Under the pieces are notes generated by a model. The model ran no database searches and was not told where the DNA came from. It saw only the letters and a program-made list of their open reading frames with translations. Position numbers and translations under genes: made by a program. From Micromonospora sp. CPCC 205371 (GTDB lineage Bacteria; Actinomycetota; Actinomycetes; Mycobacteriales; Micromonosporaceae): DNA of 46,173 nt. The stretch lies in assembly GCF_026130045.1 (NCBI RefSeq), contig NZ_JAIBNX010000002.1, positions 16,491 to 62,663 on the forward strand. Reading direction: 5' to 3'. How positions within the stretch are numbered: the first letter of the stretch is position 1; every line of letters starts with the position of its first letter. Below are positions 1 to 46,173 of the stretch, piece after piece.

Positions 1-328
1 CGACCCGGCTCTGGAAGAGCCGGGCGTCCAACTCGCTGGCTCCCAGCCGCAGCCGGTACGCGTTGCCCTCGGTGGCGATCGTGGGCTGCTCGGGCACGGG
101 CCCCACGGCCAGCAGCCGGCGAAGCGCGGAGATGCTGTTCTGGACCTGGCGCTTGGCGGTGGTCGGCGGATTCTCGTCCCACACCGCCTCGATCAGGGTA
201 TCCAGCGACACCGCCTTGCCGGCGTTGACCAGCAGCAGTGCGAGCAGCTGGCGCTGGCGCTGGCCAGTCAGGCGCACCGGACGATCGTGCGCGGATACCT
301 CCAGCGGCCCCAGGACACGGAACTTCAC
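1..328 (-). CDS. SARP/AfsR-type transcriptional regulator, N-terminal part (cut by window edge)
   Basis: Translating the minus strand from a GTG at 328 gives a product beginning MKFRVLGPLEVSAHDRPVRL. This is the winged-helix (Trans_reg_C-like) domain typical of Streptomyces antibiotic regulatory proteins, followed by a QRQRQLLALLL helix and a VWDENPPTTAKRQVQNSIS segment, the usual DNA-recognition region. A purine-rich ribosome site (GGGGGAGG) lies just upstream of the GTG. The gene runs off the left edge after about 109 codons, so the bacterial transcriptional activation domain and any NB-ARC/TPR part are not visible. It lies downstream of the EEP-family gene on the same strand across a 134-base gap, so it probably has its own promoter. 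Confidence 0.85.
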   Translation of the reverse strand, partial: MKFRVLGPLEVSAHDRPVRLTGQRQRQLLALLLVNAGKAVSLDTLIEAVWDENPPTTAKRQVQNSISALRRLLAVGPVPEQPTIATEGNAYRLRLGASELDARLFQSRV

Positions 329-462
329 CCGGACCTCCCCCGTAAGCTCCCCATCGCCGGCGATCGCAATCGGCCCAGCCGTCGCCCAACGGGTGGCCGA
401 CACTCATCGTAGCCGTGCACAAATAGATCAGCACGAATGATGCCGGCGTGCCGCTTCGGGCC

Positions 463-1257
463 TCACCCGAGATCGGCCACGAGACCGAAGTGGTCGCTGG
501 CCCAGATCCCGTCGACGGGCTCGGCGAAGAGCAGGTCACAGCGGCGGACGGCGAGCGTGGGCCGGTGTACGCCGCTGCGGACCATGATGTAGTCGATGCG
601 GCGGCCCAGTTCCATGGTCATCTCGCCGGTGTTGACCGCGGGATTGCGGGGATCGAACGTGTAGCCGCGCTCACCGGGGTGGGTGCTTTCCCACGCGTCG
701 CGGTAGCAGACACTGATGCCGTCGAGCGATTGCCGGCCGGTCCAGAAGCGGATGCTGGCCGAGTGCGGCTCGGCATCGAAGTCGCCGGCGAGCACCACGT
801 GCCGATGGTGTGGCTGTGCCAACTCTTCCACGAACCGCGCCGACGCTACGGCCTGTAGCTCCCGCTCGTGCTCGAAGCCGTACTGGTACGAGGGCTTGTG
901 GTGGACGAGCAGGAACGGTCCGACGGGCTCTGGCGCTTCGATCTCCGCCACCGCGACGCTGCCGATCCAGATCGGGTCGACGCGGGGCGTCACGCTCAGG
1001 TCGCGTTCGTGCAGGCGGGCGACGGGCCACCGGCTGGCGATGGAGGCGCCCACACCGTCGGGCGTGCGGCCCGCCTGGTGGACGATCGTGTACTCGGGAC
1101 CGAGCAGGTCGGCGACCTGGTCGTACCCCTCGACGACCACGGACTCCTGGAGCGTGACCAGATCGGGTTCGAGCCGCCGCAAACCTTCGGCGAGGACCTT
1201 GCGACGGTCCGGCCAGGCTCCGTCGCGGTTCCAGACGTTGAGCGTGACGACGCGCAT
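463..1257 (-). CDS. Endonuclease/exonuclease/phosphatase (EEP) family protein
   Basis: This 264-residue protein has the full EEP signature: TLNVWN near residue 5 (metal-binding Asn), LQES near 37 (metal-binding Glu), GDFDAEPHS near 158, RRIDYIMV near 219 and WASDHFGLVADL at the C-terminus (catalytic Asp-His). The family hydrolyses phosphodiester or phosphomonoester bonds with Mg2+, acting on nucleic acids, sphingomyelin or inositol phosphates. The substrate cannot be assigned from sequence. There is no signal peptide, so it is probably cytoplasmic. ATG at 1257 starts directly on the first conserved strand (MRVVTLNVW). The gap to the arsenate reductase upstream is 81 bases. Confidence 0.85.
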   Translation of the reverse strand: MRVVTLNVWNRDGAWPDRRKVLAEGLRRLEPDLVTLQESVVVEGYDQVADLLGPEYTIVHQAGRTPDGVGASIASRWPVARLHERDLSVTPRVDPIWIGSVAVAEIEAPEPVGPFLLVHHKPSYQYGFEHERELQAVASARFVEELAQPHHRHVVLAGDFDAEPHSASIRFWTGRQSLDGISVCYRDAWESTHPGERGYTFDPRNPAVNTGEMTMELGRRIDYIMVRSGVHRPTLAVRRCDLLFAEPVDGIWASDHFGLVADLG

Positions 1258-1338
1258 CCTTCGTCAGTACCCCGGTCGGCCCGGTTCAATGATGCCGTGC
1301 TCGGAGGGCATGAAGCACGACCGACGCCGACGAACCGG

Positions 1339-1755
1339 TCAGGCCGTGCGTGCTGGGATAGCGAGGTCATCGAGCAGGACACGGACTCGCTGCTCGATGT
1401 CGTCGCGGATCGGTCGCACTGCGTCGACGCCGAGGCCGGCGGGGTCGTCGAGTTTCCAGTCTTCGTAGCGTTTGCCGGGGAAGACCGGGCAGGCATCGCC
1501 GCAGCCCATGGTGACGATGACGTCGGAGGCTTGGGCGGCGTCCCAGGTGAGCTTGGTGGGAGTCTGGTCGGTGATGTCGATGCCGACCTCACGCATGGCT
1601 TCGACGGCGGCTGGGTTGATCTGGTCGGCGGGTTCGGAGCCGGCGGAGCGGACTTCGACGGCGTCGCCGGCGAGGTGGCGCAGCCAGCCGGCGGCCATCT
1701 GGGAGCGGCCGGCGTTGTGGACGCAGACGAACAGGACGCTGGGCTTGTCGCTCAT
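1339..1755 (-). CDS. arsC: Arsenate reductase ArsC (low-molecular-weight phosphatase fold)
   Basis: This 138-residue protein has the P-loop CVHNAGR (nucleophile Cys11, Arg17, a CX5R motif) and the MGCGDACP motif with Cys85 and Cys89, which form the redox relay in this family. It reduces As(V) to As(III) using thioredoxin or mycothiol-type reductants in the cytoplasm. Its ATG overlaps the aquaporin stop by 4 bases (1752-1755), so it is the last gene of a leftward operon that also encodes an ArsR-ArsC fusion, a broken ArsC and a channel. It is intact and is probably the main soluble reductase here, because its paralogue at 2546-3231 is frameshifted. Confidence 0.95.
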   Translation of the reverse strand: MSDKPSVLFVCVHNAGRSQMAAGWLRHLAGDAVEVRSAGSEPADQINPAAVEAMREVGIDITDQTPTKLTWDAAQASDVIVTMGCGDACPVFPGKRYEDWKLDDPAGLGVDAVRPIRDDIEQRVRVLLDDLAIPARTA

Positions 1756-2549
1756 GACGGTGATGATTCCTCCGAAGTGGACAGAATGGTTTCGCGGGTG
1801 CGGACTCGATGGTCGGTAGCGGGTTCGGCGCCGTCGTGGGCGACGACGACGTGGTCGGCGGCCCGCTCAACGCCCGGGTACAGGACCAGCAACAGCGCTG
1901 TGCCGATGACCAAGCCGGCCACCTGCGCGATAGCGAAGGTCGGTACGGAGGACGGGGCGATGCCGGCGAAGGTGTCGGTGAACGCGCGGCCGATGGTGAC
2001 GGCGGGGTTGGCGAAGCTGGTCGAGCTGGTGAACCAGTAGGCGGCGCCGATGTAGGCGCCGACCGCCGCTGGGGCGACCGGGGCGCGACCGGAGCGGGCG
2101 AGGGCGAAGATGAGCAGGATCAGCCCGGTGGTGGCGACGACCTCGCCGAGCCACAGATGCCCCGCGGCGCGGTCCTTGCCGGAGAAGTCGACGGCGGGCA
2201 GGGCGAACATCAGGTTGGCCAGGATCGAGCCGGCGATCGCGCCCATGGTCTGCGCGAGGACGTACCCGCCGAGTTGGCTGGCGGTGAGGCCGGTGCCAGC
2301 GCGGCGGCCGAGGAACCAGTCCGCGGCGGACACGACCGGGTTGAAGTGGGCGCCGGAGACAGGCCCGAAGGTGAGGATCAGCGCCCCGAGCGCGAGGGCG
2401 GTGGCGATCGAGTTTTCCAGCAGTTGCAGGCCGACATCATTGGGTGAGAGTTGGGTGGCCATGATGCCGGAGCCGACGACGGCGGTGACCAGCAGCGCGG
2501 TGCCGAGGAACTCGGCCAGCAGTCGCCGCGACAGTGCGGGGTGGGTCAT
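1752..2549 (-). CDS. MIP-family aquaglyceroporin of the arsenic operon
   Basis: This 265-residue polytopic protein has about six membrane spans and the two half-helix pore motifs of the major intrinsic protein family. The first is NPV (residues 70-72, in SGAHFNPVVS) and the second NPA (around residues 180-183, in SFANPAVTIGR). In some ars operons (the Sinorhizobium aqpS case is the known precedent) such a channel replaces ArsB/Acr3, letting As(III) made by ArsC leave down its gradient. No ArsB or Acr3 gene is seen in this window, which fits that role. Start ATG 2549 overlaps the preceding arsC stop by 4 bases. A longer upstream reading in the same frame is only the antisense shadow of that gene. 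Confidence 0.9.
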   Translation of the reverse strand: MTHPALSRRLLAEFLGTALLVTAVVGSGIMATQLSPNDVGLQLLENSIATALALGALILTFGPVSGAHFNPVVSAADWFLGRRAGTGLTASQLGGYVLAQTMGAIAGSILANLMFALPAVDFSGKDRAAGHLWLGEVVATTGLILLIFALARSGRAPVAPAAVGAYIGAAYWFTSSTSFANPAVTIGRAFTDTFAGIAPSSVPTFAIAQVAGLVIGTALLLVLYPGVERAADHVVVAHDGAEPATDHRVRTRETILSTSEESSPS

Positions 2550-3231
2550 CGAGCGGTCACACCGATCTGGTCGAGCAGGTGACGGACGCGGCGTTCCAGG
2601 TCGTCGCGGATGGGTCGGACCTGTTCGACGGTGAGGCCGGCCGGGTCGTCGAGGTCCCAGTTCTCGTACCGCGTGCCGGGGAGGATCGGGCAGGCGTCGC
2701 CGCAGCCCATGGTGATGACCAGGTCGGCGGCCCGGATGATCTCGTCGGTCCACGGTTTGGGGTACTCGCCGGTGATGTCGATGCCGCGTTCGGCCATGGC
2801 GGGGACGGCCGCCGGGTTGATCGCGGCCTCGGGTTCGGGGCCACCGGACCAGCCGACCGCGGCGTGGCCGGGGGGGGGGGGGGAGGAGGCCCGGCGAGGT
2901 GGGTGAAGAAGCCCAGGGCCATCTGGGAGCGGCCGGCGTTGTGGGTGCACAGGAACAGCACGACAGGCTTGCCGTCGCGGTGGTGGCCTTCGACGCGGGC
3001 GAGGGCTTGCAGGCGCTGCCGGGCGAAGCGTTCGGCCAGCAGGGGCAGGAAGTTGGGTACGGTGCTGCGGCCGGCGAACTGGTCGTAACTGGTGTGCAGG
3101 AACCGTTCGATGGTTTCCGGGCCGTAGACGCCATCGAACTCGTCGGCCAGGTGCACAGCGGCGGTGTTCAGTGCGAGTTGCTGGTCGATGGACAGGTCTT
3201 GGTGCCAGGTCGTCCTGGTGGCGTCAGCCAT
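2546..3231 (-). pseudogene. arsC: Arsenate reductase with N-terminal helical domain, frameshifted at a C/G homopolymer
   Basis: From ATG 3231 the protein reads MADATRTTWHQDLSIDQQ, then an about 90-residue all-helical domain, then VVLFLCTHNAGRSQMALGF (the P-loop). It then enters a proline run encoded by a 14-C tract (14 G on the plus strand, 2870-2883) and loses frame. The other frame continues with a perfect ArsC C-terminal part (AVGWSGGPEPEAAINPAAV, MGCGDACPILPG, DDPAGLTVEQVRPIRDD) to the stop at 2546. A tract of 12 or 15 C would restore one frame of about 228 codons. This is either an assembly or read error, a real null mutation, or a slippage switch. The gene overlaps its upstream neighbour by 8 bases and its downstream neighbour by 4. 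Confidence 0.85.
2870..2883 (+). repeat. 14-base G homopolymer inside arsC
   Basis: An uninterrupted run of 14 G lies exactly where the arsenate reductase reading frame breaks. Intact homologues encode only about three residues between the HLAG helix end and the AV-WSGG strand, so the proline-coding tract itself looks like an insertion or expansion. The only comparable tract I noticed is the C run at the right edge of the window, which raises the suspicion of a sequencing artefact. Confidence 0.9.
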
Positions 3232-3934
3232 GGTCGGCTCCGGTGGTGAGGGTCGGTGCGAGGCGGTCGATGCGGGCGGCGATGTCGGTGTAGGCGGTCT
3301 CGAAGGCGGCGTCGGTGTCGACGCGGACCGGGTCGGGGATCGACCAGTGCAGCCGAGGCCGGGCCGGGCCAGCGGCGACGTGCTGGCCGGTGAGGTCTTC
3401 GTAGGCGTTGTCGCACACCGCGATCACCAGATCGCCGTCGTGGACCACGTCGGTGACGTGGGCCGTGCCGGTGGGGTCGAGGGTGAGCCCGTGCCGGTGG
3501 GCGACCTTGACCGCGCGGGGATGCACCTTCGCGGCTGGGCGGGTGCCGGCGGAAGCCGCCGGGCCCGCGGCGCGCTGGCGCCACAGGGCGGCGGCCAGCT
3601 GGGAGCGGGCCGAGTTGTGGGTGCACACGAACACCACCCGATCCGCCGCCGCGAGGGGCGGTGCCGTGAGCGCGGCGAGCGTGTCGGGTTGCAGCCGCAG
3701 GTAGGTGCGGCGCCGGTCGCCCTCGGACCGGGTACGCACGACCAGGCCGACGTCGACGAGCGTCTTGACGTGGTGGGCGACCAGGTTGGTGGGCATGCCG
3801 AGGTGGTGCCCGATCTCGCCGGGTGAGGCGTCGCCCAGCGCGAGCGCGTCCACGATCGCCAGGCGTGCCGGGTCGCCGAGCGCCGCATAGATCCGCGACC
3901 GACGCTCAACCGGCAAGGAAAGCTCAGTAGTCAT
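3224..3934 (-). CDS. ArsR-ArsC fusion: arsenic-type repressor joined to arsenate reductase domain
   Basis: Residues 1-90 of this 236-residue protein form an ArsR/SmtB winged helix (ALGDPARLAIVDAL, GEIGHHLGMPTNLVAHHVKTLVDVGLV). Residues about 98-230 form a low-molecular-weight phosphatase/arsenate reductase domain with the P-loop CTHNSAR (Cys104, Arg110), AVCDNAYED around 175 and the late SIPDP loop. It probably represses the leftward ars arm and may sense arsenic through, or alongside, its reductase domain; both are inferences. ATG 3934 is the first gene of the arm and lies within a small inverted repeat that could be its own operator. Its end overlaps the next arsC by 8 bases. Confidence 0.9.
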   Translation of the reverse strand: MTTELSLPVERRSRIYAALGDPARLAIVDALALGDASPGEIGHHLGMPTNLVAHHVKTLVDVGLVVRTRSEGDRRRTYLRLQPDTLAALTAPPLAAADRVVFVCTHNSARSQLAAALWRQRAAGPAASAGTRPAAKVHPRAVKVAHRHGLTLDPTGTAHVTDVVHDGDLVIAVCDNAYEDLTGQHVAAGPARPRLHWSIPDPVRVDTDAAFETAYTDIAARIDRLAPTLTTGADHG

Positions 3935-3950
3935 TGAGTCAATAGTGACT
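3934..3950. promoter_or_regulatory. Candidate ArsR operator at the start of the leftward ars arm
   Basis: Two overlapping inverted repeats begin at the fusion gene's start codon: TTGA-G-TCAA (3934-3942) and AGTCA-N4-TGACT (3937-3950). They are AT-rich relative to the surroundings and sit where a repressor would block transcription. Binding by either ArsR protein is inferred. Confidence 0.45.
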
Positions 3951-4022
3951 GACTAACCTTCGCCCGGTCAAGCCGAGCCCTCAGGGCCCGGATGACCACC
4001 ACGACCGACCCGAGCTACACTT

Positions 4023-4047
4023 CATCGTTGATCGGCGATTGACGATG
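4023..4047. promoter_or_regulatory. Candidate ArsR operator before the rightward ars arm
   Basis: CATCGT (4023-4028) and ACGATG (4042-4047) form a perfect inverted repeat with a 13-base centre that itself contains TTGATC and GATTGA. It ends a few bases before the ArsR start, a usual place for SmtB/ArsR autoregulatory operators. No experimental consensus was available to compare. Confidence 0.45.
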
Positions 4048-4051
4048 GTAG

Positions 4052-4390
4052 GTGGGTTTGGTGGCCGAGTTGTTGGACCGCGACACCGCGGCACGGTACG
4101 CGTCCTGGTTTCGGGCGCTGGCGGACCCGAGCCGGGTACAGATCGTGGAGTACCTGGCCCGGCAGGGGCGGCCGATGCCGGTCGGGCAGATCGTCGCCGC
4201 CATGGGGTTGGCGCAGTCGACGGTCTCCCAGCACCTGAAGATCCTCGCCGACGTGCGGTTCGTGCTCGTCGAAGAGGTCGGCACCGCCCGCCACTATCGG
4301 ATCAACGACAACTGCGTCCAATGCTTCCCGTCGGCCGCCGACGTCGTCATGGGCAACCCGCCACCCGCACCGATCGAGCCATGCTCATGA
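4052..4390 (+). CDS. arsR: ArsR/SmtB-family metalloregulator
   Basis: This 112-residue winged-helix repressor has ALADPSRVQIVEYL in the first helices and the recognition helix AQSTVSQHLKILADV near 54-68. The usual metal-binding Cys in the recognition helix is absent. Instead Cys88 and Cys91 (NDNCVQC) and Cys111 lie toward the C-terminus, so As(III) is probably sensed by this C-terminal group. The start is GTG 4052 or GTG 4061. Both are in frame, and 4061 has the better spaced purine stretch. The stop overlaps the acetyltransferase ATG, so it leads a rightward three-gene operon (regulator, ArsN-like, monooxygenase). Confidence 0.92.
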   Translation: MGLVAELLDRDTAARYASWFRALADPSRVQIVEYLARQGRPMPVGQIVAAMGLAQSTVSQHLKILADVRFVLVEEVGTARHYRINDNCVQCFPSAADVVMGNPPPAPIEPCS

Positions 4391-4884
4391 AGATCCGGCC
4401 CATGCACCAGGATGACGCCGACGCGGTGTTGGCGATCTACCAGGCCGGCCTGGACACCGGTCACGCCAGCTTTGAGACCAAAGCGCCGTCGTGGGCGGCC
4501 TTCGACGCCAGCAAGTTGCCCGCTCACCGGTGCGTCGCCGTCGACGGCGACGGCGCGGTGACCGGCTGGGTGGCGGTCTGCCCGGTGTCGAGCCGGCCGG
4601 TGTACGCCGGGGTCGTGGAGCACTCCGTCTACGTCGACCCGACCCTTCACGGCCAAGGTGTCGGGCGGGCGCTGCTGGCCGCGATGATCGCCTCGACCGA
4701 GGCGGCGGGAATCTGGACCATCCAGTCCGGTGTCTTCCCCGAGAACGCAGCCAGCCTCGCCCTGCACCGGCGGGCCGGGTTCCGCGTCGTCGGTGTTCGC
4801 GAGCGGGTCGGCCGGCACGCCGCCCACCACGGCCGATGGCGCGACGTGATGTTCATCGAACGCCGCAGCCCGGCCATCATCTGA
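4387..4884 (+). CDS. arsN: ArsN-like GNAT N-acetyltransferase
   Basis: This 165-residue GNAT protein begins MKIRPMHQDDADAVLAIYQ. It has the acetyl-CoA loop HGQGVGRALL near 95 and the FPENAASLALHRRAGFR signature near 122, then GRHAAHHGRWRDVMFIER. The pattern matches the phosphinothricin acetyltransferase/ArsN family. ArsN1 proteins acetylate the alpha-amino group of arsinothricin, an arsenic-containing glutamate mimic, and so detoxify it. Position inside an ars operon favours arsinothricin over phosphinothricin as substrate, but sequence alone does not prove it. ATG 4387 overlaps the arsR stop (ATGA); ATG 4381 is an alternative two codons earlier. Confidence 0.85.
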   Translation: MKIRPMHQDDADAVLAIYQAGLDTGHASFETKAPSWAAFDASKLPAHRCVAVDGDGAVTGWVAVCPVSSRPVYAGVVEHSVYVDPTLHGQGVGRALLAAMIASTEAAGIWTIQSGVFPENAASLALHRRAGFRVVGVRERVGRHAAHHGRWRDVMFIERRSPAII

Positions 4885-4923
4885 ACCATTAATTCGATAG
4901 CAGTCGAGACAGGAGTTTTGTTT

Positions 4924-6210
4924 GTGGAGACCCGTCTGGACGACCTGCCGGTCGTCGTCATCGGCGCCGGGCCGGTCGGCCTGGCCGCCGCCGCGCACCT
5001 GCGCGAGCGTGCCCTGCCCTTCACCGTCCTGGAGGCCGGTGACGGCCCGGCCGCGGCGGTACGGCAATGGGGGCACGTGCGGCTGTTCTCCCCCTGGCGG
5101 TACGACATCGACGCGGCCGGCCGCTGGCTGCTGACCGAGGCGGGTTGGGTCGAGCCCGACCTTGAGGTGTTGCCGACCGGCGGGCAGTTGGCCGCCGACT
5201 ATCTGCGGCCCCTCGCGGACCTGCCCGCCCTCAAACCTCACATCCGGTACGGCGCGCGGGTGGTCGCGGTCACCCGGCAGGGCCTGGACCGGGTCCGCAC
5301 CGCCGGCCGCGAGTCCACACCGTTCCTGGTCCGGCTCGCCGACAGCACCGACCTGCTGGCGCGGGCGGTGATCGACGCCTCCGGCACCTGGGGCACCCCA
5401 AACGTGCTCGGCGGCGCCGGCATCCCGGCGCACGGCGAGCCCGCCGCCGGCCGGTACGTCGACCACGCGCTGCCGGATGTCCTCGGCGTCGACCGGTACC
5501 GGTACGCGGGCAAGCGGACGCTGGTGGTAGGCGCCGGCCACTCCGCCGCCACCACCCTCCTCGCGCTGGCCGAGCTCGCCGAACAGGAGCCGGGCACCGG
5601 CGTGCTGTGGGCGATCCGCTCGACCAGCCCGACCCGCACCTACGGCGGCGAGGCCGCCGACGCTCTGCCCGCCCGCGGCGCGCTCGGCTCCCGGCTCCGC
5701 GCACACGTCGAGTCCGGCGCCGTCGAACTGCTGCCCGCCTTCGCGGTCCACGCCATCACACCGGCACCGGACGGCGGCGCACAGGTCTCCGACGGCACCC
5801 GCACGGTCACCGTCGACCGGATCGTCGCCGCCACCGGCTTCCGCCCCGACCACGGTTTCGTCGCCGAACTGCGCCTGGACCTGGACCCGGTGCTCGGCTC
5901 CACCCGGGCTCTGGCGCCGCTGATCGACCCCAACGAGCACTCCTGCGGCACCGTTCCCCCGCACGGGGTGGACGAGCTAGCCCACCCCGAGCCCGGCTTC
6001 TACGCCATCGGCGTCAAGTCCTACGGCCGCGCACCCACCTTCCTGCTCGCTACCGGCTACGAGCAGGCCCGCTCCGTGGTCGCCGCCCTCGCCGGGGACT
6101 GGACGGCCGCCCGCGACGTCCAACTCGACCTGCCCGAAACCGGCGTCCGCGACAGCAGCCAGCCGGTGGACAGCGACCGGATCGAGGACGGCGGCGGCTG
6201 CTGCGGCTGA
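4924..6210 (+). CDS. FAD/NAD(P)H-dependent monooxygenase-like flavoprotein of the ars cluster
   Basis: This 428-residue protein has two Rossmann motifs: VVVIGAGPVGLAAAAHL at the N-terminus for FAD, and TLVVGAGHSAATTLLAL near 200 for NAD(P)H. It also has a late ATGFRPDH motif, as in flavin-containing monooxygenases and related pyridine-nucleotide oxidoreductases. Similar flavoproteins in actinobacterial ars islands have been called ArsO. The reaction is unproven, but oxidation of an organoarsenical or a thiol is plausible. The C-terminus ends in a Gly-rich CC motif that could bind As(III). GTG 4924 is chosen because AGGAG sits 8 bases upstream; a TTG at 4918 is less likely. It is the last gene of the rightward arm, 39 bases after arsN. 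Confidence 0.8.
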   Translation: METRLDDLPVVVIGAGPVGLAAAAHLRERALPFTVLEAGDGPAAAVRQWGHVRLFSPWRYDIDAAGRWLLTEAGWVEPDLEVLPTGGQLAADYLRPLADLPALKPHIRYGARVVAVTRQGLDRVRTAGRESTPFLVRLADSTDLLARAVIDASGTWGTPNVLGGAGIPAHGEPAAGRYVDHALPDVLGVDRYRYAGKRTLVVGAGHSAATTLLALAELAEQEPGTGVLWAIRSTSPTRTYGGEAADALPARGALGSRLRAHVESGAVELLPAFAVHAITPAPDGGAQVSDGTRTVTVDRIVAATGFRPDHGFVAELRLDLDPVLGSTRALAPLIDPNEHSCGTVPPHGVDELAHPEPGFYAIGVKSYGRAPTFLLATGYEQARSVVAALAGDWTAARDVQLDLPETGVRDSSQPVDSDRIEDGGGCCG

Positions 6211-6448
6211 CCCCAGAGCACCGTGGCTCGTCGCGGCGCTGGCGCCGCCATGGCCGCGATGACCGTCCACCTCGTCGGCTTCCTCGTCCACCAAGGACAC
6301 CGGCGGGTATCCGGCCGTGCTGGCCACGATCGGCGCACTCTGCGTGGTCGCCGCCGTCGGTGTCCTCGCCCGCGCCACCTCGCCTGCACCGGTGAGACTC
6401 GGCCCGCGTGCGGTTCGTCGACCCGCCAGCAACTCGGCGACGGTGGCC

Positions 6449-7666
6449 TCAGCTGAGCCGCAGCCGGGCGGCGCGGCCGGTGAGGTAGCGCTGTTCGGGC
6501 AGGTTGGCGGTCATGCGGGCGGCCCGCAGGTAGCAGGCGCGGGCCGCGGTGAGGTTGCCGGACTGTTCGAGCAGGTGGGCGCGGACGGCCTCCAAGCGGT
6601 GGGTGTGTGCCATCCGCTCGTCCGTGTCGAGGGTGCCGAGCAGGGCCAGGCCGGCGGTGGGGCCGTGGACCATGGCCAGGGCGACCGCGCGGCTGAGGGT
6701 CACGACCGGCCCGGGCTCGACGTCGGCGAGCAGGCTGTAGAGGGCGAGGATTTGCGACCAGTCGGTCTCGCCGGCGGTGGCGGCCTCGTCGTGGAGTGCG
6801 GCGATGGCGGCCTGGATCTGGTACGCGCCGATGGGACCGGTGCCCAGGGTGCGCGTCAGCAGGGACTGGCCCTCGGCGATCGCGGTGTGGTCCCAGCGGG
6901 TGCGGTCCTGGTCGGCCAGCGGCACGATCGACCCGTCGGCGTCGGTGCGGGCGGCACGGCGGGCGTCGGTGAGCAGCATGAGCGCGAGCAGCCCGGCGAC
7001 CTCGGGCTCGCGGGGCAGCAGGCGGTGTAGCAGCCGCGCGAGCCGGATCGCTTCCGCGGTCAGGTCGGCGCGGTGCAGGCTCGGCCCGGCGCTGGTCGCG
7101 TAGCCCTCATTGAAGATGAGGTAGAGCACGTGCAGCACGACGCCGAGCCGCCCCGCCCGCTCAGCCGCCGGAGGCAGCGTGAACTGTGACCCGGCGTCAC
7201 GGATCCGCTGTTTGGCCCGCCGGATGCGTTGAGACATCGTGTCTTCGGGGACGAGGAACGCGGCCGCGATCTCGGCGGTGCTCAGCCCGCCGACGGCTCG
7301 CAGCGTGAGCGCCAGTTGGGAGGGCGCCGACAGGACCGGGTGGCAGCACAGGAACAGCAGCACCAGCGTGTCGCCGTCCGCGACCGTGGCGCGCTCGGCC
7401 GGGTCGAGGGCGGCCTGCGCTTCCCGCCGCCGGCGGGCGCTGTCGGTGCGCCAGTAGTCGACCAGCGCCCGGGTCGCGACCGTGTACAGCCAGGCGCGGG
7501 GCCGCTCCGGGATGCCGCCGGCCGGCCATTGAACCGTGGCGGCCAGCAGCGCCTCTTGGACGGCGTCCTCGCAGGCGTCGAACTGCCCGTGCCGGCGGGT
7601 CAGCGCGCCGAGGACCTGCGGCGCGAGGTCACGCAGCAGGTCACCGAGCGCGGGCGTCGACGTCAT
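6449..7666 (-). CDS. ECF42-type RNA polymerase sigma factor with long C-terminal helical extension
   Basis: This 405-residue protein has sigma region 2 near 10-80 (FDACEDAVQEALLAATVQWP, RPRAWLYTVATRALVDYWR) and region 4 near 125-175 (LTLRAVGGLSTAEIAAAFLVPEDTM). About 220 further residues rich in helices include LYLIFNEGY and tetratricopeptide-like pairs. This long tail and a YCII/DGPF partner gene are known marks of the ECF42 group, which lacks a classical membrane anti-sigma factor. The ATG at 7666 overlaps the stop of the YCII gene by 4 bases, so the two are translationally coupled. The tail probably controls activity. A second copy of the module is at 23597-25172. Confidence 0.9.
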   Translation of the reverse strand: MTSTPALGDLLRDLAPQVLGALTRRHGQFDACEDAVQEALLAATVQWPAGGIPERPRAWLYTVATRALVDYWRTDSARRRREAQAALDPAERATVADGDTLVLLFLCCHPVLSAPSQLALTLRAVGGLSTAEIAAAFLVPEDTMSQRIRRAKQRIRDAGSQFTLPPAAERAGRLGVVLHVLYLIFNEGYATSAGPSLHRADLTAEAIRLARLLHRLLPREPEVAGLLALMLLTDARRAARTDADGSIVPLADQDRTRWDHTAIAEGQSLLTRTLGTGPIGAYQIQAAIAALHDEAATAGETDWSQILALYSLLADVEPGPVVTLSRAVALAMVHGPTAGLALLGTLDTDERMAHTHRLEAVRAHLLEQSGNLTAARACYLRAARMTANLPEQRYLTGRAARLRLS

Positions 7667-8028
7667 CGCTCGGGCGGCGCCGACTCGTCCATGATCCCCC
7701 GGACCTCCATCGGATACTCCGTGACGGCGACGACCTGGGATGCGATCTCCAGCGCCCGATCTCTCGTGGTCTCGACGATCCAGTATCCGGCCAGGGATTC
7801 CTTGATCTCGGCGAAGGGCCCGTCGGTGGGGGTCGGGGCGCCGCCGGTGAACCGGACGGTGGCGGCCTGGCTCGGGTCCATCAGGTGCTTGCCGTCCACC
7901 ACCTCGCCGGACTCGCGCAGCTCGCGGTCCATCGTCATCATGGTGGCCTGCATCCGGGAGATCCACTCCGGGCTTCGGTCGGCCAGCGACTCACCCAACC
8001 CACCGAACATCATGATCATGTACTTCAT
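7663..8028 (-). CDS. YCII-domain DGPF protein, partner of the ECF42 sigma factor
   Basis: This 121-residue protein starts MKYMIMMFGG and contains the family's TPTDGPFAEIKESLAGYWIVE motif near 70-90, from which DGPF is named. YCII domains are small ferredoxin-like alpha/beta folds often encoded beside ECF42 sigma factors. Their biochemical role is not settled. ATG 8028 is preceded by AAAGGGA, and an in-frame extension upstream to 8106 lacks family features. It is the first gene of a two-gene operon with the sigma factor. Confidence 0.9.
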   Translation of the reverse strand: MKYMIMMFGGLGESLADRSPEWISRMQATMMTMDRELRESGEVVDGKHLMDPSQAATVRFTGGAPTPTDGPFAEIKESLAGYWIVETTRDRALEIASQVVAVTEYPMEVRGIMDESAPPER

Positions 8029-8119
8029 CGTCGTCCCTTTCGTCCGGCGCCCACCACTCGGGCACTGACCCCAGGTCGGAGCCGGCACCCCGGTACCCGA
8101 CATCATCGACCCGGATTTT

Positions 8120-9136
8120 TCAGCCAGCCGGTAGTTGGACGACGAAACGGCATCCGCCGGTGATGTTGTCCACGCTCACCTGGCCGCCGTGCGCCTCGAC
8201 GAGTCCTCGCACGATGGCCAGCCCCAGACCGCCGACAGCGGCCTGGCCAGCCTCGCCGGGCGTGCGGGCCCGCTCGCCGCGAAACGCCACGTCGAAGACC
8301 CGGGGCAGGTCCGCCTCCGGGATGCCGCCGCAGGTGTCGGCGACCTCCAGCCAGACGCGGTCGCGGTCGCGGCCGCCGCTGATCCGGACCGTGCCGTCGT
8401 CGGGCGTGTACCGCACGGCGTTGATCAGCAGGTTGGCCACCACGCGGGCGAGCTCCGGCTCGCTGGCGTTGACGACCGGCCAGCCGCTGTGCGAGGTGAT
8501 CAGGCGGATGCGCCGGGCCTGGGCGATAGGTGCGGTGGCGGCGACGGCGTCGGAGACCACCTCGCCGAGCGGAACCGTCGAGATCGACAGGTTCAGCGCG
8601 CCGGCGTTGATGCGGGACAGCTCGAACAGGTCGTCGACGAGACGAGTCATCCGGTCGGTTTCGGTGCGGATGCGACGGTGGTACTCGGCCACCGTGGCAG
8701 GGTCGTCCACCACGCGGTCTTCGAGCGCCTCGGTCATGGCCCGCAGACCGGCGAGGGGCGTGCGCAGGTCGTGCGAGACCCAGGCGACCAGGTCGCGCCG
8801 GCCCTTTTCGAGCTGTCGTTCCCGCTCGCGGGCCTGTTCGGCCCAGACCGCGGCGGAGGCGAGCCGGCTGCCGAAGAACCACCCGACCGCGAGGCTGACG
8901 GCGGCGCCCGCGGCGACCGTGATCAGCACGACCTGCAGGTCGTGCGGTGACAGGAACATCGCCTCGGCGATCACGACGACGCCAGCGGTCACGGTGCCGA
9001 CGGTGATCACGACCAGCACCCAGATGTGGGCCATGATCGAGGCGCGGCGCAGGACGCGTAGCGCGACGGCACCGAGAGCGCCGACGGCCAGCGCGCCGCC
9101 GAGCGCGGCCAGGAAGATCAGCATCAGGTCGCGCAT
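8120..9136 (-). CDS. Sensor histidine kinase of a two-component system
   Basis: This 338-residue kinase has about three hydrophobic segments (near 5-25, 36-60 and 67-88), a short linker, then the dimerisation/phosphoacceptor helix VAWVSHDLRTPLAG with His122. The ATP-binding domain follows: N box LLINAVRYTP, G1 DTCGGIP and G2 GGLGLAIVRGLVEAHGG. There is almost no extracytoplasmic loop, so it may sense the membrane or an internal cue. The start codon follows the response-regulator stop by one base, so the pair is co-transcribed. The divergently placed epimerase and the shared CGTAAGG box suggest that the kinase governs the neighbouring sugar cluster. Confidence 0.93.
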   Translation of the reverse strand: MRDLMLIFLAALGGALAVGALGAVALRVLRRASIMAHIWVLVVITVGTVTAGVVVIAEAMFLSPHDLQVVLITVAAGAAVSLAVGWFFGSRLASAAVWAEQARERERQLEKGRRDLVAWVSHDLRTPLAGLRAMTEALEDRVVDDPATVAEYHRRIRTETDRMTRLVDDLFELSRINAGALNLSISTVPLGEVVSDAVAATAPIAQARRIRLITSHSGWPVVNASEPELARVVANLLINAVRYTPDDGTVRISGGRDRDRVWLEVADTCGGIPEADLPRVFDVAFRGERARTPGEAGQAAVGGLGLAIVRGLVEAHGGQVSVDNITGGCRFVVQLPAG

Positions 9137-9137
9137 G

Positions 9138-9830
9138 TCAGGCGGCCATCTCGTACCGGTAGCCGACGCCCCATACCGTGACGATGCGCCGGGGTGCCGC
9201 GGGATCGTCCTCCACCTTCTCGCGCAGCCGCCGGACGTGGACCGTGACGGTGGACTGGTCGCCGAAGTCCCAGCCCCAAACCCGTTCGAGCAGCTCGGCG
9301 CGGCGGAAAGCCCGCGAGGGATTGCGCATGAGAAACGCGAGCAGGTCGAACTCCCGTACCGTCAACGTCAGCTCCTCGCCACGCAGCCGCGCGACCCTGC
9401 GACCGGTATCGAGGACCAGGTCGCCGTCGACGAGCCTGGCGGCGATGCCCGGTGCGGCGTCAGCACCGGCGCGGCGCAGCACGGACTGCACCCGAAGCAC
9501 CAGCTCCCGCGGCGAGAACGGCTTGGTCATGTAGTCGTCGGCGCCGAGTTCCAGCCCGAGCACCCGGTCTGCCTCGTCGCCGAGGGCGGTGAGCATGACG
9601 ATCGGGATCTGGTCCGGGCGGGTCCGCAGCCGCCGGCACACCTCCAGCCCGTCGATGCCCGGCAGCATCAGGTCGAGCACCACCAGGTCGGGGCGATCGC
9701 GTTCGACGACGGCCAGCGCGCCGGCGCCGTCGGCCACCATGCCGACCTCGAAGCCGGCGAGCCGAAGGTACCGGCACACCACATCGCTCACCGTCGGGTC
9801 GTCGTCGACCACGAGTATCCGCTGCCCCAC
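9138..9830 (-). CDS. OmpR-family response regulator
   Basis: From GTG 9830 (230 residues) the receiver domain begins MGQRILVVDDDPT. It has the acidic pair at residues 9-10, the phosphoacceptor Asp53 (VVLDLMLPGIDG), the switch Thr in VMLTA and Lys in MTKPFSP. A winged-helix DNA-binding domain follows (LTVREFDLLAFLM, WGWDFGDQSTVTVHVRRLREKVE, TVWGVGYRYE). GTG 9830 is chosen because the fold starts there and because TAGGGT lies 7 bases upstream, giving a leaderless transcript. ATG 9875 would add 15 atypical residues. A CGTAAGG box lies 56 bases upstream, spaced as at the GT2 operon. Confidence 0.92.
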   Translation of the reverse strand: MGQRILVVDDDPTVSDVVCRYLRLAGFEVGMVADGAGALAVVERDRPDLVVLDLMLPGIDGLEVCRRLRTRPDQIPIVMLTALGDEADRVLGLELGADDYMTKPFSPRELVLRVQSVLRRAGADAAPGIAARLVDGDLVLDTGRRVARLRGEELTLTVREFDLLAFLMRNPSRAFRRAELLERVWGWDFGDQSTVTVHVRRLREKVEDDPAAPRRIVTVWGVGYRYEMAA

Positions 9831-9877
9831 ACGGCCAACCCTACGAGGGCGACCCGCGGCCAGGCAGTTGATCATCT

Positions 9878-9894
9878 ATTTCGGATCCCTTACG
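9878..9894 (-). promoter_or_regulatory. CGTAAGG box, predicted response-regulator site between the TCS and the epimerase
   Basis: Read on the minus strand, CGTAAGGGATCCGAAAT matches 13 of 17 positions of the box at 12366-12382. Its centre is 56 bases upstream of the response-regulator GTG (9830) and 49 bases upstream of the divergent epimerase GTG (9935), so it could serve both promoters. That it is bound by the neighbouring OmpR-type regulator is inferred. Confidence 0.55.
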
Positions 9895-9934
9895 TGATCG
9901 CCCAGGGAGGTGGTGTCGCACCTACCGTGGCGGT

Positions 9935-11017
9935 GTGCGAGTTCTGATCACCGGCGGTGCCGGTTTCGTCGGGTCACACGTCGCCGACGCCGTCGTCGCG
10001 GCCGGCCACGAGGCGGTGCTGCTCGACGCCCTGGTGCCGCAGGCACACGGCGGGCAGCCGCCGCTGTGGTGCGCCGAGCACGAGGTGGTGCGCGGTGACG
10101 TGCGAGACGCCGGCGTGCTGGCCGAGGCGCTGCACGGCGTGGACGCCGTCTGCCACCAGGCGGCGATGGTAGGGCACGGCGTCGACCCGTCCGACGCGCC
10201 GCTGTACGCCAGCCACAACGACCACGGCACGGCGGTGCTGCTCGCGGCCATGTACGCCGCGAAGGTGCGGCGCCTGGTGCTGGCCAGCTCGATGGTGGTC
10301 TACGGCGAGGGCCGGTACACCTGCCCGGCGCACGCGATCGTGCCACCCGCCCCGCGGCGGCAGCAGGACATCGCCGCCGGCCGGTTCGACCCGACGTGCC
10401 CACGGTGCGGTGCGACGCTGATGCCGGGCCTGGTGCCGGAGGACGCCCCGCTACAGCCGCGCAGCATCTACGCCGCCACGAAGGTGGCCCAGGAGCACCT
10501 GGCGGCGGCGTGGGCGGCGCAGTCCGGCGGCGAGGTCTACGCGCTGCGATACCACAACGTGTACGGGCCGCGGATGCCGCGCGACACGCCCTACGCCGGG
10601 GTGGCGTCGATCTTCCGGTCGGCGCTGGCGCGCGGGAACGCGCCGCGGGTCCTGGAGGACGGTGAACAGCGCCGCGACTTCGTACACGTGACCGACGTGG
10701 CGCGCGCCAACCTGCTGGCCTTGACCGCGCCACCGCCACCGGAGGGGTTCGCGGCGCTCAACATCTGCTCCGGTGAGCCGCACACGGTCGGAGATCTCGC
10801 ACGGGTACTCGCGGCCACGCTCGGCGGCCCGGAACCGATCGTGGTCGGCGGCGCCCGCACCGCAGACGTGCGGCACGTGGTGGCCGCACCGGAACGCGCG
10901 GCCGAGGTGCTGGGTTTCCGGGCCCGGGTCGGTTTCGCCGAGGGGGTCGCCGCGTTCGCGACCGATCCGCTGCGCGAGCCGGCAGCCGTCACCACCATGT
11001 CCACAGTAGATGGTTGA
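9935..11017 (+). CDS. NAD-dependent epimerase/dehydratase (extended SDR) with a Cys/His insert
   Basis: This 360-residue nucleotide-sugar epimerase-type protein has the glycine motif ITGGAGFVGSH (5-15), GDVRD (54-58), catalytic Ser near 118-119 (LASSMVVYGE), YAATK (Tyr179, Lys183) and RYHNVYGPRM (205-214). Between the catalytic Ser and Tyr there is an extra loop with C130-x2-H133 and C155-x2-C158, a possible zinc site not found in classical GalE or RmlB. The start is GTG 9935, with TACCGT 6 bases upstream and no ribosome site, so it is probably leaderless. Its last 29 bases overlap the end of the convergent membrane-protein gene. It probably makes a sugar donor for the nearby transferases. 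Confidence 0.9.
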   Translation: MRVLITGGAGFVGSHVADAVVAAGHEAVLLDALVPQAHGGQPPLWCAEHEVVRGDVRDAGVLAEALHGVDAVCHQAAMVGHGVDPSDAPLYASHNDHGTAVLLAAMYAAKVRRLVLASSMVVYGEGRYTCPAHAIVPPAPRRQQDIAAGRFDPTCPRCGATLMPGLVPEDAPLQPRSIYAATKVAQEHLAAAWAAQSGGEVYALRYHNVYGPRMPRDTPYAGVASIFRSALARGNAPRVLEDGEQRRDFVHVTDVARANLLALTAPPPPEGFAALNICSGEPHTVGDLARVLAATLGGPEPIVVGGARTADVRHVVAAPERAAEVLGFRARVGFAEGVAAFATDPLREPAAVTTMSTVDG

Positions 11018-12281
11018 CAGCGAGCGCGGTCGCCGCCTGGACGGCCAGCCAGACGCGCCGGTGCCGTTCCGGCAGGGCGGCCGTGGCGACCATCAGCCAC
11101 ACGACGAACGGCAGCCAGATCCGCTCGACCTCCGCCTTGCTGAGTCCGGACAGGTCCGCGGCCAGGATCGCCACCCCGGCCGCCACCGGTAGCCACCACG
11201 CCGCGCCGCGCGCGGTAGATCTCGCGGTGCGGAGCAGCGCCGGCCCGATGGCCGGACCGGCACACAGCACCAGCGCGGCGAGGTTGGCCCACACCCAGTA
11301 GGCGTACGGCCGTTCGGCGGCCCAGCCCTGGTAGTAGCGCTCGACGACCAGCCGGTATCCGTCGAGCCACCAGAAGCCGGCCGCGGTGAACGCGGCGACC
11401 ACCACGGCGACCCCGGCCGCTCCCCCGGCAAGCGCGGCGACCCGGTGCCGCGCGCGCAGCAGCAGCACCGCGAGCGCCAGCGGCCCCACGAGCACGAAGC
11501 CGTACGACAGGTACAGCGCGAAGCCGAGCAGCAGCCCGCTGAGCGGCGCCAGCCACCACCGCCGGGCGGCCAGCAGCGCCAGTCCGGCCGCCACCACGCC
11601 CGCGAAGATCGCGTCGGCGGAGGCACCCATCCACACCGCGCCGGGAAGCAGCACCAGAAACGGCAGCGCGGCCCGCGCCTGCGCCTCGGCTGCCAGGGAA
11701 CGCAGCGCGAGCGGCACCGACACCACGATGGTGGCGCCGGCCAGCACGCACGCAACCGCCGCCGGCCCGCCGCCGCCAAGGCCAACACGGTCGAGCGCGA
11801 CGAAGACCAGCAGGGCGCCGGGTGGGTGCCCGGCGGTGTGCGTCGACCACGACCCGGCCCGGAAGTCCAGGATGCGGTCGGTGAACCCGGACAACATCGC
11901 GCCGATGTCCGTGATCCGGGGCACCTCGGTCAGGTACTCGGCCTGCGGCGTGAGCCGCTCGGCGAGGCCGCCGGACCAGCCGTCGATCAGCGCCAGCGAC
12001 AGCGTCCAGGCGACCGCGGCGGCGTACGCCAGCGCAAGCAGCCGGCCCCAAGGCGCCCGCCGGGCGACATCCGCGCCCCGCCACACGACCGCGGCGGCGA
12101 CCGCCAACGCCGCCGCTGTGCCCCAGCCGGCGTGCGGTCGCCAGACCGCGAAGAGCGGCGCCGCGTCGGCCCACAACCGCACGTCCCGCGCGTTGAGCGC
12201 CGCCCCCACCGCGACGGCCGCGACGACGAGCGCGACCTCGACACCCAGTACGACCAGATCCGCACGCCTGTCCCTGCCCAT
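10989..12281 (-). CDS. Polytopic membrane protein resembling a GT-C glycosyltransferase
   Basis: This 430-residue protein has roughly ten to twelve hydrophobic helices and conserved-looking loops: WSTHTAGHPPGALL near 143-156 (first half, with acidic residues before it) and LSGLSKAEVERIWLPF near 385-400. This layout is seen in integral membrane mannosyl- and arabinosyltransferases that use polyprenyl-phosphate sugars outside the membrane. I could not match a named family with certainty. The gene is divergent from the GT2 operon, with 147 bases between the starts, and its tail overlaps the epimerase tail, so it belongs physically to the sugar cluster. Confidence 0.8.
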   Translation of the reverse strand: MGRDRRADLVVLGVEVALVVAAVAVGAALNARDVRLWADAAPLFAVWRPHAGWGTAAALAVAAAVVWRGADVARRAPWGRLLALAYAAAVAWTLSLALIDGWSGGLAERLTPQAEYLTEVPRITDIGAMLSGFTDRILDFRAGSWSTHTAGHPPGALLVFVALDRVGLGGGGPAAVACVLAGATIVVSVPLALRSLAAEAQARAALPFLVLLPGAVWMGASADAIFAGVVAAGLALLAARRWWLAPLSGLLLGFALYLSYGFVLVGPLALAVLLLRARHRVAALAGGAAGVAVVVAAFTAAGFWWLDGYRLVVERYYQGWAAERPYAYWVWANLAALVLCAGPAIGPALLRTARSTARGAAWWLPVAAGVAILAADLSGLSKAEVERIWLPFVVWLMVATAALPERHRRVWLAVQAATALAVNHLLWTWW

Positions 12282-12365
12282 GATGGCGGCCGACGCTACG
12301 CTCCCGCGACCGGCTCCGCACCCGCACCGGGCACACCGTCAGCGACTCGTAAGAACCACCGTGCC

Positions 12366-12382
12366 CGTAAGGATTCCGTAAG
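12366..12382 (+). promoter_or_regulatory. CGTAAGG box upstream of the GT2 operon
   Basis: CGTAAGGATTCCGTAAG contains CGTAAG twice with an 11-base start-to-start step, the spacing expected for tandem binding by an OmpR/PhoB-type dimer. A third CGTAAG lies at 12348-12353. The box centre is 55 bases before the ATG at 12429. TACGGT at 12417-12422 stands 6 bases before that ATG and TTGTCC at 12391-12396 could be a -35 element. The same box precedes the response-regulator gene. Confidence 0.6.
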
Positions 12383-12428
12383 CGGCGGGCTTGTCCCCGA
12401 CGGTCCACTGCCGACCTACGGTGCCGTT

Positions 12429-13085
12429 ATGGACGGGTACGTGGACGTGGTTCTGCCCTGCCTGGACGAGGCGGCGGCGCTGCCGGGTGTACTGGCCGGC
12501 ATGCCGGCAGGCTTCCGGCCCATCGTGGTCGACAACGGCTCGACGGACGGCTCCCCACAGGTCGCCGCCGACCTGGGAGCAACGGTCGTGCACGAGCCCA
12601 GGCGCGGCTACGGCGCCGCCGTGCACACCGGCTTGTCGGCCGCCACCGCCGACGTGGTGTGCTTTCTGGACGCCGACGGCTCGCTCGACCCGGCCGAGCT
12701 CACCCCGCTGGCCACCCTCGTCGCAACCAACCGCGCGGATCTGGCCGTCGGGCGGCGCGTCCCGGTCGGGCGCGCGGTGTGGCCGTGGCACGCCCGCGCC
12801 GGCAACGCGCTGCTGGCCGCGCTACTGCGCCGCCGCGGCGTACCGGTGCACGACATCGCCCCGGCCCGCGCCGCCCGCCGCCAGGCGCTACTCGACCTCG
12901 GCGTGGTCGACCGGGCCTTCGGATACCCGTTGGAACTGTTGCTGCGAGCCGGTGCGGCGGGTTGGCGGATCGCCGAGCGCGACGTGGCGTACCGCCGCCG
13001 CGCCGCCGGCACGCGCTCGAAGGTCTCCGGGTCGGTCCGCGGCACCGTGCGCGCGGTCCGCGACATGGCCGGGGTACTGCGGTGA
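12429..13085 (+). CDS. Family 2 glycosyltransferase
   Basis: This 218-residue GT-A protein begins with VVLPCLDEAAALPGVL and VVDNGSTDGS. It has the nucleotide-sugar/metal motif DAD at 81-83 (FLDADGSLDP) and a basic C-terminal part (YRRRAAGTRSKVSGSVRGTVRA) typical of dolichol-phosphate mannosyltransferase-like enzymes. It has no C-terminal membrane helices. It probably transfers a sugar from an NDP donor to a lipid or small acceptor; the sugar is unknown. ATG 12429 is probably leaderless. Its stop overlaps the GTG of the next gene, which opens a run of five coupled genes. Confidence 0.9.
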   Translation: MDGYVDVVLPCLDEAAALPGVLAGMPAGFRPIVVDNGSTDGSPQVAADLGATVVHEPRRGYGAAVHTGLSAATADVVCFLDADGSLDPAELTPLATLVATNRADLAVGRRVPVGRAVWPWHARAGNALLAALLRRRGVPVHDIAPARAARRQALLDLGVVDRAFGYPLELLLRAGAAGWRIAERDVAYRRRAAGTRSKVSGSVRGTVRAVRDMAGVLR

Positions 13086-13747
13086 TCGTCCTCGTAGTCG
13101 CCAAGGCGCCCGTGCCCGGTCAGGTCAAGACCAGGCTCTGCCCGCCAGCGACGCCTCGGCAGGCGGCCGACGTCGCCGCGGCCGCGCTGCTGGACACCCT
13201 CGACGCGGTACGGGCCACCCCCGGCGTCACGCCGGTTCTGGCGTACACCGGCAGGCTGTCCGGAGCCGAACGCTCCGGCGAGATCCGGTCCGCCCTGGCC
13301 GGCTGGCACCTGATACCGCAGCGCGGCGCGACATTCGCGGACCGGCTGGTCCGGGCGCACGCCGATGCCGCCGCGCACGCGCCCGCGCGCCCGGTACTGC
13401 AAATCGGCATGGACACGCCGCAGGTACGCCCCGCCACACTGGCCTCCACACTGGACCGCTTGCGAGCGGCCGAGGCGGTCCTCGGTCCAGCCGCGGACGG
13501 CGGCTGGTGGGCGCTCGGCCTGCGCGACCCGCGCCACGCCGAGGCGCTGCGCGCGATACCGATGTCCACATCGGAGACCGGACGGCTGACCCGCGAAGCG
13601 CTCACGGCGCGCGGGCTGAACGTCTCGGGCGCGCCGACGCTGTCCGATGTGGATGTGTGGGACGACGCGCTGGCCGTGGCCGCCGCGGCACCCGGCGGCC
13701 GGTTCGCCACCGCCGTGGCCGAACTCAGCGCGGGAGCCGCCCGATGA
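13082..13747 (+). CDS. DUF2064 / TIGR04282-type nucleotidyl- or glycosyltransferase-like protein
   Basis: This 221-residue GT-A-like protein begins IVLVVAKAPVPGQVKTRLCP (family motif PxxGxVKTRL). It has IGMDTPQVRPATL near 116, where most relatives have GSDxPxL with the metal-binding Asp, and LGPAADGGWWALGLRD near 140. Databases call related proteins arsenosugar biosynthesis glycosyltransferases because of a cyanobacterial pathway. Many actinobacterial copies have no arsenic link, so that name should not be taken as function. GTG 13082 overlaps the GT2 stop (GTGA), and its own stop overlaps the methyltransferase ATG. Confidence 0.88.
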   Translation: MIVLVVAKAPVPGQVKTRLCPPATPRQAADVAAAALLDTLDAVRATPGVTPVLAYTGRLSGAERSGEIRSALAGWHLIPQRGATFADRLVRAHADAAAHAPARPVLQIGMDTPQVRPATLASTLDRLRAAEAVLGPAADGGWWALGLRDPRHAEALRAIPMSTSETGRLTREALTARGLNVSGAPTLSDVDVWDDALAVAAAAPGGRFATAVAELSAGAAR

Positions 13748-14382
13748 CGGCAGGCTTCGACCCGGCGTACGCCGGACGCGGCGCGGCCCGATGGCTGGTG
13801 GACAGCGGTGGCCGGCGCGTCCGGCTGCCGCTGCGACGATGGCACGGGCCGGCCGAGCCCGCCGTGCGAGCGCTGGTCGACCTGTGCACCGGCCCGGCCG
13901 TCGACGTCGGCTGCGGACCCGGCCGGGTAGCTGCCGAGCTCGCCGCCCGTGGACTGATCAGTTTCGGGATCGACACCTCACCGGCGGCTGTCCGGCTGAC
14001 CCGCCGGCGCGGCGCGGCCGCCTTGCGCCGGGACGTGTTCGACCCGCTACCCGGCGAGGGCCGGTGGACGAACATCCTGCTCGTCGACGGCAACATCGGC
14101 ATCGGCGGCGACCCCAGCGCGCTGCTGCGCCGCTGCGCGCAGCTGCTGCGCCGGGGCGGCACCGTGCTGGCCGAGCTGGACGCACCCGGCACCGGCGTGT
14201 GGCGCGGCCTCGCGCACGTGACCCACGAACGCATGACGGCGCCACCCGCGCGCGGCGCACCGTTCCGTTGGGCCAGGGTCGGCGCCGACGCGGTTCACGG
14301 GCTCGCCGCCGGGGCCGGCCTGCGCGTGCGGGCTGTCTTCACCCTGGACGGGCGCTGGTTCGCCGAGCTGGAAAAGCCATGA
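13744..14382 (+). CDS. Class I SAM-dependent methyltransferase
   Basis: This 212-residue protein has the SAM-binding motif I AVDVGCGPGRVAAELAARG (about 52-70), an acidic residue ending strand 2 (FGIDTSPAAV) and motif III-like LLRRGGTVLAELD near 138-150. The first 40 residues (AYAGRGAARWLVDSGGRR) look like a substrate lid. There is no arsenite-methyltransferase Cys triad, so it is not ArsM. It is coupled by 4-base overlaps to the DUF2064 gene and the molybdo-oxidoreductase, suggesting it methylates the product of the two transferases. Confidence 0.9.
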   Translation: MTAGFDPAYAGRGAARWLVDSGGRRVRLPLRRWHGPAEPAVRALVDLCTGPAVDVGCGPGRVAAELAARGLISFGIDTSPAAVRLTRRRGAAALRRDVFDPLPGEGRWTNILLVDGNIGIGGDPSALLRRCAQLLRRGGTVLAELDAPGTGVWRGLAHVTHERMTAPPARGAPFRWARVGADAVHGLAAGAGLRVRAVFTLDGRWFAELEKP

Positions 14383-15488
14383 GGCTCCGCCCGCCCCGGC
14401 CGGAGGACTTCCGCTCCCCCGCGCACACGCCTGCCGTCGCGGCGCGGATCGGGCTGTGGCTGGGGGTGGCGTTCACGGTCTGCTTCCTCACCGGCCTGCT
14501 CAGCCATGCCGCCCAGCACCCGCCGGGCTGGTTCACCTGGCCGACCCGGCCGGTCAGCCTCTACCGGATCACCCAGGGCGCCCACGTGATCTCCGGCGTC
14601 GCCGCGATCCCGCTGCTGCTGGCCAAGCTCTGGAGCGTGTACCCGCGCTTGTTCATCCGTCCGCCGTCGCGCCCGCCTGGACGGGCAGTGGCGCACGGCG
14701 CCGAGCGCCTGTCGATCCTGGTGTTGCTGTGCGCGGCCTTCTTCGAGCTGGCCAGCGGCCTGTTCAACGCCGTCCAGTCGTACCCGTGGCGGTTCTTCTT
14801 CGTCGAGACCCACTATGCCGCTGGCTGGATCGCGGCGGGCGCGCTGGCTGTCCACATCGGAGTCAAGCTGCCCCGCATCGGCGGCGGTCTCGGGGAGCGG
14901 CCCGATCCGCGGCGGCGGGCCTTCCTGCGCATCGCCTGGCTGTCCACCGGCGCCGCCGTGCTCGCCACGGCCGGCGGCACGGTGCCCTGGCTCAGCCGGG
15001 TCTCCGTGCTTGCCTGGCGGTCGCCCGGCGGGCCGCAGGGGCTGCCGGTCAACCGCACCGCCGCCGCGGCCGGAATCCAGGTCCCGGCGAACTGGCGACT
15101 GGCCATCACCTGGCCGGGCGGCACCGCCGAGCTGACCCTCGACGAACTTGCTACCCTCCGCCAGCGCACCGCCACCCTGCCGATCGCCTGTGTCGAAGGC
15201 TGGAGCGCCACCGCGACCTGGACCGGCGTGCCCGTGCCCGATCTGCTGGCCGCCGTGGGCGCTCCCACCCGGCGCGCGATACGAGTGTCCTCGTTGGAGC
15301 AGTCTGGCCTGTACGCGACCAGCCTGCTGCCACCCGCACACACCGCCGACCCGCTCACCCTGCTCGCGTTGCGCGTCAACGGCGAGGTTCTCAGCGCCGA
15401 CCACGGCTTCCCGTGCCGGATCATCGCACCCAGCCGCCCCGGCGTGCTGCAGACCAAGTGGGTGACTCGCCTGGAGGTGCTGGCATGA
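14379..15488 (+). CDS. Membrane molybdopterin oxidoreductase: cytochrome b-like domain fused to a sulfite-oxidase-type Mo domain
   Basis: Residues about 22-165 of this 369-residue protein form four hydrophobic helices with His43, His69, His145 and His159, placed to bind b-type haem. A fifth helix near 184-202 is followed by a domain that should lie outside the membrane. This domain resembles the SUOX/YedY fold, with the predicted Mo-ligating Cys271 in LPIACVEGWSATATWTG, and SLEQSGLYATSLLP and DHGFPCRIIAPSRPG further on. Such enzymes oxidise or reduce small sulfur, nitrogen or peptide-bound groups. The substrate here is unknown, and the haem domain would link it to the quinone pool. It overlaps its neighbours by 4 bases on each side. 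Confidence 0.88.
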   Translation: MRLRPPRPEDFRSPAHTPAVAARIGLWLGVAFTVCFLTGLLSHAAQHPPGWFTWPTRPVSLYRITQGAHVISGVAAIPLLLAKLWSVYPRLFIRPPSRPPGRAVAHGAERLSILVLLCAAFFELASGLFNAVQSYPWRFFFVETHYAAGWIAAGALAVHIGVKLPRIGGGLGERPDPRRRAFLRIAWLSTGAAVLATAGGTVPWLSRVSVLAWRSPGGPQGLPVNRTAAAAGIQVPANWRLAITWPGGTAELTLDELATLRQRTATLPIACVEGWSATATWTGVPVPDLLAAVGAPTRRAIRVSSLEQSGLYATSLLPPAHTADPLTLLALRVNGEVLSADHGFPCRIIAPSRPGVLQTKWVTRLEVLA

Positions 15489-15907
15489 AAGCGGTGCCGA
15501 TCGCGCGGGCCACGCTGGTGCTCGGCGGCGCCGCCGTCACCGGATACGGCGGCTGGCTGCTCTGGCCGCAGCTTCCGGCCGCCTGGACGTGGCTGGTGGC
15601 CGGGCCCATCCTCCACGACGCCGTCGTCGCCCCGGCCGTCGGTGTCGCCGGGCTCACCCTCGGCCGGCTCATACCCGACCCGGCCCGGCGCGCCTGGGTC
15701 GCAGCCGGCCTCACCATCTCGGCCGTACTGGTCCTGGTCGCGCTTCCGCTCCTGTGGCGGCCTCAACCGGCACCGATCAACCCCGGACTACACGACCGCG
15801 ACTACGTCCAGGGCCTCATCGTGGCGCTGTTCGCCATCTGGGCCGGTGTCGCCGTCGCTGCGGCAAGCCGCCCGCGTCACCGGAGGGGCGACCGCGACCC
15901 CGGTTAG
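15485..15907 (+). CDS. Small four-helix membrane protein, last gene of the GT2 operon
   Basis: This 140-residue protein has hydrophobic segments near 7-27, 33-60, 70-92 and 107-126. Charged residues cluster in loops (GRLIPDPARR, NPGLHDRDYVQG) and at the C-terminus. I do not recognise a named family. ATG 15485 overlaps the oxidoreductase stop, so it is made with that protein and may be a partner subunit or assembly factor. The stop codon directly abuts a long inverted repeat, which probably ends the transcript. Confidence 0.8.
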   Translation: MKAVPIARATLVLGGAAVTGYGGWLLWPQLPAAWTWLVAGPILHDAVVAPAVGVAGLTLGRLIPDPARRAWVAAGLTISAVLVLVALPLLWRPQPAPINPGLHDRDYVQGLIVALFAIWAGVAVAAASRPRHRRGDRDPG

Positions 15908-15977
15908 GGCCTGTATCAAAGTGGGGGCCGGAGCGAGGCGGCCCGCCGCAGCCCGGTCATCCACTTTGATACAGGCC
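15908..15977. terminator. 17-base perfect inverted repeat between convergent genes, probable bidirectional terminator
   Basis: GGCCTGTATCAAAGTGG (15908-15924) is exactly complementary to CCACTTTGATACAGGCC (15961-15977), with a 36-base GC-rich loop. It begins right after the small membrane-protein stop and ends on the stop codon of the convergent MarR gene. There is no T tract. The mixed-sequence stem is unlike a simple GC terminator and may be a dispersed repeat. Confidence 0.7.
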
Positions 15978-16504
15978 TAGGCGGTCACCGTGTCCGGTGG
16001 CGGCGTCGCCGATACCCGCCACCGCTGCCACCACTGCGACTCGGGCAGCTCGCCAGCGGCGGACACGAACGCCTCCAGCATCTCCGCCAGAGCGGCCGGA
16101 TCAGCCCCCGGCACCGCCCGCACCAACTGGCCAATCGCATGCCGGCGGCTGCGCATGACCTCACCCACCAGATCCCGCCCAACCACGGTGAGGCCGACCC
16201 ACGTCGCCCGCCGGTCCTCGACACGGCGGTATCGGCGTACGAGATCCTTGCGCACCAACCGGTCACACATCCGGGTCACAGTGGACGGCGCCACCTCCAG
16301 CTCGGTGGCCAGGTCGATAGTCCGTTGGGGTCCGCAGGAGGCGAGCACCACCAAGGCCCGATACTGCACCAGCGTCACATCCGAGTCGAGCTGGCCCAGC
16401 GAGCGCGCCGCCAAGGCAACCAACACCCGGCTGGTGCCCAGCAGTCCGTCCGTCACCATGGCGCTGTCCGTCGACCGTTCACGCGTACCCGCAGCTGGGA
16501 TCAC
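15977..16504 (-). CDS. MarR-family transcriptional regulator
   Basis: This 175-residue protein contains LVQYRALVVLASCGPQRTIDLATELEVAPSTVTRMCDRLVRKDLVRR (winged helix, about 45-90) and the wing VEDRRATWVGLTVVG. MarR proteins are dimeric and usually respond to phenolic or redox ligands. ATG 16504 is used; ATG 16459 (MVTDGLLG) is an alternative that removes 15 poorly conserved residues. It follows the DUF4142 gene by 6 bases on the same strand, so the two form an operon. Its stop codon overlaps the edge of the inverted repeat. Confidence 0.9.
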   Translation of the reverse strand: MIPAAGTRERSTDSAMVTDGLLGTSRVLVALAARSLGQLDSDVTLVQYRALVVLASCGPQRTIDLATELEVAPSTVTRMCDRLVRKDLVRRYRRVEDRRATWVGLTVVGRDLVGEVMRSRRHAIGQLVRAVPGADPAALAEMLEAFVSAAGELPESQWWQRWRVSATPPPDTVTA

Positions 16505-16510
16505 GAACGG

Positions 16511-17266
16511 CTACCGCGGACGGAACATCCGATAGGTGAACACCCCGCCGATCACCAACGCCACCAACAACACACCCCAGATCGCCGTTGGGCTAAAACC
16601 ACTCCCCGTCGCCGACCGCGCCAAAGCCGCCTCTTGCAGGGAGTCAGCCGGGGCCTGATCAGCCGGCAACCCAGCCGGCGGCAACGCCGCATACCGCACC
16701 AGGCCGGTACTCTCCAGCAACGTCATGTGATTGAGCACGAACCGGTTGGCCTCCTGTGCCAGGCCCCGGGCCACCTCGTTGCGGGTACCCGACCGGACCG
16801 CCCCGATTACCGGAAAAATCTTCCCGTGCGCCGCCCGCAACCGATCCACGAAAATCTGATCGAACTCCCGATCGGACGAGGCGTCACGCATCTCGTTGAG
16901 CCACCCCTGCTGGGTCTCGTTCGGCTCGACGGGCAGTTGATGGCCCACCTTGTTAGCCGCGTCGACGACGATCTGATCCAGTTCGGCGTGCTGGGCGGCG
17001 ATCTCCGCGCCGACCTCCCGCACCCGCTGGCTGCTGCCCCGCTCCGCCGCCATCTGCCCAGCGGGCATCTCCCACAATCCAGCGAGGCGAACGCCGTCGA
17101 ACAACGCCAAGTCCGCCGCGCTCAACTGCGCAGGCGCCGCCGGAGCCGCGACAGCGAAAGCCGGCAGCCCGAGCGCGCCAGCCACGAACCCGGCGAGGGC
17201 GCAAACCACCCACCGCCGACGCCCCGACCACACACGACGCCGTTGCCAGACCATGCCCGCGAACAC
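16511..17266 (-). CDS. Secreted or membrane-anchored DUF4142 protein
   Basis: This 251-residue protein has an N-terminal signal (basic start, hydrophobic stretch near 19-40 ending AVAAPAAPA). A helical DUF4142 domain follows (LFDGVRLAGLWEMPAGQMAAERGSS, VREVGAEIAAQHAELDQIV, FDQIFVDRLRAAHGKIFPVIG). After a Pro/Ala linker there is a C-terminal membrane helix (AIWGVLLVALVIGGVFTY) and a basic tail. The DUF4142 four-helix bundle resembles ferritin-like proteins; its function is unknown. GTG 17266 has GGAGGTGGAG just upstream. It is co-transcribed with the MarR regulator. Confidence 0.85.
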   Translation of the reverse strand: MFAGMVWQRRRVWSGRRRWVVCALAGFVAGALGLPAFAVAAPAAPAQLSAADLALFDGVRLAGLWEMPAGQMAAERGSSQRVREVGAEIAAQHAELDQIVVDAANKVGHQLPVEPNETQQGWLNEMRDASSDREFDQIFVDRLRAAHGKIFPVIGAVRSGTRNEVARGLAQEANRFVLNHMTLLESTGLVRYAALPPAGLPADQAPADSLQEAALARSATGSGFSPTAIWGVLLVALVIGGVFTYRMFRPR

Positions 17267-17447
17267 CAGACTCCACCTCCGAGATGGATCCCGTGACTAC
17301 TGCCAGTACGTGCATCCATGCATTGATTGCCTGGGTCGACACTAGATCACGCCACCACGTTCCGTAGTTCACCCGATCGGCCGACCGGAACGGTTCAAAC
17401 CCGGCACGAAATTCTTCGATCTGCCTTACAGGGCGCGGCGGACGAGC

Positions 17448-18140
17448 TCAGCAGCAGGAGCACCCGGGCTGGCAGCCGCAGGCGTCGTCTTCGCCGGCAG
17501 CGGTCTGCGGGACAGCGCAGCAGGTGTCGCCGCGCCAGGCGTCGCGGCCTTCCTTCACCGCGACCACGGCGATCACCAGGGCCGCGATCGGGTCCGCCCA
17601 GGCCCAGCCGAACAGGCTGTTCAGCGCCAGGCCGACGAGCAGCACGGCGGACAGGTAGGTGCACAGTAGCGTCTGTTTGGAGTCGGCCACCGCGGATCGG
17701 GAACCCAGTTCGCGGCCGGCGCGGCGTTGCGCGCCCGACAGCACCGGCATCACCAACAGGGAGAGCGCGGCCAGCGTCAACCCGACGGTGGAGTGCTCCG
17801 CGTCGGCGCCGCCGGCCAGTGCCCGCAGCGCCTCGATGGCGACGTAGGCGGCGAGGGCGAAGAACGAGAACGCGATGACACGGAGCGCGACCTTCTCCCG
17901 CGCCTCGGGGTCGCGGCCGGCGAACTGCCACGCCACCGCCGCGGCCGAGGCGACCTCGATGATCGAGTCCAGCCCGAAGCCGATCAACGCCGTGGATGAC
18001 GCGATCGTGCCGGCGGTGATCGCGACGATCGCCTCGATGACGTTGTAGGTGATGGTGGCGGCGACGAGCAGTCGTATCCGCCGCGTGAGCACCGCCCGGC
18101 GGCCCGGCACCGGTGCCAGGGGCAGCAGCGGCAGGCTCAT
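17448..18140 (-). CDS. Cation-diffusion-type heavy-metal transporter with Cys-rich C-terminus
   Basis: This 230-residue protein has five or six membrane helices. Acidic residues lie in GFGLDSIIEVASAAAVAW (likely cation site) and ADSKQTLLCTYLSAV, followed by WADPIAALVIA. The C-terminus carries DTCCAVPQ and then CGCQPGCSCC, a probable soft-metal-binding tail. It is predicted to export Cd, Pb, Zn or a similar ion. ATG 18140 is chosen over ATG 18149 because GAGGG stands 9 bases before it and its A is the last base of the regulator stop (TGATG). It is the second gene of a sensor-transporter operon. Confidence 0.85.
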   Translation of the reverse strand: MSLPLLPLAPVPGRRAVLTRRIRLLVAATITYNVIEAIVAITAGTIASSTALIGFGLDSIIEVASAAAVAWQFAGRDPEAREKVALRVIAFSFFALAAYVAIEALRALAGGADAEHSTVGLTLAALSLLVMPVLSGAQRRAGRELGSRSAVADSKQTLLCTYLSAVLLVGLALNSLFGWAWADPIAALVIAVVAVKEGRDAWRGDTCCAVPQTAAGEDDACGCQPGCSCC

Positions 18141-18466
18141 CAGCAGCATCCCTCGGCGGGGTCGGCGCAGGCGGTCGGGTCCACCGCGAGAACCACGCCG
18201 AGCAGATCCCCCAGCGCGTGGCCGAGCCGGGCGTCGGCGAGCTCGTAGCGGCTACGCCGGCCTTCCGGGGTGGCCACGACCAGGCCGCAGCCGCGCAGGC
18301 AGGCCAGGTGGTTGGACAGGTTTTGCCGGCTGGTGCCCAGCAGGTCGGCCAGCTCGGCCGGGTAGCCAGGCGCGTCGCGCAGCGCGAGCAGCAGGCGGGC
18401 CCGGACCGGGTCGGACAGGGCGTGCCCGAACCGAGCAAGCACCTGTCCGTGCGTCAGCGTCTCCAC
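18140..18466 (-). CDS. CmtR-like ArsR/SmtB metalloregulator
   Basis: This 108-residue winged-helix repressor has ALSDPVRARLLLAL and the recognition helix TSRQNLSNHLACLRGCGLV. Cys56 and Cys60 in that helix, plus Cys100, Cys107 and Cys108 at the C-terminus, match the layout of Mycobacterium CmtR, a Cd(II)/Pb(II) sensor whose ligands are two recognition-helix Cys and one C-terminal Cys. It should repress itself and the adjacent transporter until metal binds. An ATACA-N8-TGTAT element lies just upstream of the start codon. Confidence 0.9.
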   Translation of the reverse strand: METLTHGQVLARFGHALSDPVRARLLLALRDAPGYPAELADLLGTSRQNLSNHLACLRGCGLVVATPEGRRSRYELADARLGHALGDLLGVVLAVDPTACADPAEGCC

Positions 18467-18476
18467 GCACGAGACG

Positions 18477-18494
18477 ATACAGCATCGGATGTAT
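18477..18494. promoter_or_regulatory. Candidate operator of the CmtR-like regulator
   Basis: ATACA (18477-18481) and TGTAT (18490-18494) form an inverted repeat with an 8-base centre, 10 bases upstream of the regulator ATG, in an AT-richer patch. The placement fits autorepression. Binding is inferred. Confidence 0.45.
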
Positions 18495-18697
18495 TCAGCA
18501 AAAGGTGAACTATGTGGGGCGGGCGTACGTCGGTCCGGGCTGGCAGGCCGCGGATGACGTCCATTGGTCGTTCAGTCCCCTCCGGTCCGCGACGGTTGTT
18601 ACGAGGTGCTGACGTGGCGCCGCCCGCCTCATCGATGGATCTGGTGTGTCCGTACCCCGGGGCGTGAGTCGATTCCGAGGCACGGAAGGTGTGAGAC

Positions 18698-20473
18698 GTG
18701 AGAAGAGCGCTGAGTCTAGGAAGTACCCGAAACCGCGGGCAGGAGTTGCGCGTTCTCGGGGTGGTGGTCGTGTTGGCGGCGACGGCCGCGGTGACGGCGG
18801 GAGTGGTGACCAGTTCGCGCAACCGGCAGGCGTTCGCGGAAGCGGCGCCACTGTCGAGTTTCACGCCTATCGAACGCGTCGCACCGAACGTCAAAGCGCC
18901 ACCGGTGCGGCGCGGCGGTTCCACCGGCATCGCCACTGTCGACTGTGGAACGAACCGGAACCGGAAGTTCAGCCCCGACAACCCGGTGGCGCAGCCCGGC
19001 GTACGCAACGGCGCGCAGCACGTACACGACTTCGTCGGCAACCTGTCGATCAGCGCGGACTCCACGGATGAAAGCCTCGCCGCGTCGGACACGACATGCC
19101 GTAATGGTGACCGGTCCTCGTACTTCTGGCCCGTGGTCCGCATCGACCGGCAGGCGAACCGGCAGACCAACCCGATCGGCGCGAACGCCGACAGCCTCAA
19201 GGCCGCCGGCCCAGGCGAGGTCAAGTGTCCGACCGTACGGGACAAGCTGCCGGCGGTGCCGGCGCCAGCCGCCGCCGAGGTGAACCGGAACCTGGCCCTG
19301 CTGGACCAGCAGCTCACCGAGGCGAACCAGCGCCTGGTCACCAGCCGCGGCGAAGGTGGCCCCAACTTCGCCAACAACGCCATCCTCGGCCCGCTGCGTA
19401 GCAAGCGAGTGGCCACATTGGACCGCATCGCGATCGCCATCGGCCGCCAGGGCACCCGCCCGACCGGCCTGGTCTCGCTGGCCGAGTGCGACCTGAGCTA
19501 CGACGGCGCACACGCCAACCACGGCGGCGGCACCGTGGCCGGTGGCTCGTCCGGCAACGAGGTGACGCCGACCGTGAGCTGCCCCAGCGTGCGGGACAGG
19601 CTGCCGGCGGTGCCGGCGCGAGCCACTGCCGAGGTGAACCGGAACCTGGCCCTGCTGGACCAGCAGATCGCCGAAGCGAACCAGCGCCTGGTCACCAGCC
19701 GCGACCAAGGTGGCCCGAACTTCATCGACAACGCCATCCTCGGCCCGCTGCGTAGCAAGCGGGTAGCCACATTGGACCGCATCGCGATCGCCATCGGCCG
19801 CCAGGGCACCCGCCCGACCGGCCTGACCGAACTGGCCCCGTGCACCGTGAACAACTCCCCCAACCCCGAGCCGAGCCCCAGTGCGAGCACGGGCGGCGAG
19901 TTGCCCGGCGCGCAGGGCCCGAACCTGGAGATCGCCGGGAATGTGGGCACCATCGTGCGGCCGGCCAGCGTAAAGATCGAGTACCGGGGCAACCCGACCA
20001 GCAAGGTGGTCGCCATGCCCCGGTTCCTGCGCGCGTTGACCGGCGAGTCGAAGCCGACCAGTCGAGGGCCGGCCAACGCCCGCGCCTCGTGGACATGCGC
20101 CGGCTTCGCGGATCGGCTCACCGACCAGTACCCGATCTGCCCCGCCGGCAGCCAGGTGATGCGAGTGCACGACTTCCCCAGCTGCTGGGATGGTCAGAAC
20201 ATCGACAGCGCCAACCATCGCGCGCACATCCAGTTCCCGGATCGGGCCACCGGCGCTTGCCCGGCCGGCACGGTGGCGGTGCCCCAGCTGCGGATCAGCA
20301 TCGGCTACGACATCCCGGTACAGGTTCAGCAGCGCGGGCAGTACCAGCTGGACTCGTTCCCGGAGGAGAACCACAACCCGACTTCCGACCACAACGACTT
20401 CCTGAACGTGAACTCCACGCGACAGATGGCCAAGATCGTCAGCTGCGTCAACAGCGGCCGCCGGTGCCGGTGA
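18698..20473 (+). CDS. Secreted DUF1996 protein interrupted by a duplicated ~85-residue module
   Basis: This 591-residue protein has an N-terminal hydrophobic export helix (residues 17-37). DUF1996 halves flank an insert. The N-terminal half contains CGTNRN, QHVHDFVGN and SSYFWPVVRID (about 80-150). The C-terminal half contains RPASVKIEYRGNPTSK, KVVAMPRFLRALTG, SCWDGQNIDSANHRAH and AVPQLRISIGYD (about 425-575). Between them, residues about 175-258 and 293-376 are two near-identical modules (CPxVRDxLPAVPA, ANQRLVTSR, NNAILGPLRSKRVATLDRIAIAIG). DUF1996 proteins are extracellular and of unknown function. GTG 18698 has GGAAGG 9 bases upstream. Confidence 0.88.
   Translation: MRRALSLGSTRNRGQELRVLGVVVVLAATAAVTAGVVTSSRNRQAFAEAAPLSSFTPIERVAPNVKAPPVRRGGSTGIATVDCGTNRNRKFSPDNPVAQPGVRNGAQHVHDFVGNLSISADSTDESLAASDTTCRNGDRSSYFWPVVRIDRQANRQTNPIGANADSLKAAGPGEVKCPTVRDKLPAVPAPAAAEVNRNLALLDQQLTEANQRLVTSRGEGGPNFANNAILGPLRSKRVATLDRIAIAIGRQGTRPTGLVSLAECDLSYDGAHANHGGGTVAGGSSGNEVTPTVSCPSVRDRLPAVPARATAEVNRNLALLDQQIAEANQRLVTSRDQGGPNFIDNAILGPLRSKRVATLDRIAIAIGRQGTRPTGLTELAPCTVNNSPNPEPSPSASTGGELPGAQGPNLEIAGNVGTIVRPASVKIEYRGNPTSKVVAMPRFLRALTGESKPTSRGPANARASWTCAGFADRLTDQYPICPAGSQVMRVHDFPSCWDGQNIDSANHRAHIQFPDRATGACPAGTVAVPQLRISIGYDIPVQVQQRGQYQLDSFPEENHNPTSDHNDFLNVNSTRQMAKIVSCVNSGRRCR
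19220..19825 (+). repeat. In-gene direct duplication, period 354 bases
   Basis: Segments 19220-19471 and 19574-19825 are nearly identical in DNA and protein. They are separated by a unique Gly-rich linker (GGGTVAGGSSGNEV). The first copy has GEGGPNFANN and the second DQGGPNFIDN, so the copies have begun to diverge. The period is an exact multiple of three. Confidence 0.9.
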
Positions 20474-20531
20474 CCCGGCCCGCTATGGGAAGGGGTCGAC
20501 CGGCGACCTGAACCTCGCGGTCGCTCGGTGC

Positions 20532-20581
20532 CGCGCCGCGGCCGCCGGGGCGAGAGCCATGCCTCCGGAGGCCGCGGCGCG
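20532..20581. terminator. GC-rich hairpin between convergent DUF1996 and carboxypeptidase genes
   Basis: CGCGCCGCGGCC (20532-20543) pairs perfectly with GGCCGCGGCGCG (20570-20581) around a 26-base loop. It is placed in the 146-base gap between two converging stops. There is no T tract, which is common for actinobacterial terminators. Confidence 0.55.
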
Positions 20582-20619
20582 CACGGCCCGGAACGTTCCT
20601 CGGTCGGGCCAGCGCCCGG

Positions 20620-23040
20620 TCAGGTATCGGAGATGACCGCGAACGCGCGGTTCCAGTTCTTGGCGTCGGTGTCGGGCCGGTAGTTGTTCTCGATGTTGCC
20701 GGCGGCGTCCACCGAGAACCAGAAGACCCTCGTGCCGTACGGCACGGTGAGCGTCTCGCCCGCCTCCCGGATGCCCGCCGAGGCGTACAGGGTCGACGCG
20801 AACGTCGGCTTGCTGCCATCCAGGGTGTAGAACACGGCGGCCGGCTCGCTCACGTCGAACCTCACCTCGACCATGCCCTCGGTCGGGCTCGGCGCGACGA
20901 CCAGTGAGCTGGTGGGGCGCATCTTGTCCTTGTCGTACGTGCGGGCGACCCGCATGAGCTCCACCAGTCCGTTGGCGTACTCCAGGGTCTGCTGATGTGC
21001 CTCGTCCCAGACCGGCTGGAAGGAGGTGCCGACTTCGAAGTTCCAGGCGTAGATGCCGTACTTGTACCAGAGCATGTCACCGGAGTTTCCAGCCGCCGAG
21101 TAGAGCACGTCGGAGATCGGGCCGGTCCTCGCCGGGGTCACCGCCATGTTCCGGTGCCGCTTGATCTCGGCCAGAATCCGCGAGGACGCGCCCCAGAAGA
21201 ACGACTCCTCGGCCAGCGTCGGGCGTGGGGCCGAGATGCGGCCGGGCAGGGCGTAGGAGCCGGGCGACCACATGAAGTAGTTGCCGGACGAGTGCAGGTT
21301 CATCGAAAACTTGATGTTGGGCCGGCTCGCCAGCCAGTCCAGGTTCTTGTTCTCCGGCTCGGACAGCTCGCTCGGGCCCGCGAAGGTATCGCTGGTGCAG
21401 CTCGTCGAGGCCCCCGAGTACCCGTCGAAGAGGCTGTACTCGGTGTAGTTGCGGTTGTTGTCGACGCCCCACGAGTTGCGCGCCAGCGCGTCGGTCGCGC
21501 CGCCGGCGGCGCAGTGGTTGGTCATGCTTCGCCGCTGGGAATTGAAGTCGTAGAACGAGTAATGCCCACCGTCGGGGTTGATCGACGGGGCGATCCAGAT
21601 GTCGAGCGTGCGCAGCAGTTCCTGGGTCTTCGGGTCGTGTTTCTGGTTGCGCAGCAGCCGCTCGGCGGTCTCGATGGTCACCAGCGGGGGCACCCACTCC
21701 CGGGCGTGTTCCTGCGCGTAGGCGAGCACGCCGGTCCGGGAGCCGTCGCGGAACTTGCCGATCCGCAGGGCGTACACCGGATGGGGGTCGCGGGAGACGC
21801 TGGCCGGCGCCTTCAAGTTGTCGGTCAGCGGGGTCGCCGCGACCGGCGTGACCACGCCGTCGCCGGTGCTTCCCCGATACGTGTATGCCTTGACGAGGCT
21901 GCCCGCCGCCCCGTTGATGACCGCGGCGACCTGGGCCGCGGTGCTGGTGACGGCGCCAGCGGCGTCGGTCGCCAGGCTCACCCGGATGGCGTTGCCGGTC
22001 ACCGTGGCGGTGAGGGGCTGGTCGGTGGCGCCCGGGTCGGCCAGCTCTACGGTGATGTCGTTGCCGCCCTCGTGGCCCCAGGCCAGCGAGTCGACAGCCA
22101 CCCGGTTGGCGGCGGCGGAGCCGAGCACGACCTGCGCCTTACGCCGGTAGCCGTTCGTCTTGTATGGCAGCTCGACGACCTCGGCCAGCTGTGGGTACTC
22201 CGCGGCCAGCCGCTTGATCCGGTCGTACAGCTCGGTTGGCGTGAGGTAGCTGGTGACGAAGTCCTTCTGGTAGCCCGGACCCTCCGGGGACTCGTCGGGA
22301 ATCGGCAGCCACTGCTTGACCTGAGCGACCGCGACGTCACCGGTGGGGCTGGTGATCTGGATCTTGTCGGGCCGTGCGGTGACGGTGGCGGCGCCACGGT
22401 GGTACAGGTACACGCCGGCGTCGACGAACCGGGAGATGGTCTGCGTGCCGCCGGAGCCCATCTCGGTGCCAGGGCCGCTGTCTCGGGTCACCGTCAGCGT
22501 GCTGGTCGAGGTGGAGCCCTGAGCCCATTTCGCCTCGACGGAGACGACCTGGCTGTCTCCGGACGTGTAGTAGTCGGCTCGAATGATCTTGACGTCGGAG
22601 ACGGTCGCGCTCCGGGCCAGGCTGGCGGCGAACGCCTGGTTCTCGGCCTTGTGCTCGCTGATGATCGCGTCGCGCTCGGCGATCCGAGCCTCGCTGTCGT
22701 CGGGGCCGAAGAGGGTCTGGCCGACCCGGTAGCCGAGGGCCTTGAGGCTCTCCACCTCACTCGGGGTGACCACGGCGTGGACCACGATGCCGGCTTCCGT
22801 GTGGGAGACGTGGTGGTCGAGGTCGACGCCGGTCGCGACGAGCCTGTCGAGCTCGCCGCGGTCGGCGACCGTCACCTCCACGACGCTGGCCCCCTCGCCG
22901 GAGAAGCGTTCGAGGGTGGCGGGAACCTGGTCGGGGGCGGCGGTCACGGTGGTGGGCGGAGCGGCGAGGAGCAGGACGGCGGTCGCGGCGGTGGCCACGA
23001 CGAGACCTCTCCGCCGTCCCGGTGGGGAGGAGGAAAACAT
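20620..23040 (-). CDS. Secreted zinc carboxypeptidase, peptidase family M14
   Basis: This 806-residue protein has a signal peptide (RRRGLVVATAATAVLLLAAPP, ending near residue 35), a long propeptide-like region and a carboxypeptidase A-type domain. Metal ligands are in QEHAREWVPP (His near 444, Glu near 447) and NLHSSGNYF (His near 582). NPDGGHYSF and DNNRNYTEYS carry substrate-binding residues, and WNFEVGTSF near 668 carries the catalytic Glu. A C-terminal domain (VFYTLDGSKPTFAST, FWFSVDAAGNIE) resembles the chitobiase-like beta-sandwich seen in other secreted hydrolases. It cleaves C-terminal residues from extracellular peptides. ATG 23040 has AAAGGAA at good spacing. Confidence 0.93.
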   Translation of the reverse strand: MFSSSPPGRRRGLVVATAATAVLLLAAPPTTVTAAPDQVPATLERFSGEGASVVEVTVADRGELDRLVATGVDLDHHVSHTEAGIVVHAVVTPSEVESLKALGYRVGQTLFGPDDSEARIAERDAIISEHKAENQAFAASLARSATVSDVKIIRADYYTSGDSQVVSVEAKWAQGSTSTSTLTVTRDSGPGTEMGSGGTQTISRFVDAGVYLYHRGAATVTARPDKIQITSPTGDVAVAQVKQWLPIPDESPEGPGYQKDFVTSYLTPTELYDRIKRLAAEYPQLAEVVELPYKTNGYRRKAQVVLGSAAANRVAVDSLAWGHEGGNDITVELADPGATDQPLTATVTGNAIRVSLATDAAGAVTSTAAQVAAVINGAAGSLVKAYTYRGSTGDGVVTPVAATPLTDNLKAPASVSRDPHPVYALRIGKFRDGSRTGVLAYAQEHAREWVPPLVTIETAERLLRNQKHDPKTQELLRTLDIWIAPSINPDGGHYSFYDFNSQRRSMTNHCAAGGATDALARNSWGVDNNRNYTEYSLFDGYSGASTSCTSDTFAGPSELSEPENKNLDWLASRPNIKFSMNLHSSGNYFMWSPGSYALPGRISAPRPTLAEESFFWGASSRILAEIKRHRNMAVTPARTGPISDVLYSAAGNSGDMLWYKYGIYAWNFEVGTSFQPVWDEAHQQTLEYANGLVELMRVARTYDKDKMRPTSSLVVAPSPTEGMVEVRFDVSEPAAVFYTLDGSKPTFASTLYASAGIREAGETLTVPYGTRVFWFSVDAAGNIENNYRPDTDAKNWNRAFAVISDT

Positions 23041-23232
23041 CTCGGTTCCTTTCGTCTGCGGCGCGATGAAGCCCGAGGCGGGTGCCGCCATCCATAGTGG
23101 ACGGATGGTCCGGTGAGGACGGTAGTCGGGATTCGACCATCGTGGATGGCGCCGACTTAATCTGTCAATCGCCGGCCAATGCCGCTTTGTCGAGCGCAGA
23201 ATGCGAGAAGGAGACCTCCAAGGACCGACCCC

Positions 23233-23643
23233 ATGACCATCGACGAGATCCTCGCCGCCGCCCGCAGCCGGTTGCGTCGCCTGCGTCCGGCAGAGGGCGG
23301 CGCCGCCGCCCCCGGCGGCGCGCGGAGGGTCGGGATCCGGCCCCAGGTTCAACGCCAGGGCGGTGGCGGGATCCCCGGCGCGATCGTGATCGAGCGCAAC
23401 CACCTGGAGTGGCGTCTTGACCCCACCAGCACGGCCCGGATTCCGGAAGCCACCGGGTACGAGATCACCTGGATCGTCATCTGCGACGAGGGCTACTCGT
23501 CGTCACTGGCGGCAGCCTCCCTCCAAGCGCTGGGCCTGACCGGCGCGACCGATGTCGTCGGCGGGTTCCGCGCCTGGAGACGCGCGGGTCTACCCGTCAC
23601 CCGCCCGGCCACACCGACCCAGCCACGGTTGACCAGCCGGTGA
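23233..23643 (+). CDS. Rhodanese-like domain protein
   Basis: This 136-residue protein begins MTIDEILAAARSRLRRLRP and contains the rhodanese pattern IPGAIVIERNHLEWRLD, WIVICDEGYSSSLAAASL (active-site Cys in the CDEGYSS loop) and VVGGFRAWRRAGLPV. It would carry a sulfane sulfur as Cys persulfide. The usual Asp of the VDIRP strand is replaced by Gly (VGIRPQVQR), which may reduce activity. ATG 23233 is the family start. Its last 47 bases overlap the convergent sigma-factor gene, and it is divergent from the carboxypeptidase. Confidence 0.85.
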   Translation: MTIDEILAAARSRLRRLRPAEGGAAAPGGARRVGIRPQVQRQGGGGIPGAIVIERNHLEWRLDPTSTARIPEATGYEITWIVICDEGYSSSLAAASLQALGLTGATDVVGGFRAWRRAGLPVTRPATPTQPRLTSR

Positions 23644-24823
23644 GCCGGTCCCGGAGGACGGCTTGTTCGGCCGGGTTGGCGGTCAGCTCCAGGGCGCGCT
23701 GGTCGGCGGCGCGGGCCCGGTCGGGCTGGCCGAGTTCGCGCAGCAGCTCGGCACGGGTGGCGTGGTACAGGTGGTAGCCGTCCAGGTCGGCGGCGAGCGT
23801 ATCCAGCTCGGCCATCGCGGCCCGCGGTCCGTGAACGTAGCGCAGGGCGACAGCACGGTGCAGGCGGGCGACCGGCGACGGTTCCAGGTGCAGGAGCATG
23901 TCGTACAGCAACAGGATCTGTTCCCAGTCGGTGTCCTGCCAGCGTTCGGCCTCCGCGTGGCAGGCGACGATCGCGGCCTGGAGCTGGTACGGGCCGGGAC
24001 GTCGCTGAAGGCCGGCGCGGATCAGCAGGCGGGACGCGTCCGCGATGGCCCGCCGGTCCCACCGCGACCGGTCCTGGTCCTTCAGGCGCACCAAGGCGCC
24101 GTCGGGGTCGAAGCGGGCGTCGGCGCGGGCGCGGTGCAACCGGATCAGGGCGAGCAGGCCGGCGACCTCCGGCTCGGTGGGCATCAGCTGGTGCAGCAGG
24201 CCGGCAAGCCACTCGGCGTCGTCGACCAGGTCGCGGGACTGGGCCCGTTCGGCGGTGGACAGGTAACCCTCGTTGAACAGCAGGTAGATGACCGTGAGGA
24301 CCTGCGCGAGCCGGGCGCCGAGTTCGTCGTCGCTGGGAATCCGGTACGGGATACCCGCCTCGGTGATCTTCCGTTTGGCGCGGGTGATCCGCCGCGCCAC
24401 GGCGCTCTCGTGCACCAGGAACGCGCGAGCGATCTGGGCGGTGGTCAGCCCGCACACCACGCGCAAGGTGAGCGCGACCTGCGCGGGCCGGGGCAGCGCC
24501 GGGTGGCAGCAGGTGAAGATCAGCCGCAGGCGCTCGTCCGGCTCGGGTTGAACCGGCCACTGGAGCTCGGCGAGCTTGCCGCGGTAGGTGTCCTGCCGGC
24601 GCAACACATCCAGGCCACGGCGGCGGGCGACGGTGAACAGCCACGCGTCGGGCCGGTCCGGGATGCCTTCGCTCGGCCAGTGGCGTAGGGCCGCCAGCAC
24701 CGCGTCCTGGACCAGGTCTTCGGCCGCGGCGAAGTCGCCGGTCAGGTGCATCAGCGCGGCGGCGAGCCGGCCCGCGTGCTCTCGTACCACGCGGGCCAGC
24801 TCGGCGTGCGACGTGTCGGCCAC
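23597..24823 (-). CDS. Second ECF42-type sigma factor with C-terminal helical extension
   Basis: This 408-residue protein has sigma region 2 (DFAAAEDLVQDAVLAALRHWP, RPDAWLFTVARRRGLDVLRR) and region 4 (VALTLRVVCGLTTAQIARAFLVHESAVARRI). The long tail includes IYLLFNEGYLSTAER, LLLYDMLLHLEPSPVARL and helical pairs. It has the same architecture as the protein at 6449-7666 but is clearly divergent, so it is a paralogous regulator rather than a recent copy. It is the third gene of an operon after the VOC and YCII genes, 7 bases downstream of the YCII stop. Confidence 0.9.
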   Translation of the reverse strand: MADTSHAELARVVREHAGRLAAALMHLTGDFAAAEDLVQDAVLAALRHWPSEGIPDRPDAWLFTVARRRGLDVLRRQDTYRGKLAELQWPVQPEPDERLRLIFTCCHPALPRPAQVALTLRVVCGLTTAQIARAFLVHESAVARRITRAKRKITEAGIPYRIPSDDELGARLAQVLTVIYLLFNEGYLSTAERAQSRDLVDDAEWLAGLLHQLMPTEPEVAGLLALIRLHRARADARFDPDGALVRLKDQDRSRWDRRAIADASRLLIRAGLQRRPGPYQLQAAIVACHAEAERWQDTDWEQILLLYDMLLHLEPSPVARLHRAVALRYVHGPRAAMAELDTLAADLDGYHLYHATRAELLRELGQPDRARAADQRALELTANPAEQAVLRDRLTGWSTVAGSVWPGG

Positions 24824-24830
24824 CAGATGC

Positions 24831-25172
24831 TCACGACTCCAGCGGACGGATCTCCACGAGCGGGCACCCCGGCCAGGTCGCGACCATCCGGAGCGCCTCG
24901 TCCAAGTCGGCGACCTCGATCTCGGTGTACCCGCTGACCACCTCCTTGCCCTCCACGAACGGCCCGTCCATGACGACCGGCTCGCCCTGGTCGAGCCGTA
25001 CCGTGGTGGCGGTCTGCGGGCCTTGCAGCTTGTTGCCGCCCCGGATCTTGTCGGCGTGCGTGGCCATCCACTCTCCGACCCGCGCGTAGGCCCGTTCGCG
25101 TTCGGTCGGACCCATGGCCTCCAGGTCGGCGGCGAACTGCTCGGTTTCGACGAACAGCAGCACGTACTTCAT
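24831..25172 (-). CDS. YCII-domain DGPF protein of the second ECF42 module
   Basis: This 113-residue protein begins MKYVLLFVETEQFAADL, with the family motif PVVMDGPFVEGKEVVSGYTEIE near 65-86. It lies directly upstream of the ECF42 sigma gene, as is typical for this group, and its ATG overlaps the stop of the VOC gene (ATGA). Its role with the sigma factor is not established. Confidence 0.9.
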   Translation of the reverse strand: MKYVLLFVETEQFAADLEAMGPTERERAYARVGEWMATHADKIRGGNKLQGPQTATTVRLDQGEPVVMDGPFVEGKEVVSGYTEIEVADLDEALRMVATWPGCPLVEIRPLES

Positions 25173-25654
25173 CGTTCGTCCTCCCCATACATAGCGGCGA
25201 GCCGCCGACCCATCTCCTCCTGGCTCACGTCTTCCACGTGCGAGGCGACCACCCAGCCGTGCCCGAACGGGTCCACGACGTACCCATCCCGGTCACCGTA
25301 GAACTGGTCCTGCGGCGCGCGCACCAGCGTCGCCCCCGCCTCGACCGCGCGCGCGACCACTGCGTCGACGTCCTCGACGTAGATGAACTGGAACACCGGG
25401 CTGCCGGGCAACCCGCCGGCGGGCGGCGCGGTCGTGCCGCGCAGCGGGTCCTCATCTTCGACGATCACCACCGAGTCGCCGATCACGATCTCCGCGTGCC
25501 CGATCGTGCCGTCCGGGCCGGGGAACCGCATCCGCTCGGTGGCCCCGAAAACGAGCGCATAGAACTCCAGAGCCTTCGCCGCACCCCGTACCACCAGGCA
25601 CGGGGTGATCCGGCGATAGGTGTCGGGTATCGGGCTGGGCCTGGCCGCTGTCAT
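25169..25654 (-). CDS. VOC-family (glyoxalase/PhnB-like) protein
   Basis: This 161-residue protein has the two beta-alpha-beta-beta-beta units of the vicinal oxygen chelate fold: ITPCLVVRGAAKALEFYALVFGATE at the start, then VFQFIYVEDVDAVVARAVEAGATLVRAPQDQFYGDRDGYVVDPFGHGWVVASH. The sequence is closest to PhnB-like proteins rather than a true glyoxalase I. No specific reaction is assigned. It is the first gene of the YCII/ECF42 operon and has a GAGGAGG-type ribosome site before ATG 25654. Confidence 0.88.
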   Translation of the reverse strand: MTAARPSPIPDTYRRITPCLVVRGAAKALEFYALVFGATERMRFPGPDGTIGHAEIVIGDSVVIVEDEDPLRGTTAPPAGGLPGSPVFQFIYVEDVDAVVARAVEAGATLVRAPQDQFYGDRDGYVVDPFGHGWVVASHVEDVSQEEMGRRLAAMYGEDER

Positions 25655-25743
25655 CTCGATGTCCTCCTCGACTTGTTTGCCTTCTACCAGTCAGACGACC
25701 GGTGCGGGCCGCGATCGGACACCTATTCAAGAAATGTTTGTCG

Positions 25744-28101
25744 TTACTCGGTGCGCAGCGCCACCGCGACCCGCGTCTTGGCCGCCCAGCCCGCCGGCAG
25801 CAGCGCGCCGACCACCGCGATGACCAGGCCCGCGAGGCCGAAGAACAGCAGCTCGACCGGGCTGTATACGTCGAGGACCGAGTCGGGCAGGCGGAAGCCG
25901 ACACTGCTCGCCATCTCCGTGATGACCGTGCGTTGCAGCAGCACGCCGACCGCCGTACCGACCACGCCACCGGCGAGGCCGTTGACCACGACCGAGGCGA
26001 TGACCATTGCCGTGGTCTGCCGGGGTGTCATCCCGAGCGCCTTGTGCACGCCCAGGTCGTGGACGCGTTCCCGGGTTTCCAGGACGACCGTGTTCAACAC
26101 GCCGAGGCCGGCGACGACCATCAGCATGAGGCTGAGCAGCCCGGTCAGCGCGTTGATAATGATGATCATCTCGTCGGGCTCGTGGTTGAGAGGGTCGGCC
26201 ACCGCGCCGGCCGGGTCCAGCGCCGTCGTCAACGCCTTGGCGTACGCCCCAGCATCGGTACCGGACCGCACGGTGACGTAGTACGTCGACGGCGCGAGCT
26301 CCGGCTCGGCCGCGCGGAGGGTGGCGATGTCGGTGACGACCTGCATGCCGTCGCTGTCGGTGTTGAACACCTCACCAACGATCTTGACGGTGATGTCGAC
26401 GCCACTGTCGTTCAGGACGACGCTGTCTCCCACCTGCTTCCCGGCAGCGGTCAGAAACGGGGTCGAGACGACGATCTGCCCCGGTCCGGTCAGCCAGGTG
26501 CCCGACACCATCTGGTAGTAGCGCGCCGAATCGGGCCCGGTGACGGCGACCACGTCGAGCGCGGCGGCGATCCCGACAGCGGTTATCTCGCCGCGGGCCA
26601 CGCCCATGTACCCGCTGGTGCCCGCCTGGGCGGCGATCACCTTCTCGATCGCGGCCGGATCGTCGAACTGCTCCGGCTCCCGCGGACCCGGCGGCGGCCC
26701 TCCCATCCCGAACTCGCGTGGCATCCCGACCTGGACGTCGGCGATGTCCTCGACCTCCTGAACCCGGTTCAGCGACGTACCGAGCCCGACGGCGAAGGTG
26801 ACGGAGGCGGCGCCGAACGCGATCGCGGCCACGATGCTGACCGCACGTACCGGCCGGGCGAAGGGATGGGCCAGGCCGAGCGTCAGCGGCCGGGAGATGG
26901 GCAAGCGGCTGGTCAACCGGGCCGCCCACTGGCCACGGCCTGGCCGGGGGGTACGGCCAACGGCGAGCGCGTCGACGCTGCGCAACCGGCCGGCCCGTGC
27001 GGACGCGGCCAGCGCGGTCACGGCCACCATGACGAGCGCCCCGCCGACCACCACCGCGTCGACCCAGAGCTCGACCCCGCTGTCGCTCGTACCGTAGATG
27101 CGGTTGGTCTGCGCGAGGATCGGTACGGTCAGCAGGTTGCCGGCGACCGCGCCGAGCACCGCACCGACCGTGGCCGGGATGAGCGCCTGGCCCACGTACG
27201 CCCGGACCACCTGAGCCGGGGTGAAACCGAGCGCCTTGAGGATGCCTATCCGGCGGGTCGCGGTGGAGACCGCACCGGCGATCACGTTACCGATGATCAG
27301 CACCGCCATGACCACGCCCAGCACGCCGAACGCGATCAGGAACGGCACCAGCAGGATGGTCTCGCCGGTCGCCTCCCGGCGGACATCCAGCCACGACACG
27401 GCGCTGGCAAGGGCGCCGGCGGGGACGGTCGCCGCCACCGCGGTCTGGCCGGCCTGGACCTGCTCGGCAGTATCGGCCGCGGTGAAGCGGTAGAGCATCT
27501 GGTACGTGCGCGGGCCGTCGGGTGCGGTCCAGGCGGTGAGCTGCGCCGGGGCGGTCCAGGCGTCGGCGGTCTGGCTGGCCGACCCGCCCGTACCGGCGGC
27601 CGTCACCGACCGGGCGCCCCGCGCGGCCGTCACCGTCCACCGCTGGCCGCTCACGTCCGGGGGCAACTGCAGGCGACCCCCGGTGGCGAGCACGATCTCC
27701 CCCGGGCCGGTCACCCACCGGCCTTCGACGATGCTGATCCGATCGACCGTGCCGCCCGCGTCGGCCCGCGCGACGACGTTAACCGGCGGTACCGGGTTGC
27801 CCTTCGGGCCGGTCAGGTTCAGCTCCGCGCTCGGGAAAGGTCCCGCCGACGCGGCGACCCCAGCGGCGTTCGCCGACCCGGCAAGCTGCGCCTCCGTGAC
27901 CGCAACGGCGTCGAACCGGGCGGTGAGGTGCGCGCCCTGCTGCTGGCTGAACGCACGGTCGAACGGTCCCTGCGAGGCCACCATCAGCGAACCGCCGAGG
28001 ACGGCCGAGGTCACCGCGATCATCACGACCAGACCGACCACGATCGTCTGGACGCGCCGCCGGCCCACGCCGGCGCGGACCACCCGAGCCAGTACGCTCA
28101 T
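25744..28101 (-). CDS. ABC transporter permease, FtsX/MacB family
   Basis: This 785-residue protein has an N-terminal membrane helix (VVGLVVMIAVTSAVLGGSL), a large extracytoplasmic domain and a first FtsX domain (IAFGVLGVVMAVLIIGNVI, GILKALGFTPAQVVR). A second large external domain and a second FtsX domain (LLSLMLMVVAGLGVLNTVV, LGVHKALGMTPRQT) follow, with a C-terminal helix pair. Such fused permeases work with a LolD/MacB-type ATPase to move lipoproteins or peptides or to exert force on envelope proteins. ATG 28101 is chosen because GAGGA lies 6 bases upstream; ATG 28131 is possible. The ATPase gene is 76 bases upstream on the same strand. Confidence 0.9.
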   Translation of the reverse strand: MSVLARVVRAGVGRRRVQTIVVGLVVMIAVTSAVLGGSLMVASQGPFDRAFSQQQGAHLTARFDAVAVTEAQLAGSANAAGVAASAGPFPSAELNLTGPKGNPVPPVNVVARADAGGTVDRISIVEGRWVTGPGEIVLATGGRLQLPPDVSGQRWTVTAARGARSVTAAGTGGSASQTADAWTAPAQLTAWTAPDGPRTYQMLYRFTAADTAEQVQAGQTAVAATVPAGALASAVSWLDVRREATGETILLVPFLIAFGVLGVVMAVLIIGNVIAGAVSTATRRIGILKALGFTPAQVVRAYVGQALIPATVGAVLGAVAGNLLTVPILAQTNRIYGTSDSGVELWVDAVVVGGALVMVAVTALAASARAGRLRSVDALAVGRTPRPGRGQWAARLTSRLPISRPLTLGLAHPFARPVRAVSIVAAIAFGAASVTFAVGLGTSLNRVQEVEDIADVQVGMPREFGMGGPPPGPREPEQFDDPAAIEKVIAAQAGTSGYMGVARGEITAVGIAAALDVVAVTGPDSARYYQMVSGTWLTGPGQIVVSTPFLTAAGKQVGDSVVLNDSGVDITVKIVGEVFNTDSDGMQVVTDIATLRAAEPELAPSTYYVTVRSGTDAGAYAKALTTALDPAGAVADPLNHEPDEMIIIINALTGLLSLMLMVVAGLGVLNTVVLETRERVHDLGVHKALGMTPRQTTAMVIASVVVNGLAGGVVGTAVGVLLQRTVITEMASSVGFRLPDSVLDVYSPVELLFFGLAGLVIAVVGALLPAGWAAKTRVAVALRTE

Positions 28102-28177
28102 GGCCGTCCTCGCTTCGCTGCGGGCGGCCATGAGGCTCCAAGCACGCTGTGCCTTCTGATTCGCTCGCTTCGCTCGC

Positions 28178-28870
28178 TCATCGGACCCGCTCCATCGCGG
28201 TGTCGGCGGCGACCCGCCCGTCGCGGAGCTGGACGGTCCGGGTCGCGCACGTCTCGGCGAGGACCAGGTCGTGGGTGACCAGGACAATGGTCTGGCCGTC
28301 GGCGTGCAGCTCGGTCAGCAGTCGCATGACGTCCTCGCCGGAAGCGGTGTCCAGCGCCCCGGTCGGCTCGTCGGCCAGCAGCAGCGCCGGCCGGTTCATC
28401 AGCGCGCGGGCGACGGCGACCCGCTGCCGTTCACCGCCGGAGAGCCGTCCCGGGTACGCGGACGCGTGCCGGTCGACGCCGAGCCGGCCGAGCAGTTCGG
28501 TGGCACGGCGCTGGGCGGTGCCGCGGCCCATCCCGGCCAGCTGCGCCGGGAGCATGACGTTGTCGGCGACGGTCAGGTCGTCGAGCAGGTTGAAGAACTG
28601 GAAAACCAGGCCGATCCGGGCCCTCCGGTACCGGGCGGAGGCCGCTTCGCCGAGCTTGTCGACACGGACCCCGTCGACGGTGACCGTGCCGGTACTCGGC
28701 CGGTCCAGCCCGGCCACCAGGTTGAGCATCGTCGACTTGCCGCTCCCGGACGGGCCCAGGATCGCCACCGCCTCGCCGGCCGCGACGCTCAAGGACACCT
28801 CGCGCAGCGCCGGCGGTCCTTCGTCGTATCGGCGCGTCACATCATTAAGTTCGATCAGCGATGCGGTCAT
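28178..28870 (-). CDS. ABC transporter ATP-binding protein (MacB/LolD type)
   Basis: This 230-residue ATPase has Walker A GPSGSGKST near 39-47, a Q-loop in IGLVFQFFNLL, the signature LSGGERQRVAVARAL, Walker B ALLLADEPTGALD and the switch His in VLVTHD. FQFFNLLDDLTVADNV is typical of the FtsE/LolD/MacB subgroup that pairs with FtsX-like permeases, which fits the next gene. The short gap to the permease holds a repetitive TCGCTCGCTTCGCTCGCTC segment. Confidence 0.94.
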   Translation of the reverse strand: MTASLIELNDVTRRYDEGPPALREVSLSVAAGEAVAILGPSGSGKSTMLNLVAGLDRPSTGTVTVDGVRVDKLGEAASARYRRARIGLVFQFFNLLDDLTVADNVMLPAQLAGMGRGTAQRRATELLGRLGVDRHASAYPGRLSGGERQRVAVARALMNRPALLLADEPTGALDTASGEDVMRLLTELHADGQTIVLVTHDLVLAETCATRTVQLRDGRVAADTAMERVR

Positions 28871-29038
28871 GTCCCCGATCCCCTGGTGTCGTGAGCTGGC
28901 GGCGTCGACGCTAAGGGCGGGTACGAAGTGGACGCATCGGCACCTGGAGGCATCTTCGGTACCGCATCCGGATGAGCGGCGGCGGCGTCATCCTTGCGAT
29001 GTAGTCGCGCGAGCGCCGCTGGCGGCTAGGCTCGCGAG

Positions 29039-30022
29039 GTGATCCGGATGCGGATGGGTGTGGCCGACGTGGCGAGGATGCGGTTCGCGCTCTCGCCTCT
29101 CGCCGAGGTGATCGAGAGCCTGTACCAGCTGTCGTCACGACGGGTGTCATCGCCGCACCGGAGCTGGTTGGAGTCCACCCGGGACGGTCTGCGTGGCGTA
29201 GACATGGCGCTGCTGCGCGCGGTGGTGCCAGCCGGGGCATACGTAGCGGACTTCCTCTTCGCGGCGGCCACCGACGCCAGCGCTATCGACGAGCAGCTGC
29301 GGTTGGTCGCTGAGACGCCCCCGGCCCGGCTCCGGGCTGACGTGGAAGCGGTGTGGGAGCGGGAGTCCGTGCCGGCACCGGCGCGGGAGCTCTGCGCCGA
29401 GGGGACCGCGGGTGCCCGACGGTTGGCCGACACGCTGTGGCGGTACTGGTCCGTGGCGATCGAGCCCCACTGGCGGGAGATACGCGCGGTGCTGGAGGAC
29501 GATGTGGCCTACCGGGCGGGCCGGCTGACCGGCGGCGGTGTCGACGCGCTGCTGTCGAGCCTGCATCCGGAGATCAGTGTGCGCGACGAGGTCCTGCAGA
29601 TCGACAAGCCGAGGCACTCGGTGGAGCACGACCTCGCTGGTGACGGACTGCTGCTGATGCCGTCTGTGTTCGCGTGGCCGGGTCTGGTGGTCGACAAGGC
29701 ACCCGATCGGCCCGCGAGCCTCGTCTACGCCTGCCGCGGTGTCGGCACGCTATGGGGAGGCGGCTCCCCGAACGCCCTCGACGACGACGCGCTCGGCGCG
29801 CTGCTTGGGCATAGCCGCGCGGCGATCCTCAACTGCCTGGCGGTACCCAGGTCGACCACCGAGCTGGCCCGCGAGCTCGGTCAGAGCGCGCCCTCGGTCA
29901 GCTTCCACCTGTCCGTGCTGCGCCGCAGCGGCCTGGTGACGTCATGGCGCTCCGGGCGCCGGGTGCTGTACCGGCGCACGCCGCTGGCCAGTGGATTGGT
30001 CGCGGCCGGCGGCCCGGGCTGA
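29039..30022 (+). CDS. ArsR-like HTH regulator with DUF5937-type N-terminal domain
   Basis: This 327-residue protein has a long N-terminal domain (MRFALSPLAEVIESLYQL, IEPHWREIRAVLEDDVAYRAGRL, LLLMPSVFAWPGL) and a C-terminal winged helix at about 260-320 (SRAAILNCLAVPRSTTELARELGQSAPSVSFHLSVLRRSGLV, SGRRVLYRRT). This layout is common among actinobacterial regulators now named DUF5937. GTG 29039 has no ribosome site but has TAGGCT 7 bases before it, so it is probably leaderless. It precedes the epoxide hydrolase on the same strand and may regulate it. Confidence 0.87.
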   Translation: MIRMRMGVADVARMRFALSPLAEVIESLYQLSSRRVSSPHRSWLESTRDGLRGVDMALLRAVVPAGAYVADFLFAAATDASAIDEQLRLVAETPPARLRADVEAVWERESVPAPARELCAEGTAGARRLADTLWRYWSVAIEPHWREIRAVLEDDVAYRAGRLTGGGVDALLSSLHPEISVRDEVLQIDKPRHSVEHDLAGDGLLLMPSVFAWPGLVVDKAPDRPASLVYACRGVGTLWGGGSPNALDDDALGALLGHSRAAILNCLAVPRSTTELARELGQSAPSVSFHLSVLRRSGLVTSWRSGRRVLYRRTPLASGLVAAGGPG

Positions 30023-30136
30023 GGTAGCGGGCGCCCGCCACTGAATTCCACCACCCTCGAATCGTTGGCCGCCCGCCGGCACGCTTGCGAACGTGATGCC
30101 ACGCAAGCAGCGAAGCCGGATAGGAAGGCGGGACAC

Positions 30137-31429
30137 GTGGGGAAGGAAACGAGGCGTGGCATGACGCGTCGCAGCATCTTGGGAACGGCGGCGACGGTCG
30201 GTGCGGCCGCGGCGCCGCTGGGGGTGGCGACGGCCGCGGGCGCCGCGTCGCCGGCAGCGGTGGAGTCCGGGATCGAGCTTCCTGCGGCCACAGGGGACAT
30301 GGCGCCGTTCCGGCTGTCCATCTCGGACAGCACGCTGCGCGATCTGCAGCGGCGGTTGGCGGCGACCCGGTTTCCGGAGCGCGAGACCGTCCACGATGGA
30401 TCGCAGGGTGTTCAGCTGGACCGGATGCGCGGCCTCGTCGACTGGTGGCGGACGAGGTACGACTGGCGGCGGCTGGAAACACGGCTGAACGCGTTCGGTC
30501 AATTCCGGACGCAGATCGACGGACTGGGGATCCACTTTCTGCATGTACGCTCGCGGCACACCGGCGCGATACCCGTGGTGCTGACCCATGGCTGGCCGGG
30601 TTCGGTGGTGGAGTTCCTCGACGTCATCAGGCCGTTGACCGACCCCACCGCGTTCGGCGGAAGCGCCGCCGACGCGTTCCATATCGTCGTGCCGTCCCTG
30701 CCCGGCTTCGGGTTCTCCGACAAGCCGACCGCGACGGGATGGAATGTCGAGCGCATCGCCCGCGCCTGGGCTCAGCTCATGACCCGCCTCGGTTACCGCC
30801 GCTGGCTCGCCCAGGGCGGCGACTTTGGCGGCTCTGTGACTCACGAGCTCGCCAAACTCGGACCTGCCGGACTCGCCGGCATCCACCTCAACTTCTTCCC
30901 GGTATTCCAGCCGCCGGTCAGCGACCCGCCGACGCCGGAGGAGCAGGAGGCGCTGGCCAAGTTGCAGCGCTTCTTCAACGACGGCGCCGGATTCGTCTAT
31001 CAGCAGTCCACGCGTCCGCAGACCGTGGGCTACGGATTGACCGACTCCCCGGCGGGGCAGGCGGCATGGATTCTCGAAAAGTTCGTGGAGTGGAGCGACA
31101 GCGACGGCCGGCCCGAGCAAGTCATCGGCACCGACCGGATACTCGACGACATCATGCTGTACTGGCTGTCGGGCACCGCCGCCTCCTCGGCGCGGATCTA
31201 CTGGGAAGACGCGCGCGCCGCCGCCACCGGTGACGAGTTCGCTGTCCCGGTCGGGTTCACCGTCTTCCCTGGCGAGATCGTCCCCACGCCGAGGGTCTGG
31301 GCCGAACGCGTCTACCAGTCCCAACTCGTCTACTTCAACAAGGTGGACCGCGGCGGCCACTTCGCGGCATTCGAGCAACCCGAGATCTTCACCGAAGAGG
31401 TACGGAGATTCGCCCGCCTGTTCCGCTAG
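30137..31429 (+). CDS. Exported epoxide hydrolase-family alpha/beta hydrolase
   Basis: From GTG 30137 (430 residues) the protein carries a twin-arginine signal (RRGMTRRSILGTAATVGAA). The epoxide hydrolase N-terminal domain follows (PFRLSISDSTLRDLQRRLAATRFPE), then the alpha/beta fold with the oxyanion motif HGWP (151-154), the nucleophile in GGDFGGS (Asp229) and His408 in GGHFAAFEQP. Ring-opening Tyr residues are expected in the cap but were not assigned. It hydrolyses epoxides to diols; the substrate is unknown. AGGAAGG stands 8 bases before GTG 30137. ATG 30161 would shorten the signal. Confidence 0.87.
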   Translation: MGKETRRGMTRRSILGTAATVGAAAAPLGVATAAGAASPAAVESGIELPAATGDMAPFRLSISDSTLRDLQRRLAATRFPERETVHDGSQGVQLDRMRGLVDWWRTRYDWRRLETRLNAFGQFRTQIDGLGIHFLHVRSRHTGAIPVVLTHGWPGSVVEFLDVIRPLTDPTAFGGSAADAFHIVVPSLPGFGFSDKPTATGWNVERIARAWAQLMTRLGYRRWLAQGGDFGGSVTHELAKLGPAGLAGIHLNFFPVFQPPVSDPPTPEEQEALAKLQRFFNDGAGFVYQQSTRPQTVGYGLTDSPAGQAAWILEKFVEWSDSDGRPEQVIGTDRILDDIMLYWLSGTAASSARIYWEDARAAATGDEFAVPVGFTVFPGEIVPTPRVWAERVYQSQLVYFNKVDRGGHFAAFEQPEIFTEEVRRFARLFR

Positions 31430-31542
31430 GACATCCGCCGGGGCGGCGGCGCGGCATGCGAACCTGAGAACCGGCTGTGGCGGCGTGGTCAACGAGAGCC
31501 GTGGTATCTAGCGTTGACCGGCCGCCGCTGGAAGGGGACCGG

Positions 31543-32799
31543 GTGTTCGTATTCGTCGCGATCGTGTTCGGAATAGCCGGTCTGATCCATTTGTACCTGT
31601 GGCATCGGCTGGTCCGCGGCACCACCCGCCCTGGCCGGTGGCGGCGGGTGGGAGGGGCGGCGACCGCCGGCGCGCTGGTGCTCCTCATCGCCACCATGGC
31701 CGTCGGTGACCAGCTGCCCTCCGGCCTGCGCTGGCTGACCCTGCCCGGCTACGTGTGGCTGGCGCTGATGTTCTACCTGCTCATCACGCTGCTGCTGCTC
31801 GAGGTGCCGGTGCTGGCGGCCCGCCTTGCGACCCGTCGGCCGGCCCGGGCAAAGCGTTCCGCCCCGGTCCCCGTCCCGGTCTCCGCCCCGGTGGGTGCGG
31901 GCGGCCCCGGCGACGCTGTCGACCCACCGCCGCCGGTAACCGATCCCGAGCCGGAGCCCGATCACGACCCGGACCGGCGGCTGCTGCTGCGCAGGGGGGC
32001 GGCCATCACCGCCGGTGCGGTCGCCGTGAGCTTCACCGGCTTCGGGGTGAGCCGCGCCTACAAGACTCCGACCATCAAACGGCACGACATCCCGATGCCC
32101 CGGCTGGACCGCCGGGCCGACGGGCTGCGGCTGGCAGTGCTGGCGGACCTGCATGTCGGACCGTTGCTCGGCACCGGCCAGGTGGAGCGGATGGTGGAGA
32201 TGGTCAACGACCTCGACGCCGACCTGGTCGCGGTGGTCGGCGACGTGGTCACCTCCGAGCCCGGCCGGGTGCGGGAAGCCCTGTTGCCGCTGACCCGGAT
32301 GCGAGGCCGGCACGGCGTGTACTACGTCACCGGCAACCACGAGTACTACGTCGGCCCCGAGAAGTGGACCGAGGCGGCCGCCGAGCTAGACCTGCGCGTG
32401 CTGCGCAACGAACGGGTCGAGATCGCCCACGGCGGCGGGGTCATCGACCTCGCCGGCGTCAACGACATCACCGGCGCGCAGTACGCGGACCCACCGGACT
32501 ACGAGGCAACGCTCGGTGGCCGGGACCAGTCCCGGCCGGTGGTGCTGATGGCCCACCAGCCCGTCGCTGTGCACGACGCCGCCCCGTACGGAGTCGACCT
32601 GCAACTGTCCGGCCACACCCACGGCGGCCAGATGTTCCCCTTCAACTACCTCGTCGGGCTGCAGCAGCCCGTGGTGTCCGGACTGGGCAACGTGGACGGT
32701 ACGCCGGTGTACGTCACCAACGGCGCCGGGTTCTGGGGCCCACCGGTGCGCGTCGGCGCCGACCCCGACATCACCTTGCTCACCCTGCGGGCCATCTGA
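31543..32799 (+). CDS. Membrane-anchored metallophosphoesterase
   Basis: This 418-residue protein has an N-terminal part with three or four membrane helices (FVFVAIVFGIAGLIHLYLW, AGALVLLIATMAVG, VWLALMFYLLITLLLLEV) and a Pro-rich linker. A second, Tat-like hydrophobic stretch precedes the calcineurin-type domain, which has the metal motifs LADLHVGPL, VGDVV, YVTGNHEYYVG, MAHQP and LSGHTHGGQ. It resembles YkuE-like phosphoesterases that act at the membrane surface. GTG 31543 is chosen for GGAAGGGG just upstream and because the first helix starts there. Confidence 0.88.
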   Translation: MFVFVAIVFGIAGLIHLYLWHRLVRGTTRPGRWRRVGGAATAGALVLLIATMAVGDQLPSGLRWLTLPGYVWLALMFYLLITLLLLEVPVLAARLATRRPARAKRSAPVPVPVSAPVGAGGPGDAVDPPPPVTDPEPEPDHDPDRRLLLRRGAAITAGAVAVSFTGFGVSRAYKTPTIKRHDIPMPRLDRRADGLRLAVLADLHVGPLLGTGQVERMVEMVNDLDADLVAVVGDVVTSEPGRVREALLPLTRMRGRHGVYYVTGNHEYYVGPEKWTEAAAELDLRVLRNERVEIAHGGGVIDLAGVNDITGAQYADPPDYEATLGGRDQSRPVVLMAHQPVAVHDAAPYGVDLQLSGHTHGGQMFPFNYLVGLQQPVVSGLGNVDGTPVYVTNGAGFWGPPVRVGADPDITLLTLRAI

Positions 32800-32933
32800 A
32801 CCCAATCCCGCCGGCCGCGCGGCAGCACGCCGGACCTCGACCGCTGATACGCGATCGACCAAGTTCGGTATCGTCTCGCGTCAGGGTCGGGGTTGGTGGT
32901 GCCGCCGCGGCGCGAGGGCCGGAGGTGGGGTTG

Positions 32934-33947
32934 ATGGCGGAGGTGGAGCGCCGACCCAGCATCATCGACGTGGCGCGGCTGGCGGGCGTGTCCCGCCAGA
33001 CGGTGTCCAATGTCCTCAACGGTCGGAAGGCATACTTCTCCGACGACACTCATGCCCGCGTCACGGCGGCGATGGAGGCGTTGTCGTACCGGCCGAGCCG
33101 TGCCGCGCAGAGCATGCGATCGCGCCGCACGATGCAGATCGGCTACCACATGTTCGGCGAGCAGCTCGAAGCGGTGAACGGCTTCACGCTGACCTTCCTG
33201 CAGGCGTTGATCAAGGCAGCGGCACATGAGGGCTACCACATCGTCGTGTTCACCCACCATGAAGACGACCCGCTTCAGGTGTTCCGCGATCTGGTCGCCC
33301 GCCGTGGCGTCGACGCGTTCATCGTCTCCGAGTCCCAGGTCGACGACCCGCGGGCGCGGCTTCTCGCGGGTTCCGGGGTGCCGTTCGCGTCGTTCGGGCG
33401 GCTCGCGCCGGATCTGCCGCAGCAGTGGGTCGACGTGGACAACGTGGCGGGGATCATGGAGCTGGTCGACTACCTGGTCGCCGCGGGACACCGGGAGTAC
33501 GCGTACGTCGGCGCCGGCGGTGGCGAGTACTGGAAGCGGGAGCGACTGGAAGGCGTCAAGCTGGGCCTGGCGAAGCACGGCCTGCGCCTCCCGGCAGACG
33601 CGGTCGTGCACGGCTCCGACAGCGAGATCCGCGACAAGGTGCGCGATCTGCTGAGCCGAGACCGGCTACCTACCGTGATCGTGACCAGCAGCGACGCCGT
33701 GGCGGCGGTGGTCGTCAACGTCTGTAACTCGGCCGGGCTGCGGGTGGGCGTCGACATCGCCGTCACGGGCTTCGACGGTGGCGCCATCGGGCTGCTCACC
33801 GAGCCGCCCCTGACGAGCGTGCGCATCCCGGTCGAGAAGATCGCCGCAGAGCTGATCGCGCGCTGCCAGGCCGAACTTCGGGCCGGTCCCACCGGCGGGC
33901 CGGGCGTCCTCGTGCCGACCGAGATCGTCCGAGGCGGCAGCGCCTGA
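32934..33947 (+). CDS. LacI-family transcriptional regulator
   Basis: This 337-residue protein has a LacI helix-turn-helix at the N-terminus (IIDVARLAGVSRQTVSNVLNGRKAYFSDDT), hinge SMRSRRTMQIGYH and a periplasmic-binding-protein-like ligand domain (VIVTSSDAVAAVVVNVCNSAGLRVGVDIAVTGFDGG, LTSVRIPVEKIAAELI). These proteins repress sugar-use genes until a sugar binds. The alpha-galactosidase gene starts 80 bases after the stop and has palindromes in its promoter, so it is the most likely target. ATG 32934 is preceded by GGAGG at 8 bases. Confidence 0.93.
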   Translation: MAEVERRPSIIDVARLAGVSRQTVSNVLNGRKAYFSDDTHARVTAAMEALSYRPSRAAQSMRSRRTMQIGYHMFGEQLEAVNGFTLTFLQALIKAAAHEGYHIVVFTHHEDDPLQVFRDLVARRGVDAFIVSESQVDDPRARLLAGSGVPFASFGRLAPDLPQQWVDVDNVAGIMELVDYLVAAGHREYAYVGAGGGEYWKRERLEGVKLGLAKHGLRLPADAVVHGSDSEIRDKVRDLLSRDRLPTVIVTSSDAVAAVVVNVCNSAGLRVGVDIAVTGFDGGAIGLLTEPPLTSVRIPVEKIAAELIARCQAELRAGPTGGPGVLVPTEIVRGGSA

Positions 33948-33966
33948 ACCCCCGACCGACTAGATC

Positions 33967-34003
33967 GAGATAGTTGAATCTCCCGATTAAATCGGGCTAG
34001 CAT
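33967..34003 (+). promoter_or_regulatory. Promoter with LacI-type operator before the alpha-galactosidase gene
   Basis: TTGAAT (33974-33979) and TAGCAT (33998-34003), 18 bases apart, form a plausible promoter. Inside the spacer is the perfect palindrome CCCGATT-A-AATCGGG (33982-33996). A smaller GAGAT-N6-ATCTC repeat (33967-33982) overlaps the -35 element. A repressor here would block polymerase. Binding by the upstream LacI protein is inferred. Confidence 0.6.
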
Positions 34004-34027
34004 ACCCCTCGACGGAAGGGGCATTGA

Positions 34028-35680
34028 ATGTTCAACATGTCGAGATCACGGCGCGGGGAAAGCATCGGGCTCGCCTTCGCGGTGCTGGCGGCTGCGGTGG
34101 CGGTGCAGGTCGCAGCCTCGCCGCAACCGGCCATCGCCCTTGAGAACGGCGTGGCGCGGACGCCGCCGATGGGCTGGAACACCTGGAACACTTTCGGCTG
34201 CAACATCAACGAGACGTTGATCCGGCAGACGGCCGACGCGCTGGTGAGCAGCGGGATGCGGGATGCGGGCTACCAGTACGTGGTGGTGGATGACTGCTGG
34301 TTCAACCCCAACCGCGACTCCGCCGGCAACTTGCAGGGCGACCCGACCCGGTTCCCCTCCGGGATGAAAGCCCTCGGCGACTACATCCACAGCCGAGGGC
34401 TGAAGTTCGGCATCTACCAGGTACCGGTCGACAAGACCTGCGCCCAGTACTTCGGCTCCTACCCGGGCGCCACCGGCAGCCAGGGGCACGAGGCGCAGGA
34501 CGCCCGGCAGTTCGCCGCCTGGGGCGTGGACTTCCTCAAGTACGACTGGTGCTCCCCCAACGGCACCATCAACGACCAGGTCGCGACGTTCGCCAAGATG
34601 CGGGACGCCCTCGCCGCCACCGGCCGGCCGATCGTCTACAGCATCAACCCCAACAGCATCCACGAGAAGACCGGGCCGCTGCGCAACTGGAGCGACGTGG
34701 CGAACATGTGGCGCACCACCGAAGACATCACCAACGCGTGGGACACCGGGCAGACCAACGGCTACCCGATGGGCATCCAGAACATCGTCAACGTCAACGT
34801 GCCCCTGGCCTCCTACGCCGGGCCGGGCGGCTTCAACGACCCCGACATGATGGAGGTCGGCCGCACCGGACTGACCGACACCGAACAGCGCACCCACTTC
34901 GCCATGTGGGCGATCATGGCGGCGCCGCTGATCGCCGGCAACGACGTACGAAACATGAACGCCGCGACGCAGACGATCCTGAAGAATCAGAACCTGATCG
35001 CCATCAACCAGGACGCGCTGGGGCTGCAGGGCGTGCAGGTATCCAACGACGGCACTCGCCGGGTGCTGGCCAAACGGCTATCCAACGGCGATGTCGCGGT
35101 GGCCCTGTTCAACCAGGGCGGCTCGACCACGACGATCTCGACCACGGCGGCTGCGATCGGCAAGACCGGTAGCTCGTTCACTCTGCGTGATGCCTGGACC
35201 AATGCCACGTCCACGACGACCGGCACCATCTCCGCGAGCGTGCCGGCACACGGCACGGTGGTGTACAGGGTCAGCGGCGGCGGCACCTCGACCCCACCGA
35301 CCGCGTTCCGGCTGCGCGGGGAGGCGTCCGGCCGGTGCCTGGACGTCAACAACGGCTCGTCCGTCAACGGCACACAGATGCTGATCTGGGACTGCCACAC
35401 CGGCGCGAACCAGCAGTTCACCCAGAGCGGCCAGGCGCTGCAGGTACTCGGCAAGTGCCTCGACGTACCGACCACCGCGGCCGCCGGCACACGCGCACAG
35501 ATCTGGGACTGCAACGGCGGCGCCAACCAGCAGTGGACCTTCAACGGCAACGGCACGATCAGCAGCGTGCGGTTCCCGACGCTGTGTCTGGACGTCAACA
35601 ACGGCGGTACCGCCAACAACACCGCGGTGATCGTCTGGACCTGCCACTCCGGCGCCAACCAACGCTGGACGCGCGCCTGA
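34028..35680 (+). CDS. Secreted GH27 alpha-galactosidase with C-terminal ricin-type (CBM13) domain
   Basis: This 550-residue protein has a signal peptide (LAFAVLAAAVAVQVAASPQPAIA). The GH27 (alpha/beta)8 domain starts TPPMGWNTWNTFGCN. The nucleophile is Asp173 in FLKYDWC and the acid/base is Asp233 in RTTEDITNAW. A C-terminal beta domain follows, then about 120 residues of ricin-B repeats (RCLDVNNGSSVNGTQ, CLDVPTTAAAG, LCLDVNNGG, each ending in a QxW-like motif). It releases galactose from galacto-oligosaccharides or galactomannan outside the cell, and the ricin domain probably binds polysaccharide. AAGGGG lies 6 bases before ATG 34028. Confidence 0.95.
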   Translation: MFNMSRSRRGESIGLAFAVLAAAVAVQVAASPQPAIALENGVARTPPMGWNTWNTFGCNINETLIRQTADALVSSGMRDAGYQYVVVDDCWFNPNRDSAGNLQGDPTRFPSGMKALGDYIHSRGLKFGIYQVPVDKTCAQYFGSYPGATGSQGHEAQDARQFAAWGVDFLKYDWCSPNGTINDQVATFAKMRDALAATGRPIVYSINPNSIHEKTGPLRNWSDVANMWRTTEDITNAWDTGQTNGYPMGIQNIVNVNVPLASYAGPGGFNDPDMMEVGRTGLTDTEQRTHFAMWAIMAAPLIAGNDVRNMNAATQTILKNQNLIAINQDALGLQGVQVSNDGTRRVLAKRLSNGDVAVALFNQGGSTTTISTTAAAIGKTGSSFTLRDAWTNATSTTTGTISASVPAHGTVVYRVSGGGTSTPPTAFRLRGEASGRCLDVNNGSSVNGTQMLIWDCHTGANQQFTQSGQALQVLGKCLDVPTTAAAGTRAQIWDCNGGANQQWTFNGNGTISSVRFPTLCLDVNNGGTANNTAVIVWTCHSGANQRWTRA

Positions 35681-35692
35681 ACCCGGCCGGGG

Positions 35693-36298
35693 TCACGCGC
35701 CTCGCGCTGCCCCGCCGTAGAGCGCGTGGTCGACCAGACGCACAACGATCGATTCGTCGAACGGCACCTTGAGCACGAGCAGCCGGTGATAGCAGGCACC
35801 CCACAGCTGATCGACGATGATGTCGAGATCCGCGTCATCGCGTAGCTGGCCCTGCCGCTGGGCGGTCCGGAGGCGCGCGCGAGCGAGTTCGCGACGGGGC
35901 AGCGCGTAGCTTTCGGACCACGCCCGGGCAAGGTCGGGGTCCATCTGTGCCGCGCCGATGAGTTCGGAGACGGGCTTCTCGGCACCTTCGCGCTTCAGCA
36001 AGCGCACGAACGCGCTGACTTGGGTGATCAGATCCGCGCGAAGATCGCCGGTATCGGGGAAGTCGAGTGCGCTGCGGCTCTGGGCGAAGTACGCCTCGGC
36101 CGCGAGCGCACCCGGAGACGGCCACCACTTGTAGAGGGTCATCTTGCTCGCGCCGGCCTCAGCCGCCACGCGGTCGAACGTCACCCCTCGCATGCCGTCC
36201 CGTAGCAGGAGGCGCCCCGCCGCGGCGAGGACGGCAGCGCGCACCTCGGCCGCCGGCCGGCGGCCGCGTCCCCGCCGGCTGGCACCACTCTCGGCCAT
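35693..36298 (-). CDS. TetR-family regulator divergent from the SDR gene
   Basis: This 201-residue protein has the TetR helix-turn-helix near 15-65 (VRAAVLAAAGRLLLRDGMRGVTFDRVAAEAGASKMTLYKWW) and a TetR_C-type helical ligand domain (RADLITQVSAFVRLLKREG, ADLDIIVDQLWGACYHRLLVL). ATG 36298 follows a GAGGGGGTGTGG stretch; the in-frame extension to 36445 crosses the shared promoter. It is divergent from the SDR gene with 88 bases between starts, the usual arrangement for a repressor and its target. Confidence 0.92.
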   Translation of the reverse strand: MAESGASRRGRGRRPAAEVRAAVLAAAGRLLLRDGMRGVTFDRVAAEAGASKMTLYKWWPSPGALAAEAYFAQSRSALDFPDTGDLRADLITQVSAFVRLLKREGAEKPVSELIGAAQMDPDLARAWSESYALPRRELARARLRTAQRQGQLRDDADLDIIVDQLWGACYHRLLVLKVPFDESIVVRLVDHALYGGAARGA

Positions 36299-36323
36299 CC
36301 CCACACCCCCTCTTGTGGTCTTC

Positions 36324-36353
36324 TTGTACAATTCTCTGTGCCCGCAGTAGTGT
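36324..36353 (+). promoter_or_regulatory. TTGTACAATT element in the TetR/SDR divergent promoter
   Basis: The palindrome TTGTACAA (36324-36331), continued by TT, lies between the divergent starts. On the plus strand TTGTAC could be the -35 and TAGTGT (36348-36353) the -10 of the SDR gene, 18 bases apart. The same decamer occurs in the promoter of the other TetR gene at 43125-43134. Confidence 0.45.
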
Positions 36354-36386
36354 AAAGGTTGTCCATATTCTAGGGGAGGTGGGGTC

Positions 36387-37124
36387 ATGGCGAACAACGC
36401 AGGTCGCGTCGCGATCGTCAGTGGGGGATCCGGCGGCATCGGCAAGGCGAGTGCCGTTCGTCTGGCCGCCGACGGTTTCTCCGTCGTCGTGCACTACGCG
36501 AACGGCAAGGACCGCGCTGAGGAAACGGCGAGTGCGGTGGCACGCGCGGGAGGCCGAGCCATCGTGGCGGGCGGCGACGTGGCGGACGAGGCAGCGATGG
36601 CCGCGGTGTTCGACGCCGCCGACCGCGAGTTCGGAGGCGTCGACGTCGTGGTGCACACGGCCGGCATCATGCCGCTCGCACCCGTCGCGCAGATGAGCCT
36701 GGACACCTTCGACCGCGTCCAGCGCACCAATGTTCGCGGGACTTTCGTCATCGACCAGCTCGCCGCCCAGCGCGTGCGCAACGGCGGCGCGATCATCAAC
36801 TTCTCCACATCGGTCACGCGACTTCAGATCCCCAGCTACGGCGCGTACGCCGCATCCAAGGGAGCCGTCGAAGCGTTGACGCTGATCCTCGCGCGCGAAC
36901 TGCGCGGCAGGGACATCACCGTCAACGCGATCGCGCCCGGCCCTACCGCCACGCCACTCTTCTTCGAGGGCAAGACCCAGCAAGCGATCGAACAGATCTC
37001 GGGGATGAACCCCATGGGACGACTGGGCACAGCCGAGGACATCGCCGAAACCGTCGCGTTTCTCGCGGGCCCCGCTCGCTGGGTGAACGGCCAGGTGCTG
37101 TATGTCAACGGCGGCGCCGCCTAG
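36387..37124 (+). CDS. Short-chain dehydrogenase/reductase
   Basis: This 245-residue classical SDR has the cofactor motif SGGSGGIGKA (12-21), VHTAGIM (NNAG-like, 89-95), catalytic Ser near 140-142, Tyr154 and Lys158 (YAASK) and NAIAPGPTATPLF. It reduces a ketone or oxidises an alcohol with NAD(P); the lack of an acidic residue after strand 2 favours NADP. The substrate is unknown. ATG 36387 has GGGGAGG 7 bases upstream. It is divergent from the TetR gene, which probably represses it. Confidence 0.93.
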   Translation: MANNAGRVAIVSGGSGGIGKASAVRLAADGFSVVVHYANGKDRAEETASAVARAGGRAIVAGGDVADEAAMAAVFDAADREFGGVDVVVHTAGIMPLAPVAQMSLDTFDRVQRTNVRGTFVIDQLAAQRVRNGGAIINFSTSVTRLQIPSYGAYAASKGAVEALTLILARELRGRDITVNAIAPGPTATPLFFEGKTQQAIEQISGMNPMGRLGTAEDIAETVAFLAGPARWVNGQVLYVNGGAA

Positions 37125-37177
37125 GAAGGAGGCTCGCTTTAGACGTTACAAATCCTAGTAAGTCGTACTCTTGCCTG

Positions 37178-39109
37178 GTGGGATATCCCGCCTTACCGGA
37201 GCCGCGGGCCTTGACGTCGTGGCGCGTGCTGGTGGCGGTGGTCGCGCTGGTGATCTTGACGGTAGTCGCCGCGACGCTTGCCGTGCGCGCGCAGATCCGG
37301 TCCCGGGCCCTACAGAACGCGGTGCACGGGGTGGCGATCATCAGCTCGCTCGTCATCGACCGGAGCTTGACGCTGACCGACATCACGCACGGAACCAACC
37401 CGGCCAACGCCGCTGCCCTGAACGCCGACGTGACCATGCTGAAGCGACGGGGTGAGGTGGTCAACCTTTCGATCTGGTCGCTCGCGACATCGCGGGTCGT
37501 GTACAGCGATGTCGAGCCCCGTGCGATCGACGCACCGGCACCGGCACCGGAGGCCGTGGCGCGGGCGCGGCTAGGTGAGTCCTTCGCGGTCACCGGCATC
37601 GGAGCGGCCGACACCGTGGTCGTCTATCACCCGTACGACGCCAACGGCGACGGCACCATGGACGCCCTCGCTCAGGTGGTGCTGCCCCGTGACCAGGTAG
37701 AGGGACCGGTAGCCCAGTCGATGAGCCTGGTCTATGCCAGCGGTGCGATCGTGCTCCTGCTCGCCCTAGCCGGCATCCTCCAGGTCCGCCGGCATCAACT
37801 GCGGCAGGATCACGCCGCCGTGCACGACGCCCTGACCGGTCTCGGCAACCGCCTGTTGCTGCGCCGCGTCGCGCCGCCCGCGCTGGCCCGATCCACGCCC
37901 GAGCGGCCAGCCGCACTCCTCCTCATCGACCTGGATAACTTCAAACCGGTCAACGACGCCCTTGGGCATCCAGCCGGTGACGAGTTGCTCGTCGCCGCCG
38001 CGAAGCTCATCCAGGAAGCAAGCGGGCCGGCGAGTGTCGCGGTCCGGCTCGGTGGGGACGAGTTCGCCGTATTACTGGGGCCGCTGACCGACCGTGGCGT
38101 GGCCCGCGAAGTGGCGAACAAGATCCGCGATCGCGTACGCCAGCCGCTGACGATCGCGGGGTGCGAACTTGAGGTCGGTGCCAGCGTCGGCATCGCGCGG
38201 GCGCCGGACGACGGCGACGACCTGAGCGACCTGTTGAGCAGGGCCGACAAGGCGATGTACCACGCCAAGCACTCCGGTGGCGGGGTGGCTGAGTACGCCG
38301 AGACACCCGAGACCCCACCGCCGGACCCGAAGGTCACCACGCTGTCGCAACTGAGCCGCGCGCTGGCCGGCCATGAACTGGAGTTGTTCTACCAGCCCGT
38401 CCGCGGTTCGGGCGCTGCCGTGCGGTCGGTCGAAGCCCTGCCCCGGTGGCACCACCCTCAACGAGGGCTACTGGAGGCCGGCATGTTCATCCCGGCCGTG
38501 GCGCACACATCCCTGACGACGGCGTTGACAACCTGGGTGCTGCGCCAGGCCGCCCGGCAGTGCGCCGCGTGGCGTGCGGACGGGGTGCGGGTCAACGTGT
38601 CGGTCAACATCTCGGCGCGGACGCTGTACAACGACTCGCTGCCGGACGTGGTCCAGACCGTCGCGGCCGACTGCGGCCTGCCGCCGTCCGCGCTGGAACT
38701 GGAGGTGGCCGAGGCGATCCTGGTACGCGAGTCGGCGCGGGCCATCCCGGCGATGCTGCGCCTGCGCGACGCCGGTGTGAGTCTTTGCGTGGACAAGTTC
38801 GGCGCCGAGTACGGCGCGGTGTCGGTCATGGCGGAGGCTCCGGTACAGCGAGTGAAGATCGACCAGAGATTCGCCGGAACCGTGGTCGAGTTCCCGCTCG
38901 CCAGAGCGATAGTCGGCGGTTGGGTGCGGGTGGCGCACAAACTGGGTCTGACGGTTGTCGCGCAGGGTGTGGAGAGCGCCGAAGCATGGCGGTGCCTGAC
39001 CGACCTCGGCTGCGACGACATGCAGGGATTCTGGATCGGGCGCCCGATGCCCGCGGTGGAGTTGACCAAATGGTTCACGCGACCCAACGCGCACGCCGGT
39101 CCCGCGTAG
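37178..39109 (+). CDS. Membrane GGDEF-EAL protein (diguanylate cyclase with degenerate EAL domain)
   Basis: This 643-residue protein has membrane helices at about 15-37 and 181-203 enclosing an external sensor domain. The GGDEF domain has an intact RLGGDEFAVLL (about 292-296) and no RxxD inhibition site before it. The EAL domain keeps EAL (about 418), Asn in VSVNISAR and KIDQRF. The metal-binding DDFG is DKFGAEYG (about 538) and the late AEGVE is AQGVE (about 593), so phosphodiesterase activity is doubtful. It probably makes c-di-GMP under control of its external domain. GTG 37178 has TACTCT 6 bases upstream and no ribosome site, so it is likely leaderless. Confidence 0.92.
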   Translation: MGYPALPEPRALTSWRVLVAVVALVILTVVAATLAVRAQIRSRALQNAVHGVAIISSLVIDRSLTLTDITHGTNPANAAALNADVTMLKRRGEVVNLSIWSLATSRVVYSDVEPRAIDAPAPAPEAVARARLGESFAVTGIGAADTVVVYHPYDANGDGTMDALAQVVLPRDQVEGPVAQSMSLVYASGAIVLLLALAGILQVRRHQLRQDHAAVHDALTGLGNRLLLRRVAPPALARSTPERPAALLLIDLDNFKPVNDALGHPAGDELLVAAAKLIQEASGPASVAVRLGGDEFAVLLGPLTDRGVAREVANKIRDRVRQPLTIAGCELEVGASVGIARAPDDGDDLSDLLSRADKAMYHAKHSGGGVAEYAETPETPPPDPKVTTLSQLSRALAGHELELFYQPVRGSGAAVRSVEALPRWHHPQRGLLEAGMFIPAVAHTSLTTALTTWVLRQAARQCAAWRADGVRVNVSVNISARTLYNDSLPDVVQTVAADCGLPPSALELEVAEAILVRESARAIPAMLRLRDAGVSLCVDKFGAEYGAVSVMAEAPVQRVKIDQRFAGTVVEFPLARAIVGGWVRVAHKLGLTVVAQGVESAEAWRCLTDLGCDDMQGFWIGRPMPAVELTKWFTRPNAHAGPA

Positions 39110-40227
39110 TCGCCGCTGTCGTCGTCACGTACGCGGCGCTGAGCGGCTGTCCCGGCGGCCTCGACCGGGACGCGTCGCCGCGCCCGGCGGCGAACGGAGC
39201 TTCCTGCCCCGAAGCATTCGCGGATGCCAAAACGGACGTGGCCGCGGCCGAGGCGACCGCGGTCCGCTGGACCGGCCCGACCGCCGGTCCCCGCGCTCCG
39301 ACCGGAAAGACCGTCGTGTACATCGCGCAGATCATGACCAACCCCGGGGTCGCGGGCGTCGCCAAGGGAGCCGTCGAGGCGGCTCATGCGGTCGGGTGGA
39401 ACCTGGAACTGATCGATGGGCAGGGTGCGCCCAGCGGCATCCAGAGCGCGTTCGCGCACGCGCTCGCCCTGAATCCGGATGGGGTCATCATCGGTGGGTT
39501 CGATCCCAACGTGGCGGGTGCGCAGCTACAGGAGGCCGACGCCAGGGGCATACCGGTGGTCGGTTGGCACGCCGTCGGCTCGCCCGGGCCGAGCACGGAC
39601 CCCAAACTATTCACGAACATAACCACGAAGGTGGAGGACGTCGCGAGGATCAGCGCCCAGTGGATCATCCTCCAGTCCGGCGGAACCGCTGGCGTGGTGG
39701 TCTTCACCGACGCCTCCATCCCGTTCGCCAGGCACAAATCTGAACTGATCACCGCCGCGCTACGCGCATGTCCCGGGATTCGGCTTCTGTCCACCGAGGA
39801 CATTCCGATCCCGCAAGGCAGTACGCGTACGCCACGACACATCTCGTCACTACTCGACCGCTTCGGTGACTCGTGGACGCATTCCGTGGCCATCAACGAC
39901 CTCTACTTCGCCGACGCGGCCCCGGCGCTGCGCAAAGCCGGCAAGCGCGGGGCCGGCCCTCCATACAACATCGGAGCGGGCGACGGTGACCCCGTGGCGT
40001 TCGAACGGATTCGCGCCCGGCAATACGAAGCGGCCACGGTACCGGAGCCGCTGCTCCAACAGGGCTGGCAGATCATCGACGAACTGAACCGGGCGATCGC
40101 ACAACAACCAAGCAGCAACTTCGTTCCGCCGGTCCACCTGACAACCACCGCCAACGTGGGGGACGCGACGTACTGGGAACCGGACAACGGCTACCGCAAC
40201 CGGTACATGTCGATCTGGGGCCGATAG
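39070..40227 (+). CDS. Sugar-binding-type lipoprotein (periplasmic binding protein family)
   Basis: This 385-residue protein has a lipoprotein signal with Cys27 in the lipobox ALSGC and a type I periplasmic binding fold as in ribose/xylose-binding proteins (KTVVYIAQIMTNPGVAGVAKGA, ALNPDGVIIGGFDPN, GIPVVGWHA, AINDLYFADAAPALR). No permease or ATPase gene is adjacent, so a transport role is not supported here. ATG 39070 lies inside the end of the GGDEF-EAL gene (40-base overlap) with GGAG 8 bases upstream. The two are therefore translated together, and the lipoprotein may present a ligand to the external domain of the cyclase. Confidence 0.88.
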   Translation: MVHATQRARRSRVVAAVVVTYAALSGCPGGLDRDASPRPAANGASCPEAFADAKTDVAAAEATAVRWTGPTAGPRAPTGKTVVYIAQIMTNPGVAGVAKGAVEAAHAVGWNLELIDGQGAPSGIQSAFAHALALNPDGVIIGGFDPNVAGAQLQEADARGIPVVGWHAVGSPGPSTDPKLFTNITTKVEDVARISAQWIILQSGGTAGVVVFTDASIPFARHKSELITAALRACPGIRLLSTEDIPIPQGSTRTPRHISSLLDRFGDSWTHSVAINDLYFADAAPALRKAGKRGAGPPYNIGAGDGDPVAFERIRARQYEAATVPEPLLQQGWQIIDELNRAIAQQPSSNFVPPVHLTTTANVGDATYWEPDNGYRNRYMSIWGR

Positions 40228-40239
40228 ACTCTCTTCCTC

Positions 40240-42636
40240 CTACGTGGATAGTGGAGCGATGTCGCACACGGATGCGCGCAGAGGGGAACTGCCGCTGATC
40301 GGATCGCTTGGCGACTGGCGCAACACCAGATTGAGGTTGGCGCTACCCGGTCCGATCGCCGGGTAGCCGGGAAGGCCAAGCTCGGCGCAGGCTTGCCACC
40401 AGCCGTGCTGGCCGCATACGACCTGCGGATCGAGGCTGACGTTGAAGCGGGCGCGGGCCCGGACACTACCGTGCGGTGTCAGCACCAGCATCCAGTCGCC
40501 GGCGGCGATCCCACGGGCCCGCGCGGTGTCCGGGTGCAGCTCCACCTGGGGGTCAGGCGCCGCCCTGCGCAGGCTCGCGATGTTGCGGTGCTGGGTCTCG
40601 CAGAATCGCAGTGACTTCGCGCAGGTGAGGATGAACGGGAACCGCTGTGCGAGCTCGGGCCGTGACCGGGGACTGATGGCTGGTTCCTCGAACTCCGGCA
40701 GCGGCGGGTATCCATGCTCGGCCAGCGTCTCCGAGTACAGCTCGATCTTTCGGGTTGCGGTGCGGAATCCGCGCGCGGCACCGTCGACGCGTTCCAGGTA
40801 CTTCCGGTACCGCGTCGTGAGCGGGACGCGGATGCCGGCCGGCTGGGAGCGCAGTTGTTCGAGCGTCAGGCCGCTGGGCGCGAGCTGGTACCGGAGCGCC
40901 GCGTCGATGTCGCCGTCCCAGAAGTGTTCGCCGAGCCCCAGCCGCGTGGCCAGGGCGAAGATGATCTGGAGATCGGAGCGCGCCGCGCCGCGCGGCGGTA
41001 CGACCGGGCGGCGCAGTTGCACGAGCGACTGCGCCGCTTCGTTGATCTCGAATCCGATCCGCAGCGCCTCGGCCTCGAACGGGCTCGTCACCGGCAGGAC
41101 GATGTCGGCGAGTTCGGCGGTCGGATTCATGAACAGGTCGGCGTGTACGAAGAAGTCGAGCGCGGCGAGCGCGTCCCGTCCGCGTGCGCTGTCACCGTGC
41201 GCCATCACCAGATTGGCCCCGAAGTTCACGAGCGCTCGGGCTCGGTACGGCCGGCCGTCCAGAGCCGCCGTGTAGAAGTCCTCACCGGTGATGAACTCGA
41301 ATCGGGCCGGTCCCAGCGGCCGCCCTTCCCGACCGATGGCCTTCATGCGTTGTTCCGGTGTGAGCAGTTCGACGCCGTCGATCTGGTTGGCCGGCACGCT
41401 GGGGAACAACACGTTGCCGCCGCGGGCGTCGAAGCTGCCGGTCAGCGCGTACAGCTGGTTGATCGCGCGGACGGTCTGGGTGGCGTTGCTGTGTTGTTCC
41501 AGGCCGCTCCAGGTATAGAAGGCGACCGGGCGCGCGCGCCACAGCGTCGACGCCGCGCGTTCGATATCCGCCGCTGGCACGCCCGTGATCGGCTCCGCCG
41601 TGTGCGGGGCCATCCGCAGGCACCGCTCGGCCATGAGGTCGAAGACGGGTCGGCAGGCCACGGGACCGTGCGTCGTGGCGACCTCGCGGACGCCAAACAG
41701 CGCCAGCTCCCCCTCGTCCACCGGATACCTGCCGGCCCCGGGACGGTACTCCACCGGCCGCCCACCGGCCGCATCCCAGGCGACGTACGCATCCGCGTCC
41801 CCTCCGGAGGACAGGTCACTGGCGCGCAGCAGGCGAGCGGTGTCGGCCCGTACCAGGAGCGGTGCGTTCGTCCACCGGCGGACGAAGTCCTCGTCGTACC
41901 ATCCTCGTTCGATCAGCACGGCCGTCAGCGCGAGAGCGAGCGCGCCATCGGTGCCCGGCCGCACGCGAAGCCAGTGGTCGGCCTTGCTCGCCAGCCCCGC
42001 CTTGCGCGGATCGACGACGATCAGCCGCGCACCGCGACGGAGCGCCGCGGCGGTGCCGGTCGCGTGCGCCAGCCGCGCCACCGACGGGTTGTAGCCCCAG
42101 TACAGGATGCAGCCGGCGTGGTCGAGGTCGGGCAGGTACACGCCCGGCACAGAGTCGCCGTAGGTGTAGATCGAGGCCAGGTAGCGTCCCCAGCCGCACA
42201 GCTCCATGTAGCCGAGCAGATTCGGGCTGCCGAACGCTCGCTTCAACCGCATCAGCCAGTCGACCGAATCCGACATCGCCGAGGTCGACGGCGACGCCGA
42301 GCCGAACGTGACGCATTCTGGACCGTGCTCGCGTGCGAGCGTGAGCAGCCGGTCGGCGACCGTATCCAGCGCCTCGTCCCAGGTGATCGGCTGCCAGCCG
42401 GGGTCGCCGACTCCCTTCGGGTTGGTGCGTTTGATCGGAGTCAGCAGCCGTTCGGCATGGCGCGCGATCTCTGGCGCGGCCTTACCTTTCACGCACAGCG
42501 CTTCGCCGGTCGGATGGGTCGGATCCGGTTGCAGCGCCACGAAAACCCCATCGGTGATGGTGGCCTTGGCACCACACCGGGAGACACACATCGGGCAAAA
42601 CGTCGGGATCTGCGTGGTTGTTTGTGTCCCGCCCAT
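40240..42636 (-). CDS. Molybdopterin oxidoreductase, DMSO-reductase family (bis-MGD, [4Fe-4S])
   Basis: This 798-residue protein has an N-terminal [4Fe-4S] site, Cys14-x2-Cys17-x3-Cys21 with Cys48 (ALCVKG). A bis-MGD fold follows: GYMELCGWGRYL with Cys147 as probable Mo ligand, LYWGYNPSVA, DPRKAG and FNVSLDPQVVCGQHGWW. It has no Tat signal and no partner electron-transfer or membrane subunits nearby, suggesting a cytoplasmic enzyme, possibly of the assimilatory or formate-dehydrogenase-like side of the family. The substrate cannot be assigned. ATG 42636 has GGAGGAG just upstream. Its stop is only 12 bases from the convergent lipoprotein gene. Confidence 0.92.
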   Translation of the reverse strand: MGGTQTTTQIPTFCPMCVSRCGAKATITDGVFVALQPDPTHPTGEALCVKGKAAPEIARHAERLLTPIKRTNPKGVGDPGWQPITWDEALDTVADRLLTLAREHGPECVTFGSASPSTSAMSDSVDWLMRLKRAFGSPNLLGYMELCGWGRYLASIYTYGDSVPGVYLPDLDHAGCILYWGYNPSVARLAHATGTAAALRRGARLIVVDPRKAGLASKADHWLRVRPGTDGALALALTAVLIERGWYDEDFVRRWTNAPLLVRADTARLLRASDLSSGGDADAYVAWDAAGGRPVEYRPGAGRYPVDEGELALFGVREVATTHGPVACRPVFDLMAERCLRMAPHTAEPITGVPAADIERAASTLWRARPVAFYTWSGLEQHSNATQTVRAINQLYALTGSFDARGGNVLFPSVPANQIDGVELLTPEQRMKAIGREGRPLGPARFEFITGEDFYTAALDGRPYRARALVNFGANLVMAHGDSARGRDALAALDFFVHADLFMNPTAELADIVLPVTSPFEAEALRIGFEINEAAQSLVQLRRPVVPPRGAARSDLQIIFALATRLGLGEHFWDGDIDAALRYQLAPSGLTLEQLRSQPAGIRVPLTTRYRKYLERVDGAARGFRTATRKIELYSETLAEHGYPPLPEFEEPAISPRSRPELAQRFPFILTCAKSLRFCETQHRNIASLRRAAPDPQVELHPDTARARGIAAGDWMLVLTPHGSVRARARFNVSLDPQVVCGQHGWWQACAELGLPGYPAIGPGSANLNLVLRQSPSDPISGSSPLRASVCDIAPLST

Positions 42637-42744
42637 CGCTCCTCCAACCCGAGGATGAGCGTTGCGCTCCGGACCGAGGTTACGCGCCGACAGGCGGCGT
42701 GGGAGTCATTTCGGGGCCTTCACCACCGGGTCGCGTGGAGCTCT

Positions 42745-43092
42745 CTAGGCGGCGAGGTGGAAGGTCAGCGCGGCAACTGACAGCGCCAGGTAGAACGCGG
42801 GCATCGGCGCGTTGCCGGCGTCACGGGCACGCACGTGCGCGCCGATCGCCAACACGAAGTACGCGACCAGAGCGGCCGCGGCCGCGATGCCAGCCGGCGC
42901 CCACCATAGGCCAACGGCAAGACCTGCCGCACCGGCCAGCAACAGCACCGCGAGCACGTTGAGCCGGTCCTCCGGCACCCCGACACGGCGGTAGGTAGCG
43001 ACGACCGCGGGGCGGTGGCTGAGCTTGCGTGCGGCGGTGAGGACGAGCAGGGCAGCGAGCAGAACGGAAACGATCGTGGCGGCGACGGTCAT
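42745..43092 (-). CDS. DoxX-family membrane protein
   Basis: This 115-residue protein has four hydrophobic helices (about 5-20, 44-62, 66-84 and 97-113) and the family-like start ALLVLTAARKLSHRPAVVATYRRVGVPEDRL. DoxX-like proteins are small membrane proteins of loosely defined redox or quinone-linked role. GGAGG precedes ATG 43092. It is divergent from a TetR gene, with 48 bases between starts, and is its most likely target. Confidence 0.85.
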   Translation of the reverse strand: MTVAATIVSVLLAALLVLTAARKLSHRPAVVATYRRVGVPEDRLNVLAVLLLAGAAGLAVGLWWAPAGIAAAAALVAYFVLAIGAHVRARDAGNAPMPAFYLALSVAALTFHLAA

Positions 43093-43116
43093 GGCGTGCC
43101 TCCGGGAACATCGAAT

Positions 43117-43137
43117 CTAAACGTTTGTACAATTTAG
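43117..43137. promoter_or_regulatory. Inverted repeat with TTGTACAATT and -10 element between DoxX and TetR genes
   Basis: CTAAA (43117-43121) and TTTAG (43133-43137) form the outer arms around TTGTACAA (43125-43132). TACAAT (43128-43133) stands 7 bases before GTG 43141, giving a leaderless TetR transcript whose -10 lies within the palindrome. The arrangement is that of an autorepressor operator. Confidence 0.6.
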
Positions 43138-43140
43138 CCC

Positions 43141-43719
43141 GTGAGTCCCCAGCGCAGCAACCGGTCCGAGCTGATCGAAGGCACCCTCCGGTGCCTTGAA
43201 CGCCTCCCGCCGGAGAAGATCACCGCCCGTACGATCGCGCAGGAGGCGGGCGCGAACCTTGCCTCGATCACGTACCACTTCGGGTCCAAGGACCAGCTCG
43301 TCGCCGAGGCGGTCATCGCCGGGCTCGACCGGTGGCTGGCGCAGATCGCGCACCGCCTCGACGAACTCGGGGCACGGGCGCCGCAGGAGCGGTTCCGCGC
43401 CGCGCTGGCCGTCGTGGCCGACAGCCGCCGGCAGCACGAGGGGCTCGCCCGTAACTTCCTCGGCGCGCTCGCCAGGGCCTCACACGACGAACGGCTCCGA
43501 GGGCTGCTATCGCAAGGGTTCCGGCGCACCCGCGGCGAGGTCGCCACGGTGCTCGGCCTCGGCACCGACGCTGCCGGCCGGGACGCCGCCGGCCTGGTAC
43601 TCGCACTCTTCAACGGCCTGCTCTTCCAGTCCCTGATCGACCCGAGCCTCGCCATCGAGGGACGCCGGATGGTACGGGCGCAGGCCCGCCTCCGCACGGT
43701 CATGCCGCCGCAGGCGTGA
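43141..43719 (+). CDS. TetR-family regulator divergent from DoxX
   Basis: This 192-residue protein has the TetR helix-turn-helix (LIEGTLRCLERLPPEKITARTIAQEAGANLASITYHFGSKDQLVAEAV) followed by a helical ligand domain (FRAALAVVADSRRQHEGLARNF, DAAGLVLALFNGLLFQSLID). GTG 43141 is probably leaderless. It shares a short divergent promoter and an inverted repeat with the DoxX gene, which it likely represses with itself. Confidence 0.93.
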   Translation: MSPQRSNRSELIEGTLRCLERLPPEKITARTIAQEAGANLASITYHFGSKDQLVAEAVIAGLDRWLAQIAHRLDELGARAPQERFRAALAVVADSRRQHEGLARNFLGALARASHDERLRGLLSQGFRRTRGEVATVLGLGTDAAGRDAAGLVLALFNGLLFQSLIDPSLAIEGRRMVRAQARLRTVMPPQA

Positions 43720-43760
43720 GCAGCGCCGGTACTAAATTCCCTGTGACAAGGGCTCGATGG

Positions 43761-44939
43761 TCACGGGACGGTCGGCGCCGCGGGCGGGCTTGCGGCGGTG
43801 CGGCGTAGCAGCGGCTCGACCACCCGAGCGACCAGCGGCGCCAGGGCGGCGAGGACGAGTACGTAGGCCGCGGCGAGCGGGCCCAGGCCGGCGTGGGCGC
43901 CGGCGGCGACGGCCAGGCCGGCGATGACGATGTTGAACTCGCCGCGCGGGATCAGCACGACACCGGCGCGGGCCCGGCCGGCGCGGCCGATCCCGGCGCG
44001 GCGGGCGGCCAGCCATCCAGTCGCGTACTTAGTGGCCATGCCTAGCAGCGCGAGTCCGAGCGCGAGTGCCGTCACCGGCGGTAGGTCGCTGGGGTCGGTC
44101 TGCAGGCCGAAGAAGACGAAGAACACCGCGGCGAACAGGTCCCGCAACGGGGTCAGCAACTCCCGTGCGGTGTGCGCGAGGGGGCCGGACAAGGCGATGC
44201 CCACCAGGAACGCACCGACCGCGGCAGACACCTGAAGCAACTGAGCGACGCCAGCGACCAGGATGGTCATGCCGAGGACCTTCAGCAGCAGCACCTCCTG
44301 GCTTGGGGAGTCGAGGAACACCTCTACCGCCCGGCCGAACCGCAGCGCGACGAACAGCACCACCGCCACAGTGCCGGCCGCGATGGCGAGCGCGATCGAT
44401 CCACCGAGCAGGCCGGTGCCGGCGAGCACCGCGGTCAGGATCGGCAAGTAAAGAGCCATGGCGAGGTCTTCCATGACCAGCAGGGACAGCACCACCGGGG
44501 TTTCCCGGTTGGCCAACCACCCCAGGTCGCCCACCACCTTGGCCGCGATCCCGGACGAGGTCACGTAGGTGACGCCGCCCAGGGCGAGGGCGGCCACCGG
44601 CCCCCAGCCCATGATGAGCGCGACGGCTACCCCGGGAGTCGCGTTGAGGACCAGGTCGATGAGCCCGCCGGCGACGGACGTGCGCAGGGTGCCGACCAGT
44701 TCGGAGGCGGTGTACTCCAGGCCGAGGGTGAACAGCAGCAGGATCACGCCGAGCTCCGCGCCGGCGGCGATGAACTCCTCGCTGGTCGCGAGGGGCAGCA
44801 GCCCACCGTGGCCGAAGGCCAGACCGGCGATCAGGTATAGCGGGATCGGCGAGATGCCGACCCGTATCGAGATCGCGCCGAGAAGTCCCAGGCCGAGGAT
44901 GACCGCGCCCAGTTCAATGAGCAACAGCGTCCCGTGCAC
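43761..44939 (-). CDS. CPA2-family cation:proton antiporter (KhtU-like)
   Basis: This 392-residue protein has about twelve membrane helices, with the family features LLFTLGLEYTASEL, VTYVTSSGIAAKVV, LSLLVMEDLAMALYLPIL (acidic ion-site residues) and VLIPRGEFNIVIAGLA. It exchanges K+ or Na+ for H+. It lies 7 bases after a TrkA_C-domain gene, the same order as Bacillus khtT-khtU, where KhtT gates the KhtU K+/H+ antiporter. The related role here is inferred from that order and from the domains. Confidence 0.92.
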   Translation of the reverse strand: MHGTLLLIELGAVILGLGLLGAISIRVGISPIPLYLIAGLAFGHGGLLPLATSEEFIAAGAELGVILLLFTLGLEYTASELVGTLRTSVAGGLIDLVLNATPGVAVALIMGWGPVAALALGGVTYVTSSGIAAKVVGDLGWLANRETPVVLSLLVMEDLAMALYLPILTAVLAGTGLLGGSIALAIAAGTVAVVLFVALRFGRAVEVFLDSPSQEVLLLKVLGMTILVAGVAQLLQVSAAVGAFLVGIALSGPLAHTARELLTPLRDLFAAVFFVFFGLQTDPSDLPPVTALALGLALLGMATKYATGWLAARRAGIGRAGRARAGVVLIPRGEFNIVIAGLAVAAGAHAGLGPLAAAYVLVLAALAPLVARVVEPLLRRTAASPPAAPTVP

Positions 44940-44946
44940 GCTGAAT

Positions 44947-45429
44947 TCAACCTTCGGCCAGCAGCCGCGCCACCGCGGAGGTGCCCTCGGCCGTGCCGAC
45001 GACGACGACCACGTCGCCGGCCTGGAACACGAAGTCGGGCCGTGGACTGGCGTGCACCCGCTCGCCGCTCACCACTGCCACGATCGACGCGCCGGTGCGG
45101 GTGCGGGCGTGGGTGTCCCCCAGGCTCCGCCCGTCATACGGCGAACCGGCGGAGATCGGGATCTGCTCCGTGATCAGGCCCTCGACCTGCCGGTGCAGTG
45201 CCTCCAACCGCTCCACGATCCGCGCGGAAGCGAGCAGCTCGGCCATGCCGTCGGCTTCCTCGGCGTTGAGCGTCAGCGTCACCGCGGCGGTATCCGGATC
45301 TTCCCTGCTGTAGACGACGACTTCGCGCCGGCCGGTGCGGTGGGACACCACTCCGACCCGCCGGCCGCGCTCGGTGACGAACTCGAACAGCAACCCGATA
45401 CCAGGCAGTGCCGTGCGGTGCACCTCCAT
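44947..45429 (-). CDS. KhtT-like regulatory subunit with TrkA C-terminal (RCK_C) domain
   Basis: This 160-residue protein has an N-terminal domain (MEVHRTALPGIGLLFEFVTERGRRVGVVSHRTGRREV) and an RCK_C domain (IVERLEALHRQVEGLITEQIPI, HARTRTGASIVAVVSGERVHASPRPDFVFQAGDVVVVVGT). In the known KhtT family the RCK_C dimer binds c-di-AMP or senses pH to open the antiporter. ATG 45429 has AGAGG 8 bases upstream and matches the family start; an ATG at 45465 in the same frame is less likely. It forms an operon with the antiporter. Confidence 0.88.
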   Translation of the reverse strand: MEVHRTALPGIGLLFEFVTERGRRVGVVSHRTGRREVVVYSREDPDTAAVTLTLNAEEADGMAELLASARIVERLEALHRQVEGLITEQIPISAGSPYDGRSLGDTHARTRTGASIVAVVSGERVHASPRPDFVFQAGDVVVVVGTAEGTSAVARLLAEG

Positions 45430-45509
45430 CCGGGAAACCTCTCGATCAGCGCGGGGACTGGTCATGATGAGGCTAACCGGGCACTCACCACGCGGCACAC
45501 AGCCCGGAC

Positions 45510-45950
45510 TTATCGGCCTTCCAGGATCTGTTTGAGCTTGGCCAGATCCTTTCGGTTGGCGCGGCGGATGGCGGCGGCCATGATCGGTCTCGCCGCACGG
45601 GCGAAGCCGGTGGGCTCACCGCGGTTGCGTAACGTCATCCGGGTCAGGGAGTCGTCGACCGCTTCCCAGGTGTAGGTCGTCTCCATCGGAAACGGGCCCT
45701 GCGCCGTCCGCATGACCAGCCGCCGTTCCGGGATCAACTCGACGATCTCGTACGTGTACGCGAGCCTGCGGCCCAGGAAGTGCGCGACGAAGTCCATCTT
45801 CGATCCCACCGCGACTGGTGGCGGTGTCTGCCAGTGGACCGACTCGATGTTGGCGTACCACCGCGGGGCGTTGCTGGGGTCGCCAGCGTATGCGGCGACG
45901 GCGCTGGCGGGGCGGCCGATGACGATCTCGGAAACGACGTCCACTGCCAC
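45510..45950 (-). CDS. SRPBCC-family protein
   Basis: This 146-residue START-like protein reads MAVDVVSEIVIGRPASAVAAYAGDPSNAPRWYANIESV, then LAYTYEIVELIPERRLVMRTAQGPFPMETTYTWEAV. This is the polyketide-cyclase/dehydrase helix-grip fold. It binds small hydrophobic ligands; no reaction is assigned. The start is GTG 45950. Another SRPBCC gene ends 15 bases upstream on the same strand, so the two probably form an operon. Confidence 0.9.
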   Translation of the reverse strand: MAVDVVSEIVIGRPASAVAAYAGDPSNAPRWYANIESVHWQTPPPVAVGSKMDFVAHFLGRRLAYTYEIVELIPERRLVMRTAQGPFPMETTYTWEAVDDSLTRMTLRNRGEPTGFARAARPIMAAAIRRANRKDLAKLKQILEGR

Positions 45951-45965
45951 GTGTCATCCCCCTGC

Positions 45966-46173
45966 TCAGAAGTCGAAGAACGGCTTGCGACGACCGGTCT
46001 CCAGATATGCCTTGAGTGAGAGCAGCATCTGGGCCCAGCCGACCGTGACGATGCGGAACATGTCGTCGACCTCCGGAAAACCGGGGTGGGCCATGCGGGC
46101 CACGGCGCCGGGGTGGGTCTTCTCGCCCGTCCCCGCCCGGCCGGGCCCCCCCCCCCCCGGCGGGGCCCCGGGG
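45966..46173 (-). CDS. SRPBCC/AHSA1-type protein, C-terminal part (cut by window edge)
   Basis: Reading back from TGA at 45966-45968, the minus strand encodes GEKTHPGAVARMAHPGF, PEVDDMFRIVTVGWAQMLLSL and KAYLETGRRKPFFDF. This is the usual C-terminal helix of AHSA1-like SRPBCC proteins, where the WAQMLLSLKAYLETG segment closes the ligand cavity. The N-terminal part lies beyond the window. The first bases at the edge are low-complexity C/G and may not be reliable, so the frame is secure only left of about 46140. Confidence 0.75.
   Translation of the reverse strand, partial: PGAPPGGGGPGRAGTGEKTHPGAVARMAHPGFPEVDDMFRIVTVGWAQMLLSLKAYLETGRRKPFFDF
46141..46173. other. Low-complexity C/G sequence at the window edge
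   Basis: A run of 13 C (46146-46158) is followed by GGCGGGGCCCCGGGG. No coding pattern of the SRPBCC family can be read here. It looks like a degraded contig end. Confidence 0.6.

Follow-up and report, generated by a model that had tools for sequence, protein, structure and literature searches.

The question raised by this locus, which lies in a window of 46,173 nucleotides (the whole stretch of Micromonospora sp. CPCC 205371 DNA that was analysed), was whether a short box found in two intergenic regions ties a two-component system to neighbouring genes for sugar chemistry and a membrane molybdoenzyme. The relevant features are:

8120–9136, minus strand: sensor histidine kinase (HisKA and HATPase_c)
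9138–9830, minus strand: response regulator of the OmpR/PhoB type, GTG start (Pfam Response_reg and Trans_reg_C)
9838–9843, minus strand: −10-like TAGGGT, 7 nt before the regulator GTG
9894–9878, minus strand: regulator/epimerase box CGTAAGGGATCCGAAAT, between the divergent regulator and epimerase genes
9923–9928, plus strand: −10-like TACCGT, 6 nt before the epimerase GTG
9935–11017, plus strand: NAD-dependent epimerase/dehydratase, GTG start
10989–12281, minus strand: multi-pass membrane protein, divergent from GT2 and having the double box in common with it
12298–12293, minus strand: TAGCGT, 11 nt before the membrane-protein ATG
12337–12353, plus strand: distal GT2 box CGTCAGCGACTCGTAAG, 29 bp upstream of the GT2 box
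12366–12382, plus strand: GT2 box CGTAAGGATTCCGTAAG, found by pattern match in window and genome
12417–12422, plus strand: −10-like TACGGT, 6 nt before the GT2 ATG
12429–13085, plus strand: GT2 glycosyltransferase, ATG start
13082–13747, plus strand: DUF2064/TIGR04282-like protein (DUF2064 above the Pfam cut-off)
13744–14382, plus strand: SAM-dependent methyltransferase
14379–15488, plus strand: membrane molybdopterin oxidoreductase (Oxidored_molyb domain, residues 236–368)
15485–15907, plus strand: small membrane protein, last gene of the operon

Box architecture and position

A direct comparison of the GT2 and regulator boxes reproduced the identity at 13 of 17 positions that the sequence-only reading had claimed, and the coordinates gave the same distances, i.e. 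55 bases from the centre of the GT2 box (12374) to the GT2 ATG (12429), and 56 and 49 bases from that of the regulator box (9886) to the regulator GTG (9830) and the epimerase GTG (9935), respectively. Both sites were thus confirmed, but that reading had missed the distal box ahead of GT2 and overlooked the degraded second half (CGAAAT) of the regulator box, which is weak in this window. The targets it had proposed (the regulator itself, the epimerase, and the five-gene operon) all have a box upstream, though the list lacked the divergent membrane-protein gene, which is probably part of the regulon.

The box consists of two half-sites in direct repeat with an 11-bp phase, CGTMAG-N5-CGTAAG. This repeat emerged from de novo motif searches of regulator upstreams, and also from those of GT2 and epimerase upstreams without a nearby regulator, two sets that overlap by sharing upstream windows in 17 of 42 common loci. 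These searches used identity thresholds of 50% for the regulator, GT2, and epimerase and 40% for the others, with lower hits dropped, and omitted L132 (a duplicate region) and the GT2 of L100 (at a region edge). The DUF2064 and kinase upstreams yielded other motifs and not the box repeat; we interpret these motifs as neighbouring coding sequence. In a spacer scan N5 dominated while backward-pattern controls gave zero, which bears out the 11-base step of an OmpR-type site suggested earlier; the scan left aside upstreams of 100 bases or less and, within the named regulator group, loci L233–L236, its named loci ("out" groups) still include Micromonospora, and one of them (L235) duplicates a family locus (L176). 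Among family GT2 upstreams, the rare spacers of 12 (6/81), 22 (4/81), and 23 (9/81) fit paired boxes, and a spacer of 15 (3/81 family GT2 and 2/79 epimerases) is unaccounted for by such pairing. The 28 to 29-bp pairing of boxes recurs in relatives, and same-strand pairs 26 to 31 bp apart precede GT2 in 28 of 81 cases within the family and in 26 of 74 among the named loci, compared with none in backward controls.

The −10-like hexamers reported before the three start codons were verified, ending 6 (GT2), 7 (regulator), and 6 bases (epimerase) upstream. Hexamers of the form TANNNT starting at −17 to −11 numbered 33 over 122 regulator upstreams (3.1 expected), 139 over 159 epimerase upstreams (1.5 expected), and 54 over 155 GT2 upstreams (2.2 expected), and since they adjoin the start codons, they suggest leaderless promoters. 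Relative to the start codon, most boxes begin between about −57 and −94, clustering at −63 to −65 and −89 to −94 for GT2 and at −67 to −71 for the epimerase, all of these offsets being approximate, since the start codons of other loci were assigned from homologues. We infer activation because the box sits upstream of the conserved start-proximal hexamer. That the bound regulator instead represses these genes is unlikely given this clustered upstream placement, even though OmpR-family regulators act either way, the sign is unreadable from sequence alone, and some GT2 sites, forming a third group at −40 to −44, would extend into the −35 region.

Box and regulator across genomes

The adjacent regulator combines a receiver (PF00072) and a winged-helix domain (PF00486) according to Pfam, and in 23 sequences D53 and K103 are invariant and T81, D10, and D11 nearly so; we take these to be the phospho-acceptor aspartate and switch residues. 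Its kinase has an N-terminal membrane region with short loops (hydropathy segments within residues 6–87), and a kinase hit shares the region with the regulator in 60 of 61 cases. The regulator fell below the cut-off in the 25 of 102 NCBIfam matches listed, including the equivalog models for PhoB, OmpR, BaeR, CseB, VanR, and others. It was likewise rejected as MtrA, scoring 229.8 bits against the NF040689 cut-off of 300, and a separate MtrA gene lies elsewhere in the genome (377 bits). No description of this regulator with this gene set was found among the matches listed in a search of titles and abstract starts of open-licence literature.

Absence of the box from orthologous clusters, which had been set beforehand as the result that would count against it, was not what we found. 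Of the 70 family genomes with the regulator, 43 have a box ahead of GT2 or the epimerase, versus none of the seven without it (Fisher p = 0.002, a value that takes genomes as independent and ignores shared ancestry). The count used 77 of the 82 GT2-bearing family genomes, and the regulator was scored as present in G006, where a C-terminal fragment beside the cluster was missed by the regulator search, and in G025, which has an N-terminal fragment. For the other 68 genomes its presence was scored from that regulator search, whereas its absence from the seven was established by a separate, later one. Three of the seven regulator-less genomes belong to one genus, whose one regulator-bearing GT2 member also has no box, and one of the seven is only 86% complete. 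At up to one mismatch, 27 of the 70 genomes having both regulator and cluster lack a box; at two mismatches 16 do, a level at which the backward pattern already matches 10 of 77. In the set of 80 named loci, a box is missing from 13 of the 44 that have a linked regulator (Pseudonocardia, Frankia, and Geodermatophilaceae loci are included) and present in 10 of the 36 that have none, "unlinked" meaning no regulator hit inside the fetched region, where alone the regulator was sought. The box also lies ahead of the regulator's own gene in 31 of 61 regions, in either orientation, and in a rearranged locus (L066) an exact box separates the regulator from an opposed DUF2064 gene. The link that the sequence-only reading drew between the two-component system and the sugar/molybdoenzyme operon is thus conserved, and the joint absence of regulator and box points to the adjacent regulator, rather than a paralogue, as the reader of the box.

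The same observations bear on a rival reading, in which the boxes serve a different OmpR-family member, MtrA foremost, and the local system is a mere neighbour or co-target. In Streptomyces coelicolor, MtrA likewise recognises short direct repeats with a five-nucleotide gap, according to the available text of PMC5650626, and this genome has a true MtrA. However, the repeat given there has AC where the box has AAG, the regulator-less genomes keep other OmpR-family members (MtrA was not singled out) and yet have no box, and the box fronts the adjacent regulator's own gene, so we regard this alternative as very unlikely.

In 25 genomes we counted 32 strict sites against 8 backward-control hits. 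Promoters of the cluster or of the regulator account for 22 of them. Another stands ahead of a molybdoenzyme gene in a genome that yielded no GT2, and the remaining nine are elsewhere, about as many as chance would give. In 21 of the family genomes that carry the regulator but gave no GT2 hit, a search for the L133 type of molybdoenzyme succeeded only in G004 (1/21, E 1e-30). One exact box precedes a DsbD/thioredoxin-type gene in another genome. As a separate observation, in G001 (L131) an identical box precedes an aminotransferase-like gene (judged by eye) next to an adenylation-domain gene; other repeats with 11-bp spacing accompany it, an arrangement for which we have no explanation.

Within the window, the heptamer CGTAAGG is at chance level (3 versus 2.1 expected), and the degenerate 17-mer with up to three mismatches matches four times (0.6 expected; 0 of 100 shuffles reached 4), two of the four being present by construction because the pattern was derived from both boxes. 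CGTAAG-N5-CGNAAG, a pattern picked after the box and its relatives had been seen, occurs exactly once in the 9.36-Mb genome, at the GT2 box, and the strict CGTMAG-N5-CGTAAG twice, both times ahead of GT2, so that the random occurrence through the genome named beforehand as counting against the box was not found. One-mismatch matches are not enriched (46 versus 79 for the backward control) and, in a single genome, such loose matches are noise; together with the nine strict sites elsewhere, they leave a wide regulon unsupported. A chance likeness of two promoters in a GC-rich genome, with which the heptamer count and this noise agree, is vanishingly improbable, being contradicted by conservation over many genera and several families and by the backward controls and, in our reading, refuted by the phasing in the spacer scan and the presence/absence count. 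Judged by these comparisons of sequence, the box pair is a real, widely conserved control site.

The gene set and the proposed circuit

The five genes of the GT2 operon each overlap their successor by 4 nt. The GT2 protein weakly resembles dolichyl-phosphate-hexose transferases and shows no membrane segment in hydropathy analysis. The DUF2064 protein was not accepted as TIGR04282 (122.1 bits, below the model cut-off of 134), and the molybdoenzyme matched the general Pfam molybdopterin domain only, falling short of the NCBIfam equivalog cut-offs for MsrP, SorA, SorT, and SoxC. Neither the small membrane protein nor the divergent one, for which GT87 is a guessed label, had a match in Pfam or NCBIfam. 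The epimerase, which at E 1e-90 or better has homologues in 132 of the 296 genomes of the class, carries a Cys-containing insert, with C130, C155, and C158 invariant in 17 aligned sequences.

We propose, with a probability of about 0.8, that the adjacent OmpR/PhoB-type regulator uses the boxes as its operators and activates the GT2 operon, the epimerase, the membrane protein, and itself. A regulator dimer would read two half-sites, CGTMAG and CGTAAG, 11 bp apart, with two dimer sites 28 to 29 bp apart separating the GT2 operon from its divergent membrane-protein gene, and a single one between regulator and epimerase. On activation of the membrane histidine kinase, the regulator would be phosphorylated, most likely bind just upstream of the leaderless promoters and activate the five-gene operon, the epimerase, the membrane protein, and its own operon. 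The proposed mechanism is of the ordinary OmpR type; we infer its binding, phosphorylation, sign, and signal, as well as the pathway product. Since the box fronts both regulator and gene set and is missing without the regulator, a single small signalling system most likely controls a single pathway that is yet to be characterised: the regulon would be essentially sugar chemistry plus the membrane molybdoenzyme, probably making or repairing some envelope component.

More tentatively, the system may be a dedicated sensor, spread over several actinomycete families, for an undescribed envelope pathway linking lipid-linked sugar transfer with a membrane molybdoenzyme, a circuit for redox chemistry on a surface glycan or glycolipid. 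The membrane molybdoenzyme would be its core target, because exact boxes precede a molybdoenzyme gene in a genome that yielded no GT2 and, elsewhere, the DsbD/thioredoxin-type gene. The box provides an unnamed two-component system with a defined operator, a small number of targets, and a promoter that can be tested; uncharacterised but widespread actinomycete genes are tied into one regulated pathway, and the conditions that induce the promoter would offer a direct route to its function.

Comparison with known systems

The closest solved chain by sequence is 2oqr (220 bits), from SenX3-RegX3 of Mycobacterium tuberculosis, a kinship judged by structure search alone. The RegX3 operator is a GTTCA-type repeat, unlike CGTMAG-N5-CGTAAG. 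The system resembles CutRS of Streptomyces as an actinomycete two-component system with few target promoters, but the available text of PMC12802291 gives CutR secretion-stress targets and the consensus TAWATAAA, and the box was rejected as a CutR-type motif on this ground. MtrAB also resembles the system, in that an OmpR-type regulator binds a pair of short direct repeats with five nucleotides between them; in the available text of PMC5650626, MtrA targets include the developmental genes bldD and whiI, the latter with two sites, at −69 to −53 and −43 to −27, whereas the half-site here has AAG in place of AC and MtrA is encoded by a separate gene of the same genome.

Gene layout and boxes in the window

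The genes and boxes concerned are arranged as follows:
8120-9136, minus strand: histidine kinase
9138-9830, minus strand: OmpR/PhoB-type regulator
9894-9878, minus strand: regulator/epimerase box
9935-11017, plus strand: epimerase, divergent from the regulator/kinase pair
10989-12281, minus strand: multi-pass membrane protein beyond the epimerase, divergent from the operon
12337-12353: additional box CGTCAGCGACTCGTAAG, 29 bp upstream of the GT2 box
12366-12382, plus strand: GT2 box
12429-15907, plus strand: five-gene operon (GT2, DUF2064 protein, methyltransferase, membrane molybdoenzyme, small membrane protein), with 4-nt overlaps at each successive junction

The sequence-only reading had proposed two boxes through which the two-component system controls the epimerase and the operon. 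They do agree at 13 of 17 positions, lie at the coordinates it had assigned, and are centred 55, 56 and 49 bases from the GT2, regulator and epimerase starts, while the -10-like hexamers it had described were found 6, 7 and 6 bases ahead of the respective start codons; the boxes and this geometry are real. It had not included the box at 12337-12353. The heptamer CGTAAGG alone was at chance level in the window, and a degenerate 17-mer gave four window matches versus 0.6 in shuffles, two of the four being the boxes from which the pattern was built.

The hydrophobic segments of the kinase are confined to residues 6-87, which makes the membrane a possible site of signal sensing. Just past the kinase gene are a sigma-70-like protein with a DUF6596 domain (6449-7966) and a YCII-domain open reading frame (7663-8106). 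Of the 15 top-scoring named matches to the epimerase, 11 are from Micromonospora, which suggests a Micromonosporaceae source. An insert in the epimerase carries three invariant cysteines (C130, C155, C158), perhaps a metal site. Between the operon end and a MarR-type gene lies a perfect 17-nt inverted repeat (15908-15977, arms 36 nt apart), a candidate terminator or element end.

Conservation and specificity of the box

The box is conserved in orthologous clusters. With CGTAAG-N5-CGNAAG and at most one mismatch, 60 fetched regions plus the window had sites upstream of the regulator in 31/61 cases (0.2 in simple shuffles), the epimerase in 14/20 (0.1), GT2 in 13/21 (0.1) and the divergent membrane protein in 7/20 (0.05). 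Sites were rare at the kinase (1/60), the DUF2064 gene (1/21) and the molybdoenzyme (2/20), and none preceded the methyltransferase (0/21) or the small membrane protein (0/6). The single DUF2064 site, in the rearranged locus L066, is an exact box between the DUF2064 gene and the regulator, which face each other. Gene order varies among genomes, and GT2 is frequently beyond the regulator's region. De novo searches returned the same repeat upstream of regulators (78), GT2 genes (44) and epimerases (42), the last two being non-independent sets with no regulator in the region, whose windows overlap in 17 of 42 shared loci.

The proposed 11-base, OmpR-type step was also recovered: N5 was the leading spacer upstream of regulators (7/78), GT2 genes (22/81) and epimerases (18/79), and backward patterns (the reversed motif, used as control) gave 0 in every group. 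GT2 spacers of 12 and 22/23 fit paired boxes; a spacer of 15, seen in a few cases, is not explained by them. Box pairs 26-31 bp apart (≤2 mismatches) were present in 28/81 Micromonosporaceae and 26/74 named GT2 upstreams, and in none of the backward controls.

Exact forms of the box are not scattered through the 9.36-Mb genome of the window and are confined to the GT2 upstream region, CGTAAG-N5-CGNAAG occurring once, at the GT2 box, and CGTMAG-N5-CGTAAG at two places. With one mismatch the former pattern matched 46 places versus 79 for its backward control, so loose matches in this genome are meaningless. Across 25 genomes (the window's, four more of its genus, and 20 relatives in which cluster genes lie within the region of the regulator) there were 32 exact CGTMAG-N5-CGTAAG places versus eight backward hits. 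Twenty-two, matched by coordinates and recounted, lie at cluster or regulator promoters; one (L133:9204-9220, from G004 of the same genus, in which no GT2 was found) is a CGTAAG-N5-CGTAAG located 43-59 nt ahead of the gene for a membrane molybdoenzyme, and the remaining nine are at about chance level. One of these nine, in L134 (G118), starts 51 nt before an in-frame ATG of an open reading frame (7439-9262, minus strand) with DsbD-type membrane and thioredoxin-like domains, and may be chance. Separately, L131:9821-9837 (G001) is identical to the window's GT2 box and is accompanied by further 11-bp-spaced repeats; the following gene resembles an aminotransferase by eye and adjoins an adenylation-domain gene.

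Association with the adjacent regulator

The regulator was found in 97/121 family genomes by a search that missed at least one (G006). Among 77 GT2-bearing family genomes, a box at GT2 or the epimerase was present in 43 of 70 with the regulator and in 0 of 7 without it (Fisher p 0.002, ancestry ignored; backward pattern 1/77). With ≤2 mismatches the figures were 54/70 and 1/7, with backward hits in 10/77. Of these seven, three come from a single genus; the fourth GT2-bearing genome of that genus carries the regulator and lacks a box. Completeness of one of the seven genomes is 86%. In 80 named loci, the box accompanied 31/44 with a linked regulator and 10/36 without one in the fetched locus, where a regulator elsewhere in the genome is possible. 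These loci had sites (≤1 mismatch) in Micromonospora, several Pseudonocardiaceae-type genera, Rhodococcus rhodnii, Herbidospora and Streptomyces, and none at the displayed Pseudonocardia, Actinomycetospora, Frankia, Modestobacter, Blastococcus and Geodermatophilus loci, in some of which the regulator adjoins the cluster. In G006 and G025 the regulator is found only as a fragment (L214:1498-1872; G025:C1:693087-693467) with boxes before the target genes; sequencing error and decay are candidate causes. Control of the boxed genes by the two-component system, as the sequence-only reading interpreted them, is well supported.

Promoter layout and known systems

Over 159 epimerase upstreams, 139 TANNNT starts fell between -17 and -11 (1.5 expected), as did 54 over 155 upstreams for GT2 (2.2) and 33 over 122 for the regulator (3.1); leaderless actinomycete promoters have this layout. 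For GT2, whose sites are all in sense orientation, there are peaks at -63 to -65 and -89 to -94 and a lesser cluster at -40 to -44. Epimerase sites almost all face the opposite way and are commonest at -67 to -71; a few lie at -57/-58, where the window's own site falls, and at -98/-99. Regulator sites take either orientation. This position and regularity favour activation of the target genes by the regulator. Like activation, binding of the regulator to the boxes, its phosphorylation, the signal and the pathway product are inferred.

Each NCBIfam match listed for the regulator was below the cut-off. No listed literature match appeared to treat this two-component system together with these genes, and a term search of the main text of a Streptomyces coelicolor two-component review (PMC9739842) returned no words starting with epimerase, glycosyl or molybd. 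Within this scope, the regulon and pathway appear undescribed; the control mechanism belongs to a known type. The CutR motif is TAWATAAA (PMC12802291). MtrA is encoded by a separate gene in the window's genome; its operator is a repeat spaced similarly to the box described here but built on a different half-site (PMC5650626).
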